From positions 2,273,001 through 2,337,000 of the forward strand of contig NZ_JBBOUK010000001.1 in assembly GCF_038006045.1 (NCBI RefSeq): a stretch of 64,000 nucleotides of DNA, read 5' to 3'. The position numbers and the translations under genes are program-made. Below, one piece after another: positions 1 through 64,000 of the stretch. Below the pieces are notes generated by a model. That model ran no database searches and had not been told where the DNA came from. It saw only the letters and a list, made by a program, of their open reading frames with translations. This stretch comes from Exiguobacterium sp. FSL W8-0210 (GTDB taxonomy: Bacteria > Bacillota > Bacilli > Exiguobacteriales > Exiguobacteriaceae). The first letter of the stretch is position 1; the number at the start of each line of letters is the position of its first letter.

Positions 1-338
1 AGCTGACTCAAGACAGCGTGCAACATACCACCTGTTCCACTTCCTAATTCAAGTAGTCGGATGTCCTCCTTACCTACCAATTTCCCGATTAGATAACCAG
101 CAAACAAAGCGACGCTGTCTGGCGTCGGCAAATGGTTCGGTTGCGCTTGTTTCATCCCTTCTAAAATAGCAAGCGATACTGCCTTTCGAATGACCTCTTT
201 GTCTACATTTTCAGTATGGCGATCGTTCAACCGGTCAATCACAGTCGTCAACGCTTCTAGGTAAGGCATATCAAGATCACGTTCGATTTGTTTTGTTTGA
301 CGTGTTAATTCCTTATATAACTTTTCTAACGGCTCCAT
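1..338 (-). CDS. ytxK: Class I SAM-dependent methyltransferase, YtxK family (3' part outside the window)
   Basis: Only the N-terminal 112 or so codons are present; the gene runs off the left edge. The translation begins MEPLEKLYKELTRQ and, near its cut end, carries LLELGSGTGGMLHAVLSQ, a glycine-rich SAM-binding loop. In Bacilli this family lies directly downstream of tpx, as here, and is treated as an N6-type DNA/RNA methyltransferase-like protein; the substrate is not known to me. The ATG at 338 was chosen because GGAGAGG lies 9 nt upstream; the ATG at 347 would directly abut that ribosome site. A hairpin separates it from tpx, so it may be expressed partly by read-through. Confidence 0.8.
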   Translation of the reverse strand, partial: MEPLEKLYKELTRQTKQIERDLDMPYLEALTTVIDRLNDRHTENVDKEVIRKAVSLAILEGMKQAQPNHLPTPDSVALFAGYLIGKLVGKEDIRLLELGSGTGGMLHAVLSQ

Positions 339-359
339 GTACGTCATCCTCTCCAAAAC

Positions 360-391
360 GAAACGGCCCCCCGTAGAGCGGGAGCCGTTTC
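360..391 (-). terminator. Terminator after tpx
   Basis: On the minus strand a GAAACGGCTCCCG / CGGGGGGCCGTTTC stem is followed by GTTTTGG. It lies between the tpx stop and the ytxK start, so it is probably leaky. Confidence 0.6.
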
Positions 392-438
392 TATCATTAG
401 TTCCATTGTAACGCTTCAGCGTCGTTTGTAAACCATTC

Positions 439-930
439 TTACTTCGCTTCACGTGCTGCAGCGAGTGCTGCTTCGAAATTTACCTCATCCGTTGATTCTT
501 CGAGGTATTCGACATACGTGATTTCGTTGTTCGAATCTAAGACGAAGACAGAGCGAGCAAGCAGACGTAATTCTTCGATTGCCACGCCGTACTGTGTACC
601 GAATGAAAGATCACGGTGATCAGACAATGTCACGACTTGATCAAGACCACTTGACGCACACCAACGACGTTGCGCGAACGGAAGGTCGTTTGAGATCGTC
701 ATGACCGTCACACCTTCGATTTTAGCTGCTTCTTCGTTAAATTTACGAGTCTGTGCATCGCATACCCCTGTATCGATTGATGGGACGACACTGATGATTC
801 GAACACCTTGGTATGTATCACGTGTTACAGGCGATAAGTCGTTAGCTAACACTTGAAAGTCCGGTGCTGTTTGTCCGACTTGAACCGCTGTACCTTGAAG
901 TGTGATTGGATTTCCTTTAAACGTTGCCAT
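439..930 (-). CDS. tpx: Thiol peroxidase Tpx (atypical 2-Cys peroxiredoxin)
   Basis: A 163-residue protein that reduces hydrogen and lipid peroxides in the cytosol, with thioredoxin as the usual reductant. The peroxidatic cysteine is C57 in [13 protein letters not shown] and the resolving cysteine is C91 in RRWCASSG; that spacing is the Tpx signature. Length matches the family. It starts at ATG 930 behind AAAAGGGGAA. It lies upstream of the ytxK-like gene as in Bacillus, with a hairpin in between. Confidence 0.97.
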
Positions 931-1101
931 ATGAATTCCCCTTTTCCCCTGATTGGATATACTGTATTTTCTATTTAACTATAGGAATGATCTGCGAAGA
1001 TGGCAAGTATTCTGCCATAATTGATGGACTTCAGTACCCGTCTTTCTAAAAAACAGGTATAATAAAAGAGTTCATGAAACGCTTTCAAGGGGGAATTGAC
1101 C

Positions 1102-1917
1102 ATGGCTCGAAATAATGTCTACCTGTACTACCGAAATACACAAAGACACGAGACGCAGGTGCGAAAGTTGATCGATGTCGGTACACGATACGGACTGAAT
1201 GTCGTCCAAGATCATCGACAAGCAAACATCATCGTCTCGATTGGTGGAGATGGGGCTTTCTTGCAAGCGGCACGCTTCACAGGTTTCCGTGATGATGCGA
1301 TCTATGTCGGATTCGCTGAAGGACCAAACTCGTTCTACTGTGATTTTGATATCAATGATCTTTCTGCGGTCGAAGCAATCTTTAAAGCGACGGGCAATCG
1401 TGTCTCGGATGGCGAAATCGAAGTACGTCGTTATCCACTACTTGAAGCATCCATCAACGGTGGACCACCGATGCTCTGTCTGAACGAATGTTCCGTAAAG
1501 TCGAGCATCATCAAATCACTCGCAATCGAAGTCTATATCGATGACTTCCTGTTTGAGACATTCCGCGGGGATGGAATGGTCATCTCAACACCGACGGGAT
1601 CTACGGCTTATAACAAGTCACTTTCTGGTGCGATTGTCGATCCATTGATCCACTGTCTTCAAGTCAGCGAGATCGCTTCCGTTAACAATAACCGGTACCG
1701 GACACTCGGTTCTGCTTTCCTATTGAACCGCGGACGTAAACTCTCGTTACGCATCATTGAGGACGGAAACGATTATCCGATCATCGGGATGGATAACGAA
1801 GCACTCAGCCTGACACGAACGGATTCAGTCGATATCCAGCTCTCTGAAAAAGAACTTAAAACCGTCAAATTAACGAACAATACATTTTGGCATAAGATTC
1901 AACGCTCATTCTTATGA
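1102..1917 (+). CDS. nadK: NAD kinase
   Basis: A 271-residue ATP/polyphosphate-dependent kinase that turns NAD into NADP. Visible motifs are GGDG at residues 48-51, the NE pair at 128-129 (LCLNECSVKS), GDG at about 157-159 and TPTGSTAYNKS just after, all typical of the family. The N-terminus (NVYLYYRNTQ) resembles the second Bacillus paralogue (YtdI/NadG) more than NadF, so another copy may exist elsewhere. ATG 1102 is preferred over TTG 1096 because the AAGGGGG site at 1087-1093 lies about 8 nt before the ATG. TATAAT at 1058-1063 is a plausible -10. A strong terminator follows. Confidence 0.93.
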   Translation: MARNNVYLYYRNTQRHETQVRKLIDVGTRYGLNVVQDHRQANIIVSIGGDGAFLQAARFTGFRDDAIYVGFAEGPNSFYCDFDINDLSAVEAIFKATGNRVSDGEIEVRRYPLLEASINGGPPMLCLNECSVKSSIIKSLAIEVYIDDFLFETFRGDGMVISTPTGSTAYNKSLSGAIVDPLIHCLQVSEIASVNNNRYRTLGSAFLLNRGRKLSLRIIEDGNDYPIIGMDNEALSLTRTDSVDIQLSEKELKTVKLTNNTFWHKIQRSFL

Positions 1918-1921
1918 CAAT

Positions 1922-1957
1922 AAAAAAATCTGCCCTGAAGAGGCAGATTTTTTTATT
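1922..1957 (+). terminator. Terminator after nadK
   Basis: AAAATCTGCC / GGCAGATTTT stem with a short loop and a run of T. Its last bases touch the -35 box of the next gene. Confidence 0.85.
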
Positions 1958-1986
1958 GCGTCTTCCGTTACGTCACCCCTTATACT
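1956..1986 (+). promoter_or_regulatory. MerR-type promoter with a 19-bp spacer upstream of the TipA-like gene
   Basis: TTGCGT (1956-1961) and TATACT (1981-1986) are separated by 19 bp, the over-long spacing typical of MerR-family targets. A palindrome of form GTNACGTNAC (1967-1976) sits in the middle of the spacer. This suggests the regulator activates its own transcription by untwisting the promoter. Confidence 0.55.
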
Positions 1987-2007
1987 CCAATCAAAGGAGG
2001 TACACAG

Positions 2008-2781
2008 ATGATGTATTCCACTCAGGAAATCGCCAAACTTACCGGAGTCACAAAACGAACGCTTTATCATTATGAGACGTTCGGTCTCCTTGTGCCAAAG
2101 CGCAACGATGCCGGTCACCGATATTATAGCAGTGAGGATCTTTTACGTTTACAACAAATCCTTCTCTATCGCTCTCTTGATTTTCCGCTGTCAGAAATCC
2201 AAAGATTACTTACACAATCTGACTCCAGTCATCACACGATGATATTGAAAAAACAAATTGTACTACTTCAAGAAAAAGCTTCGCATTATCAGACGCTCGC
2301 TCAACTCGCTGAACAAACATTACTCACTTTAATAGGAGGACTCCCCATGAAAGATGAACAATTATTCCGCGGTTTACGTCACGAAGAGATCGTCATGCAC
2401 GAAAAACAACATGCAGATGAAGTCCAACAACACTACGGTGACACCGACGCCTATCGAATCAGTGCAAAAAGACAAAAACAACGTACCCCGAATGAGAAAG
2501 AACAACTGAGCGCCATGCATAAGCAACTCGATCAGCGCTTGACGACCCTCTACCGCGACGGGCACAAGGCGACAGATCCAGACGTTCAACAAATCGTGAA
2601 AGAACAACATGACTTCATCGATACGTACTATTATCCATGTGAGTTATCTATTTTTGCCTCACTCGGCCAGATGTATGTGTCCGACGACCGGTTTCGTGCC
2701 TACTACGATGCGTATGCACCTGGACTATCTTCTTTCTATTCGGAAGCTATTTCGCACTATGCAGAAGCAACATCAAATTAA
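2008..2781 (+). CDS. MerR-family multidrug-sensing regulator of the TipA/Mta type (HTH plus TipAS domain)
   Basis: A 257-residue activator. Residues 1-70 form a MerR winged helix (YSTQEIAKLTGVTKRTLYHY), residues about 72-112 a dimerising coiled coil, and residues 114-257 a TipAS-type ligand-binding domain (GLRHEEIVMHEKQHADEV and FIDTYYYPCELSIF). In TipA and Mta that domain binds bulky drugs such as thiopeptides. The start at 2008 follows AAAGGAGG. An internal in-frame ATG at 2347 has its own AGGAGG 7 nt upstream and would give a free 144-residue TipAS-like domain. The 3' end overlaps the convergent amidohydrolase by 9 nt, with no terminator between them. No drug exporter is adjacent, so the regulon is unknown. 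Confidence 0.88.
   Translation: MMYSTQEIAKLTGVTKRTLYHYETFGLLVPKRNDAGHRYYSSEDLLRLQQILLYRSLDFPLSEIQRLLTQSDSSHHTMILKKQIVLLQEKASHYQTLAQLAEQTLLTLIGGLPMKDEQLFRGLRHEEIVMHEKQHADEVQQHYGDTDAYRISAKRQKQRTPNEKEQLSAMHKQLDQRLTTLYRDGHKATDPDVQQIVKEQHDFIDTYYYPCELSIFASLGQMYVSDDRFRAYYDAYAPGLSSFYSEAISHYAEATSN
2331..2349 (+). promoter_or_regulatory. Internal ribosome binding site and ATG inside the TipA-like gene
   Basis: AATAGGAGGACTCCCCATG: an AGGAGG core 7 nt before an in-frame ATG (codon 114 of 257). This matches the known TipAL/TipAS arrangement, in which the drug-binding domain is also made alone. Confidence 0.6.
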
Positions 2782-4332
2782 GGCTGCTTCTGCCTGATAG
2801 ACGGTTTTACCAGCTTGGACAGTCTCCACTAAACGGTTATTCAAGATGGCTTCCCCACGCAAGCGATAGAAGTCTTCTTCAAAGATGACGAAATCGGCAT
2901 CGTATCCTGGTAGGAGTAATCCTTTGCGTCCATGTGTCTCGGTCGCGAGATGTGGATTTTTCGTAAAGAGTAACAAGGCTTCGTACATCGATAACGTCTC
3001 ATTCGCCTTATTGACACGTCCCGCTGTTCCTTCCGTCGCTGCATACAGGGAACGCCGAACATCGGGGTCAGAGATCGGTGCATCTGCCCCACCGCATAAT
3101 AATGCGCCGGTCTCAGCTAACGAACGTAAACGATAACTCCAGTCTAAGCGGTTCAATCCGAGTCGATCGACGATGAAGTCTGCGTCATCCAGTAAAAAGA
3201 CCGGTTGAACGTCAATCAAGACCGGTAACTTCCGAATTCGTGCAAGCGTTTCTGGTCGAACGACCGTCGCATGAATGATCCGATCCCGCTTGCCTTTTGG
3301 TGCTGGATATTTCTCGAGCACCTGTACGAATCGTTCAATCGCTAAGTCACCGATGACATGTGCCGCAACTGTGAACCCGTAACTACGTGCACGCTTGACG
3401 AGTTGTTCGAGTTGTTCTGGCGTATGCACTTCGATGCCACGTGTCGTCGGATCATCAGAATAACCACGACCGAGAAGAGCTGTTCGTCCTCCGAGCGCGC
3501 CGTCGACGAACAGTTTCATCGCACCGATTGACATCGTTGACGGTAAAGTAGGTTGTTGTTGTACGAACTCATCGATGACAAGATGATGCACGAGCAGATG
3601 CGTATGGAACCCTGTCTCTTGCGTCACTTCCTTATAAGCTTGCAAGATGTCCGCGACATCCCCGTGATACGACAAGTCTTCTGTGTGTGCCGCAATGATG
3701 CCATATTGGTATAAGTTCTTAATCGCTGACCGAAGGGACGCTTTATTCCGCTCCAAGTTTCCAGCTTGTAACGCATATAAAGGTTCAAGCGCCGCATCGT
3801 ACAAGAATCCGTCAGCTTCTCCATTATCCGATAAACCGACCTTTCCACCTTCGATGACAGTCGACGCTTTATATCCGAGCTGTTGGAATAAAACATCGTT
3901 GACAAGTGCTGTATGCCGGTCTGTTCGTTTCAACAAGGCAGGTGCGTCTGGGAACAACTGATTGAGCCATGCTTTCGTCGGTGCACGATCAAGCTTCGTT
4001 TCGTCATAGCCTTCTGCCACATGGATCCCATTGACTGGTTCCGCCTTGAGAAAAGCTTGCCCTAACGCTTCAAGCGTCGTATAGCGCGAGGCATCGACAC
4101 GATTGATCGCTTCCCCGTAACCGATCAGATGAATATGCGCATCCGTAAAGGCTGGATATACAGCTTTTCCGTTCAAGTCGTGAATTTGATCAATACGTCT
4201 ACCGAAACGGCGGCGTAGCTTTCCTTCCTCTCCCATCGCGATGATCCGCGTCTTCTCGACGAACATCGCTGAATGGACATCCTCTTCGTGTGCCATCGTT
4301 CGAATCAATCCGTTTACGTATAGTGTTCCCAT
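2773..4332 (-). CDS. Amidohydrolase of the YtcJ type
   Basis: A 519-residue metal-dependent hydrolase of the urease/dihydroorotase superfamily (amidohydrolase 3 branch). The first metal motif is DAHIHL with H66 and H68; further ligands are likely in THLLVHH-like and AAHVIGD stretches, and the late Asp in CGGADAPISDP. The substrate of YtcJ-like enzymes is not established. ATG 4332 (MGTLYVNGL) follows GAGGAG with an 8-nt gap; longer readings would run through the ezrA terminator. The gene is downstream of ezrA in the same direction, behind a terminator, and meets the TipA-like gene tail to tail. Confidence 0.85.
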   Translation of the reverse strand: MGTLYVNGLIRTMAHEEDVHSAMFVEKTRIIAMGEEGKLRRRFGRRIDQIHDLNGKAVYPAFTDAHIHLIGYGEAINRVDASRYTTLEALGQAFLKAEPVNGIHVAEGYDETKLDRAPTKAWLNQLFPDAPALLKRTDRHTALVNDVLFQQLGYKASTVIEGGKVGLSDNGEADGFLYDAALEPLYALQAGNLERNKASLRSAIKNLYQYGIIAAHTEDLSYHGDVADILQAYKEVTQETGFHTHLLVHHLVIDEFVQQQPTLPSTMSIGAMKLFVDGALGGRTALLGRGYSDDPTTRGIEVHTPEQLEQLVKRARSYGFTVAAHVIGDLAIERFVQVLEKYPAPKGKRDRIIHATVVRPETLARIRKLPVLIDVQPVFLLDDADFIVDRLGLNRLDWSYRLRSLAETGALLCGGADAPISDPDVRRSLYAATEGTAGRVNKANETLSMYEALLLFTKNPHLATETHGRKGLLLPGYDADFVIFEEDFYRLRGEAILNNRLVETVQAGKTVYQAEAALI

Positions 4333-4359
4333 TCCACTCACTCCTCTTTTTACAAAAAT

Positions 4360-4382
4360 AGGGTGACCATGACGGTCACCCT
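4360..4382 (-). terminator. Terminator after ezrA
   Basis: AGGGTGACC / GGTCACCCT stem; the minus strand continues ATTTTTG. It lies between the ezrA stop and the amidohydrolase start. Confidence 0.75.
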
Positions 4383-4399
4383 GAATTGTCGATCCTGAT

Positions 4400-6106
4400 T
4401 TAAACGTGCAATGTTTCTTCTGGTGCACACGACCGTTTAATACGTTCGATCGCGGCCGGATCGTATTCATTTAGGACACGTTCCGCTAAGACAATCGTTC
4501 GTTCATAGTCTCCCGCTAAGAACTTCGTTTCCGCGATCGTCAGCGACATATGTATCTCGTTGTCGTGGCGACGGTACCGGTTCGCATACTGGACGAGCCG
4601 TTCGGCATACGTGACTTCGAACACTAATGTATCTAACCGTTCTTGCACATGTTTAAACGTTTCTTGGACGTCTTGACTTTGTGCGACGATCGATCGGACA
4701 TTAAACGGTAACTCTTCGAGCCGTGTCTCAAGCGTCTGTAGCGAACGATTCGCATTACGTAGTGCTTCTTCGACTTCCGTTGGTAAGTTCGGTAATCCAA
4801 GTCGTTTCAGACGAAGACGTGTTTGCGAGAGCTGATGACGCCATTCGACGATCCGTTCGCGCACTTCTGTCTCTTCTTTTCGAAGCGCTTGAAGTTCGAC
4901 CGTAAAGCGTTCGTACTGAATCATCAACTGTTCCTCTAAGCGAATCGCATCGCGCATTTGATCTTCGAGCATACTGAACGGAATGATTTTCCCAGCAATC
5001 GACTCATCGAGATCTTTTGCCGCTTCAAATAGTAGCTCTTCGTCACGTTGGATCGTTTCGTAGTGAATTCCAAGATCTGCTGAGATTTCATACTTTTCAC
5101 GTAAAATGCTGAACTCTTGTGCTAACTGATGAATCCGTTCGCGCATCCGTAATGCTTTTTGTTTCAAGGATTGATTTTCTTTTTTTACTTGATGACGTGC
5201 ATCAACTTCACGACGGAACGTATCGTACATTTGATCAACGTCGGCTGATAACTGTTGAATCGCCTCTTCCAAACCATCGACTTCAAGTCTCTCGATTTTT
5301 TCAGCAAGACTTAAACGTTGTTCCTCGAACCGTTTAATCTCAGATTGAAGACCGAGGGGCTCAAGTGGATACCCATCTAACGACATTTCCTTATAACCCG
5401 CTCCGAGCTGATCAATCCGTTGACGCAATTCATGAGCGAGAATCTTCCATTGTTTCGGTACGAGCTCGACAAGGTGACGTGTCGTCGCTACTTCTTGCTC
5501 GAGTAACAAGCTTGTCTCATACGCCTTCGTCACTTCACCTGAAGCTTCGTACTGACACATCTCATTCCAGTGCGCATCGATTTGTTCACTTCGTTCTTCC
5601 AGACGCGCAAGCGCCGGACCGAATGAGTTCGCTTGAATCAATAATGATTTCCGAACTTGCCCTGAATCGGCTTCCCCTTGCGCTTTCAGTTCGGCTAGAA
5701 CCGATTGATTCGTTTTGAACATCGACATCTCGACGAGCATCTCATCGATCAACCCTTCGAGTTCCGCAATCAATTGTTCCGTTACTTCGAGGTCATTCTT
5801 GACGGCGATAAAACGATATTTATCGAGCGCTTCCTCCGCCCGGTAAAGGGTCTCATCGATTTGGGCGACGTGGACCGTTAACAACTCTTCCCACGCTTGA
5901 TGCCAGGAGCTGAACTTCGTCTCCGTCTCACCCGCCATCGGTAGTTGCTTTAAGTCCTGCAACTCCTTCGGAATCGATGCACTGACGATGCCTTGCTTGC
6001 GCATATCAAGTTCATCGATTTTCGTGTAGTATTTTTTTCGACTGATCATGCTGAATAGCATGACGAGTAATACGATGACGATGACTCCGATCACCCATGC
6101 CCACAT
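4400..6106 (-). CDS. ezrA: Septation ring formation regulator EzrA
   Basis: A 568-residue membrane-anchored negative regulator of FtsZ ring assembly. One N-terminal transmembrane helix (residues about 3-22, WAWVIGVIVIVLLVMLF) is followed by long spectrin-like coiled coil rich in Glu, Leu, Arg and Gln up to the C-terminus. Topology, length and lack of any enzymatic motif fit EzrA. The start at 6106 follows GGAGGTCGTGAC. Its place between the ytcJ-like gene and ytsP matches other Bacillales. Confidence 0.95.
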   Translation of the reverse strand: MWAWVIGVIVIVLLVMLFSMISRKKYYTKIDELDMRKQGIVSASIPKELQDLKQLPMAGETETKFSSWHQAWEELLTVHVAQIDETLYRAEEALDKYRFIAVKNDLEVTEQLIAELEGLIDEMLVEMSMFKTNQSVLAELKAQGEADSGQVRKSLLIQANSFGPALARLEERSEQIDAHWNEMCQYEASGEVTKAYETSLLLEQEVATTRHLVELVPKQWKILAHELRQRIDQLGAGYKEMSLDGYPLEPLGLQSEIKRFEEQRLSLAEKIERLEVDGLEEAIQQLSADVDQMYDTFRREVDARHQVKKENQSLKQKALRMRERIHQLAQEFSILREKYEISADLGIHYETIQRDEELLFEAAKDLDESIAGKIIPFSMLEDQMRDAIRLEEQLMIQYERFTVELQALRKEETEVRERIVEWRHQLSQTRLRLKRLGLPNLPTEVEEALRNANRSLQTLETRLEELPFNVRSIVAQSQDVQETFKHVQERLDTLVFEVTYAERLVQYANRYRRHDNEIHMSLTIAETKFLAGDYERTIVLAERVLNEYDPAAIERIKRSCAPEETLHV

Positions 6107-6264
6107 TTGTCACGACCTCCACTCTGTCGTACGACTTTAGATTTTCTCTAAATCGCAATAATCTTATCCTTATAATAGTATAGCGCAACCGTTTTGCATA
6201 GATTTACAAAGGCTTTTCCTGATTTCTTCCGCTGTTTTGAATCCTTTTTCCAAAAATCAATTGT

Positions 6265-6293
6265 TTGTCAGCTACACGAAAACTCGTTAAACT
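6265..6293 (+). promoter_or_regulatory. Sigma-A promoter for the GAF sulfoxide reductase gene
   Basis: TTGTCA (6265-6270), 17-bp spacer, TAAACT (6288-6293), about 36 nt before the start codon. Confidence 0.5.
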
Positions 6294-6329
6294 AAAAAAA
6301 ATACGCTTTTTAAGGGAGGAATTTTTATT

Positions 6330-6815
6330 ATGTTCGAAACAAAGACATATGAAGGTGACCGGACGAAACAATATGACATGCTATCAAAACAACTGGATGC
6401 TTTATTAATGGGAGAAGACAATCAAGTCGCGAACTTATCGAATGCGAGCGCGTTACTCAACCAGTTCCTTGACCGTATCAACTGGGTCGGTTTCTATTTG
6501 ACGGATACGGAGCAAAACCAACTCGTCCTCGGACCATTCCAAGGACTTCCAGCATGCGTCCGTATTCCATTCGGTCGTGGTGTTTGCGGAACGTCCGCAG
6601 CAGAACAGACGACACAACGCATCGAAGACGTTCATCAATTCCCAGGTCACATCGCATGTGACGCGGCATCGAATTCTGAAATCGTCATTCCACTCGTCAA
6701 AGACGGCCAAACGATCGGCGTCCTCGATATCGACAGCCCAGAATTCAACCGTTTCGATGAAGTCGATCAAGCTGGTTTAGAAGCATTCTGTACGACGCTG
6801 CTTCGTCATCTGTAA
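6330..6815 (+). CDS. Free methionine-(R)-sulfoxide reductase (GAF domain, YtsP-like)
   Basis: A 161-residue single-GAF-domain enzyme that reduces free, not protein-bound, methionine-R-sulfoxide. Cysteines C76, C86 and C110 (LPACVRIP, GRGVCGTSA, GHIACDAAS) keep the 10- and 24-residue spacing of the three catalytic/resolving cysteines of the E. coli enzyme. ATG 6330 follows AGGGAGGAA. It sits between ezrA and rpsD, as ytsP does in Bacillus. Confidence 0.93.
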   Translation: MFETKTYEGDRTKQYDMLSKQLDALLMGEDNQVANLSNASALLNQFLDRINWVGFYLTDTEQNQLVLGPFQGLPACVRIPFGRGVCGTSAAEQTTQRIEDVHQFPGHIACDAASNSEIVIPLVKDGQTIGVLDIDSPEFNRFDEVDQAGLEAFCTTLLRHL

Positions 6816-6821
6816 TTCTGA

Positions 6822-6850
6822 TTGACAGTCGATTGTCCACACCGTATACT
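6822..6850 (+). promoter_or_regulatory. Sigma-A promoter of rpsD
   Basis: TTGACA (6822-6827), 17-bp spacer, TATACT (6845-6850): a near-consensus strong promoter just after the previous gene, leaving a leader of about 190 nt. Confidence 0.8.
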
Positions 6851-6856
6851 TGTAAA

Positions 6857-7048
6857 AGTGCAGAAATGATAACGATAGCGGTCAAATCGCTTACGTATCA
6901 CATTTCATGACTCGGTGAATAACCGGAGGGGCATCGTGTAACTTTGCTATCAAGCGAGGGTGCCACATCATGAAATGGGCGTAACGTGGGTTTGATGGCG
7001 TTATTATTTTTATGCAAATAATAACGAACAATAAGGAGGAGTCTTATT
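6857..7048 (+). ncRNA. Structured rpsD leader (putative S4 autoregulatory element)
   Basis: The leader holds several paired segments: GATAGCGGT.. with ATCGCTTACGTATC near 6867-6900, and a long-range pair CATTTCATGA (6901 on) with TCATGAAATG (to about 6977) enclosing a purine-rich GGAGGGGCATCG stretch. Firmicute rpsD genes are known to be repressed by S4 binding to such a leader. Fold and function here are inferred from the pairing and position. Confidence 0.6.
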
Positions 7049-7648
7049 ATGGCTCGCTATACAGGTCCAGCTTGGAAACTCTCACGTCGTCTCGGTATCT
7101 CACTTACTGAAACAGGAAAAGAAATCGCAAAACGCCCTTACGCACCAGGTCAACACGGTAACAGCCGTCGTAAAATGTCTGAGTACGGTCTTCAACTTCA
7201 AGCGAAGCAAACACTTCGTCACATGTACGGAGTAAACGAACGCCAATTCAACCGTATCTTCAACGATGCTGGCAAAATGCCTGGTATCCACGGTGAGAAC
7301 TTCATGTTCTTACTTGAAGCACGTCTTGATAACGTCGTTTACCGTATGGGTATGGCTCGTACACGTCGCGCTGCTCGTCAGCTCGTCAACCACGGTCACA
7401 TCCAAGTTGATGGACAACGCGTTGATATCCCATCATTCCGCGTGAAACCAGGTCAAACGATCTCAGTTCGCGAAAAATCGAAGAACTTTGTCGTTATCAA
7501 AGAAGCACTCGAAGTTGCTCCAGCAACTAAAGACTTCGTTACTTTCGATGCTGAGAAGCTCGAAGGAACGTTCGTCCGTCTTCCTGAGCGTTCTGAATTG
7601 AACGATCAAATCCAAGAACAACTCGTCGTCGAGTACTACTCACGTTAA
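7049..7648 (+). CDS. rpsD: 30S ribosomal protein S4
   Basis: A 199-residue primary 16S rRNA-binding protein and assembly initiator. It begins [16 protein letters not shown] and has an S4 RNA-binding domain around residues 91-150 ([32 protein letters not shown]). The Cys zinc motif near the N-terminus of some S4 proteins is absent, as in many Firmicutes. AAGGAGGAG precedes ATG 7049. It is monocistronic, as is usual in Bacillales, with its own promoter, leader and terminator. Confidence 0.99.
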
Positions 7649-7659
7649 TCGATTGTTCC

Positions 7660-7687
7660 AGCACTCACTTCGGTGGGTGCTTTTTTT
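7660..7687 (+). terminator. Terminator after rpsD
   Basis: AGCACTCAC TTCG GTGGGTGCT followed by seven T; a compact UUCG tetraloop hairpin. Confidence 0.92.
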
Positions 7688-7743
7688 ATGCCTATGACTA
7701 AAATGTATACCTGGTCTTAAAAAAAGAGTGACGTCATTCATTC

Positions 7744-7782
7744 GTTTGTGTTAACCTTTAAATATACATAGTTAACACAAAC
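7744..7782 (+). promoter_or_regulatory. BirA operator upstream of bioY
   Basis: GTTTGTGTTAAC (7744-7755) and its exact reverse complement GTTAACACAAAC (7771-7782) flank a 15-bp AT-rich spacer. This is the form of Firmicute BirA biotin-repressor sites. A possible -10 (TATACA, 7763-7768) lies inside, so bound BirA would block the promoter. Confidence 0.85.
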
Positions 7783-7801
7783 AGGAAAGAGGACTTCATT
7801 C

Positions 7802-8329
7802 ATGAAAACAAGAGATTTAACTTTCATCGCCCTTGGTGCTGCCATCATCGCAGCCGTCAGCTCTTTGCCACAAATTCAACTCGTCGGCGCTGTTCCAATC
7901 ACGCTTCAGATGCTCGCGATCATGACGGTCAGCGCGATTCTCGGTGGAAAACGTGGTGGACTCGCTGTCTTAATCTTCTTATTACTCGCAGCAGCTGGTC
8001 TACCGGTACTTGGCGGAAAAGGCGGACTAGCTCCATTCGTCGGACCAACCGTTGGTTATTTGATTGCCTTTCCGATTGCTGGATTCTTCATCGGTCTTGT
8101 TGCTGAAAAAACGCGTCGCTTCGTTCCCCTCTTCATCGGGATGATCGTCTTTGGTCTTGGTTTAGTCTACCTGCTTGGAACATTCGGTCTAATGGCTGTA
8201 CTCGATCTATCGTTCAAAGATGCTTTTGCGATTAACTATCCTTTCGTCTTATGGGATACGATCAAAGCTGTCATTGCCACGACGATTGCCGTTCGCTTGT
8301 TGCCACTCCGTTTATTCCGAACAGCTTAA
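7802..8329 (+). CDS. bioY: Biotin transporter BioY (ECF S component)
   Basis: A 175-residue integral membrane protein with about six hydrophobic segments that captures biotin and works with a shared ECF AT module not encoded here. GAVPITLQMLAIMTVSAILGG and the AAGLPVLGGKGGLAPFVGPTVGY stretch are BioY signatures. ATG 7802 follows AGGAAAGAGG. The palindromic BirA box upstream supports biotin repression. No biotin synthesis genes are adjacent. Confidence 0.95.
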   Translation: MKTRDLTFIALGAAIIAAVSSLPQIQLVGAVPITLQMLAIMTVSAILGGKRGGLAVLIFLLLAAAGLPVLGGKGGLAPFVGPTVGYLIAFPIAGFFIGLVAEKTRRFVPLFIGMIVFGLGLVYLLGTFGLMAVLDLSFKDAFAINYPFVLWDTIKAVIATTIAVRLLPLRLFRTA

Positions 8330-8332
8330 AAA

Positions 8333-8366
8333 AAACGCTCTCTGCATCTAAGTGCAGGGAGCGTTT
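8333..8366. terminator. Bidirectional terminator between bioY and tyrS
   Basis: AAACGCTCTCTGCA / TGCAGGGAGCGTTT stem between two convergent genes, flanked by A and T runs. Confidence 0.8.
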
Positions 8367-8375
8367 CGTATATCA

Positions 8376-9623
8376 TCAAGCATGCTCGATGACGAAGTAT
8401 TTTTTCTTTCCGCGACGTACAATCGTAAAGCGACCGATTGCATCAGCTTCCGTAATTTCTTTCGTTAAGTCTTGCTCGCGTTCTCCGTTTAGGTAGATTG
8501 CACCGTTCGTAACGTCTTCACGTGCTTGACGTTTTGACGGACAGATCTTTGCCTCAACGAGAACGTCGACGAGGTTTGTCGCTTCGCCGAGTGTAAAACG
8601 CGGCATTCCTTTGAACGCATCTTCGATATCTTCTACTTGCAACGATTTAATATCTCCACTAAAGAGTGCCGTCGTAATACGTTGTGCTTGTGTCAGACCT
8701 TCTTCACCATGGACGAGAACGGTCATCTCTTCTGCAAGACGACGTTGCGCGACACGCTTCTCTGGTGCTGCCTTGACTTCTTCTGCGAGCGCGTCGAGTT
8801 CTTCGTGCGTTAAGAACGTGAAGTATTTCAAGAACTTGATGACGTCAAGATCGTCAACGTTGAACCAAAATTGATAGAACTCGTACGGTGACGTTTTGTC
8901 AGCGTCTAACCAAACCGCACCACCTGCTGTCTTACCGAATTTTTGACCGTCTGCTTTTGTAACAAGCGGTACCGTCAAACCGAATGCTTTTTCTTCATGA
9001 CCCGCACGACGAATCAATTCCATCCCTGCTGTGATGTTCCCCCATTGGTCACTTCCTCCGACTTGAAGGCGGCATCCTTTGTCTTCGTAGAGTTTCAAGA
9101 AGTCAAACGATTGAAGTAACATGTATGAGAACTCAGTGAATGAGATCCCGTTTTGAAGGCGTGAGTCAACAGAATCTTTCGCAAGCATGTAACTGACTGG
9201 GAAGTGTTTTCCGATATCGCGTAAGAAATCGATGATCGTCAAATCTTTCGTCCAGTCCAAGTTATTGGCGATCGTGACCGGGTTTTCTCCTTCAAGTGGT
9301 AAGAAACGTGACAACTGGTCCTTAATCCGATTCGCGAACTCTTCGACGATATCCGATGTATTCAACGAACGTTCTGTTGCGCGACCACTCGGGTCTCCGA
9401 TCATTCCCGTTGCTCCACCGACGAGACCTACGACATGGTGACCTGCTTGTTGAAATCGTTTTAAGACTAAGATCGGCAACAAGTGTCCGATATGCAACGA
9501 ATCAGCTGTTGGATCAAAGCCTGTGTAAAGCGTCGTTGGTGTCTCGAGTAATGTCTTCAATCCTTCTTCATCCGTCATTTGGTTAATTAAACCGCGAAAT
9601 TCTAAATCCTCTAGTAACGTCAT
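8376..9623 (-). CDS. tyrS: Tyrosyl-tRNA synthetase
   Basis: A 415-residue class I synthetase. The HIGH motif is HIGH at residues 44-47 and the KMSKS equivalent is KFGKT at about 229-233; the C-terminal 80 or so residues are an S4-like tRNA-binding domain (VEAKICPSKRQAREDV). ATG 9623 follows AGGAGG. A T-box leader lies upstream, so expression should rise when tRNA-Tyr is uncharged. Confidence 0.98.
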   Translation of the reverse strand: MTLLEDLEFRGLINQMTDEEGLKTLLETPTTLYTGFDPTADSLHIGHLLPILVLKRFQQAGHHVVGLVGGATGMIGDPSGRATERSLNTSDIVEEFANRIKDQLSRFLPLEGENPVTIANNLDWTKDLTIIDFLRDIGKHFPVSYMLAKDSVDSRLQNGISFTEFSYMLLQSFDFLKLYEDKGCRLQVGGSDQWGNITAGMELIRRAGHEEKAFGLTVPLVTKADGQKFGKTAGGAVWLDADKTSPYEFYQFWFNVDDLDVIKFLKYFTFLTHEELDALAEEVKAAPEKRVAQRRLAEEMTVLVHGEEGLTQAQRITTALFSGDIKSLQVEDIEDAFKGMPRFTLGEATNLVDVLVEAKICPSKRQAREDVTNGAIYLNGEREQDLTKEITEADAIGRFTIVRRGKKKYFVIEHA

Positions 9624-9655
9624 TGTGTCTCCTCCTAAAGTTCACTTTTAACAAT

Positions 9656-9906
9656 AAAAAACCGCCCCTTCGTCTAAGACGAAGGGACGGAAGATTCCGT
9701 GGTACCACCCTGATTGCCCTTTACATAAAAAGGACCACTTGGTTCGTCGATAACGGGACGGACCGCTTGATTTCTCAAGAAACTCCCGGAAGCGTAATTC
9801 GTAAGTTCACTGTGTCCTAGTTCGCAGCACCACTAGGTCTCTGTCACAGGGAGTGACTTACTACTGTATTCCGATCACTGTTTATCGTAATATATGAAAA
9901 TAAGAT
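9656..9906 (-). ncRNA. T-box leader of tyrS
   Basis: On the minus strand the region holds a stem I domain, the conserved T-box bulge sequence GGGTGGTACCACGGAA (about 9693-9710) and a terminator hairpin made of CCGTCCCTTCGTC / GACGAAGGGGCGG followed by seven T (9656-9691). In stem I the likely specifier is TAC, at 9801-9803 or 9794-9796; both read as tyrosine. The antiterminator forms when uncharged tRNA-Tyr pairs with the bulge. Confidence 0.9.
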
Positions 9907-9912
9907 GGTTTC

Positions 9913-9942
9913 ATGATACGTCGAAGGCGAATCCGCTGTCAA
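9913..9942 (-). promoter_or_regulatory. Sigma-A promoter of tyrS
   Basis: Minus strand TTGACA (9937-9942), 18-bp spacer, TATCAT (9913-9918), just upstream of the T-box leader. Confidence 0.65.
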
Positions 9943-10035
9943 GTCCGATTTCACTGGTGGATTTATGGTATAATACGCCTATCTGTGATTTAATATTAAT
10001 TTACACCTAAGTTTAAGATGCAAAGGAGATCATTT

Positions 10036-12579
10036 ATGCGCGAGAACTGGTTCAAGTTTTGGAATCACCCCCGGACGAAAGCCGTTCGGCACTGGTCGAA
10101 TATCACATACGATGTTTCGTGGAACATCATTTTATTCCTCATCATAGCAGTCCTTCTCATCGGCAGCTTCTCTGTCGGAGCGGCTGGAGGATATTTCGCT
10201 TCCCTCGTCAAAGATACGAAAGCCCCACCTTTGACTGAGATGAAACAAGAAGTGAACAGTTATGCGGTGACAAGTCAAATTTATTGGGGAAGTGGCGAAA
10301 AGCTGACGAACATCTCAACGGATGAAGAACGTCAGCCGGTCGATATCAAGAACATCTCCCCTTATTTAATTGATGCGCTTCTATCAACGGAAGACGTAGA
10401 TTTTTATCAACATGATGGAGTCGTTCCAAAAGCGACTTTACGAGCAGTCTTACAAGAATTGACGAATTCAGCGTCACGCACCGGCGGAAGTACGCTGACA
10501 CAACAATTAATTAAAAACCAAATCCTGACGAACGAAGTTTCATTCGAACGGAAAGCAAAAGAGATCCTCTTAGCGCTCCGCCTTGAAAATGCGATGTCAA
10601 AAGATGAAATTTTACAGGCATACTTGAATGTCGTCTCATTCGGACGAAATTCACTCGGGCGTAACATCGCTGGTATCGAAGCTGCTTCCCAAGGGGTCTT
10701 CAAGAAATCAGCGAAAAAACTGACGTTACCACAAGCAGCTTTCCTCGCTGGTATTCCGAAAAACCCTTACTACTACACACCTTATCTACAAGGCGGTGTC
10801 GTCAAAAAAAACTTGACGCCAAGTGTCAATCGGATGAAGACCGTGTTGAAGCGGATGTACGTTGCAAAAAACATTACAAAAGAACAATATGAAAAAGCAA
10901 TCAAACACGACATCACGAAAGACTTCGCGAAACAGTCGAAACGTTCGCGTGACACGTATCCGTATGTCTATGATTTAGCAGAACGTGAAGCGACGAAGAT
11001 CATGACGAAGTACTTGATGAAACAAGATGGTGTGAAAGAAGACGAAGTCAAACCGTCTGAACTGGCAGAAGTCCGGGCAAACTATCAAGATCAAGCACTG
11101 GTTGCACTCCGTCAAGGTGGATACAAAGTTCACATGACGCTAGATAAAAAAATTCATGAATCGATGCAACAACCTGCGAAGAACAATGGGAACTTCCCTG
11201 GTGGCATGCAGTACAAACAAGTCGTCGATCCAAAAACGAAAAAAACCGTTTCGAAACAAGATCCAGAAGAAACAGCAGCAGTCATGGTTCAGAATGAGAC
11301 GGGGCGTATCCTCGGATTCGTTGGTGGACGTTACCTTGATGGAAAAGCCGATGATTTTAACCGAGCATTCCAAGCGAAACGTCAAATCGGGTCAACGGCA
11401 AAACCAATTCTCGTCTACTCGAACGGGATTGAAAATCGTTTGATCACTCCGGCATCTACCGTCAATGATGAAGAGTACTACTACCAGACCGTACCACGTC
11501 AACCAGGTGATCGTCCGATCAAGAACGAAGGTGGACGTTATCGTGGAAACGTGACGGTTCGTACAGCACTTGAACTCTCATTGAACGTACCTGCCGTTAA
11601 GATTTACGAGAAGATGAACATGTCGAACTCGATTCAAAAACTCGTCGATATGGGTGTTGAAGTACCGGATGCGATTCGTTATGCTCCTTCGGCGGCACTC
11701 GGAACGATGGAGATTACACCGGTCGAGCTTGCTGGTGCTTACGCGACACTCGCCAACTATGGTGAATTCGTGCAACCATACGTCATTTCGAAAATTACGA
11801 AAGACGGAAAAGATATCTATAAAGCAAAACCGAAGAAAAAACGAATTTATGAACCACGAACAGCTTACCTGACGCTTGATATGATGCGTGGCGTCTTCTC
11901 AAAAGGTACAGCAACGTTTGCAAAAGATCGATTGAACGTTCCTGGAGATTGGGCTGGTAAGACAGGTACGACGAACGATATCAAAGACTCTTACCTTGTC
12001 GGTTCCACTCCTGGTGTGACGCTTGCCGTTTGGACAGGACACGATCAGAACAACTCGCTCATCGGTCCAACGACGTATTACCAACGAACACAAACGCTGT
12101 GGTCACAAATGGCGAATGCGACGTATGCCGCGAACAGTAGTTACTTCAAATCCGGTGCCCGCTTCACACAACCATCTTCTGTAACAGCAAACGACTTTAA
12201 GAACAGTGGTCGCTTCAAAGAAGAAGATAAGAAGAAAAAAGCGGAAGAGGCAAAGAAAAAGAAAGAAGCAGAAGAAAAGAAAAAAGAAGCGGACGCACAG
12301 AAAAAAGAAGAGCAACAGAAAGAACAAGATCAGGCGAAAGAAAAAGCGGAAGCTGATGCTAAGAAAAAAGCAACCGATGACGCCAAGCGTGCTGCCGATG
12401 CAAAAGCCGAAGCAGAGGCAAAAGCAAAAGCCGAAGCAGAGGCAAAAAAGAAAGCGGAAGCAGAGGCAAAAAAGAAAGCGGAAGCTGATGCTAAGAAAAA
12501 AGAAGCGGACGCTAAGAAACAGCAAGAACAACAGAAGAAACAAGATGAAAAGAAAAACGATGCTGCTTCTGAAAACTAA
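10036..12579 (+). CDS. Class A penicillin-binding protein, PBP1A family
   Basis: An 847-residue bifunctional peptidoglycan synthase. One transmembrane helix near residues 30-60 is followed by a GT51 glycosyltransferase (STEDVDFYQHDG, GGSTLTQQL, QAYLNVVSFG) and a transpeptidase with STAK at 453-456, an SLN motif (ELSLNVPAVK) and KTGTT at about 642. From residue 728 to the end it is a low-complexity Lys/Glu/Ala tail with short tandem repeats, predicted helical and extracellular. ATG 10036 follows AAGGAG; ATG 10018 lies upstream of that site and is unlikely. The tyrS-PBP-acsA order is seen in other Bacillales. Confidence 0.94.
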   Translation: MRENWFKFWNHPRTKAVRHWSNITYDVSWNIILFLIIAVLLIGSFSVGAAGGYFASLVKDTKAPPLTEMKQEVNSYAVTSQIYWGSGEKLTNISTDEERQPVDIKNISPYLIDALLSTEDVDFYQHDGVVPKATLRAVLQELTNSASRTGGSTLTQQLIKNQILTNEVSFERKAKEILLALRLENAMSKDEILQAYLNVVSFGRNSLGRNIAGIEAASQGVFKKSAKKLTLPQAAFLAGIPKNPYYYTPYLQGGVVKKNLTPSVNRMKTVLKRMYVAKNITKEQYEKAIKHDITKDFAKQSKRSRDTYPYVYDLAEREATKIMTKYLMKQDGVKEDEVKPSELAEVRANYQDQALVALRQGGYKVHMTLDKKIHESMQQPAKNNGNFPGGMQYKQVVDPKTKKTVSKQDPEETAAVMVQNETGRILGFVGGRYLDGKADDFNRAFQAKRQIGSTAKPILVYSNGIENRLITPASTVNDEEYYYQTVPRQPGDRPIKNEGGRYRGNVTVRTALELSLNVPAVKIYEKMNMSNSIQKLVDMGVEVPDAIRYAPSAALGTMEITPVELAGAYATLANYGEFVQPYVISKITKDGKDIYKAKPKKKRIYEPRTAYLTLDMMRGVFSKGTATFAKDRLNVPGDWAGKTGTTNDIKDSYLVGSTPGVTLAVWTGHDQNNSLIGPTTYYQRTQTLWSQMANATYAANSSYFKSGARFTQPSSVTANDFKNSGRFKEEDKKKKAEEAKKKKEAEEKKKEADAQKKEEQQKEQDQAKEKAEADAKKKATDDAKRAADAKAEAEAKAKAEAEAKKKAEAEAKKKAEADAKKKEADAKKQQEQQKKQDEKKNDAASEN
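12220..12579 (+). repeat. Lys/Glu/Ala-rich repeat coding for the PBP tail
   Basis: About 120 codons dominated by AAA/AAG, GAA and GCA/GCG, with imperfect tandem units such as GCAGAGGCAAAAAAGAAAGC near 12420-12500. It encodes AEAKKK-like repeats at the end of the PBP. Confidence 0.85.
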
Positions 12580-12582
12580 CAA

Positions 12583-12620
12583 AAAGGATGAATCACCTGT
12601 TGCGGTGATTCATCCTTTTT
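12583..12620. terminator. Bidirectional terminator between the PBP gene and acsA
   Basis: AAAAGGATGAATCACC TGTT GCGGTGATTCATCCTTTTT; a long stem serving both convergent genes. Confidence 0.9.
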
Positions 12621-12624
12621 ACGT

Positions 12625-14328
12625 TTAATCTTCCATCGTCGACAGATCACCTGTTTCAAGATTCAACTCCCATGCTTTCAGAACACGGCGCATGATTTTA
12701 CCACTTCGTGTCTTCGGCAATTTATCCCGGAAATCGATTTCTCTCGGTGCCGCGTGAGCAGCCAGCCCCTCTTTGACGAATGCTTGGATTTCTTGTTTTA
12801 GCTCTTCCGTCGGCTCGTAACCATCACGCAAGGCAATGAATGCCTTGATGATTTCACCGCGGACTGGATCTGGTTTCCCGATGACACCGGCTTCTGCGAC
12901 AGCTGGGTGCTCGACGAGACGACTTTCGACCTCGAACGGACCAACCCGTTCTCCAGCCGTCATGATGACATCATCGACACGTCCTTGGAACCAGAAGTAA
13001 CCTTCGTCATCCATATAGGCAGAATCCCCTGAGACATACCATCCTTTAAAGAAATACGATTCATATTTCTGCGGATTGTTCCAAATTTGACGCATCATCG
13101 ATGGCCATGGTGTTTTTAAAGCAAGGTTCCCCATTCGGAATGGCGGTAACTCATTTCCTTGATCATCAATGATCGCAGCCTGAGTTCCTGGAATCGGTTT
13201 CCCCATCGATCCCGGTTTGATGTCCATCGACTTGTAGTTACAAATCATCATCGCGCCTGTCTCCGTCATCCACCATGTATCATGGATCCGTTGATCAAAG
13301 GCTTCTTTCCCCCAACGAATGACTTCTGGATTCAACGGTTCGCCGACAGACAATACATGACGAAGACTTGAGAGATCATGATGATTTGCAACATCAGCTC
13401 CCGCTCCCATCAACATCCGGAAAGCCGTTGGTGCGCTATACCAGACCGTTACCTTGTACTTCTCAATGACACTGTACCAGAAATCCGGATTGAAGCGTCC
13501 ACCGACGACGATGTTCGTCGCGCCATTCAAGAATGGTGCGAAGATACCGTAACTTGTTCCTGTGACCCATCCCGGGTCAGCCGTACACCAGTAGATATCA
13601 TCTTCTTGGAGATCAAGTACCCAGCGACCTGTCATCAAGTGCTGAATCATCGCATTTTGAACGTGGAGCACACCTTTCGGCTTCCCTGTCGATCCTGAAG
13701 TGTAGTGCAGGATCAATCCGTCTTCACGATCTAACCAGACCGGTTCGAATACATCGGATGCTTGCTCGAACGCTTTGCGGAAATCGAGTAATGTGTCCGA
13801 TTCTTCGATATCTTCGTCGACAAGTACTACTTTTTCAAGTGATTCCAGTTCCCCAACTGGAACACGTGGGAGCAATGCCTTCGTCGTCACGAGTAACTTC
13901 GCTTCAGAATCAAGCAAGCGATCACGGACCGCTTGTTCCATGAATGCTTCAAATAACGGACCGACGATTGCGCCTACCTTCAGTGCGCCAAGCAAGGCAA
14001 AATACAATTCCGGTGAACGTGGCATGAAGATGAAAATACGGTCACCCGTTTTGACCCCTGCATCGACTAATACGTTTGCCGCTTTATTCGTCAATCGTTT
14101 CATATCTGCATATGTGAATCGTTGTTCCGTCGTTCCATCGAAATAGATCAGCGCATCCTTGTTCGCCCGCTCGCCTTCTGCGTGGCGGTCGATTGCTTCA
14201 TGAGCCATGTTGACTTTCCCCGTTGTCGCCCATGAAAAGTACTGCTCAGCATCTTTCCAGTCGTACGTGTTCGTTTCATCATACTCTGCTAACCAATGCT
14301 TCCCCGGAAGCGCTTTCAAAACTTTCAT
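12625..14328 (-). CDS. acsA: Acetyl-CoA synthetase
   Basis: A 567-residue adenylate-forming enzyme that activates acetate to acetyl-CoA. The AMP-binding loop is YTSGSTGKPKG; WWMTETGA and the C-terminal PKTRSGKIMRRVLK follow. The lysine of SGK (about K544) is the family's catalytic and acetylation site. The divergent neighbours acuA (acetylase) and acuC (deacetylase) are the known modifiers of this lysine in Bacillus. The gene starts at ATG 14328 behind a GGGGAGGAA site. Confidence 0.97.
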   Translation of the reverse strand: MKVLKALPGKHWLAEYDETNTYDWKDAEQYFSWATTGKVNMAHEAIDRHAEGERANKDALIYFDGTTEQRFTYADMKRLTNKAANVLVDAGVKTGDRIFIFMPRSPELYFALLGALKVGAIVGPLFEAFMEQAVRDRLLDSEAKLLVTTKALLPRVPVGELESLEKVVLVDEDIEESDTLLDFRKAFEQASDVFEPVWLDREDGLILHYTSGSTGKPKGVLHVQNAMIQHLMTGRWVLDLQEDDIYWCTADPGWVTGTSYGIFAPFLNGATNIVVGGRFNPDFWYSVIEKYKVTVWYSAPTAFRMLMGAGADVANHHDLSSLRHVLSVGEPLNPEVIRWGKEAFDQRIHDTWWMTETGAMMICNYKSMDIKPGSMGKPIPGTQAAIIDDQGNELPPFRMGNLALKTPWPSMMRQIWNNPQKYESYFFKGWYVSGDSAYMDDEGYFWFQGRVDDVIMTAGERVGPFEVESRLVEHPAVAEAGVIGKPDPVRGEIIKAFIALRDGYEPTEELKQEIQAFVKEGLAAHAAPREIDFRDKLPKTRSGKIMRRVLKAWELNLETGDLSTMED

Positions 14329-14361
14329 GTCTCGTTCCTCCCCTTCTATGTTTTCCTCTTT

Positions 14362-14389
14362 ATTATAAGCTAGTTATCCGTCAGTTCAA
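14362..14389 (-). promoter_or_regulatory. Sigma-A promoter of acsA
   Basis: Minus strand TTGAAC (14384-14389), 16-bp spacer, TATAAT (14362-14367). Confidence 0.6.
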
Positions 14390-14444
14390 TCCATTTGCCG
14401 TCAATTTGTTAAAAAATCCCTCTCTTTGCTCAAGCGCTTTCGTC

Positions 14445-14450
14445 TATAAT
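14445..14450 (+). promoter_or_regulatory. -10 box of the acuABC operon
   Basis: TATAAT 25 nt before the acuA start. The -35 region is weak (CTCTTT or TCTTTG), which suggests activation or low basal expression. Confidence 0.45.
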
Positions 14451-14474
14451 GAATAGGAAGGTGGTGACGCTTAC

Positions 14475-15107
14475 ATGTTTGAAAAACAATTCAATCATCG
14501 GACGCATGAAACATCACTCGGTCCTGTTGACATCGAAGGTCCCGTACCGAGTCAAACACTAGCAACGTATACACTCGATTCAGGGTTGACGGCTTTTCGT
14601 CCACCTGCTGAACAACATCAAGCACTCGTTGAGATTGCAGACCTTGAGGAAGGACGGATCATCGTCGCTCGTCAAGGAACGGAAATCATCGGTTATGTGA
14701 CTTACTTATACCCTGATCCTTATGAAACGTGGAGCGAAGGAAACAATCCGTACATCTTGGAACTCGGAGCGATCGAAGTCTCCTCTCGGTTCCGCGGACA
14801 ACAGATCGGTAAAAAATTGCTTGAAATCTCTATGCTCGATCCCGCTATGGAACACTATTTGATTTTAACGACTGAATATTATTGGCATTGGGACCTAAAA
14901 GGGAGCGGACTATCGGTCTGGGATTACCGGAAGATCATGGAGAAGATGATGAACCATGGTGGTCTTGTCTTCTTCCCGACCGACGATCCGGAAATCGCCT
15001 CCCATCCTGCCAACTGCCTGATGGCACGTATCGGAAAGCACGTCTCACCTGAAGTCGTCGCTCATTTTGATGCTCTACGCTTGAGAAGACGCTTCATGTA
15101 TGACTGA
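14475..15107 (+). CDS. acuA: Acetoin utilization protein AcuA, GNAT protein acetyltransferase
   Basis: A 210-residue GNAT acetyltransferase. The acetyl-CoA-binding stretch is IEVSSRFRGQQIGKKLLEIS. In Bacillus AcuA acetylates the active-site lysine of AcsA and so switches acetate activation off; the divergent acsA next door supports the same role. First gene of acuABC; ATG 14475 follows AAGGTGG. Confidence 0.93.
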   Translation: MFEKQFNHRTHETSLGPVDIEGPVPSQTLATYTLDSGLTAFRPPAEQHQALVEIADLEEGRIIVARQGTEIIGYVTYLYPDPYETWSEGNNPYILELGAIEVSSRFRGQQIGKKLLEISMLDPAMEHYLILTTEYYWHWDLKGSGLSVWDYRKIMEKMMNHGGLVFFPTDDPEIASHPANCLMARIGKHVSPEVVAHFDALRLRRRFMYD

Positions 15108-15125
15108 GCTCGAGGAGGAATCGTC

Positions 15126-15758
15126 ATGTTAATCGAACAAATCATGAATACGACGTGCATCACGATGCAACCGACGAATTCCATCGCGCATGCGGTCGAA
15201 CTCATGCAACGTCATCAGATTCGTCATGTTCTTGTCGTCAATGCCCGCCATGAACTCGTCGGTCTTGTCGGACTAAAGGAAATTCAAAGCGCAAGTAGCA
15301 TCTTTCATCCGGATACGGCAAAGCAAGACCTACAGTATTCGGTCTCAAGCATCATGATTGAAAGTCCTGTCACGGCTCACCCGCTCGATTTTATCGAAGA
15401 TGCGGCTGTGCTGTTTTATGAATATCGATTGACGTGTCTGCCAATCGTCCGCGGTCGACGCCTTGTCGGTGTCGTCACGGAAACGGATTTGTTGCGGACA
15501 TTCGTTCAATTGACGGGTGCACTCGAACCAAGTTCTCAAATCGAAATCCGTGTTGAGAACACTGCTGGAACATTAGCAAAGATTGCCGCACTGCTTGCCA
15601 AAACGAATATCAATATCTTAAATGTACTCGTATATCCAACAGACGATCCGTATGTCCGGATCGTTGCGTTTCGTGTCCAGACGATGAATCCGATTCGGAT
15701 CATCGAAAAGTTGCGCAAAGAAGGATTCGATGTACTTGGACCGGATGTGAGCAGATGA
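15126..15758 (+). CDS. acuB: Acetoin utilization protein AcuB, CBS-pair and ACT-like protein
   Basis: A 210-residue cytosolic protein with two CBS motifs (residues about 1-55 and 75-130) and a C-terminal ACT-like part (IRVENTAGTLAKIAALLAKTNINI). Such modules sense nucleotides or amino acids; the ligand of AcuB is not settled. It follows acuA by 18 nt with GAGGAGG, and overlaps acuC by 4 nt (ATGA). Confidence 0.93.
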   Translation: MLIEQIMNTTCITMQPTNSIAHAVELMQRHQIRHVLVVNARHELVGLVGLKEIQSASSIFHPDTAKQDLQYSVSSIMIESPVTAHPLDFIEDAAVLFYEYRLTCLPIVRGRRLVGVVTETDLLRTFVQLTGALEPSSQIEIRVENTAGTLAKIAALLAKTNINILNVLVYPTDDPYVRIVAFRVQTMNPIRIIEKLRKEGFDVLGPDVSR

Positions 15759-16948
15759 AGGATTTTGCCTATCTGTACAGTCCTGAAGAGGCGACTTATC
15801 GGTTTTCGGAGACACATCCATTCAATCCGATTCGCCTCGAATTAACGGTTTCTTTGCTTGAAGCGATGCATCAATTAGATGACATTCCTTGTATTGCGCC
15901 ACGTCATGCGACTGATGAAGAATTGTCACTCGTTCATGATCAGGATTATATTGCTGCCGTCAAAGCAGCCGGGACCGGAGCATTAACGCCTCTCAAGGCA
16001 CAGATGTATGGTCTCGGGACAGAAGACACCCCTTTGTTCCAGGGGATGCATTCGGGCGCTTCTCTCCTTGTCGGCGGCACGATCGAAGCATGTGACCTCG
16101 TCTTATCTGGTCAATATAAACGGACCTTTCATATCGGTGGCGGATTGCATCACGGATTCCGTGGGCGTGCCTCTGGTTTTTGTGTCTATAACGATACCGC
16201 TGTCGCCATGGCAGCCATGATTGAAAAATATCACTGTAAAATTCTTTATGTCGATACGGACGCTCATCATGGCGATGGAGTACAATGGGCCTTTTATAAT
16301 CGAAAGGACGTCATGACATTGTCTCTCCATGAGACGGGTCGCTACTTGTTTCCAGGAACGGGAATGGTGACGGAACGAGGGTCTGAAGAAGGATATGGAT
16401 TTAGCTGGAACGTGCCACTGGACGCCTTTACGGAAGATGATTCGTTTTTACTCGCGTATGAGACGGCACTCTTTGAAGCCTGTGAATTGTTCCAACCGGA
16501 TCTCATCATTACGCAAAATGGTGCCGATGCACACGCGCTTGATCCATTGACTCACCTATCCTTAACGATGAAAAGTTATGAGCAGATCCCTCAAATCGCC
16601 GTCGCTGCAGCAAATAAATATACGAATGGAAAAATCGTTGCTTTAGGAGGCGGTGGCTATGACTGGTATCGTGTCGTCCCCCGCGCGTGGAGTCAAGTTT
16701 TTGCTGCCATGACCGGACAAGCTCCGTTTCGTGGAGAGATTCCTACTTCATGGCAAGAACGTTGGAGTGGACAAGAAACACCCCCACCAACACACTGGCA
16801 TGATCCAACACCACTCTACCCCGCCATTCCGCGACGACCTGAAATCGAAGAAAAAAATTGGGAGACTGTTAAACGACTAATTTGGCCGTTCGTGAGCGAT
16901 GAGCGTAAGAAACAATTGACTGCGACTTCCCCTTACTCCGTTGATTAA
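15755..16948 (+). CDS. acuC: Acetoin utilization protein AcuC, histone-deacetylase-like protein deacetylase
   Basis: A 397-residue zinc hydrolase of the arginase/deacetylase fold. Zinc and catalytic residues lie in HIGGGLHHGF, VDTDAHHGDGVQWAF and the late NGADAHALDPL and GGGGYDW stretches. In Bacillus it removes the acetyl group from AcsA, reversing AcuA. It overlaps acuB by four bases, so the two are translationally coupled. No strong terminator follows before the lipoprotein gene. Confidence 0.95.
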   Translation: MKDFAYLYSPEEATYRFSETHPFNPIRLELTVSLLEAMHQLDDIPCIAPRHATDEELSLVHDQDYIAAVKAAGTGALTPLKAQMYGLGTEDTPLFQGMHSGASLLVGGTIEACDLVLSGQYKRTFHIGGGLHHGFRGRASGFCVYNDTAVAMAAMIEKYHCKILYVDTDAHHGDGVQWAFYNRKDVMTLSLHETGRYLFPGTGMVTERGSEEGYGFSWNVPLDAFTEDDSFLLAYETALFEACELFQPDLIITQNGADAHALDPLTHLSLTMKSYEQIPQIAVAAANKYTNGKIVALGGGGYDWYRVVPRAWSQVFAAMTGQAPFRGEIPTSWQERWSGQETPPPTHWHDPTPLYPAIPRRPEIEEKNWETVKRLIWPFVSDERKKQLTATSPYSVD

Positions 16949-17053
16949 TCGACTTTATATCTTCACATTTATTTCGTTCGGAGTTCACAACTTGTTGCTA
17001 TACTAAATATGGAATTTTTACTTAGTAAATGAATAATAGTTGGGGGAATCATC

Positions 17054-17809
17054 ATGAAAAAGGCATGGCTTTATTCCGGTCTTATTCTATCGACAGGGAT
17101 CGTACTCGCAGGGTGCGGCATTGAAAAACAGGCAATGGATCACGATAACATGCAAGGGTCAGGAAAACCGACGGTCGAGGTCAACGTCAATGTTCCGGCC
17201 AAGACAATGGAAGAAGATAAAGTTGTTTTTAAAGCGTCAGCTGTCGAACAAAAGAAGCCAGTCAATCTTGAGGACGTGACATTTGAAGTTTGGGAAGCCG
17301 GAAAACAAGACGGTGCCCATCAAAAGTTCAAGGCAACCTTGAAAAAAACGGGTTCTTATCAAGCAGAAGCTAAGCTTGCTGAAGGTGAGTATGAAGGACT
17401 GTATCATATCAATGATAAAAAAGGACTCCATCATATGGATAAGATCTCATTCGTCGTCATGGATCATTCACATGAAAAAGAGGAAGCATCGCACGAGCAT
17501 GGACATGATCACAAAGCCGTCGATGGCCTGTCTGTCCATTACATGGGCGCAACAAAAGCGAAAGCTGGTGCTGAACTTCCCGTCTCCTTTCATGTTTTCC
17601 TCGATGGGAAACCGCTAAAAGCGAACGTACAAGTGGAAGTCATTGAAACGGGCATTGAAAAGCATAACTACGTTCCTCTAGAAAAAAAGGGTGATGCCTA
17701 CAGCGGGAAAGTGACATTGACTGCACCTGGTCAGACGACGGTTCGACTCCATGTCGAAAATGACCAACTCCACCATCACCAAGATGAACTTATTACCGTC
17801 GCGAAATAA
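17054..17809 (+). CDS. Secreted lipoprotein with two YtkA/FixH-like domains
   Basis: A 251-residue predicted lipoprotein: signal peptide with lipobox LAGC, so C21 would be lipidated after cleavage. Two immunoglobulin-like YtkA-type domains follow (about 37-140 and 165-250), joined by a His-rich linker (MDHSHEKEEASHEHGHDH). The histidines suggest metal binding, possibly copper, but that is inference. ATG 17054 follows TTGGGGGAA. It stands alone between acuC and ccpA and shares a terminator with ccpA. Confidence 0.8.
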   Translation: MKKAWLYSGLILSTGIVLAGCGIEKQAMDHDNMQGSGKPTVEVNVNVPAKTMEEDKVVFKASAVEQKKPVNLEDVTFEVWEAGKQDGAHQKFKATLKKTGSYQAEAKLAEGEYEGLYHINDKKGLHHMDKISFVVMDHSHEKEEASHEHGHDHKAVDGLSVHYMGATKAKAGAELPVSFHVFLDGKPLKANVQVEVIETGIEKHNYVPLEKKGDAYSGKVTLTAPGQTTVRLHVENDQLHHHQDELITVAK

Positions 17810-17810
17810 A

Positions 17811-17860
17811 AAAACGTCTCTTTTTTCAAGCAGCTTGCTTGAGAGAAGAGACGTTTTTTC
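17811..17860. terminator. Bidirectional terminator between the lipoprotein gene and ccpA
   Basis: AAAAACGTCTCTT..CAAGCAGCTTGCTTGAGAGAAGAGACGTTTTTT; a long stem with an inner CAAGC/GCTTG pair between convergent genes. Confidence 0.85.
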
Positions 17861-17862
17861 GA

Positions 17863-18873
17863 TTAAGGACGTGTCGAATCCCGTTGTTCGATCCGGTGTG
17901 GTAACGTGACATCGTTCGTTTCAATTTCTTCTTTATTCAAGATTTTCGTCAATAGACGCATCGAGACTGCTCCGATATCATACATCGGTTGAACGACAGT
18001 CGTCAGTTTCGGACGAATCATCGTCGCAAGACGTGTGTTATCGTGTCCGATGACTTCGAAGTCTTCCGGTACACGGTGTCCAGCATCCTGTAAGGCATGG
18101 ATGACACCAAGAGCCATCTCATCCGTTCCAGCAAAAATCGCGCGTGGGCAATCTTCTCCAAGTTCAAGCAATTGATTCATCGCCTTCATTCCTGAATCAT
18201 ACGTATAGTTTCCAAGGACGACATTTTGCTCGTTAAACGGAAGATTTGCTTCTTCGAGTGCTCGGCGATAACCCGCAAATTTCTTTTCACCATTGATTTG
18301 CTGTTCGAGCGGTCCAGTGATGAATCCAATCCGTTCATGTCCACGGTCGATCAAAGACTTAACAGCATCGTGCGCAGCACTCTCATAATCGATGTTGACG
18401 GCAGGAAGATCATAATCTTGATTCAACGTCGCAGCAAGAACGATCGGAACTGGTGATGTTTTGAACTCACGAACGAGATCCTCATGCAAACGTCCGCCCA
18501 TGAAGATGATTCCATCCACCTGTTTTCCGAGTAATGTATTGAGCAAATGAATCTCTTTTTCCCGGTTTTGGTCGGAGTTACATAAAATGATGTTATATTT
18601 ATACATTGTCGCGACGTCCTCAATCCCGCGTGCTAAATCCGCAAAGAAGATGTTCGAGATATCGGGCACGATGACACCGACCGTCGTTGTTTTTTTACTT
18701 GCCAGTCCACGGGCAACAGCGTTCGGACGATAACCAAGCTGTTCGATTGCGTCTTGGACCTTCTTTCGTGTAGATGGTTTGACATTCGGGTTTCCGTTGA
18801 CGACACGCGATACGGTCGCCATCGAAACAGCAGCCTCTCGCGCGACATCGTAAATCGTAATATTACTATTCAA
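17863..18873 (-). CDS. ccpA: Catabolite control protein A
   Basis: A 336-residue LacI/GalR-family global carbon regulator that binds cre boxes with HPr-Ser46-P. The HTH is [21 protein letters not shown] and the hinge [26 protein letters not shown] is typical; a periplasmic-binding-type core follows. The start is probably TTG 18873 ([11 protein letters not shown]), with AAAGGAGG 8 nt or so upstream; longer readings pass through this site. A cre-like box lies about 115 bp upstream. The ccpA-aroA order matches Bacillus. Confidence 0.96.
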
Positions 18874-18988
18874 AACAAATTCCTCCTTTAGTATGATCCA
18901 TCTCAAGTGTTTTCATTTCGTTTTCATTTTTAGGCAACACGAAAGGAAGACAGGAAAGATAGTTTTCTTTTCCCATTCTTCCTTCATT

Positions 18989-19002
18989 GTAAAACGTTTT
19001 CA
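18989..19002 (-). promoter_or_regulatory. cre-like box upstream of ccpA
   Basis: Minus strand TGAAAACGTTTTAC, against the remembered consensus TGWNANCGNTNWCA: only the last two bases differ. It lies between the aroA stop and ccpA, and fits autoregulation. Confidence 0.5.
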
Positions 19003-19030
19003 TTCGCTTTAGGTTACCCTTTTTCGGAAA

Positions 19031-20116
19031 TCATTGAACGTTTAGTGCCGGAAAGGTAGTCGTCAAGTTTTCGATGAACGTATCGAATTCTTGGAAATCG
19101 AGTTGTTGGTTCGCATCAGACAACGCAAGTGCTGGGAACGGATGGACTTCGACCATGACAGCGTCTGCCCCGATCGCGTATGCCGCTTTTGCTGTTGGCA
19201 AGAGTAAATCCTTACGTCCTGTCGAGTGCGTGACATCGACCATGACAGGGAGATGCGTCTCTTGCTTCAGAATCGGAACTGCTGAGATATCAAGCGTGTT
19301 CCGTGTTGCACGTTCATACGTCCGAATACCACGCTCACATAAGATGACTTGATCATTACCACTCGCCATGATGTACTCAGCCGCGTACATGAATTCCTCG
19401 AGTGTTGCAGAAAGACCTCGTTTTAAAAGAACCGGTTTATTCGTACGACCGACTTCCTTGAGTAAATCGAAGTTTTGCATATTGCGTGCGCCGACCTGGA
19501 TGATGTCGACATATGGTAAAGCAGATTCAACGGCGCTCGGTGTCATGATTTCAGTGATGACATGCAAACCGTGCGCGTCCGCTGCTTTTTTCAACATCTT
19601 TAGACCTTCGAGTCCTAGACCTTGGAAGTCGTAAGGCGATGTACGTGGTTTGTACGCTCCGCCTCGCATGAACTTCACGCCATGTTTCGCGAGCTGTTCC
19701 GCGACCTCAAATACTTGTTCTTCGCTCTCGACCGCACACGGTCCAGCGATCAATTGTTGTGAACCGTCTCCGATGACGGCATCTCCGATCCGGATGATCG
19801 TATTCGTCGGTTTTTGTTTCCGTGATACGAGTAATTTCCGAGTCCGATCTTCTCCTTGTAATTCGAGAGAAGCTTTGAAAATTTCTTTAAATACATGCTG
19901 AAGGCGTCCTGTTTCAAAAGGTCCATGGTTATTAGCGGCAATTGATTCGAGCATTTGACGTTCTCGAACAGGGTCGTATCGATCAAGCCCTTGTGCTCGT
20001 TTGACTTTTCCGATTTCAACAGCAATTTGACCTCGTCTGTTCATCAATTCCAATAATTCTGCATTCACTAAATCGAGTTCATCACGTAATCTTTTTAATT
20101 CTGCATGTTGATCCAT
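19031..20116 (-). CDS. aroA: Bifunctional chorismate mutase / DAHP synthase
   Basis: A 361-residue shikimate-pathway enzyme. Residues 1-90 form an AroQ chorismate mutase ([20 protein letters not shown]) and residues 100-361 a type I DAHP synthase ([41 protein letters not shown]). In Bacillus the mutase part binds chorismate or prephenate for feedback control. The start follows GGGAGTGG. It lies upstream of ccpA in the same direction. In B. subtilis ytxJ sits between aroA and ytxH; no such gene is here. Confidence 0.96.
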
Positions 20117-20279
20117 GTCCTACCACTCCCTAATCAGCATATAGCTCGTAATAGCAACTAATTATAGCGAACTCTTTCCCTGTTGTACATAAAGAAGCTG
20201 CATGATTTCTTAAAATATGAAAATAAATTACGTTTTTTCATATAATTTTTTTGTGTTTTCTCTATAAGGAAACATAGAA

Positions 20280-20303
20280 AAAGAGCCCTCGTGATGAGAG
20301 CTC
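20280..20303 (-). terminator. Terminator after ytxH
   Basis: Minus strand GAGCTCTCATCACGAGGGCTC followed by TTTTTC. Confidence 0.8.
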
Positions 20304-20315
20304 CTCATATATTGA

Positions 20316-20852
20316 TTATTTCTTATGATTCACATCAGACTGCGGATCATTGTCTTCCTCTTGTTCGTCTGCTAACTGTTCACGTAACTCCGAAAGTTCA
20401 ACGACCGTCTCCGTGTCGATCTCTTCTGCAACAGACGCCCCATCCACTTCGTCGCCGATTTCACGTTCGATGTCACGTACGAGCTGTTCTGCTTCTGCGA
20501 GAGCAGCATCGATGCTTGCCTGATCCTTCTCAAAGCCCGCATATTGTGCCGCTTCTTGAACCGTTGAATTGTTCTTCGCTTTTTCAATGACAGGTGCTGC
20601 CTTATCTTTCGCTAGTTGAATCCACTCACCTACGAGTGGCTCCGCTTTTTCGCGGACAACTTGTGTCTGTTCCGTCAAACGTTGACGCGCAGGCGCCGTA
20701 CGCTCGTCAATCAGATTGCGTACTTCACGACCTGATTTTGGGCTAGAAAGGAGAGCTGCCGCAGCACCGATCAATCCACCAACGATGACTCCGGCAAGGA
20801 AGCCTCCTCCTTTAGAAGAATCTTGTGCTTGATATGGGTGTTGTTTCGTCAT
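20316..20852 (-). CDS. ytxH: YtxH domain protein (general-stress type)
   Basis: A 178-residue protein with a glycine-rich N-terminal membrane helix (GGGFLAGVIVGGLIGAAAALLSSPKSGREV) and a long helical, acidic C-terminal part. YtxH proteins are small membrane proteins often induced by general stress; their molecular role is unknown. Its ATG overlaps the ytxG stop (ATGA), so the two are coupled. Confidence 0.88.
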   Translation of the reverse strand: MTKQHPYQAQDSSKGGGFLAGVIVGGLIGAAAALLSSPKSGREVRNLIDERTAPARQRLTEQTQVVREKAEPLVGEWIQLAKDKAAPVIEKAKNNSTVQEAAQYAGFEKDQASIDAALAEAEQLVRDIEREIGDEVDGASVAEEIDTETVVELSELREQLADEQEEDNDPQSDVNHKK

Positions 20853-21418
20853 GATTTACGATCTCCCTTCAACTCATCTGGAATGCTTTCGACGTCCGGT
20901 ACTGACACGACTTCCGGTGTGACCGGCGCCTCTGCCTTTTTCCGGAATCGACGACGTGGCTTTTTCTCAACCGTCGTCGTTGCCGTCGAATGATTTTGAA
21001 CCGTAGTCTCTGCCGGTTTATTTTTCTTAAATAACTCTACAGCGACTGATCCCCAACGGACTGCTTGCGCAATCTGTTCTTTATTCGTATCCGCTGCACC
21101 AGCAACCGTATCGGATACTGTCCGGACAGAATCTGTCACTTTGTTTAAAGATGTACCGAGTTCTTCGATCGAGTTTGCGACAGGCGCAAGCAATTCTGTT
21201 TTTTCTTCAATCGTATCGACCAGACGATTCGTCTTATGTAACAACGCTGTCGTCTCCATCATGATACCGTCTAATTGACGTTCAAGTCCTGCTGTCGTGT
21301 TGGCTACATTGTTGAGCGTTTTACTCGCAGCACCTAATACACGGGCAAGGAAAATGACGAGCACTACGAATGCGATCGCAGCGACTAATCCGGCGATTCC
21401 GCCTAATGTGATTTCCAT
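20849..21418 (-). CDS. ytxG: DUF948 membrane protein YtxG
   Basis: A 189-residue protein with one N-terminal transmembrane helix (GGIAGLVAAIAFVVLVIFLARVL) and a coiled coil resembling methyl-accepting protein helices (LNKVTDSVRTVSDTVAGAADTNKEQ), then a basic, low-complexity tail. Function unknown; it pairs with YtxH. ATG 21418 follows GGAGG with an 8-nt gap; longer readings are not supported. Confidence 0.88.
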   Translation of the reverse strand: MEITLGGIAGLVAAIAFVVLVIFLARVLGAASKTLNNVANTTAGLERQLDGIMMETTALLHKTNRLVDTIEEKTELLAPVANSIEELGTSLNKVTDSVRTVSDTVAGAADTNKEQIAQAVRWGSVAVELFKKNKPAETTVQNHSTATTTVEKKPRRRFRKKAEAPVTPEVVSVPDVESIPDELKGDRKS

Positions 21419-21557
21419 GGTTCTTGCCTCCAATTTTTTTGCATAGTCTTTTGTTGATAGTTCGACATGTAGCAAGTCGTTCCTGCTACTCCAAATGGTT
21501 TATTTCCGTTACAATGATAAATGAAACCTATATAATCCATTTCGAGGGGGAAATTTC

Positions 21558-22670
21558 ATGCGTGACCCACGTCTTACTCAACTGGCAACGAATCTCATTA
21601 ACTATTCGGTTGCCCTTGAACCTGGTGAAAAAGTATTGATTGAAAACTTCGGCATCGAACGCGAACTGGTCGAGGCACTCGTTGAAGCTGCCTACGCGGC
21701 TGGCGGTCATCCGTTCGTCTTACTTAAGGATAATCGTATCCTACGAAAATTATACCGAAATGCTTCAGAAGAGCAACTCCAATTGATGGCAGACATCGAA
21801 CGCAAGCAAATGCAAGCGATGGACGCATACATCGGACTACGTGCTGGTGATAACATCAATGAATTGTCAGATGTGCCGGCTGAACAGATGAAACTTTACG
21901 GTCAAACGATCGGTAAGATGCACACACAAGATCGTGTCAAAGGAACGAAATGGGTCGTCCTTCGTTTCCCAACTGCATCGATGGCGCAACTTGCAAATCA
22001 ATCGACAGAAGCATTCGAAGACTTCTACTTCGATGTCTGCACGCTTGATTATGAAAAAATGGGACAAGCGATGGAACCACTCGTCGACTTGATGAACCGG
22101 ACGGATCGTGTTCGTCTCGTCGGACCAGGAACGGATCTAACGTTTTCAATCAAAGACATCCCAGCCATCAAATGCGCCGGAAATGCTAACATTCCAGACG
22201 GTGAAGTCTTTACGGCACCCGTCAAGGATTCGGTCAACGGTGTCATCTCATATAACACACCATCTCCGTATCAAGGGTTCACGTTTGAAAACGTCAAACT
22301 GACGTTCAAAGACGGTAAAATCGTCGAAGCGACGGCGAACGATACGGATCGGATCAACCAAGTCTTCGATACAGATGCTGGTTCTCGTTTTGTCGGCGAA
22401 TTCGCGATTGGCGTCAATCCCTTCATTCAGCATCCAATGAAGGATATTCTATTCGATGAAAAAATCGATGGCAGCTTCCACTTCACACCAGGTCAAGCTT
22501 ACGAAGAAGCCTACAACGGTAATGACTCATCCGTTCACTGGGATCTCGTCAACATCCAACGTCCTGATTACGGTGGTGGAGAAATCTGGTTCGACGACGT
22601 ATTGATCCGTAAAGACGGTCGTTTCGTTCTTCCAGAACTCGAAGTCCTCAATCCTGAAAACCTGAAATAA
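21558..22670 (+). CDS. M29-family metallo-aminopeptidase (AmpS/PepS-like)
   Basis: A 370-residue cytosolic aminopeptidase of the thermophilic aminopeptidase family (M29). Candidate metal ligands stand in NIPDGEVFTAP (Glu), VGEFAIGVNP (Glu), GSFHFTPGQAYEE (His), SSVHWDLV (His) and IWFDDVLI (Asp). Slightly shorter than the roughly 410-residue members, as in the AmpS-like subgroup. It removes N-terminal residues from peptides with a broad specificity. The start follows CGAGGGGGAA; divergent from ytxGH. Confidence 0.92.
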   Translation: MRDPRLTQLATNLINYSVALEPGEKVLIENFGIERELVEALVEAAYAAGGHPFVLLKDNRILRKLYRNASEEQLQLMADIERKQMQAMDAYIGLRAGDNINELSDVPAEQMKLYGQTIGKMHTQDRVKGTKWVVLRFPTASMAQLANQSTEAFEDFYFDVCTLDYEKMGQAMEPLVDLMNRTDRVRLVGPGTDLTFSIKDIPAIKCAGNANIPDGEVFTAPVKDSVNGVISYNTPSPYQGFTFENVKLTFKDGKIVEATANDTDRINQVFDTDAGSRFVGEFAIGVNPFIQHPMKDILFDEKIDGSFHFTPGQAYEEAYNGNDSSVHWDLVNIQRPDYGGGEIWFDDVLIRKDGRFVLPELEVLNPENLK

Positions 22671-22671
22671 G

Positions 22672-22717
22672 AAAAAGCGGATGGCTCGTCCTACATAGGA
22701 CGGGGTCATCCGTTTTC
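22672..22717. terminator. Bidirectional terminator between the M29 peptidase gene and dps
   Basis: AAAAAGCGGATGGCTCGTCC.. pairs with ..GGACGGGGTCATCCGTTTT. Confidence 0.75.
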
Positions 22718-22723
22718 TATATC

Positions 22724-23164
22724 TTATTTTTTCAATGTCGCACGAAGCATCCAAATTTGTTTTTCGATTTCCTTCGCTTGACCAAGTAGATCATCTTCAA
22801 CCGTCACGTCTTGTGCCTCAAGATGTTCAATCGCATCGAGCATCTCTTTTCGGACTTGTTGGAAGTCTTTGATGACGGAATCAATCATCTCATCTGCCGA
22901 TAACCCCGATTTCGCTTCTTCAAGCGTCGTTTGCTCTAAATACTCTTTTAGTGTCGCAGAAGGTGTTCCGTTATTCATCAGGAGACGTTCTGCAACGACA
23001 TCATATTGTTCAGACACCCATGTATAAAGTTCTTCAAGCTTCTCGTGAAGCGTTAAGAAGTCTGGTCCTTTAATGTACCAATGATAATTGTGGAGTTTGA
23101 CGAACAGTACCCCATAGTTTGCTACCTGTTGATTCAAAGCTGATTTTGCATGATTACTAATCAT
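22724..23164 (-). CDS. dps: Dps-family ferritin-like DNA-protection protein
   Basis: A 146-residue mini-ferritin that oxidises and stores iron and shields DNA. The inter-subunit ferroxidase residues H28, H40, D55 and E59 (NYHWYIKGPDF..LHEKLEEL, EQYDVVAERL) keep the spacing of the Listeria/Bacillus Dps site. The start at 23164 follows AAAGGGGAA. A sigma-B-like promoter lies upstream, consistent with general-stress control of Bacillus dps. Confidence 0.95.
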   Translation of the reverse strand: MISNHAKSALNQQVANYGVLFVKLHNYHWYIKGPDFLTLHEKLEELYTWVSEQYDVVAERLLMNNGTPSATLKEYLEQTTLEEAKSGLSADEMIDSVIKDFQQVRKEMLDAIEHLEAQDVTVEDDLLGQAKEIEKQIWMLRATLKK

Positions 23165-23209
23165 CCGATATTCCCCTTTCCTGATTTCAAATGACGTTCT
23201 ATTTCATCT

Positions 23210-23235
23210 TTATCCTTAAATAACAAAGAATAAAC
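23210..23235 (-). promoter_or_regulatory. Sigma-B-like promoter of dps
   Basis: Minus strand GTTTAT (23230-23235), 14-bp spacer, GGATAA (23210-23215), against the sigma-B form GTTTAA-N12-15-GGGTAT. It lies about 45 bp before the start codon. Confidence 0.5.
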
Positions 23236-23256
23236 ATCATTCTCAGGAAAAGTGCT

Positions 23257-23772
23257 CTATCGAGGACGCTTTAATCCTTTCAACATATACCCACCTTTGA
23301 AGTCGACGGAATCGAATGCGACGAGGAATGCTTTCGGTTCGTATTCTTCGACGAGATTACGAAGCACTTTCATACGTGTTCGAGCCGCGAGCACATCTAA
23401 CCGATAACGGACACCGTCTCGTCCTTGACCTTGATAATGTGTCACACCAAAACCATTATCGCGAATGACCTGAATCAGTTCCGCTGGAAATTCTTGCGTA
23501 TGCACTTGAATCATATTGTAACCGATGGCGAGTTTTCGCTCGACATATCCACCGACGAGTATTCCTAGACCAAATCCAAGCGCGTAAACGACCATACCGA
23601 GTGTCGTTAAGTCTTGGAATACGATTCCTAGTGCAAAAATGTAAATCAATGTTTCGACTGTGCCAAACAATCCGGCAATGACAGTTCGCCCTTTGACGAG
23701 CATGATCGTCCGTAATGTCAAAACAGGAACGTAAATCAACTGGAGCAATAAGATGAGTAAAATCTGTCCCAT
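23257..23772 (-). CDS. UPF0316 membrane protein (DUF5698/DUF2179, YebE-like)
   Basis: A 171-residue protein with three transmembrane helices in the first 90 residues and a C-terminal DUF2179-type cytosolic domain (FGVTHYQGQGRDGVRYRLDVLAARTR). Proteins with this domain bind cyclic nucleotides or are transport-related in some families; the role of UPF0316 is unknown. The start MGQILLILLLQ at 23772 follows AAAGGAAAG. Single gene between dps and murC. Confidence 0.88.
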   Translation of the reverse strand: MGQILLILLLQLIYVPVLTLRTIMLVKGRTVIAGLFGTVETLIYIFALGIVFQDLTTLGMVVYALGFGLGILVGGYVERKLAIGYNMIQVHTQEFPAELIQVIRDNGFGVTHYQGQGRDGVRYRLDVLAARTRMKVLRNLVEEYEPKAFLVAFDSVDFKGGYMLKGLKRPR

Positions 23773-23901
23773 GGTGTCTTTCCTTTCTGTTAATAACTTC
23801 AACACATACACACTATTTCAAACTTTTTTTCAAGATGCAATCCTATTTTAGATTTTCCTCATCGGTTTTTTGAAATTACTATCATAATTCAAAATTACGA
23901 C

Positions 23902-23935
23902 AAAAAAAGTGCCACTCGAGTCGAGTGACATTTTG
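23902..23935 (-). terminator. Terminator after murC
   Basis: Minus strand GTCACTCGACTCGAGTGGCAC with a T run; an almost perfect short stem. Confidence 0.85.
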
Positions 23936-23943
23936 ATTCTCGC

Positions 23944-25239
23944 TTATTTCACACTTTGATATTGATGCTGATACGTTTGGATATCGCCCGCTCCCATGAA
24001 CAGAAGCACAGCATTTTCATGCTGACGTAGAACAGAAACGTTATCGCGCGTCAGAATAGAAGCTTGCGGGATTTTCTCCTGCAGATCTTCGACGCGAACT
24101 TGCCCTTCCTGCTCACGTGCCGATCCAAAGATTTCGCATAGATATGTCGCATCTGCTTCACGTAAAGAAGTCGCGAAATCATCCATGAATGATTTCAAGC
24201 GTGTGTACGTATGCGGTTGGAAAATCGCAATGACTTCACGGTCCGGATATTTCTTCCGTGCCGACTCAATCGTCGCGCTGATTTCCTTCGGATGGTGCGC
24301 GTAGTCATCTACTAGGATTTGTGTGCCGAATTCCGACTCACTGAAGCGACGTTTTACACCACCAAATGTGGCTAAACGTTCAGCAACGTCGTCTTTGCTC
24401 AATCCTTCGTACTGACAGATCGCAATGACAGAGAGTGCATTCAAGACATGATGACGACCGAATCCTGGAATGAGGAACGTGCCGTAGAAATCATCACGTA
24501 AATAAACATCAAATGATGTACCATCTGGCGTTGACGTCGCGTTTTCCGCGCGGAAATCATTGTTTTCTCCAAATCCATAATAGAGAACAGGTACATTCGC
24601 TTGAATGTTTTGAAGATGCTCATCATCTCCACAAGCAACGATCGCTTGCTTAACCTGCATCGCCATTTCTTGGAATGCCGAAACGACGTCATCGATTCCT
24701 GTGAAATAATCCGAATGATCGAAGTCAATATTCGTCATGATAGCGTAGTCCGGCTTGTAATATAAGAAGTGACGTTTGTATTCACATGCCTCGAAGACGA
24801 ATGCTTTCGCATCCTCTACTCCTGCCCCTGTCCCGTCTCCGATCAAGAAAGCTGTCGGCGTGATACCGCTCAAGACGTGTGAAAGCAAACCTGTCGTCGA
24901 CGTTTTTCCGTGTGAGCCTGTAATGGCGACCGAACGATATTCATTTGCTAGGTGTCCTAAGAAATCGTAATAATGATGGATGGTTAAACCAAGTTCATTT
25001 GCCCGTGCGATTTCTGGATGATCATCTCCAAAAGCATTCCCTTGGATGATGACATAATCTTCTTTGATGTTATCCGCATTGAACGGGAAAAATGGAATTC
25101 CCTTAGCCCGTAACGCGTCTTCAGTAAAAATGTGCTTTTCGATGTCTGAACCTTGCACCTCATGATTCATCTCATGTAGTACTTGGGCGAGCGCACTCAT
25201 CCCTGTTCCTTTGATTCCAACAAAATGATACTTTGTCAT
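23944..25239 (-). CDS. murC: UDP-N-acetylmuramate--L-alanine ligase
   Basis: A 431-residue cytosolic Mur ligase that adds the first amino acid of the peptidoglycan stem. Visible are the N-terminal Rossmann loop [12 protein letters not shown], the ATP loop [12 protein letters not shown] and the DYAHHP motif. ATG 25239 follows GGAGGG; TTG 25254 overlaps that site and is rejected. The gene is downstream of the SftA-like gene, as murC is in Bacillus. Confidence 0.98.
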
Positions 25240-25317
25240 ATAAAAGCCCTCCAATTCACGTTCCGGTCCGTACCATCGGGCTCGGGTACAAAACCTGTAC
25301 CATTATAGCAAACCGAT

Positions 25318-26244
25318 TTATTTTTTACCATGTAAATTATTTTGTTCTCGACGTGCGCGATACATCGCCATCAAGTCTTTCGTCGTCATAACGACGTTAA
25401 CAGGCGGTCCGACCGGTTTTTTCACTTCCGACTGAACAGGCTTATCGACCTCAGTAACAGATGGATCTTGATCTACTTCAATAGCAGATGTATCAAAAGT
25501 CGGTGCGAAGCTCTCCGCTTGTTGCTCAGCTTCTTTTTCATCAGCAGACTCTTCACCTGATGTCTCTGTCGGAACAACTAATTGTTCCACCGTCTCACTG
25601 TTGGAAGATGTTTCAGTTTCGTCCGTTTCTTCTACTTCGGTTACGGTCGGCACTTCTTCTCTCACGAGCTCTTCGCTTGTGTGAGGTTCCGGTACAAGTA
25701 ATTCGACGTCCGTTACCGGTACAAGACCAGCATTTGCTTCGTCTGATACGACTTCTGTCGGATCAGCTGATTGTTCCATCGTCTCACTGTCGGAAGATGT
25801 TTCAGTTCCGTCCGTTTCTTTTACTTCGGTTACGGTTGGCATTTCTTCTCTCACGAGCTCTTCACTTGTGTGAGGTTCCGGTACGAGTAATTCGACATCC
25901 GTCACCGGTACAAGACCAGCATCTGCTTCCGCTTCGTCTAATACGACTTCTGGCGCGATCAGTTCTTGATCCGTCAAAGCAACCTCATCAGTATTTCCCT
26001 CTTCGACTGTTTCCGAAACCTGCTCACTCATTTCCGTTTCTTCCGCAGCTTTTACGGTTTCCGATGCAGATTGCTTCGGACGTTGGAATCCATAAATCGG
26101 TGAAGGCACATCCGTTAAAACGAAGCGATCTTCACGCTCCTCTTTTTTCGGACGTTCCACCGGCTTTGTCTCACGTTCCCCTGCAAGCTCTCGACGAATC
26201 CGGGCAGCCTGCTCTTTTAGTGACTGTTCATAACGATTACTCAT
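25318..26244 (-). CDS. SftA N-terminal-region-like protein without an FtsK motor
   Basis: A 308-residue acidic, low-complexity protein. The Bacillus gene at this place, between ytpR and murC, is sftA, an FtsK-type DNA translocase of about 950 residues. Here the start (YEQSLKEQAARIRREL), the VPSPIYGFQRP motif and the ending PPVNVVMTTKDLMAMYRARR resemble the SftA linker region before the motor, but Walker A, Walker B and the gamma domain are all missing, and a stop follows 79 bp before murC. Residues about 100-226 hold two copies of a 63-residue repeat (NAGLVPVTDVELLVPEPHTS). The start follows GGAGGGG. It may keep a septal role or be a decayed gene. Confidence 0.6.
   Translation of the reverse strand: MSNRYEQSLKEQAARIRRELAGERETKPVERPKKEEREDRFVLTDVPSPIYGFQRPKQSASETVKAAEETEMSEQVSETVEEGNTDEVALTDQELIAPEVVLDEAEADAGLVPVTDVELLVPEPHTSEELVREEMPTVTEVKETDGTETSSDSETMEQSADPTEVVSDEANAGLVPVTDVELLVPEPHTSEELVREEVPTVTEVEETDETETSSNSETVEQLVVPTETSGEESADEKEAEQQAESFAPTFDTSAIEVDQDPSVTEVDKPVQSEVKKPVGPPVNVVMTTKDLMAMYRARREQNNLHGKK
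25565..25943. repeat. Tandem duplication, two copies of 189 bp
   Basis: Copies at about 25565-25753 and 25754-25943 share long identical runs such as GTGTGAGGTTCCGGTAC (at 25679 and 25868). Period 189 bp = 63 codons, frame kept. The right copy ends with a 6-bp GCTTCC difference. It codes for the repeats in the SftA-like protein. Confidence 0.85.
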
Positions 26245-26281
26245 ACGTTCACCCCTCCATCTTGTTAAAAAATCGGTCGAA

Positions 26282-26890
26282 TCATCGACCGATTGAGAAT
26301 GCTTCCCCTACTGCTTTTGTATCATCGAGTACAAGAATCCCTTTTTCTTGTGGTGCATCGACAAGTCCGAGCTCACGTGCTGAACAGAGCATACCGCTTG
26401 ATGGTACGCCGCGTAACGCTGAAGGACGGATGATTAACCCAGACGGCATGACCGCTCCCGGTTTAGCAACGACTACTTTTTGACCCGCCGCTACATTCGG
26501 TGCTCCACAAACGATTTGTAAAGTTCCGTTATCTACTTCTACCTGACAGACCGATAATTTATCAGCATCCGGATGCTTCTCGCAAGAAGCAACGAACCCA
26601 ACAACGAATTTCGGAGAATAATCCACTTGTTCGAGTGACAATTCGATATCTCGACTCGCCAGTTCCTTTTGGATGCGTGTTGCCAATTCTTCCGTCAATT
26701 CAACCGGTCCTTGTGTCTCGATCGTAAACATAGTCGAAGCATCAAACAGGTTGTAACCGACGACACGATCACCATGCTTGATAGTTGCTACGTCTCCTTC
26801 ACGAGTCGCTGTCACTTCCGCACGTGGTGCGTCTTCCAAAATGATCATTAAGACGTCGCCGACGCCCTCTTTATTATAAAACACATTCAT
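26282..26890 (-). CDS. ytpR: YtpR-like protein with tRNA-binding (EMAP/Trbp111) domain
   Basis: A 202-residue protein: an N-terminal DUF4479-like part (residues 1-90) and a tRNA-binding OB fold (residues about 92-200; [37 protein letters not shown]). It resembles the anticodon-side domain of PheRS beta. Cellular role not established. It starts at ATG 26890 behind AAGGGAG at a long 11-nt spacing. Second in the ytpP-ytpQ-ytpR direction of transcription. Confidence 0.92.
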
Positions 26891-26943
26891 TCAATCCATG
26901 ACTCCCTTCCGTCTTTCTCACAATGCCTATTGTATCAGATTCT

Positions 26944-27741
26944 TCACTCTTTCGGCTGCTTGTTTTTCGCAAGGACGAAGACCGGCTCCAGATTGCCCTC
27001 TTCATATAAGAATGGCAGTGCCGTGACCGGTACACGACCGTTCGAAAAGAAGTCAAACATCAGTTGCTGTAAGACATCATATCCGGCGTCATTCCGAATA
27101 TCAGCGAAAATCAGGACATCCTGATGCGGAATTCCGACTGCGAATTCTCCTTCGATTTGCGCCGCATAATCTGCTAATAACGTCTTGTTCAAAACACGAC
27201 TCGCCTCATATCCGTCGCCGAGACTCAAGAAATAAAAGATATTCCCTGCGACTTCGTCTTGTTTAAATGGCGCTTCAAGCGATTTCACATTAAAACGCGC
27301 TGCTTCTGATAACTGTTCAGCTGTCCATTCAGCAGACGCCAGTAACTCCTCATCAATCAAACGATACGTCGCTCCTAAATCGAGTGCATACATGATTTTC
27401 GTCTCGCCCGTATGTGGTGTACTGACAAGCGTCTTCCCTTCTTTTGTCGTATCGGCAAACGATTTAGCACGAATGACAGGAAAGATTTTTTGCTCTTGTC
27501 CAACGAGTGAGATTTGATCCGTTTGTCCGAGTACAGCACGGATATATTCGATCGTCTCTTCGACTGCGATGACACCTCTTCGTTTTGCTTTTGCGACAAG
27601 CGGATTCAATCCGACATCAACGCCTGATTTATCGTGCTTTCGCTCAATTCGTAATACAGACTTTTCACGATCGAAATATGTCGCGTACCCTTCTTCTTCA
27701 AATGTTTGTGTCATCATTCTTCGGATTTGTTGTAGTTCCAT
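26944..27741 (-). CDS. ytpQ: DUF1444 protein YtpQ
   Basis: A 265-residue cytosolic protein of the DUF1444 (UPF0354) family, found beside ytpP and ytpR in Bacillales. No catalytic motif is recognised; the sequence is amphipathic and without membrane segments. ATG 27741 follows AGAAAGGATG. It is separated from ytpP upstream by a hairpin and followed by ytpR after 53 bp, so it probably co-transcribes with ytpR. Confidence 0.9.
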   Translation of the reverse strand: MELQQIRRMMTQTFEEEGYATYFDREKSVLRIERKHDKSGVDVGLNPLVAKAKRRGVIAVEETIEYIRAVLGQTDQISLVGQEQKIFPVIRAKSFADTTKEGKTLVSTPHTGETKIMYALDLGATYRLIDEELLASAEWTAEQLSEAARFNVKSLEAPFKQDEVAGNIFYFLSLGDGYEASRVLNKTLLADYAAQIEGEFAVGIPHQDVLIFADIRNDAGYDVLQQLMFDFFSNGRVPVTALPFLYEEGNLEPVFVLAKNKQPKE

Positions 27742-27767
27742 TCGAATTCATCCTTTCTATCATGAAA

Positions 27768-27794
27768 AAAAGCGAGTCAGCGCTCGCTTTTTTC
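27768..27794 (-). terminator. Hairpin between ytpP and ytpQ
   Basis: AAAAAGCGAG TCAG CGCTCGCTTTTTT; a strong stem with a T run on both strands, so ytpP may be mostly monocistronic. Confidence 0.8.
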
Positions 27795-28103
27795 TTAAAC
27801 CGTCTCTAAAAATGCTGTCACCTGTTCTGGTGTCTTCCGCTCTTTCCCGACATAACGCCCTGTCTCTTCACCATCGCGGAATGCAACAAAACTCGGAATT
27901 CCGAAGATGTCCATTTCCTGGGCAATTTCAATATGATCGTCGCGATCGACGTAGTAAAACTCGAAGCCGTTAAATGTTTGCTCGATTTCCGGCATGAACG
28001 GATCTAAGAAGCGGCAATCCGGGCACCAGTTTGCTGAGAATAAAAAGACGGCATTTCCTTGTTTTGCTGTATCGAATTCTTGTTTGGATTGTAATGTTTT
28101 CAT
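27795..28103 (-). CDS. ytpP: Thioredoxin-family protein YtpP
   Basis: A 102-residue thioredoxin fold with a WCPDC active site (C27, C30) rather than WCGPC. The cis-proline region is IFGIPSFVAFRDG. Such proteins exchange disulfides in the cytosol; partner unknown. The start follows AAGGAGG. Located upstream of ytpQ as in B. subtilis. Confidence 0.94.
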   Translation of the reverse strand: MKTLQSKQEFDTAKQGNAVFLFSANWCPDCRFLDPFMPEIEQTFNGFEFYYVDRDDHIEIAQEMDIFGIPSFVAFRDGEETGRYVGKERKTPEQVTAFLETV

Positions 28104-28229
28104 GATGATTTCCTCCTTTGATTTCCCTAGAAGTCATTGCCCTCATCATAGCATATTCAATTGTGGCTGTGCGTTTTCGTGCTTGGTTTGCTATACTGCA
28201 ACTAGAAAACACCTGGAAAGGACTTCACT

Positions 28230-28520
28230 ATGGCAGATCAACCAATCAAACATCCGTTCGAACGCTTCGTCGGCTTCGTTGGCATGACGAGTTGTTTACG
28301 TTACGGCTATTCCTTCATTGATTCTGAACGAAGCTTACCCGAAATCTTTTTGTATTTGGTCGTCGGTTTTGCGATCATCATTTTACTCGAAGCACTCGGA
28401 AAACGACTCGCTCGAAAATTGCCTGTCGTACGTATGCGGTATTTGACTCCGCTTTACCTCATTTACCTCTACGTTTTCTTTACAAGTTTTTATTCAAGTT
28501 CATTCGGATTCTCTTTATGA
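28230..28520 (+). CDS. Small hypothetical membrane protein
   Basis: A 96-residue protein with two hydrophobic segments (LPEIFLYLVVGFAIIILLEAL and LTPLYLIYLYVFFTSFYSSS) separated by a basic loop (KRLARKLPVVRMR). I do not recognise a family. ATG 28230 follows GGAAAGGAC at a good spacing, and codon use matches its neighbours, so it is probably real. Divergent from ytpP and convergent with the PTS-like gene, sharing a long hairpin with it. Confidence 0.7.
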   Translation: MADQPIKHPFERFVGFVGMTSCLRYGYSFIDSERSLPEIFLYLVVGFAIIILLEALGKRLARKLPVVRMRYLTPLYLIYLYVFFTSFYSSSFGFSL

Positions 28521-28599
28521 AAAAAGCTGATTCAAAAAGTCATATGCTTGTTCGTCCACCATCCGGTCAAACAGGCGTATCCTTTAGAATCAGCTTTTT
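28521..28599. terminator. Long-loop inverted repeat between convergent genes
   Basis: Arms AAAAAGCTGATTC (28521-28533) and GAATCAGCTTTTT (28587-28599) are exact complements. The 53-nt interior contains a second imperfect pair (CATATGCTTGTTCG with CAAACAGGCGTAT), so the whole may fold as one extended hairpin. Confidence 0.65.
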
Positions 28600-28603
28600 G
28601 TAT

Positions 28604-29617
28604 TTAATATTCGATTTTTAAATCGCCATCTTGAATCCGACCGAGACGTCGTAATATGCGATAAATGAAATAACTGATGATGCCGGGCGCAAGGAAACAG
28701 AGGACAGCGACTGCGAGGTAATACTCCATTTCGAACCCCATCGTCTTTAATAACATCAATGGACCAACAAATCCGCTCGTACCCATACCAGAACCTTCCG
28801 GGTTACTCTCAAGCATTAACAAAACAGTCGCAAATGGCGCTAGTATAGCACCGGCTACAGTCGGCGGTAGAAGAATCCAAGGATTTCGAATGATATTTCC
28901 TACTTGTAACATCGATGTTCCAATCCCTTGAGCAACCACACCACCGATTCCGTTATCACGATAACTGATGACGCCAAATCCAATCATCTGTGCCGCACAA
29001 CCGATCGTCGCCGCCCCTGCAGCAAGTCCATCCAAACCAAGCATAATTCCAAGCGCAGCACTCGAAATCGGCGCTGTCAATGCAAGACCCATGACGGTAG
29101 CAACGAAAATCCCCATGAATAATGGTTCGCGTTCCGTTCCCCAATGAATCAACTCACCGAGATCCGTCATGCCTTTTCCAATCCACTTTCCTGCGTAACG
29201 TCCGGCAACGAATCCGGCTAGTAACGTAACGAACGGCGTCAATAGAATATCGAGTCTCGTCGTCTTTGAAACGAGTTTTCCGACCTCTGTCGCTAGAAGC
29301 GTTGCAATGTAACTACCTGCTGGTCCTCCTGCTTCATATCCGAACGCACCAACGGCAACTGCTGCGAACAAGATAAGCGGTGGTGCCTCAAGCGCAAACG
29401 CTACAGCCACACCGATTGCTGGCCCGGTCAGTGCGATTGCCTGCTCTCCTAACTGAATGAGAAACTTCGCCTCTACACCACGATCGACCAGTCCTTCACC
29501 AATCGTTCGGATGATGAGACCCATGATCAACGAACTAAACAAACCAAGTGCCATATAACTTAATACGGTGATGAAATATACTTTAGGGCTAAGTGAGATC
29601 CCTTTTTGTTTGAACAT
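28604..29617 (-). CDS. PTS IIC-like membrane permease (EIIC_2 family)
   Basis: A 337-residue, very hydrophobic protein with eight to ten predicted transmembrane segments and glycine-rich loops (GAFGYEAGGPAGSYIATLL, GIGGVVAQGIGTSMLQVGN). It resembles the PTS_EIIC_2 family of sugar-permease-like proteins. No IIA or IIB phosphorylation domain is attached or adjacent, so transport by phosphorylation is not shown and the substrate is unknown. ATG 29617 follows AAAAGGACG. Confidence 0.8.
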   Translation of the reverse strand: MFKQKGISLSPKVYFITVLSYMALGLFSSLIMGLIIRTIGEGLVDRGVEAKFLIQLGEQAIALTGPAIGVAVAFALEAPPLILFAAVAVGAFGYEAGGPAGSYIATLLATEVGKLVSKTTRLDILLTPFVTLLAGFVAGRYAGKWIGKGMTDLGELIHWGTEREPLFMGIFVATVMGLALTAPISSAALGIMLGLDGLAAGAATIGCAAQMIGFGVISYRDNGIGGVVAQGIGTSMLQVGNIIRNPWILLPPTVAGAILAPFATVLLMLESNPEGSGMGTSGFVGPLMLLKTMGFEMEYYLAVAVLCFLAPGIISYFIYRILRRLGRIQDGDLKIEY

Positions 29618-29736
29618 CTTGTCACGTCCTTTTCTTAACATCGCGTATCATTATATCAAATCTCCTTTCTATCCGACTACATTGTTTTTCCAACTGACAA
29701 GACAGTTTATGCTTACGCCGTTCTTATTAAACAAAA

Positions 29737-29766
29737 ACAGACAGCGGATTCATATCCACTGTCTGT
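29737..29766 (-). terminator. Terminator after the M42 peptidase gene
   Basis: ACAGACAGCGGA / TCCACTGTCTGT stem; minus strand continues TTTTGTTT. Confidence 0.8.
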
Positions 29767-29774
29767 CATGTCAT

Positions 29775-30845
29775 TCACTTGACTTGTAGCGTCGCGAGCG
29801 TCGTCGTATCGAGGTTCGTGACGAGTTTCCGAAGCAATTCCTTCGCCGCATCATAATCATCTGTATGCATGATCGATGCATGCGTATGGATGTAGCGTGC
29901 TGGTAATCCAACGACTGTTGTAGGAATCCCATTATTCGAACGATGGATGACACCACCATCGGTCCCACCTGCACCGACATAATATTGATACGGAATCTTG
30001 TTCGATTCTGCCGTATCGAGGACGTAATCCGTCATCTCTTTTGAGAGGATCATGACACTGTCTTTAATTCGAAGCAACGGTCCTTGTCCGAGTTGACCGA
30101 ATTCCGTTTTGTCTCCTGATGCATCATTGGCAGGAGAAGCGTCGACGACGAACGCGACGTCGGGATCGATGAGTGCCGTCGCTGTTTGCGCACCGCGCAA
30201 TCCAACTTCTTCTTGAACCGTTGCACCCGAGAACAAAATGTTCGGATGATCCGCCGCTGTCGTCTCTTCCAACAATTCAATCGCCATTCCGACACCATAG
30301 CGGTTATCCCATGCTTTCGCCATGATCTTCTTCGGATTCGCCATCGGTGTGAACGGGAAGAATGGTACGGCAGGAATACCTGGACGTACTCCAAACGATT
30401 CTGCCTCTTCTTTTGAGTCTGCACCGATATCGATGAACATGTCTTTGATCGCCATTGGCTTATTGCGCACTTCTTCTGTCAATAAGTGTGGTGGAATCGA
30501 TGCGATGACACCAGGGATGACACCGTTGTCCGTACAGATCGAGAAGCGTTGCGCAAGCAACACTTGGCTCCACCAGCCACCGAGCGGTTGAATCCGCAAC
30601 ATTCCGTTCTTCGTGATTTGCGTCACCATGAATGCCACTTCGTCCATGTGCCCGGCAACCATGACTTTCGGTCCTGTCGCATCGCCTGTTCGTTTTCCGA
30701 AAATCGAACCAAGTCCATCCGTAACGATCTCATCCGTGACAGGTGTGATGCGCTCGCGAACGAACTGACGAACGTCGTGCTCAAACCCCGGTGCCCCATT
30801 CAATTCCGTCAGTGTTCGAAATAACTCTCTCGTTTTTTCATTCAT
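29775..30845 (-). CDS. ytoP: M42-family metallo-aminopeptidase (YtoP-like)
   Basis: A 356-residue cocatalytic di-metal aminopeptidase of the glutamyl aminopeptidase/PepA type, usually a large tetrahedral cytosolic complex. Metal and catalytic residues lie in [35 protein letters not shown] and [10 protein letters not shown] 30845 follows AGGAGG with an 8-nt gap. Placed between ytpP and ytzB, as in Bacillus. Confidence 0.95.
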
Positions 30846-30964
30846 ATGTATCGCCTCCTGCTTCTCATTATACAAAAAATTGCTTCTATCACTTAACCTT
30901 TTGTTTCTCTCTGAACGAATTATTTGGTACAGTAGGAATAGAACCTGTAAGGAGGGGAATTTTA

Positions 30965-31267
30965 ATGAAAAAACGCTATTGGATTATCGGATTGGCAGCA
31001 GCTGTCGTCGCCGCTTTCGCAGTGAAGAAAGCCGTTGATAACAAACAACTTTCTGCCGAGGAAGCGCTCGAAATCACGAAACGCACATTTTCAGCAAAAG
31101 GACGTGTCCAAGGTGCATGGATCTCTGCAACACCAGAGGCTTACGCATATGAGTCACGTGACTACCAAAGCTACAAAGGTGGCATCTCGGTCCTTGAAGG
31201 TGATGACGAAAAAACGTATCAATTCACAGTTGATGCCGAAACTGGCGCTTTACTCGAATACGCTTAA
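30965..31267 (+). CDS. ytzB: PepSY-domain protein YtzB
   Basis: A 100-residue protein with one N-terminal membrane anchor ([19 protein letters not shown]) and a small PepSY-like domain ([15 protein letters not shown]). PepSY domains are thought to inhibit proteases or act as chaperones; the role here is unknown. ATG 30965 follows AAGGAGGGG. Divergent from ytoP. Confidence 0.85.
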
Positions 31268-31270
31268 TCA

Positions 31271-31306
31271 AAAGACCGTCCTTCGATCGACGAAGTACGG
31301 TCTTTT
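31271..31306 (+). terminator. Terminator after ytzB
   Basis: AAAGACCGT..CTTCG..ACGGTCTTTTTT stem with a T run. Confidence 0.8.
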
Positions 31307-31336
31307 TTCCACGTTCATCTGAAGGGGGTATGATTC

Positions 31337-31693
31337 ATGTCGATTCTTGCTACGCTGTTCGTTATCCTCGTTGCTTTGGAACACTTTTATATTTTAGCAC
31401 TTGAAATGTTCTTTCTTTCTTCCAAAGCGGCTCGTCGAACGTTCGGTTTAACGGACGAAGCTGTTGCATCACAACAAATTCGGACACTTTTTGCGAATCA
31501 AGGCTTATATAATGGATTTTTAGCAGCCGGACTAGTATTTGGTCTGATTCGTCAGGATGTGGCTGTCCAATTGTTCTTTTTAGCGTGCGTCATCATCGCT
31601 GCGCTTTATGGCGCCGTGACTGCCAATCGCTCCATTTTACTCAAACAAGGCTTGCCTGCCATACTTGCTTTCATCTTCGTGTTGCTTGCATGA
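31337..31693 (+). CDS. DUF1304 small membrane protein
   Basis: A 118-residue protein with four predicted transmembrane helices and the family's features EHFYILALEMF near the start and the RTLFANQGLYNGFLA stretch. The function of DUF1304 is unknown. ATG 31337 follows AAGGGGGTATG. A single gene with a terminator on each side. Confidence 0.85.
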   Translation: MSILATLFVILVALEHFYILALEMFFLSSKAARRTFGLTDEAVASQQIRTLFANQGLYNGFLAAGLVFGLIRQDVAVQLFFLACVIIAALYGAVTANRSILLKQGLPAILAFIFVLLA

Positions 31694-31694
31694 G

Positions 31695-31728
31695 AAAAGC
31701 CCCTATCCGATTGGATAGAGGCTTTTTT
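31695..31728. terminator. Terminator between the DUF1304 gene and the convergent membrane-protein gene
   Basis: AAAAGCCCCTATCC / GGATAGAGGCTTTTTT. Confidence 0.85.
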
Positions 31729-31733
31729 CTTAA

Positions 31734-32249
31734 TTAACGCGGGTTGTCGTTGCGTTCGTAGATCGGGTTCATGTATTCCGTCGTCGAGTATAGACGTGGA
31801 ACAACGATGTATAAGATGACTGCTGGTACAGCGATGATCAACAACATCAAGAGCATCGGTAACCAGTAGACGACTTTTTGTTGAAGATTATCCGAGTTAC
31901 CGTCGATGTATTCTTTTACGCCATCAACTTTTGCAGCATCGGCACTCGTCAACAATTTACCGCTATCGGCATTGAAGAAGTGGATTTCACGTTTGATCGT
32001 GATGAAGATGCCGTCACGGACTGTCTCGATGACAGCGATCCCGCCGATGACTTCTTCTCCTTTTTCATTCGTGAACGTCTTCGGATCCTCGATTTCGACC
32101 GAACCTTTTTTATAATCGTAATGCGTCGTTGGTAATTCCTCATTCAATGCTTTCGTCATTTCTGAGGTATCAACCGCAGCAAGTACCGATTGACCGATAC
32201 TTAATGCGAGAAAGAGCGCCGTTACGAAGGCTAAGCTTTTCTGCCACAT
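31734..32249 (-). CDS. Hypothetical exported membrane protein
   Basis: A 171-residue protein with an N-terminal signal-like helix (SLAFVTALFLALSIGQSVLA), an outside part of about 90 residues with charged beta-like stretches (GGIAVIETVRDGIFITIKREIHFF), and one transmembrane helix near the C-terminus (MLLMLLIIAVPAVILYIVV) with a short tail. I do not recognise the family. ATG 32249 is preferred over TTG because AAGGGGG lies 9 nt upstream. Alone between the DUF1304 gene and trmB. Confidence 0.7.
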   Translation of the reverse strand: MWQKSLAFVTALFLALSIGQSVLAAVDTSEMTKALNEELPTTHYDYKKGSVEIEDPKTFTNEKGEEVIGGIAVIETVRDGIFITIKREIHFFNADSGKLLTSADAAKVDGVKEYIDGNSDNLQQKVVYWLPMLLMLLIIAVPAVILYIVVPRLYSTTEYMNPIYERNDNPR

Positions 32250-32365
32250 CCCCAAATTCCCCCTTTACCTATAAGTACAAGTTCTTCAGTCAACAACATT
32301 GTACCAATTAATAAGAAAAAAGTGTGAAAGAAATACCAGGAAAATAAGAAAACTTTTTGTCTAAA

Positions 32366-33007
32366 TTAATTTTGGTACGTTGCTTCCATCCGATAAATCG
32401 GTTGACCCATTGATGAAAAGCGCTCTTCGTACTCTGTCCGGACGTTATCTTCCGGTTCATTCGCATGTAAATCAAGTGACATCCAGTCGAAGCGCATGCC
32501 GTATGCTGACATCGTCATCAAACTCGATTCGAACAACTTCCGATTATCTGTCTTGAAGTGGATTTGACCCTTCGCCGGTAAAATATCTTCATATGTCGAG
32601 AGGAATGTTTTATACGTCAAGCGGCGTTTCGCATGACGTGTCTTTGGCCATGGATCAGAGAAGTTCAAGTACACGCGGGACACTTCGCCTTTTTCAAAGT
32701 AATCACGTAGGTCTTTTGCATCGACCGTCAAGACGCGAACGTTCGATTGTGGTGTTTCGACCAATTTTTGAACGATCGTCACGGCAACGCTTTCGAATAG
32801 TTCGATCGCGATGAAGTTGATATCCGGGTGTTGGTGCGCCATTCCGGTAATGAAAGCTCCCTTCCCTGATCCCACTTCGATGTAGATCGGGTTATCATTC
32901 TTGAACTCGCTAGCCCATGCCCCTTTAAGAGATGCTGGTTCTGCTATATAGATCGAGGATTGTTCCTTCATATAATCCTGCGCCCATGGTTTATGTCGTA
33001 AACGCAC
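32366..33007 (-). CDS. trmB: tRNA (guanine-N7-)-methyltransferase
   Basis: A 213-residue SAM enzyme that makes m7G46 in the variable loop of tRNA. Motifs: YIEVGSGKGAFI (SAM loop), FIAIELFE, and NFSDPWPKTRHAKRRL, the family hallmark. The start is probably GTG 33007, with AAAGGATG upstream. In B. subtilis it is adjacent to ytmP; here a small gene and the als operon lie between. Confidence 0.96.
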   Translation of the reverse strand: MRLRHKPWAQDYMKEQSSIYIAEPASLKGAWASEFKNDNPIYIEVGSGKGAFITGMAHQHPDINFIAIELFESVAVTIVQKLVETPQSNVRVLTVDAKDLRDYFEKGEVSRVYLNFSDPWPKTRHAKRRLTYKTFLSTYEDILPAKGQIHFKTDNRKLFESSLMTMSAYGMRFDWMSLDLHANEPEDNVRTEYEERFSSMGQPIYRMEATYQN

Positions 33008-33183
33008 TATCGTTCATCCTTTCCAAACTTAAATTATCCGCAGATAAGTTTATCATGATTCGGGTAATTATATAAGAACTTCTTCGTTTCCTATCGAAGA
33101 ATGTTCAGCAGTTCGTCACTTGAGAAATAGTGAGCATTCTAATACACTTAAGGTACGTAAGAACCGAAAAGGAGGGCTATACT

Positions 33184-33285
33184 GTGGATGATTTCTTGAT
33201 TAGTTGGGCATCTCCCATCGTTCTCGTCTTGGGAATCACTGCTTTGTTCGTCTGGGCGACTTTCGGAAAAGTCGACGTCGAATAA
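33184..33285 (+). CDS. 33-residue small membrane protein, CydS-like
   Basis: A GTG-started ORF of 33 codons behind a near-perfect AAAGGAGG (8-nt gap): MDDFLISWASPIVLVLGITALF then a polar end (FGKVDVE). One transmembrane helix. Length, the FLI..A.P start and the DV.E end resemble CydS, the small third subunit of Bacillales cytochrome bd oxidase, usually encoded just after cydAB. No cydA or cydB is in this window. The call rests on my memory of CydS sequences. A strong terminator follows, so this is a monocistronic gene. Confidence 0.6.
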   Translation: MDDFLISWASPIVLVLGITALFVWATFGKVDVE

Positions 33286-33293
33286 GGGCAATC

Positions 33294-33330
33294 TCTGTAC
33301 CTTGTGTAATCATACACAAGGTACTTTTTT
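33294..33330 (+). terminator. Terminator after the CydS-like gene
   Basis: GTACCTTGTGTA ATCA TACACAAGGTAC followed by seven T. Confidence 0.92.
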
Positions 33331-33351
33331 TATTTTCTCAATGATTTTAGG

Positions 33352-33380
33352 TTGGTTTTACCATGAAACAGATGTATACT
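33352..33380 (+). promoter_or_regulatory. Sigma-A promoter of alsSD
   Basis: TTGGTT (33352-33357), 17-bp spacer, TATACT (33375-33380), 68 nt before alsS. Confidence 0.6.
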
Positions 33381-33448
33381 TTTTTTGAAACAGATAATTT
33401 ATTACAGCTATCGAACACCAAAAAACGTTGGTAAAAAGGAGAATTGTA

Positions 33449-35140
33449 ATGAACGAAAATAAAAACAGTGATTCAAAAGAATTAGTACAGAAGAAAACAG
33501 GTGCGGATCTCGTCGTCGATTCACTCATCGAGCAAGGTGTAGATTACATCTTCGGTATTCCCGGCGCCAAAATCGATTCCGTCTTCAATGTGTTACAGGA
33601 CCGGGGACCTGAACTCATTGTTGCACGCCACGAACAAAACGCTGCCTTCATGGCTCAAGCCATCGGACGCTTGACGGACAAACCGGGTGTCGTCCTTGTG
33701 ACATCTGGTCCTGGGGCATCAAATTTAGCGACTGGTCTTGTGACGGCGAACTCTGAAGGTGACCCTGTTGTCGCAATTGCCGGAGCTGTCACACGGGCCG
33801 ATCGTTTAAAACGAACACATCAGTCCATGGACAATCAGGCACTTTTTACACCGATTACGAACTTTAGTGCTGAAGTGCAAGATGCCGACAACATTCCAGA
33901 AGTATTATCGAATGCTTTCCGAACAGCTGAAACGACAGCTGGAGCTGCTTTCGTCAGTATCCCGCAAGACGTCGGGCTAAGCGAAGCGAACGTCACGGCG
34001 TTCCGTGCGGTCGAAGCACCAAAGCTTGGTGTTGCACCAGAAGCATGGGTCGATGAAACAGCCCGTCTGATTCAAGAGGCAAAACTCCCTGTCTTGTTAC
34101 TCGGTATGCGCGCGAGTCAGCCAGACGTCGTACATTCGATTCGTTCGTTACTCAAAAACGTCTCGATTCCTGTTGTTCAGACATTCCAAGCGGCCGGCAC
34201 GTTATCACGAGAGCTTGAATCGAATTTCTACGGACGTGTTGGATTGTTCCGTAACCAGCCGGGAGATGCATTACTTGCAGAAGCGGATCTCGTTCTCTCG
34301 ATCGGATATGACCCAATCGGTTATGACCCGAAATTCTGGAACCAACCAACGCACGACCGGACGCTTGTTCACATCGATCAAATGCGTGCTGAAATCGATC
34401 ATTTCTATCGTCCAGATCATGAGCTTGTCGGTGATATGGCGAAAACCGTCGATGCGATCGCTGAACGCCTACGACCACTCACATTACCTGAAAGCTCTGT
34501 TCAGTTCCTTGAAGGATTACATCAACGTCTTGTCGATCGCGATGTTCCTCCTGTCGCGGATTCTTCATTGACGCATCCACTTTATTTCATGAAGACGTTG
34601 CGTGAAAAAATTGCGGACGATGTCACCGTCACGGTCGATGTCGGCTCACACTATATTTGGATGGCACGTCACTTCCGTTCGTACGAACCGCGCCACCTCC
34701 TCTTTAGTAACGGGATGCAAACGCTCGGCGTCGCACTTCCATGGGCAATCGCAGCTACACTCGTTCGTCCTGGAAAGAAAGCTGTCTCGATTTCAGGTGA
34801 CGGCGGATTCCTCTTCTCTGCAATGGAACTTGAGACAGCTGTCCGTTTGAACTCACCACTCGTCCACTTCGTCTGGCGCGACAGCGGATTCGATATGGTC
34901 GCGTTCCAACAAGAGATGAAATACAAACGGAAATCCGGTACGTCATTTGGTGACGTCGATCTCGTCAAATACGCGGAAAGCTTCGGAGCAAAAGGACTCC
35001 GCGTCAATCATCCTTCGGAACTCGCAGCAATCATGGATGAAGCACTCGCGACAGACGGTCCCGTCATTGTCGATGTGCCGATCGATTACCGTGACAACAT
35101 CGCGCTCGGAGAACAAGTTCATCTCGATCAATTGAACTAA
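33449..35140 (+). CDS. alsS: Catabolic acetolactate synthase
   Basis: A 563-residue thiamine-diphosphate enzyme that condenses two pyruvates to 2-acetolactate. The N-terminal domain has the catalytic Glu in [17 protein letters not shown] and the C-terminal domain the ThDP motif [16 protein letters not shown]. There is no adjacent small regulatory subunit, and alsD follows, so this is the acetoin-forming rather than the valine-pathway enzyme. ATG 33449 follows AAAGGAG; TTG 33428 lies upstream of that site. Confidence 0.96.
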
Positions 35141-35151
35141 GGAGGATTCAC

Positions 35152-35865
35152 ATGGCACACGATAAAACACTCGTCCAGATTTCAACGATGATGGCACTAC
35201 TTGACGGCGTATTTGAGAGTGAAGTCACGTACGCTTCCGTCCTTGATCAACGTGATTTCGGTATCGGAACGTTTGACCACTTAGACGGTGAGATGATTGG
35301 ATTCGATGGTCAATTCTATCAACTCCGCTCAGATGGTAGTGCTCGACCGCTCCAACCTGAGACGACGACGCCTTTCGCGACATTAACCCGTTTCGAGCCG
35401 GAACAAACTCTGACCGTGACGGAAGAGATGTCAAAAGCGACGTTTGAGCACTGGCTGAACGAACAACTCCCAACGATCAATAGCTTTTATGCTATCCGGA
35501 TTGACGGAACATTCACGGAGGTTCAGACACGCACCGTCGCACGCCAGGAAAAACCATTCGTTCCAATCACGGAAGCTGTCGCTTCTCAAAGCGCTCGTAC
35601 GTTCGAGCACACGGAAGGAACGCTTGCCGGATACTATACACCACGATTCGGTCACGGTATCGCCGTCGCCGGATATCACCTTCATTTCATCGATGCTGCT
35701 CGCGAAGGTGGTGGTCACGTCTTTGACTACACAGTTAAGAACGTCACCGTCTCATTCGAAGAAAAGCCGCAACTTGATTTACGTCTACCGACGACAGCGG
35801 CTTATCGATTGGCAGATCTCGAAAGTCACGATATTGAAAAAGAGATTAAAATCGCAGAAGGTTAA
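35152..35865 (+). CDS. alsD: Alpha-acetolactate decarboxylase
   Basis: A 237-residue zinc enzyme that converts acetolactate to acetoin. The metal-binding histidines are in AGYHLHFIDAAREGGGHVFD, and the preceding Glu-rich strand fits the family. ATG 35152 follows AAGGAGG, 11 bp after alsS, so the two form an operon for overflow metabolism and pH homeostasis. No AlsR-type regulator is adjacent. Confidence 0.97.
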   Translation: MAHDKTLVQISTMMALLDGVFESEVTYASVLDQRDFGIGTFDHLDGEMIGFDGQFYQLRSDGSARPLQPETTTPFATLTRFEPEQTLTVTEEMSKATFEHWLNEQLPTINSFYAIRIDGTFTEVQTRTVARQEKPFVPITEAVASQSARTFEHTEGTLAGYYTPRFGHGIAVAGYHLHFIDAAREGGGHVFDYTVKNVTVSFEEKPQLDLRLPTTAAYRLADLESHDIEKEIKIAEG

Positions 35866-35867
35866 TC

Positions 35868-35907
35868 AAAAAAAGCGTGTCGTTCCCTTTCGGAATGACA
35901 CGCTTTT
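35868..35907. terminator. Bidirectional terminator between alsD and ytmP
   Basis: AAAAAGCGTGTCGTTCC / GGAATGACACGCTTTTT. Confidence 0.88.
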
Positions 35908-36707
35908 TAGTCGTTTGAGTATTCAAGTAGCTGTTCAAGAAAATGATAACTGTCGTCGACATCCGGATGACGCGTATCTTCATACCAGTAGAGTGACAAT
36001 ACTGCTTGCGCTACGACATACCAGTGCATGCGTCGCTTCAAATCGCTCGTCAAAGGATGTCCATAATGTTCGAACCATTCTGGCCAAGCCGCTTCGTCGA
36101 CATAACTATATAACATCATTCCAAGATCGTACGCACGGTCAGCAATGATCGCATCATCCCAATCGTTCAGATAGAGTTGACCGTCTGCTCCCGTCAACCA
36201 GTTATTATGGTTCAAATCTGAATGACAAACGACCTGCTCATCCGTTCTGACCTGCTCCAGATTTTGTTCGAGGTAAACCATCGCATGTTCCACGAGCTCC
36301 GGATCCTCTAAATCATCCGGTTGAAAGTACAAACGACATTGTCGCAATAACTCATCAGGTTCGATCGGGCGCTGGTCAAGCTGTTGTAGCATGAACAGTA
36401 ATTCCTTCGAATCATGGATTTTCCCAAGCAAACGTGCTACTTCAGGACGTTCCATCATTTCGGGCTCCAACTCGTCGCCTTCAATGAACTGTTGGGCGCT
36501 GATGACGTCCCCACTATAAATCCGTTTCGTCCATAATAACTTCGGAACGATTCCGTCTGCAGATAAAATCGCCAAAAACGGCGATGAATTTCGTTTTAAG
36601 AACAACTTCGATTGTCCGGTTGAAGCGATATACGCTTCTCCTGTGATTCCACCTGCTGGCGTAAGGGTCCAGCCTTCGCCAAGCGCATCTAAAATATCTA
36701 ATTCCAT
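35907..36707 (-). CDS. ytmP: Aminoglycoside-phosphotransferase-fold kinase YtmP
   Basis: A 266-residue APH/choline-kinase-fold protein. The catalytic loop is VCHSDLNHNNWL and the metal site LNDWDDA. The physiological substrate is not known; choline- or amino-alcohol-like substrates are possible for the fold. It starts at ATG 36707 behind GAGCGGA. It lies downstream of the pullulanase gene, the usual order in Bacillales. Confidence 0.92.
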   Translation of the reverse strand: MELDILDALGEGWTLTPAGGITGEAYIASTGQSKLFLKRNSSPFLAILSADGIVPKLLWTKRIYSGDVISAQQFIEGDELEPEMMERPEVARLLGKIHDSKELLFMLQQLDQRPIEPDELLRQCRLYFQPDDLEDPELVEHAMVYLEQNLEQVRTDEQVVCHSDLNHNNWLTGADGQLYLNDWDDAIIADRAYDLGMMLYSYVDEAAWPEWFEHYGHPLTSDLKRRMHWYVVAQAVLSLYWYEDTRHPDVDDSYHFLEQLLEYSND

Positions 36708-36758
36708 TATAATCCGCTCAACTTTTTTAGTAGATTTGCCTAAGGCACAATGCTTATC

Positions 36759-38900
36759 TTAACACGTTGCGATCGTCGTTGACAACGGAAGGACCTGAAT
36801 CCTGTCGACACCTTTCAGAAGCGGGTCGACCGAGGCCTTATCCCCTTGTACATGCACATTCCAGCGCGAATGATCAAGTGAGACTTCAACGATTTCGCGC
36901 GTCGTATTGTAAACGATGAGCGTGCGTTGCCATGCATCATACGAGTGGACCGCTCCAAGTTCATAAGCAATGACACCCGGACGTAAGTCGATGAAATGAA
37001 GCAACTCGCGAATCTGATTCGCTCGGTGCAACCGGAATCCGCCATGCATTCTACGAATCTGCAAAATCGTCCTGATGTATGTGACAAGGGACAGATGATC
37101 ATCCCGCCGTTCCCAATCCATTCGATTGATCTCGTCTGGTGCGTTATAGCTGTTTTCAACACCTTGTTTCGTGCGCAAGAACTCTTGACCTGCGTGAAGA
37201 AACGGAATCCCTTGCGCAAACAAGGCAATCGTCTGAGCTAAGCGACTCATCCGCAATAATTGCTGTTCATCTGCCTCTGGACAAGATAACTTTAATTTAT
37301 CGTATAACGTATGATTGTCGTGCGCCTCGACGTAATTGATGGAATAGGTAGGTTCCGGAAAACGTCCGTACGTTTGATTGTCGATATGGACACTTCCCGC
37401 AATCCCGTTTCGGACCTCCCCTTCCTTCCAGCCATCTCCCGCAACGAATCCTCGGTCGAATTCACTGAACGTCGATCCTTTTAACGCGTCACGGAACACA
37501 TCATTAAAATGGGCGATCCGCGGCATTTGCGCAGCGGAGGCACTCATCGCCTTTAATCGTTCCGGTAACGCTGTCGCAAGATCCCATCCTTCTCCATACA
37601 CCAGAATCGTTGGATCAATCGCATCGAGCGCCGCGCGAACATCATTCATCGTCTCAATGTCATGAATCCCCATCAAATCAAATCGAAAGGCATCAATCCG
37701 GTAGACTCGAGCAAAGTACGTCAAACAGTCAACGATCAGACGGCGCATCATGAATCGCTCAGATGCGGTATCATTTCCGACACCTGTTCCGTTCGATAGT
37801 GTTCCGTCTACTTCATAGCGGAAATAATAACCAGGGACAAGCTGTTCGAGAGAGGAGCGTTCTCGAATGAAAACGTGATTCATGACGACATCAAATGTGA
37901 CACGAATGCCTGCTTCATGGAGCCGCTCTACCATTTCCGCGTATTCTCTGACACGAACGAGTGGTTCAACCGAACTCGCATAACTCCCAGCTAGCCCGAA
38001 CCAAAGCATTGGGTCGTATCCCCAGTTATATGGAGACCGTGTCCGTTCATCGGTCGTCTCAAAAAAGTGGACTGGTAGCAATTGCAGATGGGTGATCCCG
38101 AGATCTAGGAGATAATCAAGTCCCGTCGCATGTCCGCGAGGAGAGCGTGTCCCTCGTTCCGTCATCCCCGCGTATTGACCCGGATGACTTGAACCAGCTG
38201 AGTGATCGATCGTGAAATCACGGATATTCGCTTCGTAAATGACAGCGTCTGACGGTTTGACGAACAGAGGACGCGCGACACGCTTCGGGAACCACTTGGT
38301 CATCGTCCGTTCGACGTCAACGATGACGCCGTATCGACCATTCTCCGATATCGCACTAGCGTACGGATCGACGACCTCTTGTGTGCCAAGATATGTCGTC
38401 ACTTCATACCGATACCAGCACTCTGCGATATCTTGTTCCAGTTGAAGATGATAAGCACCTTGCTCTTGTCGCTCCATTTCGTGCTTTCCGAGTAACCGTT
38501 CATCTTGATCGTACACGACACACATGATCCGTTCTGCGACCGGTGACCAAACAGCAAAGTGAAATGCTCCCTCTTCTTCCCAGACACCGAGCTTCCCTTC
38601 GTAACGGTACTTGCGCTCGAATGCTTCCGTCCTGACTAACCGGTCGGGAACGACGCGGATTGACCGACCTGCTCCAAATACCTCATATCGACATTCTAGC
38701 TCGACCGGTTCCAGAACCGTCAATTCATAAATCACCAGTTGTTCCTCACGGTGTGTCTCGACTTGCTGGATCGCAAGTGATTGTCCATCACATTCAAGCG
38801 ACCAGTGGATTGACGGATTGCCTTCGACCTCGACCCGGATGCTCTGGAACGATAAGAACTCCGCCCGGATCACTGGTATCGCTACTTCTTGATTCGTCAT
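36759..38900 (-). CDS. amyX: Type I pullulanase
   Basis: A GH13 debranching enzyme for alpha-1,6 links of glycogen, pullulan or limit dextrins; about 713 residues if started at ATG 38900. The type I hallmark YNWGYDP is present, then RIDAFRFDLMGIHD (catalytic Asp), VYGEGWD (catalytic Glu) and EAHDNHTLYDK. A CBM48-like beta domain precedes the barrel (HFAVWSPVAERIMCVVYD). No signal peptide, so cytosolic. The start is uncertain: ATG 38900 has only GAAAGAG nearby; a strong AAGGGAGGG (38926-38934) points to an in-frame ATT at 38918; GTG 38963 has no site. Confidence 0.93.
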   Translation of the reverse strand: MTNQEVAIPVIRAEFLSFQSIRVEVEGNPSIHWSLECDGQSLAIQQVETHREEQLVIYELTVLEPVELECRYEVFGAGRSIRVVPDRLVRTEAFERKYRYEGKLGVWEEEGAFHFAVWSPVAERIMCVVYDQDERLLGKHEMERQEQGAYHLQLEQDIAECWYRYEVTTYLGTQEVVDPYASAISENGRYGVIVDVERTMTKWFPKRVARPLFVKPSDAVIYEANIRDFTIDHSAGSSHPGQYAGMTERGTRSPRGHATGLDYLLDLGITHLQLLPVHFFETTDERTRSPYNWGYDPMLWFGLAGSYASSVEPLVRVREYAEMVERLHEAGIRVTFDVVMNHVFIRERSSLEQLVPGYYFRYEVDGTLSNGTGVGNDTASERFMMRRLIVDCLTYFARVYRIDAFRFDLMGIHDIETMNDVRAALDAIDPTILVYGEGWDLATALPERLKAMSASAAQMPRIAHFNDVFRDALKGSTFSEFDRGFVAGDGWKEGEVRNGIAGSVHIDNQTYGRFPEPTYSINYVEAHDNHTLYDKLKLSCPEADEQQLLRMSRLAQTIALFAQGIPFLHAGQEFLRTKQGVENSYNAPDEINRMDWERRDDHLSLVTYIRTILQIRRMHGGFRLHRANQIRELLHFIDLRPGVIAYELGAVHSYDAWQRTLIVYNTTREIVEVSLDHSRWNVHVQGDKASVDPLLKGVDRIQVLPLSTTIATC

Positions 38901-38934
38901 CTCTTTCGCAACGACAATGCCGTCGCTCCCTCCC

Positions 38935-39810
38935 TTACTCTTGGATTCGAGACTGTCCCTCACTTTGAATCGCCATATGAAACGGAATCGATACCGTCTC
39001 TTTTAGGATTTTTTCGCACACTCGCATCTGAAATGCCTTTGTATGAGTCGCATTCGCATTCATCCGTTGCACCCAGTTCGGAAAATCGACTTTATTGACA
39101 TACGTCGTCGTCGTTTCCTTTGGAATTTGATCAAAATAACCTGAAGGGGCGAGGATGACTCGTTCGATCGGCAAGACGTAATCTCGACCGAGTACGACCC
39201 GTAAAATATCTTCTGTCCGCTTTAAACCGATGTTCGGATTCAAAATTTGTTTCGCAGAAGCCTTGAACGGCTGCTCCCGCCATAACTTATCTCGCCGGAT
39301 ATGATAGATACTTTCGTCGCCATCGAGCCATTCCATGATATAGATCGCGGACGGACCGACGACGAACGGACTCAATTCGACTTCTCCGACTTGATATTGG
39401 ATGACCGCTCGATAAAACATCGCATATTGTTCATTTAGTAGATGCAACATCTGATAGAAGTCTAAATGACGTTTCAATGGAATCCGCCAAATGTCCTCCT
39501 CCCCTGCTCCACCAGTGACGTTCAAGAGCTTTTGTAACTCGAGACGTTTTTTGTACCATTTATCAAACGCTCTTCGAGATAATTGTTTACCCGGAAGTTG
39601 AATAACTTCACTTTTTTTCATCACTTGCCACCACTTCTTCGGACGGATGAGCGTCTCCCCTGGAAACAACTCTCCTGCTTCCCATCTGCGATAGACATGG
39701 GCATAATCAAGTGCCTGGTGTTCACCGAATCGTTTTGTCATCTCTAGCGGATTTTTTTCAAATCGACTATCTAAGTCATATAGTTTCATCAAAATTGCGA
39801 TGGGGATCAC
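38935..39810 (-). CDS. ytlQ: YtlQ-like conserved protein of unknown function
   Basis: About 291 residues, mostly helical and basic, rich in Trp, Tyr and Arg (RPKKWWQVMKK, DKWYKKRLELQKLLN). The middle holds VVGPSAIYIMEWLDGDE, which may be a nuclease-like beta core, but I cannot confirm a family. Position between amyX and the RNA ligase-like gene corresponds to ytlQ in B. subtilis. GTG 39810 has GAGGA 5 nt upstream; GTG 39825 (overlapping thpR) lacks a site. The stop is immediately followed by the pullulanase ribosome site. Confidence 0.75.
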   Translation of the reverse strand: MIPIAILMKLYDLDSRFEKNPLEMTKRFGEHQALDYAHVYRRWEAGELFPGETLIRPKKWWQVMKKSEVIQLPGKQLSRRAFDKWYKKRLELQKLLNVTGGAGEEDIWRIPLKRHLDFYQMLHLLNEQYAMFYRAVIQYQVGEVELSPFVVGPSAIYIMEWLDGDESIYHIRRDKLWREQPFKASAKQILNPNIGLKRTEDILRVVLGRDYVLPIERVILAPSGYFDQIPKETTTTYVNKVDFPNWVQRMNANATHTKAFQMRVCEKILKETVSIPFHMAIQSEGQSRIQE

Positions 39811-39811
39811 C

Positions 39812-40330
39812 TCATTCCTCTTCACCTATATGAATCCGGTAAACCGGCTCATACCGCGGTGAAACCTCTGGTCGTACTTCAAATAGAACGAGCTCACGAA
39901 CAGTCCACTCTACTGATCGGATCGGACTCGTCTCCCATTCAGCTGCCTCAGTACGCCATTTTTTCGCGATCGTGACATGAGGTACGAATGGTCTGGTCGA
40001 ATTCGGATCAATCTGTTCTACTAATTGAAACAATTCCTCCGATTCCGTTCCGAACCCTAAGACGCGTGGTCGTTCATTCCGACCAAACGTGATTAAACGA
40101 TCGAATCGTAGCACGAAGGGTTCCATCGTACGCGCGATCTGCTGTAACTGCTGTTTCCACGACTGCTGTTCTTTTTCCTCCAATGGACCGAAAAAACGAA
40201 GTGTTAGATGATACTCTTCTAATGTATAAACGTTACGAAAGTGCTCAGGTAGCGATAACCGTTCAGCAAGATTCGCTAAATCTTTAGAAGGGATCGGTAA
40301 GGCAATGAAAAAGTGTCGTTCTTGTCTCAT
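39812..40330 (-). CDS. thpR: RNA 2',3'-cyclic phosphodiesterase (2'-5' RNA ligase family)
   Basis: A 172-residue 2H phosphoesterase that opens 2',3'-cyclic phosphates on RNA ends. The two HxT motifs are HLTL at 41-44 and HVTI at 118-121. ATG 40330 follows AAGGAG; GTG 40342 overlaps that site. It starts 8 nt after the MFS stop and ends within 2 bases of the YtlQ-like start, so the genes are co-transcribed. Confidence 0.93.
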   Translation of the reverse strand: MRQERHFFIALPIPSKDLANLAERLSLPEHFRNVYTLEEYHLTLRFFGPLEEKEQQSWKQQLQQIARTMEPFVLRFDRLITFGRNERPRVLGFGTESEELFQLVEQIDPNSTRPFVPHVTIAKKWRTEAAEWETSPIRSVEWTVRELVLFEVRPEVSPRYEPVYRIHIGEEE

Positions 40331-40338
40331 CGTCGCGT

Positions 40339-41487
40339 TCACTCCTTCATACGACCACTGATACCATACAGAATCGCACCTAGGATACTACTACTTGTAT
40401 ATACCCAAAAGACGATATAGATTGTACTCTTCTCGAGTACAAAACCACTCATCAGATTAAACAACGCGGTCGCGAGTCCCGTCGTCGTTGCCATATATGT
40501 ACTGACAGCTGTTGCGACCATCGTCTCTGGAACGAGCGATCGGACATAATCTAAGGCGACAGGAATCAGCAGACCTACGATCATACCTTGCATCGCAGAT
40601 AATACCCACAGCATGACGATTGGAAGTTCTAAAGCAATCATCGCCGTCCGCGCAGCCGACAACAAGGAGACGAATACAAGAACCGGAATCGCTCCGAAGC
40701 GTAATAACAGACGCGTGGCGATGCGCATAAACGGAATTTCGCACAGAACGGCGACAAAGAATAGTGTTCCGACGAGTGCTGTCGTCTCGCCACGAATCGT
40801 GACGTAGCTACCAAAGTAATAATTATTGGCGAAGATGGGTCCGAAGATCAAACTCCCCCCTGCTAGGAACAATAAGAAACGCCGATTCGAAAAGAGCTGC
40901 TTTAACGGTACGGATTGCTGATTTGAAACATGGACGCTGCCCGTCTCTTCAATACCGATCAGAACAAGGAAACCGAGAACCCATGCTGCACCGGTTGCAT
41001 AAAAAATCAGATTTAGTCCGCCATCCTCAGTGATTTGCCCAAGAATGAAAACAGCTAAAGCGAACCCTGCTGAGCCGAAAAGACGTAAAGCGCCGTAATC
41101 CACTTTACGCTTTCGCGTGTACTCGATCGCTAATGTATCCACGAGCGGAATATGCGCACACTGGAACAACGCCCAGACACAAGAAATCAACAATAAAAGT
41201 AGATAAACAGACGTCAGTAAGTAACTGAGTGTAAAAATACCGGCAGCAAGCATCGCGACGAGCAAAAGTCGTTTCGGTTTCCCGAGTCGATCCGCCGCGA
41301 TTCCCCAGACAGGTTGTAGAAAAATGGAGAGAATCGGTCCAATCGCAACGATTGTTCCAATCTCTGAAGCCGACAGTCCGAACGCGTCGTTTGAGAAATA
41401 AAGCGCGAGGTACGGAATGAGTGCTCCTTGTCCAAAGAAAATAAAGAAATATAAAGCTTGGAAATGATAGGTTTGACGATTTTTCAC
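40339..41487 (-). CDS. Major facilitator superfamily transporter (LacY/nucleoside-symporter-like)
   Basis: A 382-residue carrier with about 12 transmembrane helices. It begins VKNRQTYHFQALYFFIFFGQGALIPYLALYF, and the A-loop is AADRLGKPKRLL. It resembles the MFS_1-like group that includes LacY and nucleoside symporters; substrate unknown. The start is probably GTG 41487, with AAAGGAAG upstream. First gene of a cluster with thpR, ytlQ-like, amyX and ytmP, so a sugar or oligosaccharide substrate is conceivable but unproven. Confidence 0.82.
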   Translation of the reverse strand: MKNRQTYHFQALYFFIFFGQGALIPYLALYFSNDAFGLSASEIGTIVAIGPILSIFLQPVWGIAADRLGKPKRLLLVAMLAAGIFTLSYLLTSVYLLLLLISCVWALFQCAHIPLVDTLAIEYTRKRKVDYGALRLFGSAGFALAVFILGQITEDGGLNLIFYATGAAWVLGFLVLIGIEETGSVHVSNQQSVPLKQLFSNRRFLLFLAGGSLIFGPIFANNYYFGSYVTIRGETTALVGTLFFVAVLCEIPFMRIATRLLLRFGAIPVLVFVSLLSAARTAMIALELPIVMLWVLSAMQGMIVGLLIPVALDYVRSLVPETMVATAVSTYMATTTGLATALFNLMSGFVLEKSTIYIVFWVYTSSSILGAILYGISGRMKE

Positions 41488-41506
41488 ACGGAACTTCCTT
41501 TCAAGA

Positions 41507-41535
41507 AGCAATCCCCCCATCTTTACGATGCGGGG
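41507..41535 (-). terminator. Hairpin between pepV and the MFS gene
   Basis: ATCCCCGCATCG / GATGGGGGGAT on the minus strand; no long T run, so a weak terminator. Confidence 0.45.
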
Positions 41536-41546
41536 ATCATCAATCA

Positions 41547-42944
41547 TTATTTTGCGAGCTCATAAATCGCTTCTGCATAGATCGCGACAGCAAGCAATAG
41601 TTCATCAAAATCAACATATTCATCGACTTGGTGGGCAACTTCAGGACCACCCGGGAAGACTGGACCAAAAGCAACTCCCGCCGTCAACGAACGCGCATAT
41701 GTGCCGCCACCAATTGCTATCAAATCAGCTGATTGGTTAGTGTGGCGCTCATAAACGGCACTTAGCGTCTTGATCAATTCATGGTTTGGATCAACATGGT
41801 GCGGTGTCATATGCGTCCGCGTCTGCAATTCAAAACCATATCCTGCCGCGGCTTCCTTAATGATTTGCAGACGTTCCGTGAAGTCTGCTGTATACGGGTA
41901 ACGGATATTGATCGATGCCGTTCCTTGCTCTTCAGCGTAACGGAATACACCGCCATTGATCGTTAAGTCACCTGTCTCGTCTGAAGCAGCGACACCGATC
42001 GCTACACCGCGAGAATCCCGGAACATATGCGTCACGAGTTGAATGTAACGACGACCGTTAGAATCCAAATGAAGCGTATTGAGGAAACGCGCCAAATGTA
42101 AAGCAGCATTTTTACCATTGTCCGGCTCCATCGCATGGGCTGCGACACCATTGACATCAAGTACGAGACCTTCCGTTTCTTGCTTGACTGTTCCTGTCAA
42201 ACCTTGTTCTTCAAGATAAGCATGGAAATCCGTCTCAAGCGTTCCTACTTCGACGACACGAAGAAGCGCTTGAGCATGACCTGGAACCATGTTCGGACGT
42301 TCGCCACCTTCAAAACGAACGAGATGGTAGCCTGTATCAGATGCTTGCGCTGGTTTCCCTTGAATCAATAACCCATCATAGAGTCCTTTTTCCGCATTGA
42401 TGATCGGGAAGTCGGCATCTGGTGCAAAACCGAGTGTTGGCATCTCTTCATGTTTGAAGTAATGATTGACACAACGCCATTCACTCTCCTCATCCCCTCC
42501 TGCAATCAGACGGATGCGCTTCGAGAGTGGTAAGCCAAGTTCTTTGACGATTTTCAAAGCGTAATAAGCTGCCATCGTCGGTCCTTTATCATCAATTGCT
42601 CCACGTGCATACAGTTTTCCATCTACAAGCGTCGGGTTGAATGGACCGTATGTCCAGTGATCGCCACCAGCTGGTACGACGTCTAAGTGACAAAGAATAC
42701 CGAGTAACTCTTCCCCTTGACCATACTCCAAATGTCCTGCATACCCATCGACATTTTTTGACGTGAACCCATCGCGTTCCCCTGTCGCGAGCATCCAATC
42801 GAGGGCACGTTTGACTTCATGACCAAACGGCGCGCCCTCTTCGATCGTGGATTCGTCGAGTACACTCGGAATCCGTAATAGTTCTTTTAAATCTTCTAAT
42901 AAATCCTCGCGACGTGCGAGTACTTCTTCTTTCCAATTCACCAT
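41547..42944 (-). CDS. pepV: Dipeptidase PepV (M20)
   Basis: A 465-residue di-zinc dipeptidase. Metal and catalytic residues stand in GILCHLDVVPAGGDHW, ARGAIDDKGPTMA, GGDEESEW, GFAPDADFP and GGGTYARSL. Cleaves a broad range of dipeptides in the cytosol. ATG 42944 follows AAGGAG; an upstream ATG at 42962 lies beyond that site. Corresponds to ytjP of B. subtilis. Confidence 0.96.
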   Translation of the reverse strand: MVNWKEEVLARREDLLEDLKELLRIPSVLDESTIEEGAPFGHEVKRALDWMLATGERDGFTSKNVDGYAGHLEYGQGEELLGILCHLDVVPAGGDHWTYGPFNPTLVDGKLYARGAIDDKGPTMAAYYALKIVKELGLPLSKRIRLIAGGDEESEWRCVNHYFKHEEMPTLGFAPDADFPIINAEKGLYDGLLIQGKPAQASDTGYHLVRFEGGERPNMVPGHAQALLRVVEVGTLETDFHAYLEEQGLTGTVKQETEGLVLDVNGVAAHAMEPDNGKNAALHLARFLNTLHLDSNGRRYIQLVTHMFRDSRGVAIGVAASDETGDLTINGGVFRYAEEQGTASINIRYPYTADFTERLQIIKEAAAGYGFELQTRTHMTPHHVDPNHELIKTLSAVYERHTNQSADLIAIGGGTYARSLTAGVAFGPVFPGGPEVAHQVDEYVDFDELLLAVAIYAEAIYELAK

Positions 42945-43265
42945 CTGATTTCGCTCCTTCATTACTGGTTTTGGATTCGTTTCCTATACACCTTCCTAGT
43001 ATAGCGAATATTCGTTCAGATACGAACATCCAAATTCTGTTTTCTTTTTTATTTATTGAAATGACGAACATTCATCTGAAATAAAACTTGAATCGTCGAC
43101 TTTACAAACCATTTGAATATGTTTTTTATGAAAACGTTCGGTTAAATTACTTGCATTTTAATATCAAAACGTTATACTAAAGGCGAAACAACTGGATATT
43201 GCATTGTCTTTTGTCACCCGAAGCTTTAGAACACTATTCTATCCATTGGGGGAGTGGTTATACCA
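42945..43265. other. Intergenic region between pepV and ytzE
   Basis: About 320 bp without a gene. It holds a possible minus-strand -10 for pepV (TATACT, 42998-43003), two small dyads next to it (CGAATATTCG 43005-43014; GTTCAGATACGAAC 43014-43027) and a plus-strand promoter for ytzE at 43151-43178. Nothing else is visible. Confidence 0.5.
43151..43178 (+). promoter_or_regulatory. Sigma-A promoter of ytzE
   Basis: TTGCAT (43151-43156), 16-bp spacer, TATACT (43173-43178). Confidence 0.55.
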
Positions 43266-43484
43266 ATGAAAGATTCTACAGACCGTATGTTGACCCGGAT
43301 TAAATCGATTTATCTCTACATCCAAGAGAACGGAGCTACTACGACAGCAGAGTTGGTTGAAGAGTTTGGCATCACTTCAAGGACCGTTCAGCGGGATTTG
43401 AACGTGCTCGAATACAACAATCTCATTGTGAGCCCTCGACGCGGTACATGGACGTCGAGCAAGAAACAAAAGCAAGCGGGTTGA
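43266..43484 (+). CDS. ytzE: DeoR-type small HTH regulator YtzE
   Basis: A 72-residue protein made only of a DeoR winged helix (IYLYIQENGATTTAELVEEF, TSRTVQRDLNVLEY). There is no sugar-phosphate sensor domain, as in the Bacillus YtzE. Targets unknown. The start is either ATG 43266 or GTG 43254; GGGGGAG lies upstream of both. Has its own promoter and terminator. Confidence 0.88.
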   Translation: MKDSTDRMLTRIKSIYLYIQENGATTTAELVEEFGITSRTVQRDLNVLEYNNLIVSPRRGTWTSSKKQKQAG

Positions 43485-43511
43485 TCCACTGTTTCACTAT
43501 GTATATCTTTC

Positions 43512-43541
43512 GACGACGCGATTCTTCGCGTCTTTTTTTGT
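43512..43541 (+). terminator. Terminator after ytzE
   Basis: GACGACGCGATTCTTCGCGTC followed by seven T. Confidence 0.8.
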
Positions 43542-43592
43542 TATCTTTTTTAAAACGTGGGGTATAGCTATTGGGAGAAGGAGTTGAGAAGA

Positions 43593-44225
43593 ATGAACAT
43601 TTTAATCATTGGAGCAAACGGAACAACGGGACGCAAGATGGTCGAATTGATCGCTAAACAAGGTGATCATCAAGCAATCGCGGTCGTACGGGAAGAAAAT
43701 CAAATCAACGATTTGATTGCACTCGGTGCATCTGAAGTCAGACTTGGGGATTTGACGAAGGATGTCAGTGGTGTCATCAGTAATGCGGACGTCGTCATCT
43801 TTGCAGCGGGTGCTGGTGGCGCATCGGACGAATTAACACGCGCCGTCGATCAAGAAGGTGCAATCAAAGTCATCGATGCAGCAAAAGCGAACGGGATCGA
43901 TCGTTTCCTGATGCTCAGTTCAGTCGGTACAGAAGAACCAAAAGGTGAATTGAAAGTATATCTCGAATCGAAAGCAACAGCAGACGCACACCTACAGGAA
44001 AGCGGACTCAATTATACGATCGTCCGTCCTGGTCCACTCAGCTACGACGACCCGGCAGGCACTGTCGAAACGAAAGAGCATTTTGATTCACACGAAGATC
44101 GTAAGGTGTCTCGTGACGATGTGGCGGCGCTGTTCGTTCACTTGATTGATCACCCGACACAGTCTCGTGTATTCGAAGTACTCAGCGGTCCTTATCCGAT
44201 CGCAGAAGCACTACGTAATCAATAA
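43593..44225 (+). CDS. NAD(P)-binding protein of the atypical SDR type (YhfK/YwnB-like)
   Basis: A 210-residue Rossmann-fold protein with GANGTTGRKMV at residues 7-17. The active-site Tyr/Lys region is degenerate (VYLESKATADAHLQESGLNYTIVRPGPL), as in the atypical NmrA-like branch. Substrate unknown. ATG 43593 follows AAGGAG. The gene ends only 14 bp before the IS1182-family element. Confidence 0.88.
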   Translation: MNILIIGANGTTGRKMVELIAKQGDHQAIAVVREENQINDLIALGASEVRLGDLTKDVSGVISNADVVIFAAGAGGASDELTRAVDQEGAIKVIDAAKANGIDRFLMLSSVGTEEPKGELKVYLESKATADAHLQESGLNYTIVRPGPLSYDDPAGTVETKEHFDSHEDRKVSRDDVAALFVHLIDHPTQSRVFEVLSGPYPIAEALRNQ

Positions 44226-44278
44226 TTGAATCCCACAATAAAGAGGCTGGGACATAACTAGCTGAATTTAACGAGAAG

Positions 44279-44322
44279 AAGGAATTGCCATCACTCAGGA
44301 TGTGCAATTCCTTCTTTTTTCA
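44279..44322 (+). terminator. Terminator inside the left end of the IS1182-family element
   Basis: AGAAGGAATTGCCATC..GATGTGCAATTCCTTCTTTTTT; would stop plus-strand transcripts entering from the upstream SDR gene, and also transposase transcripts. Confidence 0.8.
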
Positions 44323-44332
44323 TTGTCTCGCG

Positions 44333-45916
44333 TCAAGTTGCCCTTCGGGCAACGCTTTGGATGAGCCATTTTCTTAAATTTACGGCCATGAGGATGAAGC
44401 CGAGCTCACGCTTCACCTTCGCTTTTCCTCTCACAGAAAAGCGAGTGAAACTCAAATTAGCCTTCAGATATCCAAAAACTGGTTCCACGTCTATCTTCCG
44501 TTTCGCATAGAGGGATCCTGTTTTTTGATCTGAAAGCCATTTTTTCATCTGTTCTTTTTGTTCTTCCCATGAAGTGTTTATGTGTACCTGTCGGTGACGA
44601 CCCTCTTTGGCCTTGGTACAACGGGAGCGAAACGGGCAGCCATCACACCCTTCGCTTTCATACACCTTGAAATCACGCGTGAATCCGTACCGATCTGTTC
44701 TCTTGGACATGTAACGGAATGTTACGTCCTGTCCATTAGGGCACACAAAACGATCCGACCTTTCATCATAAGACCAGTTTACTGTGTTAAATGGATCATT
44801 GCGCCATTTTCGAGACTTTTCTTTTTCGAACATCGTATAAGGGATGAGTGGAATGCGCCCTCGGCGCATCAGAATATCCTGATAATTCTCCTGACTCCCA
44901 TAGCCGGCATCCGCAACGATATGCGGTGGTAGTGGTAAATATGAGCTGATCTCATCTAAAAAGGGGAGTAACGTCCGGGCATCCGTCGGATTCGGATAAA
45001 TATCATAAGCGAGTGTGTACTGTCCTTCGGTCGCGATTTGAACGTTATAGCCTGGCTTGAGTTGTCCATTTTGCATATGATCTTCCTTCATTCGCATGAA
45101 CGTCGCGTCTGTGTCTGTTTTCGAATAGCTGTTCCGTCCAGCGAGCGTCCTCTTTTGGAGGGCGTATCTCTGTTTCCGCTCGATGAAATCTGTAATCTCC
45201 TTTCGAAGGAGACGTGGTTCCTTCCGTTCAGAACGTAGACGTTTTCTTTCTTGAGTATCCGAACTCGCCTCGATTTTTTGGTTGATGGAAGCGATATGTG
45301 CGTCTAAAGCTTCACCCATGTGTTCGAGTTCTGAGAGAGTGAGCTCGTCCGGGCTTTCTCGTTCAATTTCCGGTAGGATGTCTTGTTCGACGAGGTTGTC
45401 ATAGATACGATTCGATTTGTCCACGAGAGACGAACTATGACGTTCGATCGATTTCCGCCAAACAAAGGTGTATCGGTTCGCATTCGCCTCTAGCTTTGTA
45501 CCATCGATAAAGATGGCTTCTTCATTGATTTCTCCCATCTCGACGAGATGGCAACGGAAGGTAACGAAGGCTTGCTTCAAGATTGGAGTGACTGCGGGAT
45601 GCACTCGAAAACGGTTGATGGTACGATAGCTCGGCGCATTCCCTTGCGCTAGCCACATCATCCGCAGACTATCGGATAGTAATCCTTCAATCTTCCGACC
45701 GGAGAAGACCGACTGTGTGTAGGCACATAAAATGATTTTCATCATCATCCGCGGATGATAAGCAGGGCATCCCGTCGTCCGCATGAAAGGATCGAAAACA
45801 TCATCCGGAATGGATTCGACGAGATGATGGACAGCGAACGCGATATCATTTTCTTGAAGACGAACTTCTAAATCTAAGGGCAGAACCAGCTGGTTCATGT
45901 TATAATCTTTAAACAT
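44333..45916 (-). CDS. IS1182-family transposase
   Basis: A 527-residue DDE transposase. The N-terminal DUF772-type region reads CPAYHPRMMMKIILCAYTQ; the catalytic Asp is likely in EEAIFIDGTKLEANANRYTF, the second in PHIVADAGYGSQENY, and the Glu in VEPVFGYLKANLSFTRF. A Cys-rich patch (CDGCPFRSRCTKA) lies between. Intact and full length, so the element is potentially active. Confidence 0.95.
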   Translation of the reverse strand: MFKDYNMNQLVLPLDLEVRLQENDIAFAVHHLVESIPDDVFDPFMRTTGCPAYHPRMMMKIILCAYTQSVFSGRKIEGLLSDSLRMMWLAQGNAPSYRTINRFRVHPAVTPILKQAFVTFRCHLVEMGEINEEAIFIDGTKLEANANRYTFVWRKSIERHSSSLVDKSNRIYDNLVEQDILPEIERESPDELTLSELEHMGEALDAHIASINQKIEASSDTQERKRLRSERKEPRLLRKEITDFIERKQRYALQKRTLAGRNSYSKTDTDATFMRMKEDHMQNGQLKPGYNVQIATEGQYTLAYDIYPNPTDARTLLPFLDEISSYLPLPPHIVADAGYGSQENYQDILMRRGRIPLIPYTMFEKEKSRKWRNDPFNTVNWSYDERSDRFVCPNGQDVTFRYMSKRTDRYGFTRDFKVYESEGCDGCPFRSRCTKAKEGRHRQVHINTSWEEQKEQMKKWLSDQKTGSLYAKRKIDVEPVFGYLKANLSFTRFSVRGKAKVKRELGFILMAVNLRKWLIQSVARRAT

Positions 45917-46011
45917 AAGGGCACCTCCGATGGTTATAGTTTAGTCACTTTAACTTTATCAGAGGTTGTCCTTATTTGTTTATTCAGAATCGGTTTTTCG
46001 TCATAGAACAA

Positions 46012-46043
46012 GGCCCTCGAAACGACTACACGTTTCGAGGACC
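46012..46043 (-). terminator. Terminator inside the right end of the IS1182-family element
   Basis: Minus strand GTCCTCGAAACG..CGTTTCGAGGGC followed by CTTGTTC; would stop transcripts of rsuA entering the element. Confidence 0.7.
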
Positions 46044-46088
46044 TTTCGTTTGTGAAACTGAGTTATGTCCCAGCCTCTTTCGTTTTGC

Positions 46089-46808
46089 TTATTCAGGTAG
46101 CCAATCAAATAACGCCAATTCCTCTTGTGTCAGTTCACGGTAGTCCCCGAGTTCAAGTGCCGGATCAAGCTCCAAGCGACCAATCGAGCGTCGTTTCAAG
46201 AACGTGACCTCTTTACCGAGGGCAAGCATCATCCGTTTGACTTGATGGAATTTCCCTTCTGTGATCGTCAATTCAAGCGTTGAATCTGTTTCTGTCGTCG
46301 ATAAGATGACGAGTTTTCCTGGCTTTGCTTGATAACCGTCTTCTAAGGTGACGCCTTCCGCAATTGCCTCGACGTCTTCTTGCGTCAATACACCTGTCAC
46401 TTCCGCGTAATACGTTTTTTCGACGTGTTTCTTCGGAGACATCAAGGCATGATTGAACGCTCCATCGTTTGTCAGTAACAATAAGCCTTCTGTATCCTTA
46501 TCAAGTCGTCCGACCGGAAATGGTTTGAAATACGTCACGTCTTCAAACAATAGATCAATGACGGTCTCATCTCGTTTATCCTCCGTCGCACTAATGACAC
46601 CCGGTGGTTTATTCATCATCAAGTAGATGTATTTTTGATACGTGACCGATTCGCCGTACATCAGAACCTGTTGCGTCTCGACATCGACATGTTGTTTCGG
46701 ATCACGTACGATCTCACCATCGACTTGAATTGCCCCTGCCTTGAGCAAAAGTTTTACTTCTTTTCGGGAGCCTGCCCCCATGTTGGATAATAGTTTATCT
46801 AGACGCAT
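46089..46808 (-). CDS. 16S rRNA/23S-type pseudouridine synthase, RsuA/RluB family
   Basis: A 239-residue pseudouridine synthase with an N-terminal S4 domain (RLDKLLSNMGAGSRKEVK) and the catalytic Asp in PVGRLDKDTEGLLLLTNDG. In B. subtilis ytzG holds this place. Short S4-type members modify either 16S or 23S rRNA; the target is not shown. It overlaps the upstream flippase-like gene by 14 nt and ends 8 bp from the IS1182-family element. Confidence 0.93.
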   Translation of the reverse strand: MRLDKLLSNMGAGSRKEVKLLLKAGAIQVDGEIVRDPKQHVDVETQQVLMYGESVTYQKYIYLMMNKPPGVISATEDKRDETVIDLLFEDVTYFKPFPVGRLDKDTEGLLLLTNDGAFNHALMSPKKHVEKTYYAEVTGVLTQEDVEAIAEGVTLEDGYQAKPGKLVILSTTETDSTLELTITEGKFHQVKRMMLALGKEVTFLKRRSIGRLELDPALELGDYRELTQEELALFDWLPE

Positions 46809-48459
46809 GACCTCGTCCTCGTTTCAATGAAATTTTACGTCCTAATACGACTTCTGCTAATCCACTCCAAATCGAGAGTCCAGCGAAAATCACGATTCCA
46901 ACTGCCGCACCAATGATCAGGATCAACAGAGATGCCCATGTCGTCTCTGGTAAGAAGGACACCATTCCCCACTTCACGAGTGCAACACCTGCTCCCATCA
47001 ATGCACTGATGATTAGAATCAAAGATGTCCGGCGCAAGACCGTACTGAATGGGAACTTCACCGTTTGTGTGATCCGGAAGAACATCAATCCCGTCGCAAC
47101 GAGATAACCAATGATCGTCGCATAACCAGCACCCGTTCCATCACCAGTCAAATGAATCAACGGCGCATTCAAGAGATACTTCGCAAGTAGTCCAGCAAAT
47201 GTTGCGATGATCGTGAAGTACTGACGGTTAATTCCTTGAAGGACGGCTGCCGTAACAGAATACAAGGCAAGGAACAACGCACTCGGCGCATAACTTAATA
47301 GATAAACCCAGGCCGCTTGATCTTTCGGGAAGAGTACATGGAACGTTTCTTCACTAAGGAGAATCATCCCGACGACTGCCGGAATCGTCACGAAAAAGAC
47401 GAGTTGATAAATCTGTGAGATTTGAGCCCGTACTTTCCGCATATCCCCTTGCGTAAAGGAGGCGGTCAACAGTGGAGTCGCAGATAATGACAATCCTGTT
47501 GCGACCGACACCGGAATCAAGACGATCTTATGACTATCCGCAATCAGATAGGCAGTCGCGTTTCCGGCCGCTTCGAGCGTGTAACCGATACTTTGTAATG
47601 CGGCATTCATCGTATTCTGGTCGATGACTTGATAAAGGGGTGTCGAAAGACCGACCATGACGATTGGAATCGCATACGTCAATAATTCCTTATACAAATC
47701 CGTTAACGGGCGATCCGGCGAACGGACGGTTTGAGTAGCACGTAGTTCCTGCAAGCCGCTGGCACGTTTGCGGAAATAATAGATCAGAACTGCGACACTA
47801 CCGATTGCACCAATGAATGCACTGAACGTTGCAATCGTTGCGGCAAATGCTGCACCTGAATCAAAGATATAAATCGCGATGCTGACTCCTGCAAGCAGGA
47901 AGATGATCCGGACGATTTGTTCCAAGATTTGCGAAATCGCTGTTGGTCCCATCGATTGATATCCTTGGAAGTAACCTCGGGTCATACTCATCGGTGGAAT
48001 CAAGAGTAAAGCGAAACTCACGCCACGAATCGTCATCGTGACGGCATCAACGTAGGCTGCTGAATCAACGTCACCACCTGGAATGGCCCGATGTGCTAAA
48101 TACGGTGCGAGAAAGAATAAAGCGAGGAAGGAAACAATCCCGGTCAAGGACATGATTTTCAGACCAGACCGATATAACCGTTCACTCGTATCATATTCTC
48201 CTAATGCATTGTATTTGGCGACGAATTTCGAGACGGCGACAGGAATCCCCGCTGTCGCAAGTCCGATCATGATTGCATAATAGTTATAGGCATAGGTATA
48301 GAACATGATGCCTGTCGCGCCGACCATGAACTGAAACGGAAAGAGATAAATCAAACCCAGTGCGCGGGAAATCAGTGACGCACCGGACAGGAGCATCGTT
48401 CCACGAACGAATCCTGAATTGCCGGAAGAAGTAGACTGCTTATTACTGACTGTGGACAT
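46795..48459 (-). CDS. ytgP: Polysaccharide/lipid flippase of the MOP family (YtgP/SpoVB-like)
   Basis: A 554-residue membrane protein with about 14 transmembrane helices. It belongs to the MOP/MVF group; YtgP of B. subtilis is reported as the MurJ lipid II flippase. The sequence FVRGTMLLSGASLISRALGLIYLFPFQ is typical of the first helices. The gene is in the right order (rsuA, ytgP, ytfP), which supports the call. ATG 48459 follows GAGGGATG. Confidence 0.9.
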   Translation of the reverse strand: MSTVSNKQSTSSGNSGFVRGTMLLSGASLISRALGLIYLFPFQFMVGATGIMFYTYAYNYYAIMIGLATAGIPVAVSKFVAKYNALGEYDTSERLYRSGLKIMSLTGIVSFLALFFLAPYLAHRAIPGGDVDSAAYVDAVTMTIRGVSFALLLIPPMSMTRGYFQGYQSMGPTAISQILEQIVRIIFLLAGVSIAIYIFDSGAAFAATIATFSAFIGAIGSVAVLIYYFRKRASGLQELRATQTVRSPDRPLTDLYKELLTYAIPIVMVGLSTPLYQVIDQNTMNAALQSIGYTLEAAGNATAYLIADSHKIVLIPVSVATGLSLSATPLLTASFTQGDMRKVRAQISQIYQLVFFVTIPAVVGMILLSEETFHVLFPKDQAAWVYLLSYAPSALFLALYSVTAAVLQGINRQYFTIIATFAGLLAKYLLNAPLIHLTGDGTGAGYATIIGYLVATGLMFFRITQTVKFPFSTVLRRTSLILIISALMGAGVALVKWGMVSFLPETTWASLLILIIGAAVGIVIFAGLSIWSGLAEVVLGRKISLKRGRGHASR

Positions 48460-48651
48460 GGTAACATCCCTCACGCTTTCTAATTTTTAAACTCGACACT
48501 CTGATCGTGACTGTCTCATTATACAAGTTCTCTCGTACACAATTGCAAATCATTATACCGCTGTCTATCTTGAATTGAAAGAGACGGTTTGTTTACAGTC
48601 GCAACTTCTGCTAAAGTGAAACAAGCAGAATTCTATGAATGAGGTGACCTT

Positions 48652-49923
48652 ATGTACGATGTAATCGTAATCGGAGGCGGACCGAGCGGCTTGATGGCAA
48701 CGCTCGCCTCTTTACAGGCTGGAGCTCGAACACTCCTGCTTGATAAAGGAAATAAATTAGGTCGGAAGCTTGCGATCTCTGGCGGCGGACGTTGTAACGT
48801 CACGAACCGAAAACCACTCGATGAACTCGTCCAGTCGATTCCAGGAAACGGACGTTTCCTTTATAGTGCCTTTTCTCAATTCAATAATGAATCGATCATC
48901 GAACTCTTCGAAGGGTTTGGTGTCGCCCTCAAAGAAGAGGACAATGGACGGATGTTTCCTGTCTCGGATAAAGCAGCAGATGTCGTCCGTGTATTGATCG
49001 ATCAAATCCGCGCGCATGGTGCCGAGATTCAAACAGACGCGCAGGTCGCTACGCTCGACTTCCATCCAGACGGTTCTTTTGCAGCTGTCATCTTAGAAAA
49101 TGGCATGCGTCTTGAAGCAAAAAGTTGCATCGTTGCAGTCGGCGGACAATCCGTTCCACATACCGGTTCGACAGGTGACGGCTACCCGTGGGCTGAAAAG
49201 GCGGGTCATACGATCACGGAACTCTTCCCAACGGAAGTTCCGATTTTGTTAGGTGATACGTTCATTCATGAAAAAACATTACAAGGGCTGTCGCTACGTG
49301 ACGTCGCCTTAACGGTCCACGGCAAAAAAGATAAAGCAATCAAAACACACACGGGTGACTTACTCTTTACCCACTTCGGTTTAAGCGGTCCGATTGCTTT
49401 ACGCTGTAGCCAGTACACGATCAAGGAGCGCAAACGTTCGAAGGAGACGATTGTCCATTTATCAATCGATCTCTTCCCGGACGAATCACTCGGTGCGTTA
49501 ACCGAACGCTTCCAAGCCGCGCTTGCAGCAAATCCCAAGAAAACGGTACGCAACGCTCTCCGCGGCTTCGTGCCGGAACGTCTGCTTGAACTTTTATTTG
49601 CTCAAATCGGCTTTGGCGATGAAGTCTGCACACAAGTCAAGAAACAGGACTGGACGGACTTCTTGCAAAAATTAAAGCGATTCCCACTTAAAGCAACGGG
49701 AACGCTCGACTTTGATAAAGCTTTCGTCACGGGTGGTGGCGTCTCAATCAAAGAGATTGATCCAAAGACGATGATGTCGAAAAAAGCGGAGCGGTTATTC
49801 TTTGCCGGGGAGATTCTTGATATCCACGGCTATACAGGTGGTTACAACATCACCGCTGCATTCGTGACGGGTCATTGCGCCGGTAGTCACGCCGCAGAGA
49901 TGGCACGTGATACTGTCTTTTAA
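48652..49923 (+). CDS. ytfP: HI0933-type FAD-dependent oxidoreductase (YtfP-like)
   Basis: A 423-residue flavoprotein. Dinucleotide loop VIGGGPSGLMATLASLQAG at residues 5-23; then GRKLAISGGGRCNVTN, typical of the family, and FAGEILDIHGYTGGYNI near the end. Substrate unknown. ATG 48652 follows GAGGTGACC. Divergent from ytgP. Confidence 0.95.
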   Translation: MYDVIVIGGGPSGLMATLASLQAGARTLLLDKGNKLGRKLAISGGGRCNVTNRKPLDELVQSIPGNGRFLYSAFSQFNNESIIELFEGFGVALKEEDNGRMFPVSDKAADVVRVLIDQIRAHGAEIQTDAQVATLDFHPDGSFAAVILENGMRLEAKSCIVAVGGQSVPHTGSTGDGYPWAEKAGHTITELFPTEVPILLGDTFIHEKTLQGLSLRDVALTVHGKKDKAIKTHTGDLLFTHFGLSGPIALRCSQYTIKERKRSKETIVHLSIDLFPDESLGALTERFQAALAANPKKTVRNALRGFVPERLLELLFAQIGFGDEVCTQVKKQDWTDFLQKLKRFPLKATGTLDFDKAFVTGGGVSIKEIDPKTMMSKKAERLFFAGEILDIHGYTGGYNITAAFVTGHCAGSHAAEMARDTVF

Positions 49924-49925
49924 TA

Positions 49926-49970
49926 TGAACAAGACCCGATTCTTCTGCTTAGCAGAGGAATCGGGTCTTG
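49926..49970. terminator. Bidirectional terminator between ytfP and a hypothetical gene
   Basis: AACAAGACCCGATTC..GAATCGGGTCTTGTT, an exact 15-bp stem. Confidence 0.9.
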
Positions 49971-49982
49971 TTCTGTCAGGAT

Positions 49983-50960
49983 TTAATCAATCGGTGTAAA
50001 CGATCGGCTTGAGAATTTATCCGTGACGACTAATGCGAACAACTCATTATCTTGCACGAAAATCCCTTTCGAACCATATACTTTCGGACTGGCTGTCTCG
50101 CCCGTGATCGTTTTGTCCTTTCGATCGATCGAATAGAGATAGAGCGCTTCTGAATCGAGTGTGTAGATCCGACCTTGTCGTTCAGCAAGACCAATCGGAC
50201 GGAACTCGGACTCGAACGATTTCTTCGCATCACTTCGCATCCCACTCGCCGCTTCAATCTTCTCACGTTTGATGACTGACAGATAAGGCGGTTTCTGTTT
50301 TTTCTTCAATGCACGTTTTTTCTTTTCCGAGGCGTCAGGATCAATCTTGATCTTATCCTCTTTCATCGCGAAATAAGTCACCTCGACTCGTCCCAGTGCT
50401 CGAATATGATTAATCGTATAGAATTCTTTTTTCTTCGCATCATATCCAAGACCATGGAAACTATCCCGTATCGTCGTTCCTTGTACTTTTTCACGTTTTT
50501 CTTCGCTCCAGACACCGTCTTTTCGCGTAATCGTGACCAGAATCTGATTCGACGTCAATAGCGCGACTGTCTCCCCGTCAACGAGCGTCATACCGTCTAA
50601 ACCAGCGAGCAACAACTTTCCTTCTTCTAACTGGAAAGATGCGTTGATGCGTTCTCCGGTTCCACTGATTTCAAAGAAACGATAATCGTCTGTGACGACG
50701 AGGTACGAACCAATGGAATCATCATATAACATGTGTTGGACATTTTTGATTAATGGCTCTTCCGGGTTCGGAATAGCTGAAGGCGTTTTCGGTGGCACCT
50801 GTTTAACGGCTGCCTGATGCTTTGATTGCGTCTCGATTTTCGCGAACGTTTCTTGAATACGTGATAACGTCTCCGGCTTCGAGAAGACGAGCAGTACGCA
50901 AAGGATCAACCCCGAAACGACAGCAAAAATCGTTGTATAGACTATATAAGATCGTTTCAT
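49983..50960 (-). CDS. Hypothetical membrane-anchored exported protein
   Basis: A 325-residue protein with one N-terminal transmembrane anchor (YIVYTTIFAVVSGLILCVLL) and an extracellular part rich in beta-like repeats (GSYLVVTDDYRFFEIS, TLVDGETVALLTSN, IYTLDSEALYLYSIDRKD), which suggests a propeller-like fold; a Lys-rich linker (KKKRALKKKQKPP) splits it. I do not recognise a family. The start follows AAAGGCGAG. Alone between ytfP and leuS. Confidence 0.75.
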   Translation of the reverse strand: MKRSYIVYTTIFAVVSGLILCVLLVFSKPETLSRIQETFAKIETQSKHQAAVKQVPPKTPSAIPNPEEPLIKNVQHMLYDDSIGSYLVVTDDYRFFEISGTGERINASFQLEEGKLLLAGLDGMTLVDGETVALLTSNQILVTITRKDGVWSEEKREKVQGTTIRDSFHGLGYDAKKKEFYTINHIRALGRVEVTYFAMKEDKIKIDPDASEKKKRALKKKQKPPYLSVIKREKIEAASGMRSDAKKSFESEFRPIGLAERQGRIYTLDSEALYLYSIDRKDKTITGETASPKVYGSKGIFVQDNELFALVVTDKFSSRSFTPID

Positions 50961-51046
50961 TGATGGTACTCGCCTTTCTTTCTCGGTTTCTGATTCAGTG
51001 TAGCAGAAGGTCGTTGAAAAAAAAAGCGGACTTGCGACGGAAATGA

Positions 51047-51086
51047 AGAAACCCCCTCCATTCGCATCAAACGAATGAAAGGGGCT
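51047..51086 (-). terminator. Terminator after leuS
   Basis: AGCCCCTTTCATTCG / CGAATGGAGGGGGTTTCTTC on the minus strand. Confidence 0.8.
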
Positions 51087-51091
51087 ATGGA

Positions 51092-53497
51092 TTAGTTTGC
51101 CACGATATTGATTAATTTTTTCGGTACGACGATGACTTTACGAACTGTTTTGTCGCCGATCCATTCTTGTGTCTTTTCATCAGCAAAGGCAAGTGCTTCG
51201 ATTTCTTCTTTTGTCGCATCGATGTTGATTTCGATTTTCGAGCGAACCTTTCCGTTCACTTGAATGACGAATTCCATCGTATCGCTGACGAGTTTCGATT
51301 CATCGAATGTTGGCCATGCTGCATACGTCAATGTCTCTTCAAATCCAAGTTGTTCCCAGAGTTCTTCACCAAGGTGTGGTGCGACTGGCGTTAACAATTG
51401 GATGAATCCACGAAGGAAGTGACGTGGAAGAACCGGCTGTTTGTTTGCTTCGTTGACGAAGACCATGAGTTGCGAAATTCCGGTGTTGAACTGGATGTTC
51501 GCGAAGTCTTCCGTGACCTTCTTGACTGTCTGGTGGTACGTCCGCTCGAAGTCAGCATCGACTTCTGTGACGTCCTGAATGTCTGCTGTCCGTTCGAACA
51601 AGCGCCAGACACGATCGAGGAAACGACGCGCCCCGTCAAGACCGTTCTCCGACCAGGCAACTGATGCATCGAGTGGTCCCATGAACATTTCGTACAAGCG
51701 TAATGTATCCGCACCATGCGATTTAACGATTTCATCCGGATTAATGACGTTACCGCGTGATTTCGACATCTTCTCGTTGTTCTCTCCAAGAATCATCCCT
51801 TGGTTGTACAACTTCTGGAATGGTTCTTTTGTTGGTACGACGCCTGCATCATACAAGACTTTATGCCAGAAGCGCGCATACAACAAGTGGAGAACGGCGT
51901 GTTCCGCACCACCGATGTAAATATCGACTGGAAGCCAGTATTTTAATTTTTCTGGATCCGCGATCGCCTCTTCATTGTGCGGATCGATGAAACGGAGATA
52001 ATACCAGCAGCTTCCGCCCCATTGTGGCATCGTATTCGTCTCGCGACGCCCTTTCATTCCTGTTTCAGGATCCGTATAATCCAACCAGTCTTCCGCAAGC
52101 GCAAGTGGTGATTCGCCTGTACCAGACGGTTTGATTTCCGGAATGATTGGAAGTTCAAGCGGTAACTCCTCTTGACTGAGCGTCTTCATCGAACCATCTT
52201 CCATATGAACGACTGGAATCGGCTCGCCCCAATACCGTTGACGACTGAACAACCAGTCGCGGAGACGATACGTGATTTTCTTACGTCCGACTTGATTCGT
52301 TTCGAGTTCAGCAATCATCGTCTCGATTGCTTCTTGTTTTCCAAGACCATCAAGCATATGCGAGTTGACGTGTTCGCCCTCTCCTGTATAGGCTGCTTCA
52401 TCGACGTTTCCACCCGCGACGACTTCAACGATTGGCAAGTCGAATTGTTTCGCGAATTCATGATCGCGCTCATCGTGTCCTGGGACCGCCATGATTGCAC
52501 CCGTTCCGTACGAAGCAAGGACATAATCAGCGATCCAGATTGGAAGACGATCACCTGAGATTGGATTGACGGCGAAAGCACCCGTGAAGACGCCTGTTTT
52601 TTCCTTCGCTAAATCCGTCCGCTCGAGGTCCGACTTCGTTTGGACTTGCGAAATGTACGTATCGACGGCTTCCTTGTGATCCGCTGTCGTGATGTCAGCT
52701 ACGAATGGATGCTCCGGCGCAAGCACGAGGTACGTCGCACCAAAGATTGTGTCCGGACGTGTCGTAAAGACCGTGACTTGTTTTTTGTGTCCATCAATCG
52801 TGAAGTCGATTTCAGCACCTTCTGATTTTCCGATCCAGTTCCGTTGCATCTCTTTGACAGAATCCGGCCAATCGAGGTCATCGAGATCTTCAAGAAGACG
52901 ATCCGCATATTCCGTGATTTTCAAGACCCATTGACGCATCGGGACACGCACGACCGGATGATTTCCGCGTTCAGATAATCCGTCGATGACTTCTTCATTC
53001 GCAAGAACGGTTCCGAGTGCTGGGCACCAGTTGACCGCGACTTCGTCCACGAACGCAAGTCCTTTTTCATACAACTTCGTAAAGATCCACTGTGTCCATT
53101 TGTAGTACTTCGGATCTGTCGTGTTGATTTCACGATCCCAGTCATAGGAGAATCCAAGTTCTTTCAACTGACGCTTGAACGTCTCGATGTTTTTCGCTGT
53201 GAATTCACGTGGGTCATTCCCTGTATCGAGGGCATATTGCTCTGCTGGTAATCCAAACGCATCCCATCCCATCGGGTGAAGGACGTTATATCCTTGCATC
53301 CGTTTCATCCGTGCGAGGATATCCGTTGCTGTGTAGCCTTCCGGGTGACCGACGTGGAGACCGGCACCTGACGGATACGGGAACATATCAAGGGCATAAA
53401 ACCCTTCTTTTTCTGGATCTTCTGTCGTGACGAAGGCGTTGTCTTGATCCCAACGCGCCTGCCATTTTGGTTCGATTTCGCGATGATTGTACGGCAT
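51092..53497 (-). CDS. leuS: Leucyl-tRNA synthetase
   Basis: An 801-residue class Ia synthetase. HIGH equivalent is HVGH at 48-51, an editing CP1 domain follows ([21 protein letters not shown]) and KMSKS is at about 576-580 ([10 protein letters not shown]). Anticodon-binding and C-terminal domains complete the protein. The start at 53497 follows AGAGGAGG. It has a T-box leader with a CTC specifier. Confidence 0.99.
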
Positions 53498-53517
53498 GTC
53501 TTTTCCTCCTCTAATCT

Positions 53518-53772
53518 AAAAAAACCGGTCCTCCGCCCCTAGGAATAGGGACGAAAGACCGGTTTGGCTTCCGCGGTACCACCCACGTTGTCTGTCTATG
53601 ACAGACCGCTTGATTCACGGATAACGGTGTGAAAGACCGGATTCGCTACTACGACTTCACGAATCGTGCTCCCTGACGAGTTCACGGTTGTTACCGACTG
53701 GTTCGCACCTTCCACCAGCTCTCTTGACGGCACCTTTCCCCTACTACTTCAGTTCCATGCAATTGACTATCT
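53518..53772 (-). ncRNA. T-box leader of leuS
   Basis: Minus strand: stem I with a specifier CTC (53678-53680, in GAACTCGTC), the T-box bulge TGGGTGGTACCGCGG (about 53571-53586) and a terminator of AAACCGGTC.. / ..GGACCGGTTTTTTT (53518-53565). Read-through requires uncharged tRNA-Leu (GAG). Confidence 0.92.
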
Positions 53773-53778
53773 TTTCCT

Positions 53779-53808
53779 AGTGTAATCTGTTTCTTCCTCA
53801 AGCGTCAA
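53779..53808 (-). promoter_or_regulatory. Sigma-A promoter of leuS
   Basis: Minus strand TTGACG (53803-53808), 18-bp spacer, TACACT (53779-53784). The -35 box overlaps the 3' end of the upstream HAD gene. Confidence 0.55.
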
Positions 53809-54449
53809 CGCTTCCGTAAAATTTCCTCGATTTCTGCATGCGATCGTGCTACATGATCCGCTTGTTCTAGACGTTGCATCGGCATCCGATCATCGAGAAG
53901 CGCAATCACTTCCATGCCTGCTGCTTTTGCGCCGATCATCCCGTTTGCAGCGTCTTCAATGACGAGACAATCTTCAGGCGCGTGCCCGATTCGTGATGCT
54001 GCAAGATGAAAAATCGCAGGATCAGGCTTTGAACGCACGACTTCTTCTCCACTGACGTAATGCTTGATTGGAAGCTTATAATGACGGATGACGCGTTCGA
54101 TTTTTTGAAGCGAACTCGAGGAGGCAATCCCGATATCGTAACCAAGAGACGCCGCTTGCTCGATGACTTGTTTGACTCCCTCTTTTAAACCACATTCCTC
54201 CGGTTTTGCATGAATTTGAAACAACCGATGTTCTTCTTCTAGTAACGCACTAGCTGTTTCTTTTAGCTGATGCTGGGCGACAAGCTCTTCCCACATCTCA
54301 TCACCTGTTTTTCCCATAAACGTCGCATACTGAATCGGATCGAGCGGAATCGATAACGTTTTGAACATCTGCTGATGGACCTCGAAGTAGCGAATTTCAC
54401 TATCTAAAATGACCCCATCCATATCAAAAATAAGACCTCGTTTTTTCAA
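53805..54449 (-). CDS. HAD-superfamily hydrolase, beta-phosphoglucomutase-like
   Basis: A 214-residue HAD subfamily IA enzyme. Motif I is FDMDGVILDSE (D9 nucleophile, D11), motif II is IASSSS, motif III the Lys in VRSKPDP, motif IV CLVIEDAANG. Cap domain is alpha-helical. Phosphatase or phosphoglucomutase activity cannot be separated by sequence alone. Start is a TTG at 54449 behind GAGGGGG. No partner gene is close. Confidence 0.9.
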   Translation of the reverse strand: MKKRGLIFDMDGVILDSEIRYFEVHQQMFKTLSIPLDPIQYATFMGKTGDEMWEELVAQHQLKETASALLEEEHRLFQIHAKPEECGLKEGVKQVIEQAASLGYDIGIASSSSLQKIERVIRHYKLPIKHYVSGEEVVRSKPDPAIFHLAASRIGHAPEDCLVIEDAANGMIGAKAAGMEVIALLDDRMPMQRLEQADHVARSHAEIEEILRKR

Positions 54450-54495
54450 GACACATCCCCCTCAATTGATCTATCATGATTTCAGCATATCAAAA

Positions 54496-54520
54496 AAACG
54501 ACTACACGATGTAGTCGTTT
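54496..54520 (-). terminator. Terminator after the FemAB/GNAT-like gene
   Basis: AAACGACTACA CGA TGTAGTCGTTT; minus strand continues TTTTGA. Confidence 0.85.
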
Positions 54521-54543
54521 CGCCTTCTTCATTTAGTTACTGT

Positions 54544-55578
54544 TTAACTTGTCGCCATTTGGACACTGGTTTGTCGGTAAGCTGGAAAATAATCCGAATC
54601 AGCATCTGACCCGTATCGTACACATAACTGATCGTATATGGCTGGTTGAAGAATCGATTTTCCTTGATGATACTCAAATAAACGATACCCGGTGTAACGG
54701 CATTTACTCTCAAAGAGACTATCCCGTTCTTGATATCCACCCCCGAGATGTTGTTCGACGAGACCGCGTGCTTTCGCCTGAAGAATCGCTTCGTACTCGA
54801 GTCGCTGATTCGGGAACATCTTCGCTTCGTCCCGCTTACACCCAATCAAATGACCGTGGGCATATTCTTTTCCAAGCAATACGAAGTATCCACCAACAGG
54901 TTCTCCGTCGATTTCCGCAATCAGTAACAATGGCTCACAGAGTGGATTTGCTTCAAATAATTGTTCAAAATAACTGTCCGTAAAATAGTAATGAGTCGAA
55001 GCATTCTTTCGGTCCATCGTTTCATGATACAACGCTACAAAGACAGGTAGGTCATCTCGTGTTCCTGTTCTAACGGTTAAAGGAGAGGCAAGCGATTTGC
55101 GAATCATACTTCTCGTCTTCTTATGAAATGTCTGCATGATGTCCTCTATTGAAGGGCGTAAATCGATACTCGTCGTATGACGGATGAAGGAGACTTTCGT
55201 CCAATCCCGCATGAAGCGTTCATTACCCGTCAATGGATTAAAGCGAATTATTTCCGAGACGATCTCTTCTCGATCTGCCCATCTTTCAAACAATAAGCGT
55301 GCATGCTGCATTTCAGTCGCAGTCAGTTGACCGATGATTTCCGGTCCACCATAGCCATACGGCGTGATGAGATCTGAATAAGGCGTATCAAAAATCCGGC
55401 GCTTTAAAAAGGGATAGAACAGTGTTCCTGCATCACCTTCATAACGGAATAGCACCGCTTGCTCAGACGGTCTAGCGTTGAGCGTGACATATTGGTGACT
55501 GTAGAAGATATCAAGAGGCTGTTGCTGTACGTGTGTCGTCCAAGTTGCGGCATCTGTGATGAATTGACACCTTTCCAT
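54544..55578 (-). CDS. FemAB/GNAT-like acyltransferase
   Basis: A 344-residue protein of the GNAT/FemAB fold. Conserved stretches are YSDLITPYGYGGP near residue 75, TFHKKTRSMIRKSLASPLTVR and LLIAEIDGEPVGGYFVLLGKEYAHGHLIG; the end holds GGGYQERDSLFESKCRYTG. Such proteins add amino acids to cell wall precursors or acyl groups to sugars; the substrate is unknown. ATG 55578 follows GGAGG with a 7-nt gap. Stands alone between HAD and MFS genes. Confidence 0.75.
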   Translation of the reverse strand: MERCQFITDAATWTTHVQQQPLDIFYSHQYVTLNARPSEQAVLFRYEGDAGTLFYPFLKRRIFDTPYSDLITPYGYGGPEIIGQLTATEMQHARLLFERWADREEIVSEIIRFNPLTGNERFMRDWTKVSFIRHTTSIDLRPSIEDIMQTFHKKTRSMIRKSLASPLTVRTGTRDDLPVFVALYHETMDRKNASTHYYFTDSYFEQLFEANPLCEPLLLIAEIDGEPVGGYFVLLGKEYAHGHLIGCKRDEAKMFPNQRLEYEAILQAKARGLVEQHLGGGYQERDSLFESKCRYTGYRLFEYHQGKSILQPAIYDQLCVRYGSDADSDYFPAYRQTSVQMATS

Positions 55579-55721
55579 TCGTGCACCTCCAGTCAAAAAG
55601 AAGCAACGTTCATATGACCTTTCTTTTTCAAGTTCTTGATTAAAAAGTACCCGTTTCTTTGCCGAAATATTCCATATTATTAAATGTTTATTTTATGATT
55701 TTGGAACTAATGACGTAACAA

Positions 55722-55750
55722 AAGACAGCGGTCATAATGTCCGCTGTCTT
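55722..55750 (-). terminator. Terminator after yttB
   Basis: AAGACAGCGG..CCGCTGTCTT; minus strand continues TTGTTACG. Confidence 0.8.
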
Positions 55751-55761
55751 ACAGATGATGT

Positions 55762-56940
55762 TCATGATGTGATTTTTGGAATGGCACGAAGGAAGACGAC
55801 GCCCGCTAACAGAATCAATCCAATCAATGTCAAGAAGACCGCTGACATACCGGATACATCGTAGATCAACCCTCCAACGGTCGGACTGATCATTCGCCCC
55901 GCTGAAGCAGCAATATTGACGTATCCTTGGAATTCTCCTTCTTTTCCGATTGGCGCGAGTCTCGCTGCCATGGCAGGAACCGCTGGCCAGATGAACATTT
56001 CACCAATCGTCAGGATGATCATCGCGACGAGGAACATCTTGAATCCTCCTGCGAACGGAACGATCAGATAAGACAAGAGGAAGATTCCTGTACCGGTCAT
56101 CAATTGTCGCTTTAAGTCATCTCCAAACCAACGAAGAATTGGTGTTAGTAAAGGTTGTGCGAACACGATGAGTGCTCCGTTAATCGTCCAAAGAATCGAG
56201 TATTCGGAAATCGTGACACCGAGCGATTTCGTGTGTACAGCAAAGGTTCCTTGCCACTGTACATAAACGAACCAAAGTAAGGCATAACCAATCGAGACGA
56301 GCAACATCGTCCGTGCCGCACCGCGTGCAAGGGGTGTGCGTGTCGTTTCGATCTCGTCATGGGTCGCATGCATCCGAGCCGGTGCCTGAATCCAGGACAA
56401 ACCGACGAACAAAATGATGGCAAAAGCGATGTAGAGGACAAGATTGGCGATGAAGATGTACTGAATCGAAAAGGCAGCGATTTGACCGCTGACAGCTGTC
56501 CCGAGCGCTACACCAACGTTTTGTGCGACATAGATCGCATTAAAGGCACGACGCCCGCCTTCAGGCCAAATGACACCCGTCATCGCGTAGATCGTCGGAA
56601 AAACCATCCCACCGACGAATCCAATCAATCCAAGCATCGCGACGTATCCGAGGTACGTCTGATGAAACAGCAACAAGCCGACAGAAGACAGGACAAGTCC
56701 GATGACACTGATGACAAGCGTCTTCTTGCCACCGAGACGGTCAAACGCTTTTCCACCTAAGTAGTTTCCGACGATTGCTAAGGCCGAGTTGACGAACAAC
56801 GCCATCCCTGCTTTTGTCATCGACTCTCCTAAATATTCATGAATATATAATGTATTAAACGGCCATAAAAAAGAGGATCCCGTCGTATTGATGGCCATCG
56901 CAAGGACGAGGATCCAGACCGCTTTTGGTAATTTTGGCAT
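55762..56940 (-). CDS. yttB: MFS transporter, YttB-like
   Basis: A 392-residue carrier with about 12 transmembrane helices and the A-loop GGKAFDRLGGKKTLV. The cluster position between leuS and ytqB corresponds to yttB of B. subtilis. Drug efflux is typical for relatives, but the substrate is unknown. The start at 56940 follows AGGAGGACC. Confidence 0.88.
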   Translation of the reverse strand: MPKLPKAVWILVLAMAINTTGSSFLWPFNTLYIHEYLGESMTKAGMALFVNSALAIVGNYLGGKAFDRLGGKKTLVISVIGLVLSSVGLLLFHQTYLGYVAMLGLIGFVGGMVFPTIYAMTGVIWPEGGRRAFNAIYVAQNVGVALGTAVSGQIAAFSIQYIFIANLVLYIAFAIILFVGLSWIQAPARMHATHDEIETTRTPLARGAARTMLLVSIGYALLWFVYVQWQGTFAVHTKSLGVTISEYSILWTINGALIVFAQPLLTPILRWFGDDLKRQLMTGTGIFLLSYLIVPFAGGFKMFLVAMIILTIGEMFIWPAVPAMAARLAPIGKEGEFQGYVNIAASAGRMISPTVGGLIYDVSGMSAVFLTLIGLILLAGVVFLRAIPKITS

Positions 56941-57113
56941 ACCTGTGGTCCTCCTATTTCATTCTCAACCTTGCCACTTTACGCAATCCGTCCCCTAGCT
57001 GTCAAGCCACTTCGCTTTTCGTCAACGAATCAAAAAATGATATAATGCAGAAAGAATCTTGCACATACTGAACCATTACTAGAAAACAGACCATAGGAAC
57101 AGGAGTCTATGCC

Positions 57114-57689
57114 ATGTCACTTGCCCGTGTACTACCTTATACGAAACAATTACTCGAGTCCGTTATCGAACCCGGAGACTGCGTCGTCGATATGACTGCC
57201 GGAAATGGACATGATACACAGTTTTTAGCAGAACGCGTCGGTCCAGAAGGAAGGGTTCTTGCGTTCGACGTCCAGGCACAAGCCATCGAGGAATCGACGC
57301 GACGTCTCGACGAAGCCGGAATGTTAGCACGCGTCGACCTTTATCATGAAAGCCATATCCATGTCGGTGCCCGTCTTTCGGACAAACAACGTCCTGTCCG
57401 CGCCGGTGTCTTCAATCTCGGATACCTGCCTGGAAGCGACAAATCAATCACGACGACCGGAGAAGAGACGCTTGAAGCACTCGATGCCCTCCTCCCAGTC
57501 CTCGCTCCCGGCGGTCTTGTCGTCCTCGTCGTCTATCACGGTCACCTGGAAGGAAAACGTGAACGCGACGCTGTCCTCGATTACGTCACAGCCCTTGATC
57601 AGCAAGATTATGCCGTTCTCCAGTACCGTTTCTTGAATCAACAAAATCATCCCCCGTTTATCATCGCGATCGAGAAAAAAGTGCGCTGA
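57114..57689 (+). CDS. ytqB: YtqB-like class I SAM methyltransferase
   Basis: A 191-residue Rossmann-fold methyltransferase of the rRNA-methylase-like family (PF06962). SAM loop DMTAGNGHDTQFLA at residues 25-38; FNLGYLPGSDKSI is the family's characteristic motif IV. YtqB-like proteins have been linked to tRNA or rRNA modification (mnmM type for some members); exact target uncertain here. ATG 57114 follows CAGGAG. Confidence 0.9.
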   Translation: MSLARVLPYTKQLLESVIEPGDCVVDMTAGNGHDTQFLAERVGPEGRVLAFDVQAQAIEESTRRLDEAGMLARVDLYHESHIHVGARLSDKQRPVRAGVFNLGYLPGSDKSITTTGEETLEALDALLPVLAPGGLVVLVVYHGHLEGKRERDAVLDYVTALDQQDYAVLQYRFLNQQNHPPFIIAIEKKVR

Positions 57690-57705
57690 CAGTAGAAATA
57701 AAGAA

Positions 57706-57738
57706 GTGATGGCTTCCGCTATGGAAACCATCACTTTT
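57706..57738. terminator. Bidirectional terminator between ytqB and the hydrolase gene
   Basis: AAGTGATGGCTTCC / GGAAACCATCACTTTTTT. Confidence 0.85.
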
Positions 57739-57739
57739 T

Positions 57740-58444
57740 TCATTCTTCGACTAATTTAAAAAACAACAATAATTTTTCCGCAAACCGTGTATTCAACCGT
57801 TCAAAGCTGAAATGCGGGAAACCGTGTAGACGTTGTAAGTAAATCTGATCGCCACCCATTTTCCGGCATACTTCAAGCGTCAGTTTGACGTCTGCGAACT
57901 GATCGTCTGGTGCATAAAAACAAGCCAAGTTTACACGAGGCAGTTTTTTTCGTTCCTCGTCATGTACGACGATCTCTTCTTCGATTTCCCGGTACTGCGC
58001 ATACGTCAGTTCACCGATGCGAACGGTATCTTCCGTACTTTGACCAAACGGCAACGTACCGAGTGGCGCATCGGGACGGAAACGATCAAACGCACTCGCG
58101 AAGACTTGTTTGACACCTCCGAGTTGTTTCGACGGATGCCAATCAAACAATGGTGAAACGAACGCAAGACTTGCGACTGGTAGTTCATATTCTTGCAACA
58201 GACGATTGACGACGAGTGCGCCCATGCTACAGGCGATGATATGAATCGGTAGCTTTCGTTTTCCTGCTTCGCGTAATGCTTCTTTTAACAGTTGACCGTG
58301 CTCTTCAAACGAAATGCGACGTGGTGCGTCGACGAGTAGCACTTCATACTCTCTTTCGAGTACTCGAATCAAAGCTTCACTCGGACGGGCACGCAGTTGT
58401 AACGGATAGACTAATACGATGATTCCTGTTGGTTGTTCAACCAC
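57740..58444 (-). CDS. Alpha/beta-hydrolase-fold protein
   Basis: A 234-residue protein. The nucleophile elbow is IIACSMGALV (A-C-S-M-G rather than the usual G-X-S-X-G), an acid residue is likely in CFYAPDDQFAD and the His in HGFPHFSF. The fold fits alpha/beta hydrolases, but the oxyanion HG motif is absent at the start. Start is GTG 58444 behind AAGAGGTGAG. Not clearly YtpA of B. subtilis. Substrate unknown. Confidence 0.7.
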   Translation of the reverse strand: MVEQPTGIIVLVYPLQLRARPSEALIRVLEREYEVLLVDAPRRISFEEHGQLLKEALREAGKRKLPIHIIACSMGALVVNRLLQEYELPVASLAFVSPLFDWHPSKQLGGVKQVFASAFDRFRPDAPLGTLPFGQSTEDTVRIGELTYAQYREIEEEIVVHDEERKKLPRVNLACFYAPDDQFADVKLTLEVCRKMGGDQIYLQRLHGFPHFSFERLNTRFAEKLLLFFKLVEE

Positions 58445-58522
58445 AAACTCACCTCTTCACTTCATACTTCCTTTTCACGATACCTTATTTCAAACGCAAA
58501 CGAAACCGTCCCGAGACGGATT

Positions 58523-59011
58523 TCACGAGGCAACATGGCGAAGACGAACGACTGATTCCGCTTGCCCAAACACTTCTTCCGTCATCTCACTAAGTTCTTC
58601 AAAACCAAATGAGGTCAGGAATTGACGCGCTTTATAGTTACGTGCTTCCACGTATACTTCGAGTGGGACGGCTCCTTGTCGTTCGAGTTCACGGATCAAT
58701 CGTCTTCCGATTCCGTTTTGCTGATATTTCGGTAAGACGTACAGACGAACGATCTCCCACGTTCCTTCGACATCAACAGCATGAATGAAACCGACGATTT
58801 CCTCGTCGATGATTCCGACATAAAAATACTCTCCCCGTGCTTCTTCCGCCGTCCGGATCGCACGAACGACTTCTTCTTGCGGATACGCCTCCTGCACGAA
58901 ATGCGCTTTCGAACGTTCGGAATAGATTTCTGCATACGTATCCAACCAAGATGTGACGGCAATGTCATGAATATGTCCTGCATCAGCTGGAATAGCTTCG
59001 CGTATTTCCAT
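58523..59011 (-). CDS. GNAT-family N-acetyltransferase
   Basis: A 162-residue acetyltransferase. Acetyl-CoA loop YVLPKYQQNGIGRRLIRELE and the preceding strand GFIHAVDVEGTWEIVRLYV. C-terminal ARNYKARQFLTSFGFEE is typical of RimI-like members. Substrate unknown. ATG 59011 follows GGGGGG. Lies next to the IS3-family element, which begins about 125 bp beyond its start. Confidence 0.88.
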   Translation of the reverse strand: MEIREAIPADAGHIHDIAVTSWLDTYAEIYSERSKAHFVQEAYPQEEVVRAIRTAEEARGEYFYVGIIDEEIVGFIHAVDVEGTWEIVRLYVLPKYQQNGIGRRLIRELERQGAVPLEVYVEARNYKARQFLTSFGFEELSEMTEEVFGQAESVVRLRHVAS

Positions 59012-59108
59012 AATCGGAACCCCCCTTTGTATTCATACGAATCGACTCATGTACTTTTACCCTCTTCTAGAAAAAACATTCGTTTCCTGCAAAGTTCCGC
59101 GGAAACAA

Positions 59109-59125
59109 AAAAGTCCGAAAACCCG
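59109..59125 (-). terminator. Distal half of the metK terminator, split by the IS3-family element
   Basis: AAAAAGTCCGAAAACCC here pairs with GGGTTCTCGGACTTTTT at 60810-60826 (one mismatch). The IS lies in the loop between the two arms. Confidence 0.7.
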
Positions 59126-59143
59126 CGTAGTGATATGCTCCCC

Positions 59144-59184
59144 AAAAAGTAGACAGTTGAAATAACAAAAACTGTCTACTTTTT
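59144..59184 (+). terminator. Terminator-like hairpin at the left end of the IS3-family element
   Basis: AAAAAGTAGACAGT and ACTGTCTACTTTTT are exact 14-bp complements around a 13-nt loop. Terminator-like on both strands; it would insulate the transposase from outside transcription. Confidence 0.7.
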
Positions 59185-59200
59185 GAAGGGAGCTTTTTCT

Positions 59201-59878
59201 ATGACTAAATCTAAGTTTTCGTCAGATGAAAAACTACGAATTATTAAGATGTGTGAAGACCGAATCGACTCGATCAAATCGATTGCCTCGCTCTTCGAGC
59301 TTTCAGTCACCACCTTAAATAGATGGAGGACAAAATATCGTACGGGCGGCTCCATGGCACTTCGTAATCGAACAGAGTGGACGCGTTATCCGGAAGAACT
59401 GAAGATGAAGGCTATACGTGCAGTACTCGACCAAAAGGAATCGCTTATTAGCGCTACGGCACGGTTTGATATCTCGGATAGAAGCCTACTTGCGAAGTGG
59501 ATAGAGAGGTATACTAGTCATAGTACTCAAGGGAAACCATTGAAGGAGCGATCCACTATGACTAAAGGTAGAACCACTACATTCGAAGAGCGTGTCCAGG
59601 CAGTCATGGACTGTATACAGAACAGAAAAGACTATCAAAGCATCATGAAGACCCATCGGGTCTCGTACCAACAAATTTATAGCTGGGTAAGAAAGTTCGA
59701 GAAGGACGGAATCGACGCACTGATGGACCGTCGCGGACGTCAGAAGCCAGTAGAAGAATTGACGGATACAGACCGTTTGGCGTTGGATCTGAAACGACTC
59801 GAGAAAGAAAATGAGCGTCTACGCATGGAGAACGATTTCTTAAAAAAGTTAGAGGAGATCGAGAGGAGGTCACGTTAA
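59201..59878 (+). CDS. IS3-family transposase OrfA
   Basis: A 225-residue DNA-binding protein with repeated helix-turn-helix units of the IS150 type (SIKSIASLFELSVTTLNRWR; QSIMKTHRVSYQQIYSWVRKF) and a C-terminal leucine-zipper-like helix (LEKENERLRMENDFLKKL). ATG 59201 follows AAGGGAG. Near its end lies the A_AAA_AAG slippery heptamer at 59842-59848. Confidence 0.93.
   Translation: MTKSKFSSDEKLRIIKMCEDRIDSIKSIASLFELSVTTLNRWRTKYRTGGSMALRNRTEWTRYPEELKMKAIRAVLDQKESLISATARFDISDRSLLAKWIERYTSHSTQGKPLKERSTMTKGRTTTFEERVQAVMDCIQNRKDYQSIMKTHRVSYQQIYSWVRKFEKDGIDALMDRRGRQKPVEELTDTDRLALDLKRLEKENERLRMENDFLKKLEEIERRSR
59842..59848 (+). promoter_or_regulatory. Programmed -1 frameshift site in the IS3-family element
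   Basis: AAAAAAG with zero-frame codons ..A AAA AAG. Slipping back one base leads into the open orfB frame, as in other IS3-family elements; GAGGAGG follows shortly downstream. Confidence 0.75.
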
Positions 59879-60762
59879 GTCAAATTCGTCTTCAAGATAA
59901 ATATGAAGCCATTCAATCATCGGTAGAGCAATTTGGTTACCCGATCATCGCCCTGTGTCACCTCGCTGGAGTCTCGCGCGCTGCCTACTACAAGTGGTTA
60001 CGCCGGATTGGTATACCACAGACTCGTGAGACGGAGAACATGAAAATCATCGAAGAGATGAACGAGATCCACCTTACGGTGAACGGAATCTATGGCTACC
60101 GACGGATGACATTGAACCTGAAACGTCGTTTCGGAAGAAACGTCAACGCGAAGCGTGTCCGTCGCCTGATGCATGTCGCCGGTATTCATTGCGTCATACG
60201 CCGGAAACGTCCTTTGTATATTCGTAATCGCCCTCAACAGACTGCAGAGAACATTCTGAACCGTGATTTCAACGCCGCAGGACCGAACCAAAAATGGGTG
60301 ACGGATGTCACGGAACTGAAGTATGGCGCCTCTCAGAAGGCGTATTTGAGCGCCATTCTGGACCTATATGATGGATCCATCCGTGCCTTCGTTCTTGGGC
60401 ATTCCAATAATAATCAGCTTGTGTTCGATACTCTTGAACACGCCCTACAGGGCGCATCCGGAAGTCGTCCCTTGCTTCATAGTGATCGAGGATTTCAATA
60501 TACTTCTCATGCGTTTCGTCATATGACACGCGTGGCAGGCATTACACAAAGTATGTCTCGGGTTGGAAGATGTATTGATAACGGACCGATGGAGTCCTTT
60601 TGGGGAGCGTTGAAGTGCGAAAGTTATTATCTACATAAGTTTGCGGAGTTCGACGAACTCCGACTCGCAATCCAGAAATATATTTACTTCTACAATGAAG
60701 AACGATATCAACAACGATTAAACGGCTTGGCTCCATTAGAATACAGAGCGCAAGCCGTTTAA
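59848..60762 (+). CDS. IS3-family transposase OrfB (rve integrase, made by -1 frameshift)
   Basis: The frame is open from the slip site to 60762. It begins with HTH_21-like residues (QFGYPIIALCHLAGVSRAAYY) and then the integrase core: KWVTDVTELKYG (first Asp), LLHSDRGFQYTS (second Asp) and NGPMESFWGALKCE (Glu). The ATG at 60040 is internal; no start codon with a good site precedes it, so OrfAB fusion by frameshift is likely. All catalytic residues are present, so the element may be active. Confidence 0.9.
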   Translation, partial: VRGDREEVTLSQIRLQDKYEAIQSSVEQFGYPIIALCHLAGVSRAAYYKWLRRIGIPQTRETENMKIIEEMNEIHLTVNGIYGYRRMTLNLKRRFGRNVNAKRVRRLMHVAGIHCVIRRKRPLYIRNRPQQTAENILNRDFNAAGPNQKWVTDVTELKYGASQKAYLSAILDLYDGSIRAFVLGHSNNNQLVFDTLEHALQGASGSRPLLHSDRGFQYTSHAFRHMTRVAGITQSMSRVGRCIDNGPMESFWGALKCESYYLHKFAEFDELRLAIQKYIYFYNEERYQQRLNGLAPLEYRAQAV

Positions 60763-60809
60763 AGGATTTTTATTATTTGTCCTGTCTACTTGACAGGGAG
60801 CAGTTCATA

Positions 60810-60826
60810 GGGTTCTCGGACTTTTT
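60810..60826 (-). terminator. Proximal half of the metK terminator
   Basis: GGGTTCTCGGACTTTTT; see the arm at 59109-59125. On the minus strand metK now runs straight into the IS. Confidence 0.7.
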
Positions 60827-60828
60827 GA

Positions 60829-62037
60829 TTATGCGAAACGTTTTGCTTGTTCTTCAAGAACTGCTGCTTTATCTGTTTGTTCCCATGGAAGCTCAACATC
60901 TGTACGACCGAAGTGACCGTATGCAGCTGTTTGACGATAGATCGGACGACGGAGATCAAGCATGTTGATGATTCCAGCCGGACGAAGATCGAAGTTTTCA
61001 GCAACCAATTCGACGAGTTGCGCTTCAGGAAGTTTTCCTGTACCGAATGTGTCAACCGCGATTGATACTGGGTGCGCGACACCGATTGCGTACGCGAGTT
61101 GAACTTCTGCTTTATCTGCAAGACCTGCAGCAACGAGGTTCTTCGCGACGTAACGTGCTGCGTATGCAGCTGAACGGTCGACTTTTGTTGGATCTTTACC
61201 TGAGAATGCTCCACCGCCGTGGCGTGCGTATCCACCATACGTATCAACGATGATCTTACGACCCGTCAATCCAGCATCTCCTTGTGGTCCGCCGATGACG
61301 AAACGACCAGTTGGATTGATGAAGAATTTCGTTGCTGCGTCGATGTATTCAGCCGGGATGACCGGTGTGATGACGTGTTCTTTCAAGTCAGCTTGAATTT
61401 GCTTAAGCGTAACTTCTTCCGCGTGTTGTGTCGAGATGACGATCGTATCGACACGAACCGGCTCGTTGTTCTCGTTGTATTCGACCGTGACTTGTGTTTT
61501 TCCGTCCGGACGAAGGTAGTCGAGTTGACCGTTTTTACGCACTTCTGCCAAACGGCGTGCGAGACGGTGTGAAAGCGAGATTGGAAGTGGCATGAGTTCT
61601 GGTGTTTCTTTCGTTGCGTAACCGAACATGAGACCTTGGTCTCCTGCACCGATTGCATCGATTTCTGCATCAGACATGCTACCTTCACGTGCTTCAAGCG
61701 CTTGGTCTACACCAAGAGCGATGTCTGCTGATTGCTCATCGATTGATGTCAATACAGCACATGTGTCCGCGTCAAAACCGTATTTCGCGCGTGTATAACC
61801 GATCTCACGAATCGTTTCACGAACGACTTTTGGAATGTCGACGTAAGTGGATGTCGTGATCTCACCTGCAACGAGAACGAGACCTGTTGTAACAGAAGTT
61901 TCTGCCGCAACACGCGCGTTTGGATCCGCTGCGAGGATTGCATCAAGAATTGAATCCGAAATTTGGTCACAGATTTTATCTGGATGACCTTCAGTGACTG
62001 ACTCCGACGTGAATAGTCGGCGATTAAGGTTTGTCAT
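60829..62037 (-). CDS. metK: S-adenosylmethionine synthetase
   Basis: A 402-residue enzyme that makes SAM from methionine and ATP. Motifs: [14 protein letters not shown] (ATP and Mg), [12 protein letters not shown], and [19 protein letters not shown] 62037 follows GGGAGGG. Preceded by a SAM-I riboswitch, so it is repressed when SAM is plentiful. The 3' end is next to an IS3-family element that splits its terminator. Confidence 0.99.
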
Positions 62038-62104
62038 GTATGACCCTCCCAAAAAAGAATTTGACGGTGTACTCATTTCCCCTAGTTGAGTGGGACGGTA
62101 AAAT

Positions 62105-62303
62105 GAAAAAAACCTTTCCAAGTCCAAAAAATGGTCAGGGAAAGGTTGTGCGTTCTTCCTTTACCCTCTTATCGTTCGAAGTGTTTACTTCGCTTCAGGA
62201 GAGCACCTTTTCCCTCATTAATATGTGAATTAATGTAGGACGGTTGCCGGGTTTCTTCGGGCCTTGTTCCCTCCACCTGCTCAGAATAAGAGTATCCGTT
62301 ACG
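62105..62303 (-). ncRNA. SAM-I (S-box) riboswitch of metK
   Basis: Minus strand: P1 formed by CTCTTATTC.. with GATAAGAG, then AGCAGGTGGAGGGA, GGCCCGAAGAAACCCGGCAACC and a GGTGCT stretch; this is the classical S-box core (about 62164-62294). The downstream terminator is ACCTTTCCCTGA.. / ..CTTGGAAAGGTTTTTTT at 62105-62147. Confidence 0.96.
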
Positions 62304-62309
62304 AATTAC

Positions 62310-62338
62310 ATGATATAAAGTTGTAACTACTCTGTCAA
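62310..62338 (-). promoter_or_regulatory. Sigma-A promoter of metK
   Basis: Minus strand TTGACA (62333-62338), 17-bp spacer, TATCAT (62310-62315). Confidence 0.75.
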
Positions 62339-62394
62339 GCAAGGTTTCAAATTCTAGTCGAAACTTTTTGAAAGAGATGTTAAACTGTTAATGC

Positions 62395-62408
62395 TGAAAG
62401 CGTTTCCA
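62395..62408 (+). promoter_or_regulatory. cre box upstream of pckA
   Basis: TGAAAGCGTTTCCA fits TGWNANCGNTNWCA except for one base. It lies about 30 bp upstream of the pckA -35. Confidence 0.65.
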
Positions 62409-62437
62409 GATAAATAGAAATCAGCACTAGAAAATGA

Positions 62438-62467
62438 TTGCTCTCTCTTTAGTATGTCACATATAAT
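62438..62467 (+). promoter_or_regulatory. Sigma-A promoter of pckA
   Basis: TTGCTC (62438-62443), 18-bp spacer, TATAAT (62462-62467). Confidence 0.6.
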
Positions 62468-62481
62468 AAATGTGTCATGCT
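62453..62481 (+). promoter_or_regulatory. Pair of CcpN-like operator boxes over the pckA promoter
   Basis: TATGTCACATA (62453-62463) and TGTGTCATGCT (62471-62481), 18 bp apart as direct repeats, each match the remembered CcpN form TRTGHYATAYW at 10 of 11 bases. They overlap the -10 and start region. Confidence 0.45.
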
Positions 62482-62526
62482 AAATACAGTGAGCCAAAAC
62501 CAACGTAGGGGAAAGGTGGGGTCAGG

Positions 62527-64000
62527 ATGCCGATAACGGTCCTGAATATCGAAGAACTACTCAAGAAAGAGCATGTGTTCAAACAACTATCTGTTGCTGA
62601 ACTTGTCGAACATGCGATTCTAAACGAAGAAGGTGTCCTTGCTGAGAACGGCGCATTATCTGTAGAAACGGGGAAATTTACAGGTCGTTCACCAAAAGAT
62701 AAGTTCATCGTCCGTGATTCTTCCTGCGAGTCTCACATTGATTGGGGTCATGTCAACCAACCAATGGATGGAGACAAATTTGAACAATTGTTGCAAAAGG
62801 TTCTTCGTTACATGAACGAAGCTGATCATCTCTACTACACAGAAGCTGCTGCTGGAGCAGATACGCACTTCACCCTTCCGGTCCGTGTGCTCACACAATA
62901 TGCTTGGCATAACCTGTTTGCCAAACAACTCTTTTTACGCGAGTATCCTGAAGTGGCTGCCTTCGAACCGTTCACGGTCGTCTACGCGCCACATTTCAAA
63001 GCAGATCCTGCCGTTGACGGAACGAACTCCGAGACGTTCATCGCGATGTCGTTCGAACACCGGATCGTCTTGATCGGTGGAACGGAATACGCTGGAGAAA
63101 TCAAAAAGTCGATCTTTTCCGTCATGAACTACCTCTTGCCACAAGAAAACGTCCTTTCGATGCACTGCTCGGCAAACGTCGGACACGAAGGCGACGTCGC
63201 CTTGTTCTTCGGTCTATCTGGTACTGGTAAGACCACCCTTTCAGCCGATGATAGCCGTCAATTGATCGGTGACGATGAGCATGGTTGGTCGCACGATGGT
63301 GTCTTCAACATCGAAGGCGGATGTTACGCGAAGACGGTCAATCTATCGCGTGAAAAAGAACCGCAAATCTTTGACGCGATCCGTTTCGGAACCGTCCTTG
63401 AGAACGTCGTACTCGACGAAGCCCGTCATCCTGATTACGATGATACATCGTTGACGGAAAATACGCGTGCTGCTTATCCGATCACTGCAATCGATAACAT
63501 CGCTGTTCCGTCACGCGCTGGTCATCCGAAGACGATTGTCTTCTTGACAGCTGATGCGTACGGCGTCTTGCCTCCGATCAGCAAATTGACGAAAGAACAA
63601 GCGATGTATCACTTCCTATCAGGATATACATCAAAACTCGCTGGAACAGAACGCGGTGTCACGGAACCAGAAGCGACCTTCTCGACGTGCTTCGGTTCAC
63701 CATTCCTTCCACTGATGCCTGAAAAGTATGCGACGATGCTCGGCGAATTGATTGATCGTCATGGTGTTACCGTTTATCTCGTCAACACGGGCTGGACAGG
63801 CGGTGCTTACGGAACAGGTAGCCGCATGAAGCTATCTTATACACGGACGATGGTCAACGCTGCCGTTAACGGCACACTTGCAACGATTCCAACAGAAGAA
63901 CACCCGATCTTTGGACTTCATATGCCGCTCGAAGTTCCTGGTGTTCCAAGTGAGTTACTCAACCCGGTACGCGTCTGGTCGAATCCGGACGAATACGACA
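62527..64000 (+). CDS. pckA: Phosphoenolpyruvate carboxykinase (ATP), 3' end outside the window
   Basis: The first 491 codons are present; family members are about 525-530 residues. It turns oxaloacetate into PEP for gluconeogenesis. Visible: [15 protein letters not shown] (substrate Arg), [20 protein letters not shown], the P-loop GLSGTGKTT at about 229-237 and DDEHGW with metal-binding Asp. ATG 62527 follows GGTGGGGTCAGG. Divergent from metK, as in Bacillus. Expected to be active on gluconeogenic carbon; cre and CcpN-like boxes support this. Confidence 0.97.

Follow-up and report, generated by a model that had tools for sequence, protein, structure and literature searches.

Introduction

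The closest described counterpart of the gene reported here is CydS of Geobacillus thermodenitrificans (5DOQ/5IR6 chain C; PF22282), a single helix that lies alongside CydA and for which the available text of a published account suggests a CydX-like role in stable assembly (PMC8951039). According to the available part of another study, the expression plasmids encoded neither Geobacillus CydS nor E. coli CydH/Y, and both nevertheless co-purified (PMC8324918). This points to a workable supply of the small subunit in trans. The CydH/CydY (YnhF) protein of E. coli bd-I is also a small bd oxidase subunit whose gene lies outside the cyd operon, but in the same account, as far as its accessible passages go, it occupies a different CydA site, has homologues in Proteobacteria and is not CydS (PMC8951039). 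A few orphan homologues of CydX are described in Proteobacteria, for example in Cellvibrio japonicus, and the Cellvibrio orphan complements an E. coli cydX deletion, as the accessible part of that report states (Allen et al. 2014, PMC4325964).

Here we describe a small gene in a window of 64,000 nucleotides from Exiguobacterium sp. FSL W8-0210 (contig NZ_JBBOUK010000001.1, positions 2,273,001 to 2,337,000 of the forward strand). Its product is very probably CydS, supplied in trans to a cytochrome bd quinol oxidase of the Geobacillus type, of which it would be the one-helix accessory subunit. It shares with the Geobacillus protein its one helix, its 33 residues and an N-terminal FLI..A pattern, but the Exiguobacterium gene lies ~245 kb from cydAB and adjoins trmB instead of being placed 3' of cydAB. 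Like the orphan CydX genes it would encode a small bd oxidase subunit away from cydAB; unlike them, going by the part of the CydX report that is available, it belongs to another small-subunit family in another phylum, and it is found beside trmB in all searched genomes of two families rather than in a few cases. Because orphan CydX is already known in Proteobacteria, the unlinked CydS is a known subunit in a variant gene order and does not amount to a novel type of system. Titles and abstracts, searched with thin coverage of subscription journals and without Guptibacillus as a query name, contained no unlinked CydS in Exiguobacterium or Guptibacillus. One bd enzyme, similar to YthAB, is named for E. 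sibiricum in the accessible part of a report in which no word beginning with cyd occurs (PMC2615787), and in another paper the name Exiguobacterium occurs only within references about a rhodopsin (PMC8509429).

Results

A conserved 33-codon gene beside trmB

The features of the locus are as follows.

33184..33285, + strand: cydS, single-helix CydS protein of 33 residues with a GTG start (translation; PF22282 match; conservation and purifying selection in 19 genomes)
33167..33176, + strand: ribosome-binding site AAAAGGAGGG (sequence)
33120..33148, + strand: promoter-like TTGAGA-N17-TACACT (consensus scan; motif kept in the genus)
33297..33331, + strand: intrinsic terminator-like hairpin and T-run of cydS (12-pair stem, loop of 4, T-tail)
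32366..33007, − strand: trmB, divergent neighbour and conserved landmark of unlinked cydS (Pfam Methyltransf_4)

Read from its GTG start, the plus-strand frame at 33184-33285 translates into the 33 amino acids VDDFLISWASPIVLVLGITALFVWATFGKVDVE. The ORF is intact in all 19 genus genomes, where it starts with ATG, GTG or TTG, and it is open as well at 19/19 loci of the sister genus, by which we mean the second genus under the same family code. AGGAG stands within 16 nt 5' of the start codon in every one of the 19 genus genomes. The promoter-like sequence is a single hit, which is chance level for that stretch (shuffle mean 1.6); the same motif is present in 19/19 genus genomes, ending 34-39 nt 5' of the start codon. 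The stem and loop of the terminator-like hairpin occupy 33297-33324 with the T-run 3' of them, and comparable stems were read by eye 3' of the ORF across the genus alignment.

For the codon comparison, the start codon and the 35-residue form of one genus locus (L007) were excluded. Fifteen different 33-codon sequences from the genus give 105 pairs, in which third codon positions account for 1411 of the 1987 differences, pS is 0.575 and pN 0.084 (pN/pS 0.147). For the 49 pairs whose pS falls between 0.05 and 0.6, dN/dS is ~0.10. The stretch 33184-33285 is a conserved protein-coding gene, and cydS is under strong selection at the protein level in the genus.

To the left of cydS lies trmB, whose product is 99% identical to the E. 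indicum TrmB, and to the right lie alsS (TPP enzyme domains) and alsD (acetolactate decarboxylase). The gene adjoins trmB in 19/19 genus genomes, at 19/19 sister-genus loci and at 15/15 loci of the Guptibacillus family. The neighbour alsS is found in 18/19 genus genomes, being absent from this place in genome G006, and at 0/19 sister-genus loci; it is not a constant neighbour, and the alsSD neighbourhood is therefore incidental. A function of cydS tied to alsSD is ruled out on the same ground.

The product is well supported as CydS by sequence

The Pfam CydS model PF22282 matches the ORF protein with 31.3 bits, above the cut-off of 25. When the whole window genome was searched in six frames with this model, the cydS place scored 24.9 bits (25.1 with its frame) and the next best place 11.3 bits (E 1.71); in the 14 control genomes no place exceeded the cut-off. 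A PDB search with the single ORF sequence returned no CydS and a weak match to 8ydm_N (E 0.61), so profiles were needed. A profile of 16 unlinked proteins matched Geobacillus CydS (PDB 5DOQ_C/5IR6) with E 7.5e-5, the next match being at 1.2, and a mixed profile with linked CydS added reached E 3.2e-14 for the same structures. The match of the unlinked-protein profile to 5DOQ_C spans residues 1-22 only, implying that the C-terminal part of the Exiguobacterium protein has drifted. The nine linked CydS included in the alignment share only 28-42% identity with the window protein, and an NCBIfam search with the latter returned no family. In the sister genus CydS has a different N-terminus, MSTLDQ..., and this form is also present in records named E. 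alkaliphilum and E. sp. SL-9. Taken by sequence, the identification of the ORF product as CydS is well supported.

The preliminary description had proposed a small GTG ORF with a ribosome site and its own terminator, encoding a CydS-like one-helix protein. The ORF and its ribosome site (AAAAGGAGGG at 33167-33176, with AGGAG throughout the genus) proved real, the terminator corresponds to the terminator-like 12-pair hairpin and T-run at 33297-33331, and the CydS likeness is borne out by the Pfam score and by the profile match to 5DOQ_C.

cydS lies apart from cydAB throughout the Exiguobacterium family

The window genome has one cydA (C1:2059904-2061199, minus strand), and cydS, at C1:2306187, is ~245 kb away from it. 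A six-frame search found one CydS above noise in this genome. The position directly downstream of cydB, which is usual for CydS and not required, is not that of Exiguobacterium cydS: in the window genome, cydB is followed by a hairpin and T-run (seen by eye) and then by a TrkA-type gene. Within about 390 nt 3' of cydB, a hydrophobic small ORF was found at none of the 19 genus loci, the window genome included, where 384 nt were covered, and a CydS profile scan of the same 19 loci, which make up its scope, gave at best E 3.7 (6.2 bits). At 3 of 20 sister-genus loci, a 34-residue hydrophobic frame (MIPVFFCIVF...) starts 6-7 nt 3' of cydB; a hidden cydS was looked for here too, and the Pfam CydS model gave no match at this place.

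All 38 family genomes searched have a CydS match at E up to 0.05, which in 18 of them is above the Pfam cut-off in the six-frame search. Each of the 38 also has cydA. By their coordinates, genus cydS and cydA are far apart or on separate contigs, and the 19 sister-genus cydS loci contain neither CydA nor CydB. cydS is apart from cydAB in all 38 Exiguobacterium-family genomes searched. One sister-genus genome, G024, has a second, more divergent cydAB (L250, G024:C6:30630-31928) and one CydS match only.

The gene had been described beforehand as an orphan away from cydAB and beside the alsSD operon. Its orphan status holds, the sole cydA being distant and no cydS lying 3' of cydB; the search for a second cydS beside cydAB, proposed at that time as a way to refute the idea, found none over noise, and the ORF is strongly conserved. 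The position beside alsSD is correct for 18/19 genus genomes and fails as a meaningful context, given 0/19 in the sister genus and trmB as the constant neighbour.

Gene order in other Bacilli and in the Guptibacillus family

Of 398 evenly sampled Bacilli genomes, 117 contain CydS (E up to 0.001) and 332 contain cydA (E up to 1e-20), and all 117 CydS-bearing genomes also have cydA when the two listings are compared by eye. At most 19 candidate places were scored per genome in the CydS search, so we draw no inference from genomes without a match. Beyond the Exiguobacterium family, 81 genomes carry a total of 83 CydS places. At 79 of these, CydS lies directly 3' of cydB in the same orientation, its stop codon 95-345 nt (median 125) beyond that of cydB, in agreement with the initial expectation that cydS normally follows cydAB.

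The remaining four places are unlinked. Three of them (G270, G216 and G354) are below the Pfam cut-off and are probably not CydS. The fourth (L128, G168:C1:3476385-3476465) scores 43.3 bits and has no CydB in its 3-kb locus; genome G168 has two CydAs of other types, 33% and 43% identical to the window-genome CydA, and an almost identical CydS occurs in its relative G072, where it is located 3' of a cydAB type that is apparently absent from G168. The G168 CydS, which lacks its CydAB type, is likely a relict. Since G168 retains a strong CydS in this situation, the presence of CydS alone is no proof of use. Genome G219 has a second CydS (L104, G219:C11:94730-94807) 3' of a CydB match that starts at residue 50, and its 3-kb locus contains no match to CydA; this is perhaps a decayed second cydABS.

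We also scanned named trmB loci for CydS. Among the 80 listed of at least 590 such loci, CydS was present in four Exiguobacterium genomes, two Guptibacillus-like genomes and one MAG; the record "Alkalihalobacillus macyae" is now Guptibacillus hwajinpoensis. All 15 genomes of the Guptibacillus family contain exactly one CydS (E up to 0.01), and in all 15 cydS is divergent from trmB, no CydA or CydB lies in the 3-kb locus, and the CydA of the genome shows 61-63% identity to the window-genome CydA. In MAG G400, CydS is ~1 kb from trmB, the match crossing a single TAA at its end. On a different contig of this MAG lies a CydA 63% identical to the window-genome CydA. In G411, a CydA match is split into two adjacent pieces (G411:C3:93587-94898). 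In two bacterial families, then, every genome examined has an unlinked cydS.

CydB trees

In an IQ-TREE analysis of 36 CydB rows, chosen for diversity out of 133, the unlinked CydBs (Exiguobacterium family, Guptibacillus family and G400) form one group with a support of 90/94, which is below the starred level. A first FastTree placed the unlinked CydBs in one clade (0.993), and a second FastTree with more rows did not recover a single clade of them. A single old separation of cydS from cydAB in this CydAB branch is likely, being the simplest reading of the trees.

Discussion

The preliminary description left a choice between CydS and a new small membrane protein. Pfam, the profile search, the presence of CydS in 38/38 family genomes and the retained CydAB type favour CydS over the latter. 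The retention of a CydS-type CydAB in genomes with an unlinked cydS supports a probable role in the bd oxidase. According to this model, cydS would form a small transcription unit by itself, running away from trmB and ~245 kb distant from the only cydAB; the helix of CydS, once inserted in the membrane, would pack against CydA as in the Geobacillus structure, and CydS would help the assembly and stability of the haem-bearing subunit.

The same gene might be a former CydS that now serves a different membrane complex, that is, a small membrane protein of CydS ancestry. Its separation from cydAB, its drifted sequence and the different N-terminus in the sister genus would fit such a change of partner, but these genomes contain no further CydS above the cut-off, the matching CydAB is retained in the genomes searched, the CydS protein is under strong selection and, outside the family, CydS sits 3' of that CydAB type at 79/83 places, so that we regard the idea as improbable. 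G168, with its CydS lacking the corresponding CydAB type, resembles what a relict of an old cydABS operon with no present role would look like. For the Exiguobacterium gene, we find this explanation very hard to sustain, because dN/dS is ~0.10 in the genus and the ORF is intact in 19/19 genus, 19/19 sister-genus and 15/15 Guptibacillus-family genomes. We give almost no credence to the idea that the ORF is no separate protein gene but serves alsSD as a leader peptide or as a feature of its transcript: the ORF does lie upstream of alsS on the same strand, but a terminator-like hairpin stands between the two, and G006 and all 19 sister-genus loci have the gene without an adjoining alsS.

A CydS acting in trans would predict the subunit make-up of the Exiguobacterium and Guptibacillus bd oxidases. 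A CydS search restricted to the region behind cydAB would miss both groups, and their bd oxidases would then seem to be without the subunit. Genes of 33 codons that start with GTG or TTG probably tend to escape annotation, so that other orphans of this kind may have gone unnoticed. The lasting separation of cydS from cydAB in two families also offers a natural test of small-subunit supply and control in trans.

The separate promoter-like and terminator-like sequences only suggest the independent regulation of cydS that had been raised at the outset. A further step, which we consider unlikely, would be a separately controlled assembly switch, in which the supply of CydS and not that of CydAB sets the amount of active bd oxidase. 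Under such a switch, the genus cydAB promoter region would be governed through its conserved palindrome-like elements, and the cydS promoter would be different and possibly constitutive. Two blocks, TTTTGTGAARDAAATCACG and TGTGAACAATTTGTTACAT, occur in the genus cydA upstream regions (L001, L036-L053) at 19/19 loci, a perfect count that arises by construction, as the blocks were taken from the genus cydA alignment. These palindrome-like blocks, which may be Rex/FNR-like, are possible candidate sites for a redox regulator. Sought as a regulatory motif that cydA and cydS might have in common, they match by raw count at best 11-13/19 letters in the 250 nt upstream of cydS, and 11-14/19 letters in the sister-genus cydA regions, so that the sister genus does not retain them. 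In the window genome, an IS30-type transposase-like ORF was seen by eye immediately 5' of the cydA promoter region (L035:8552-9490).
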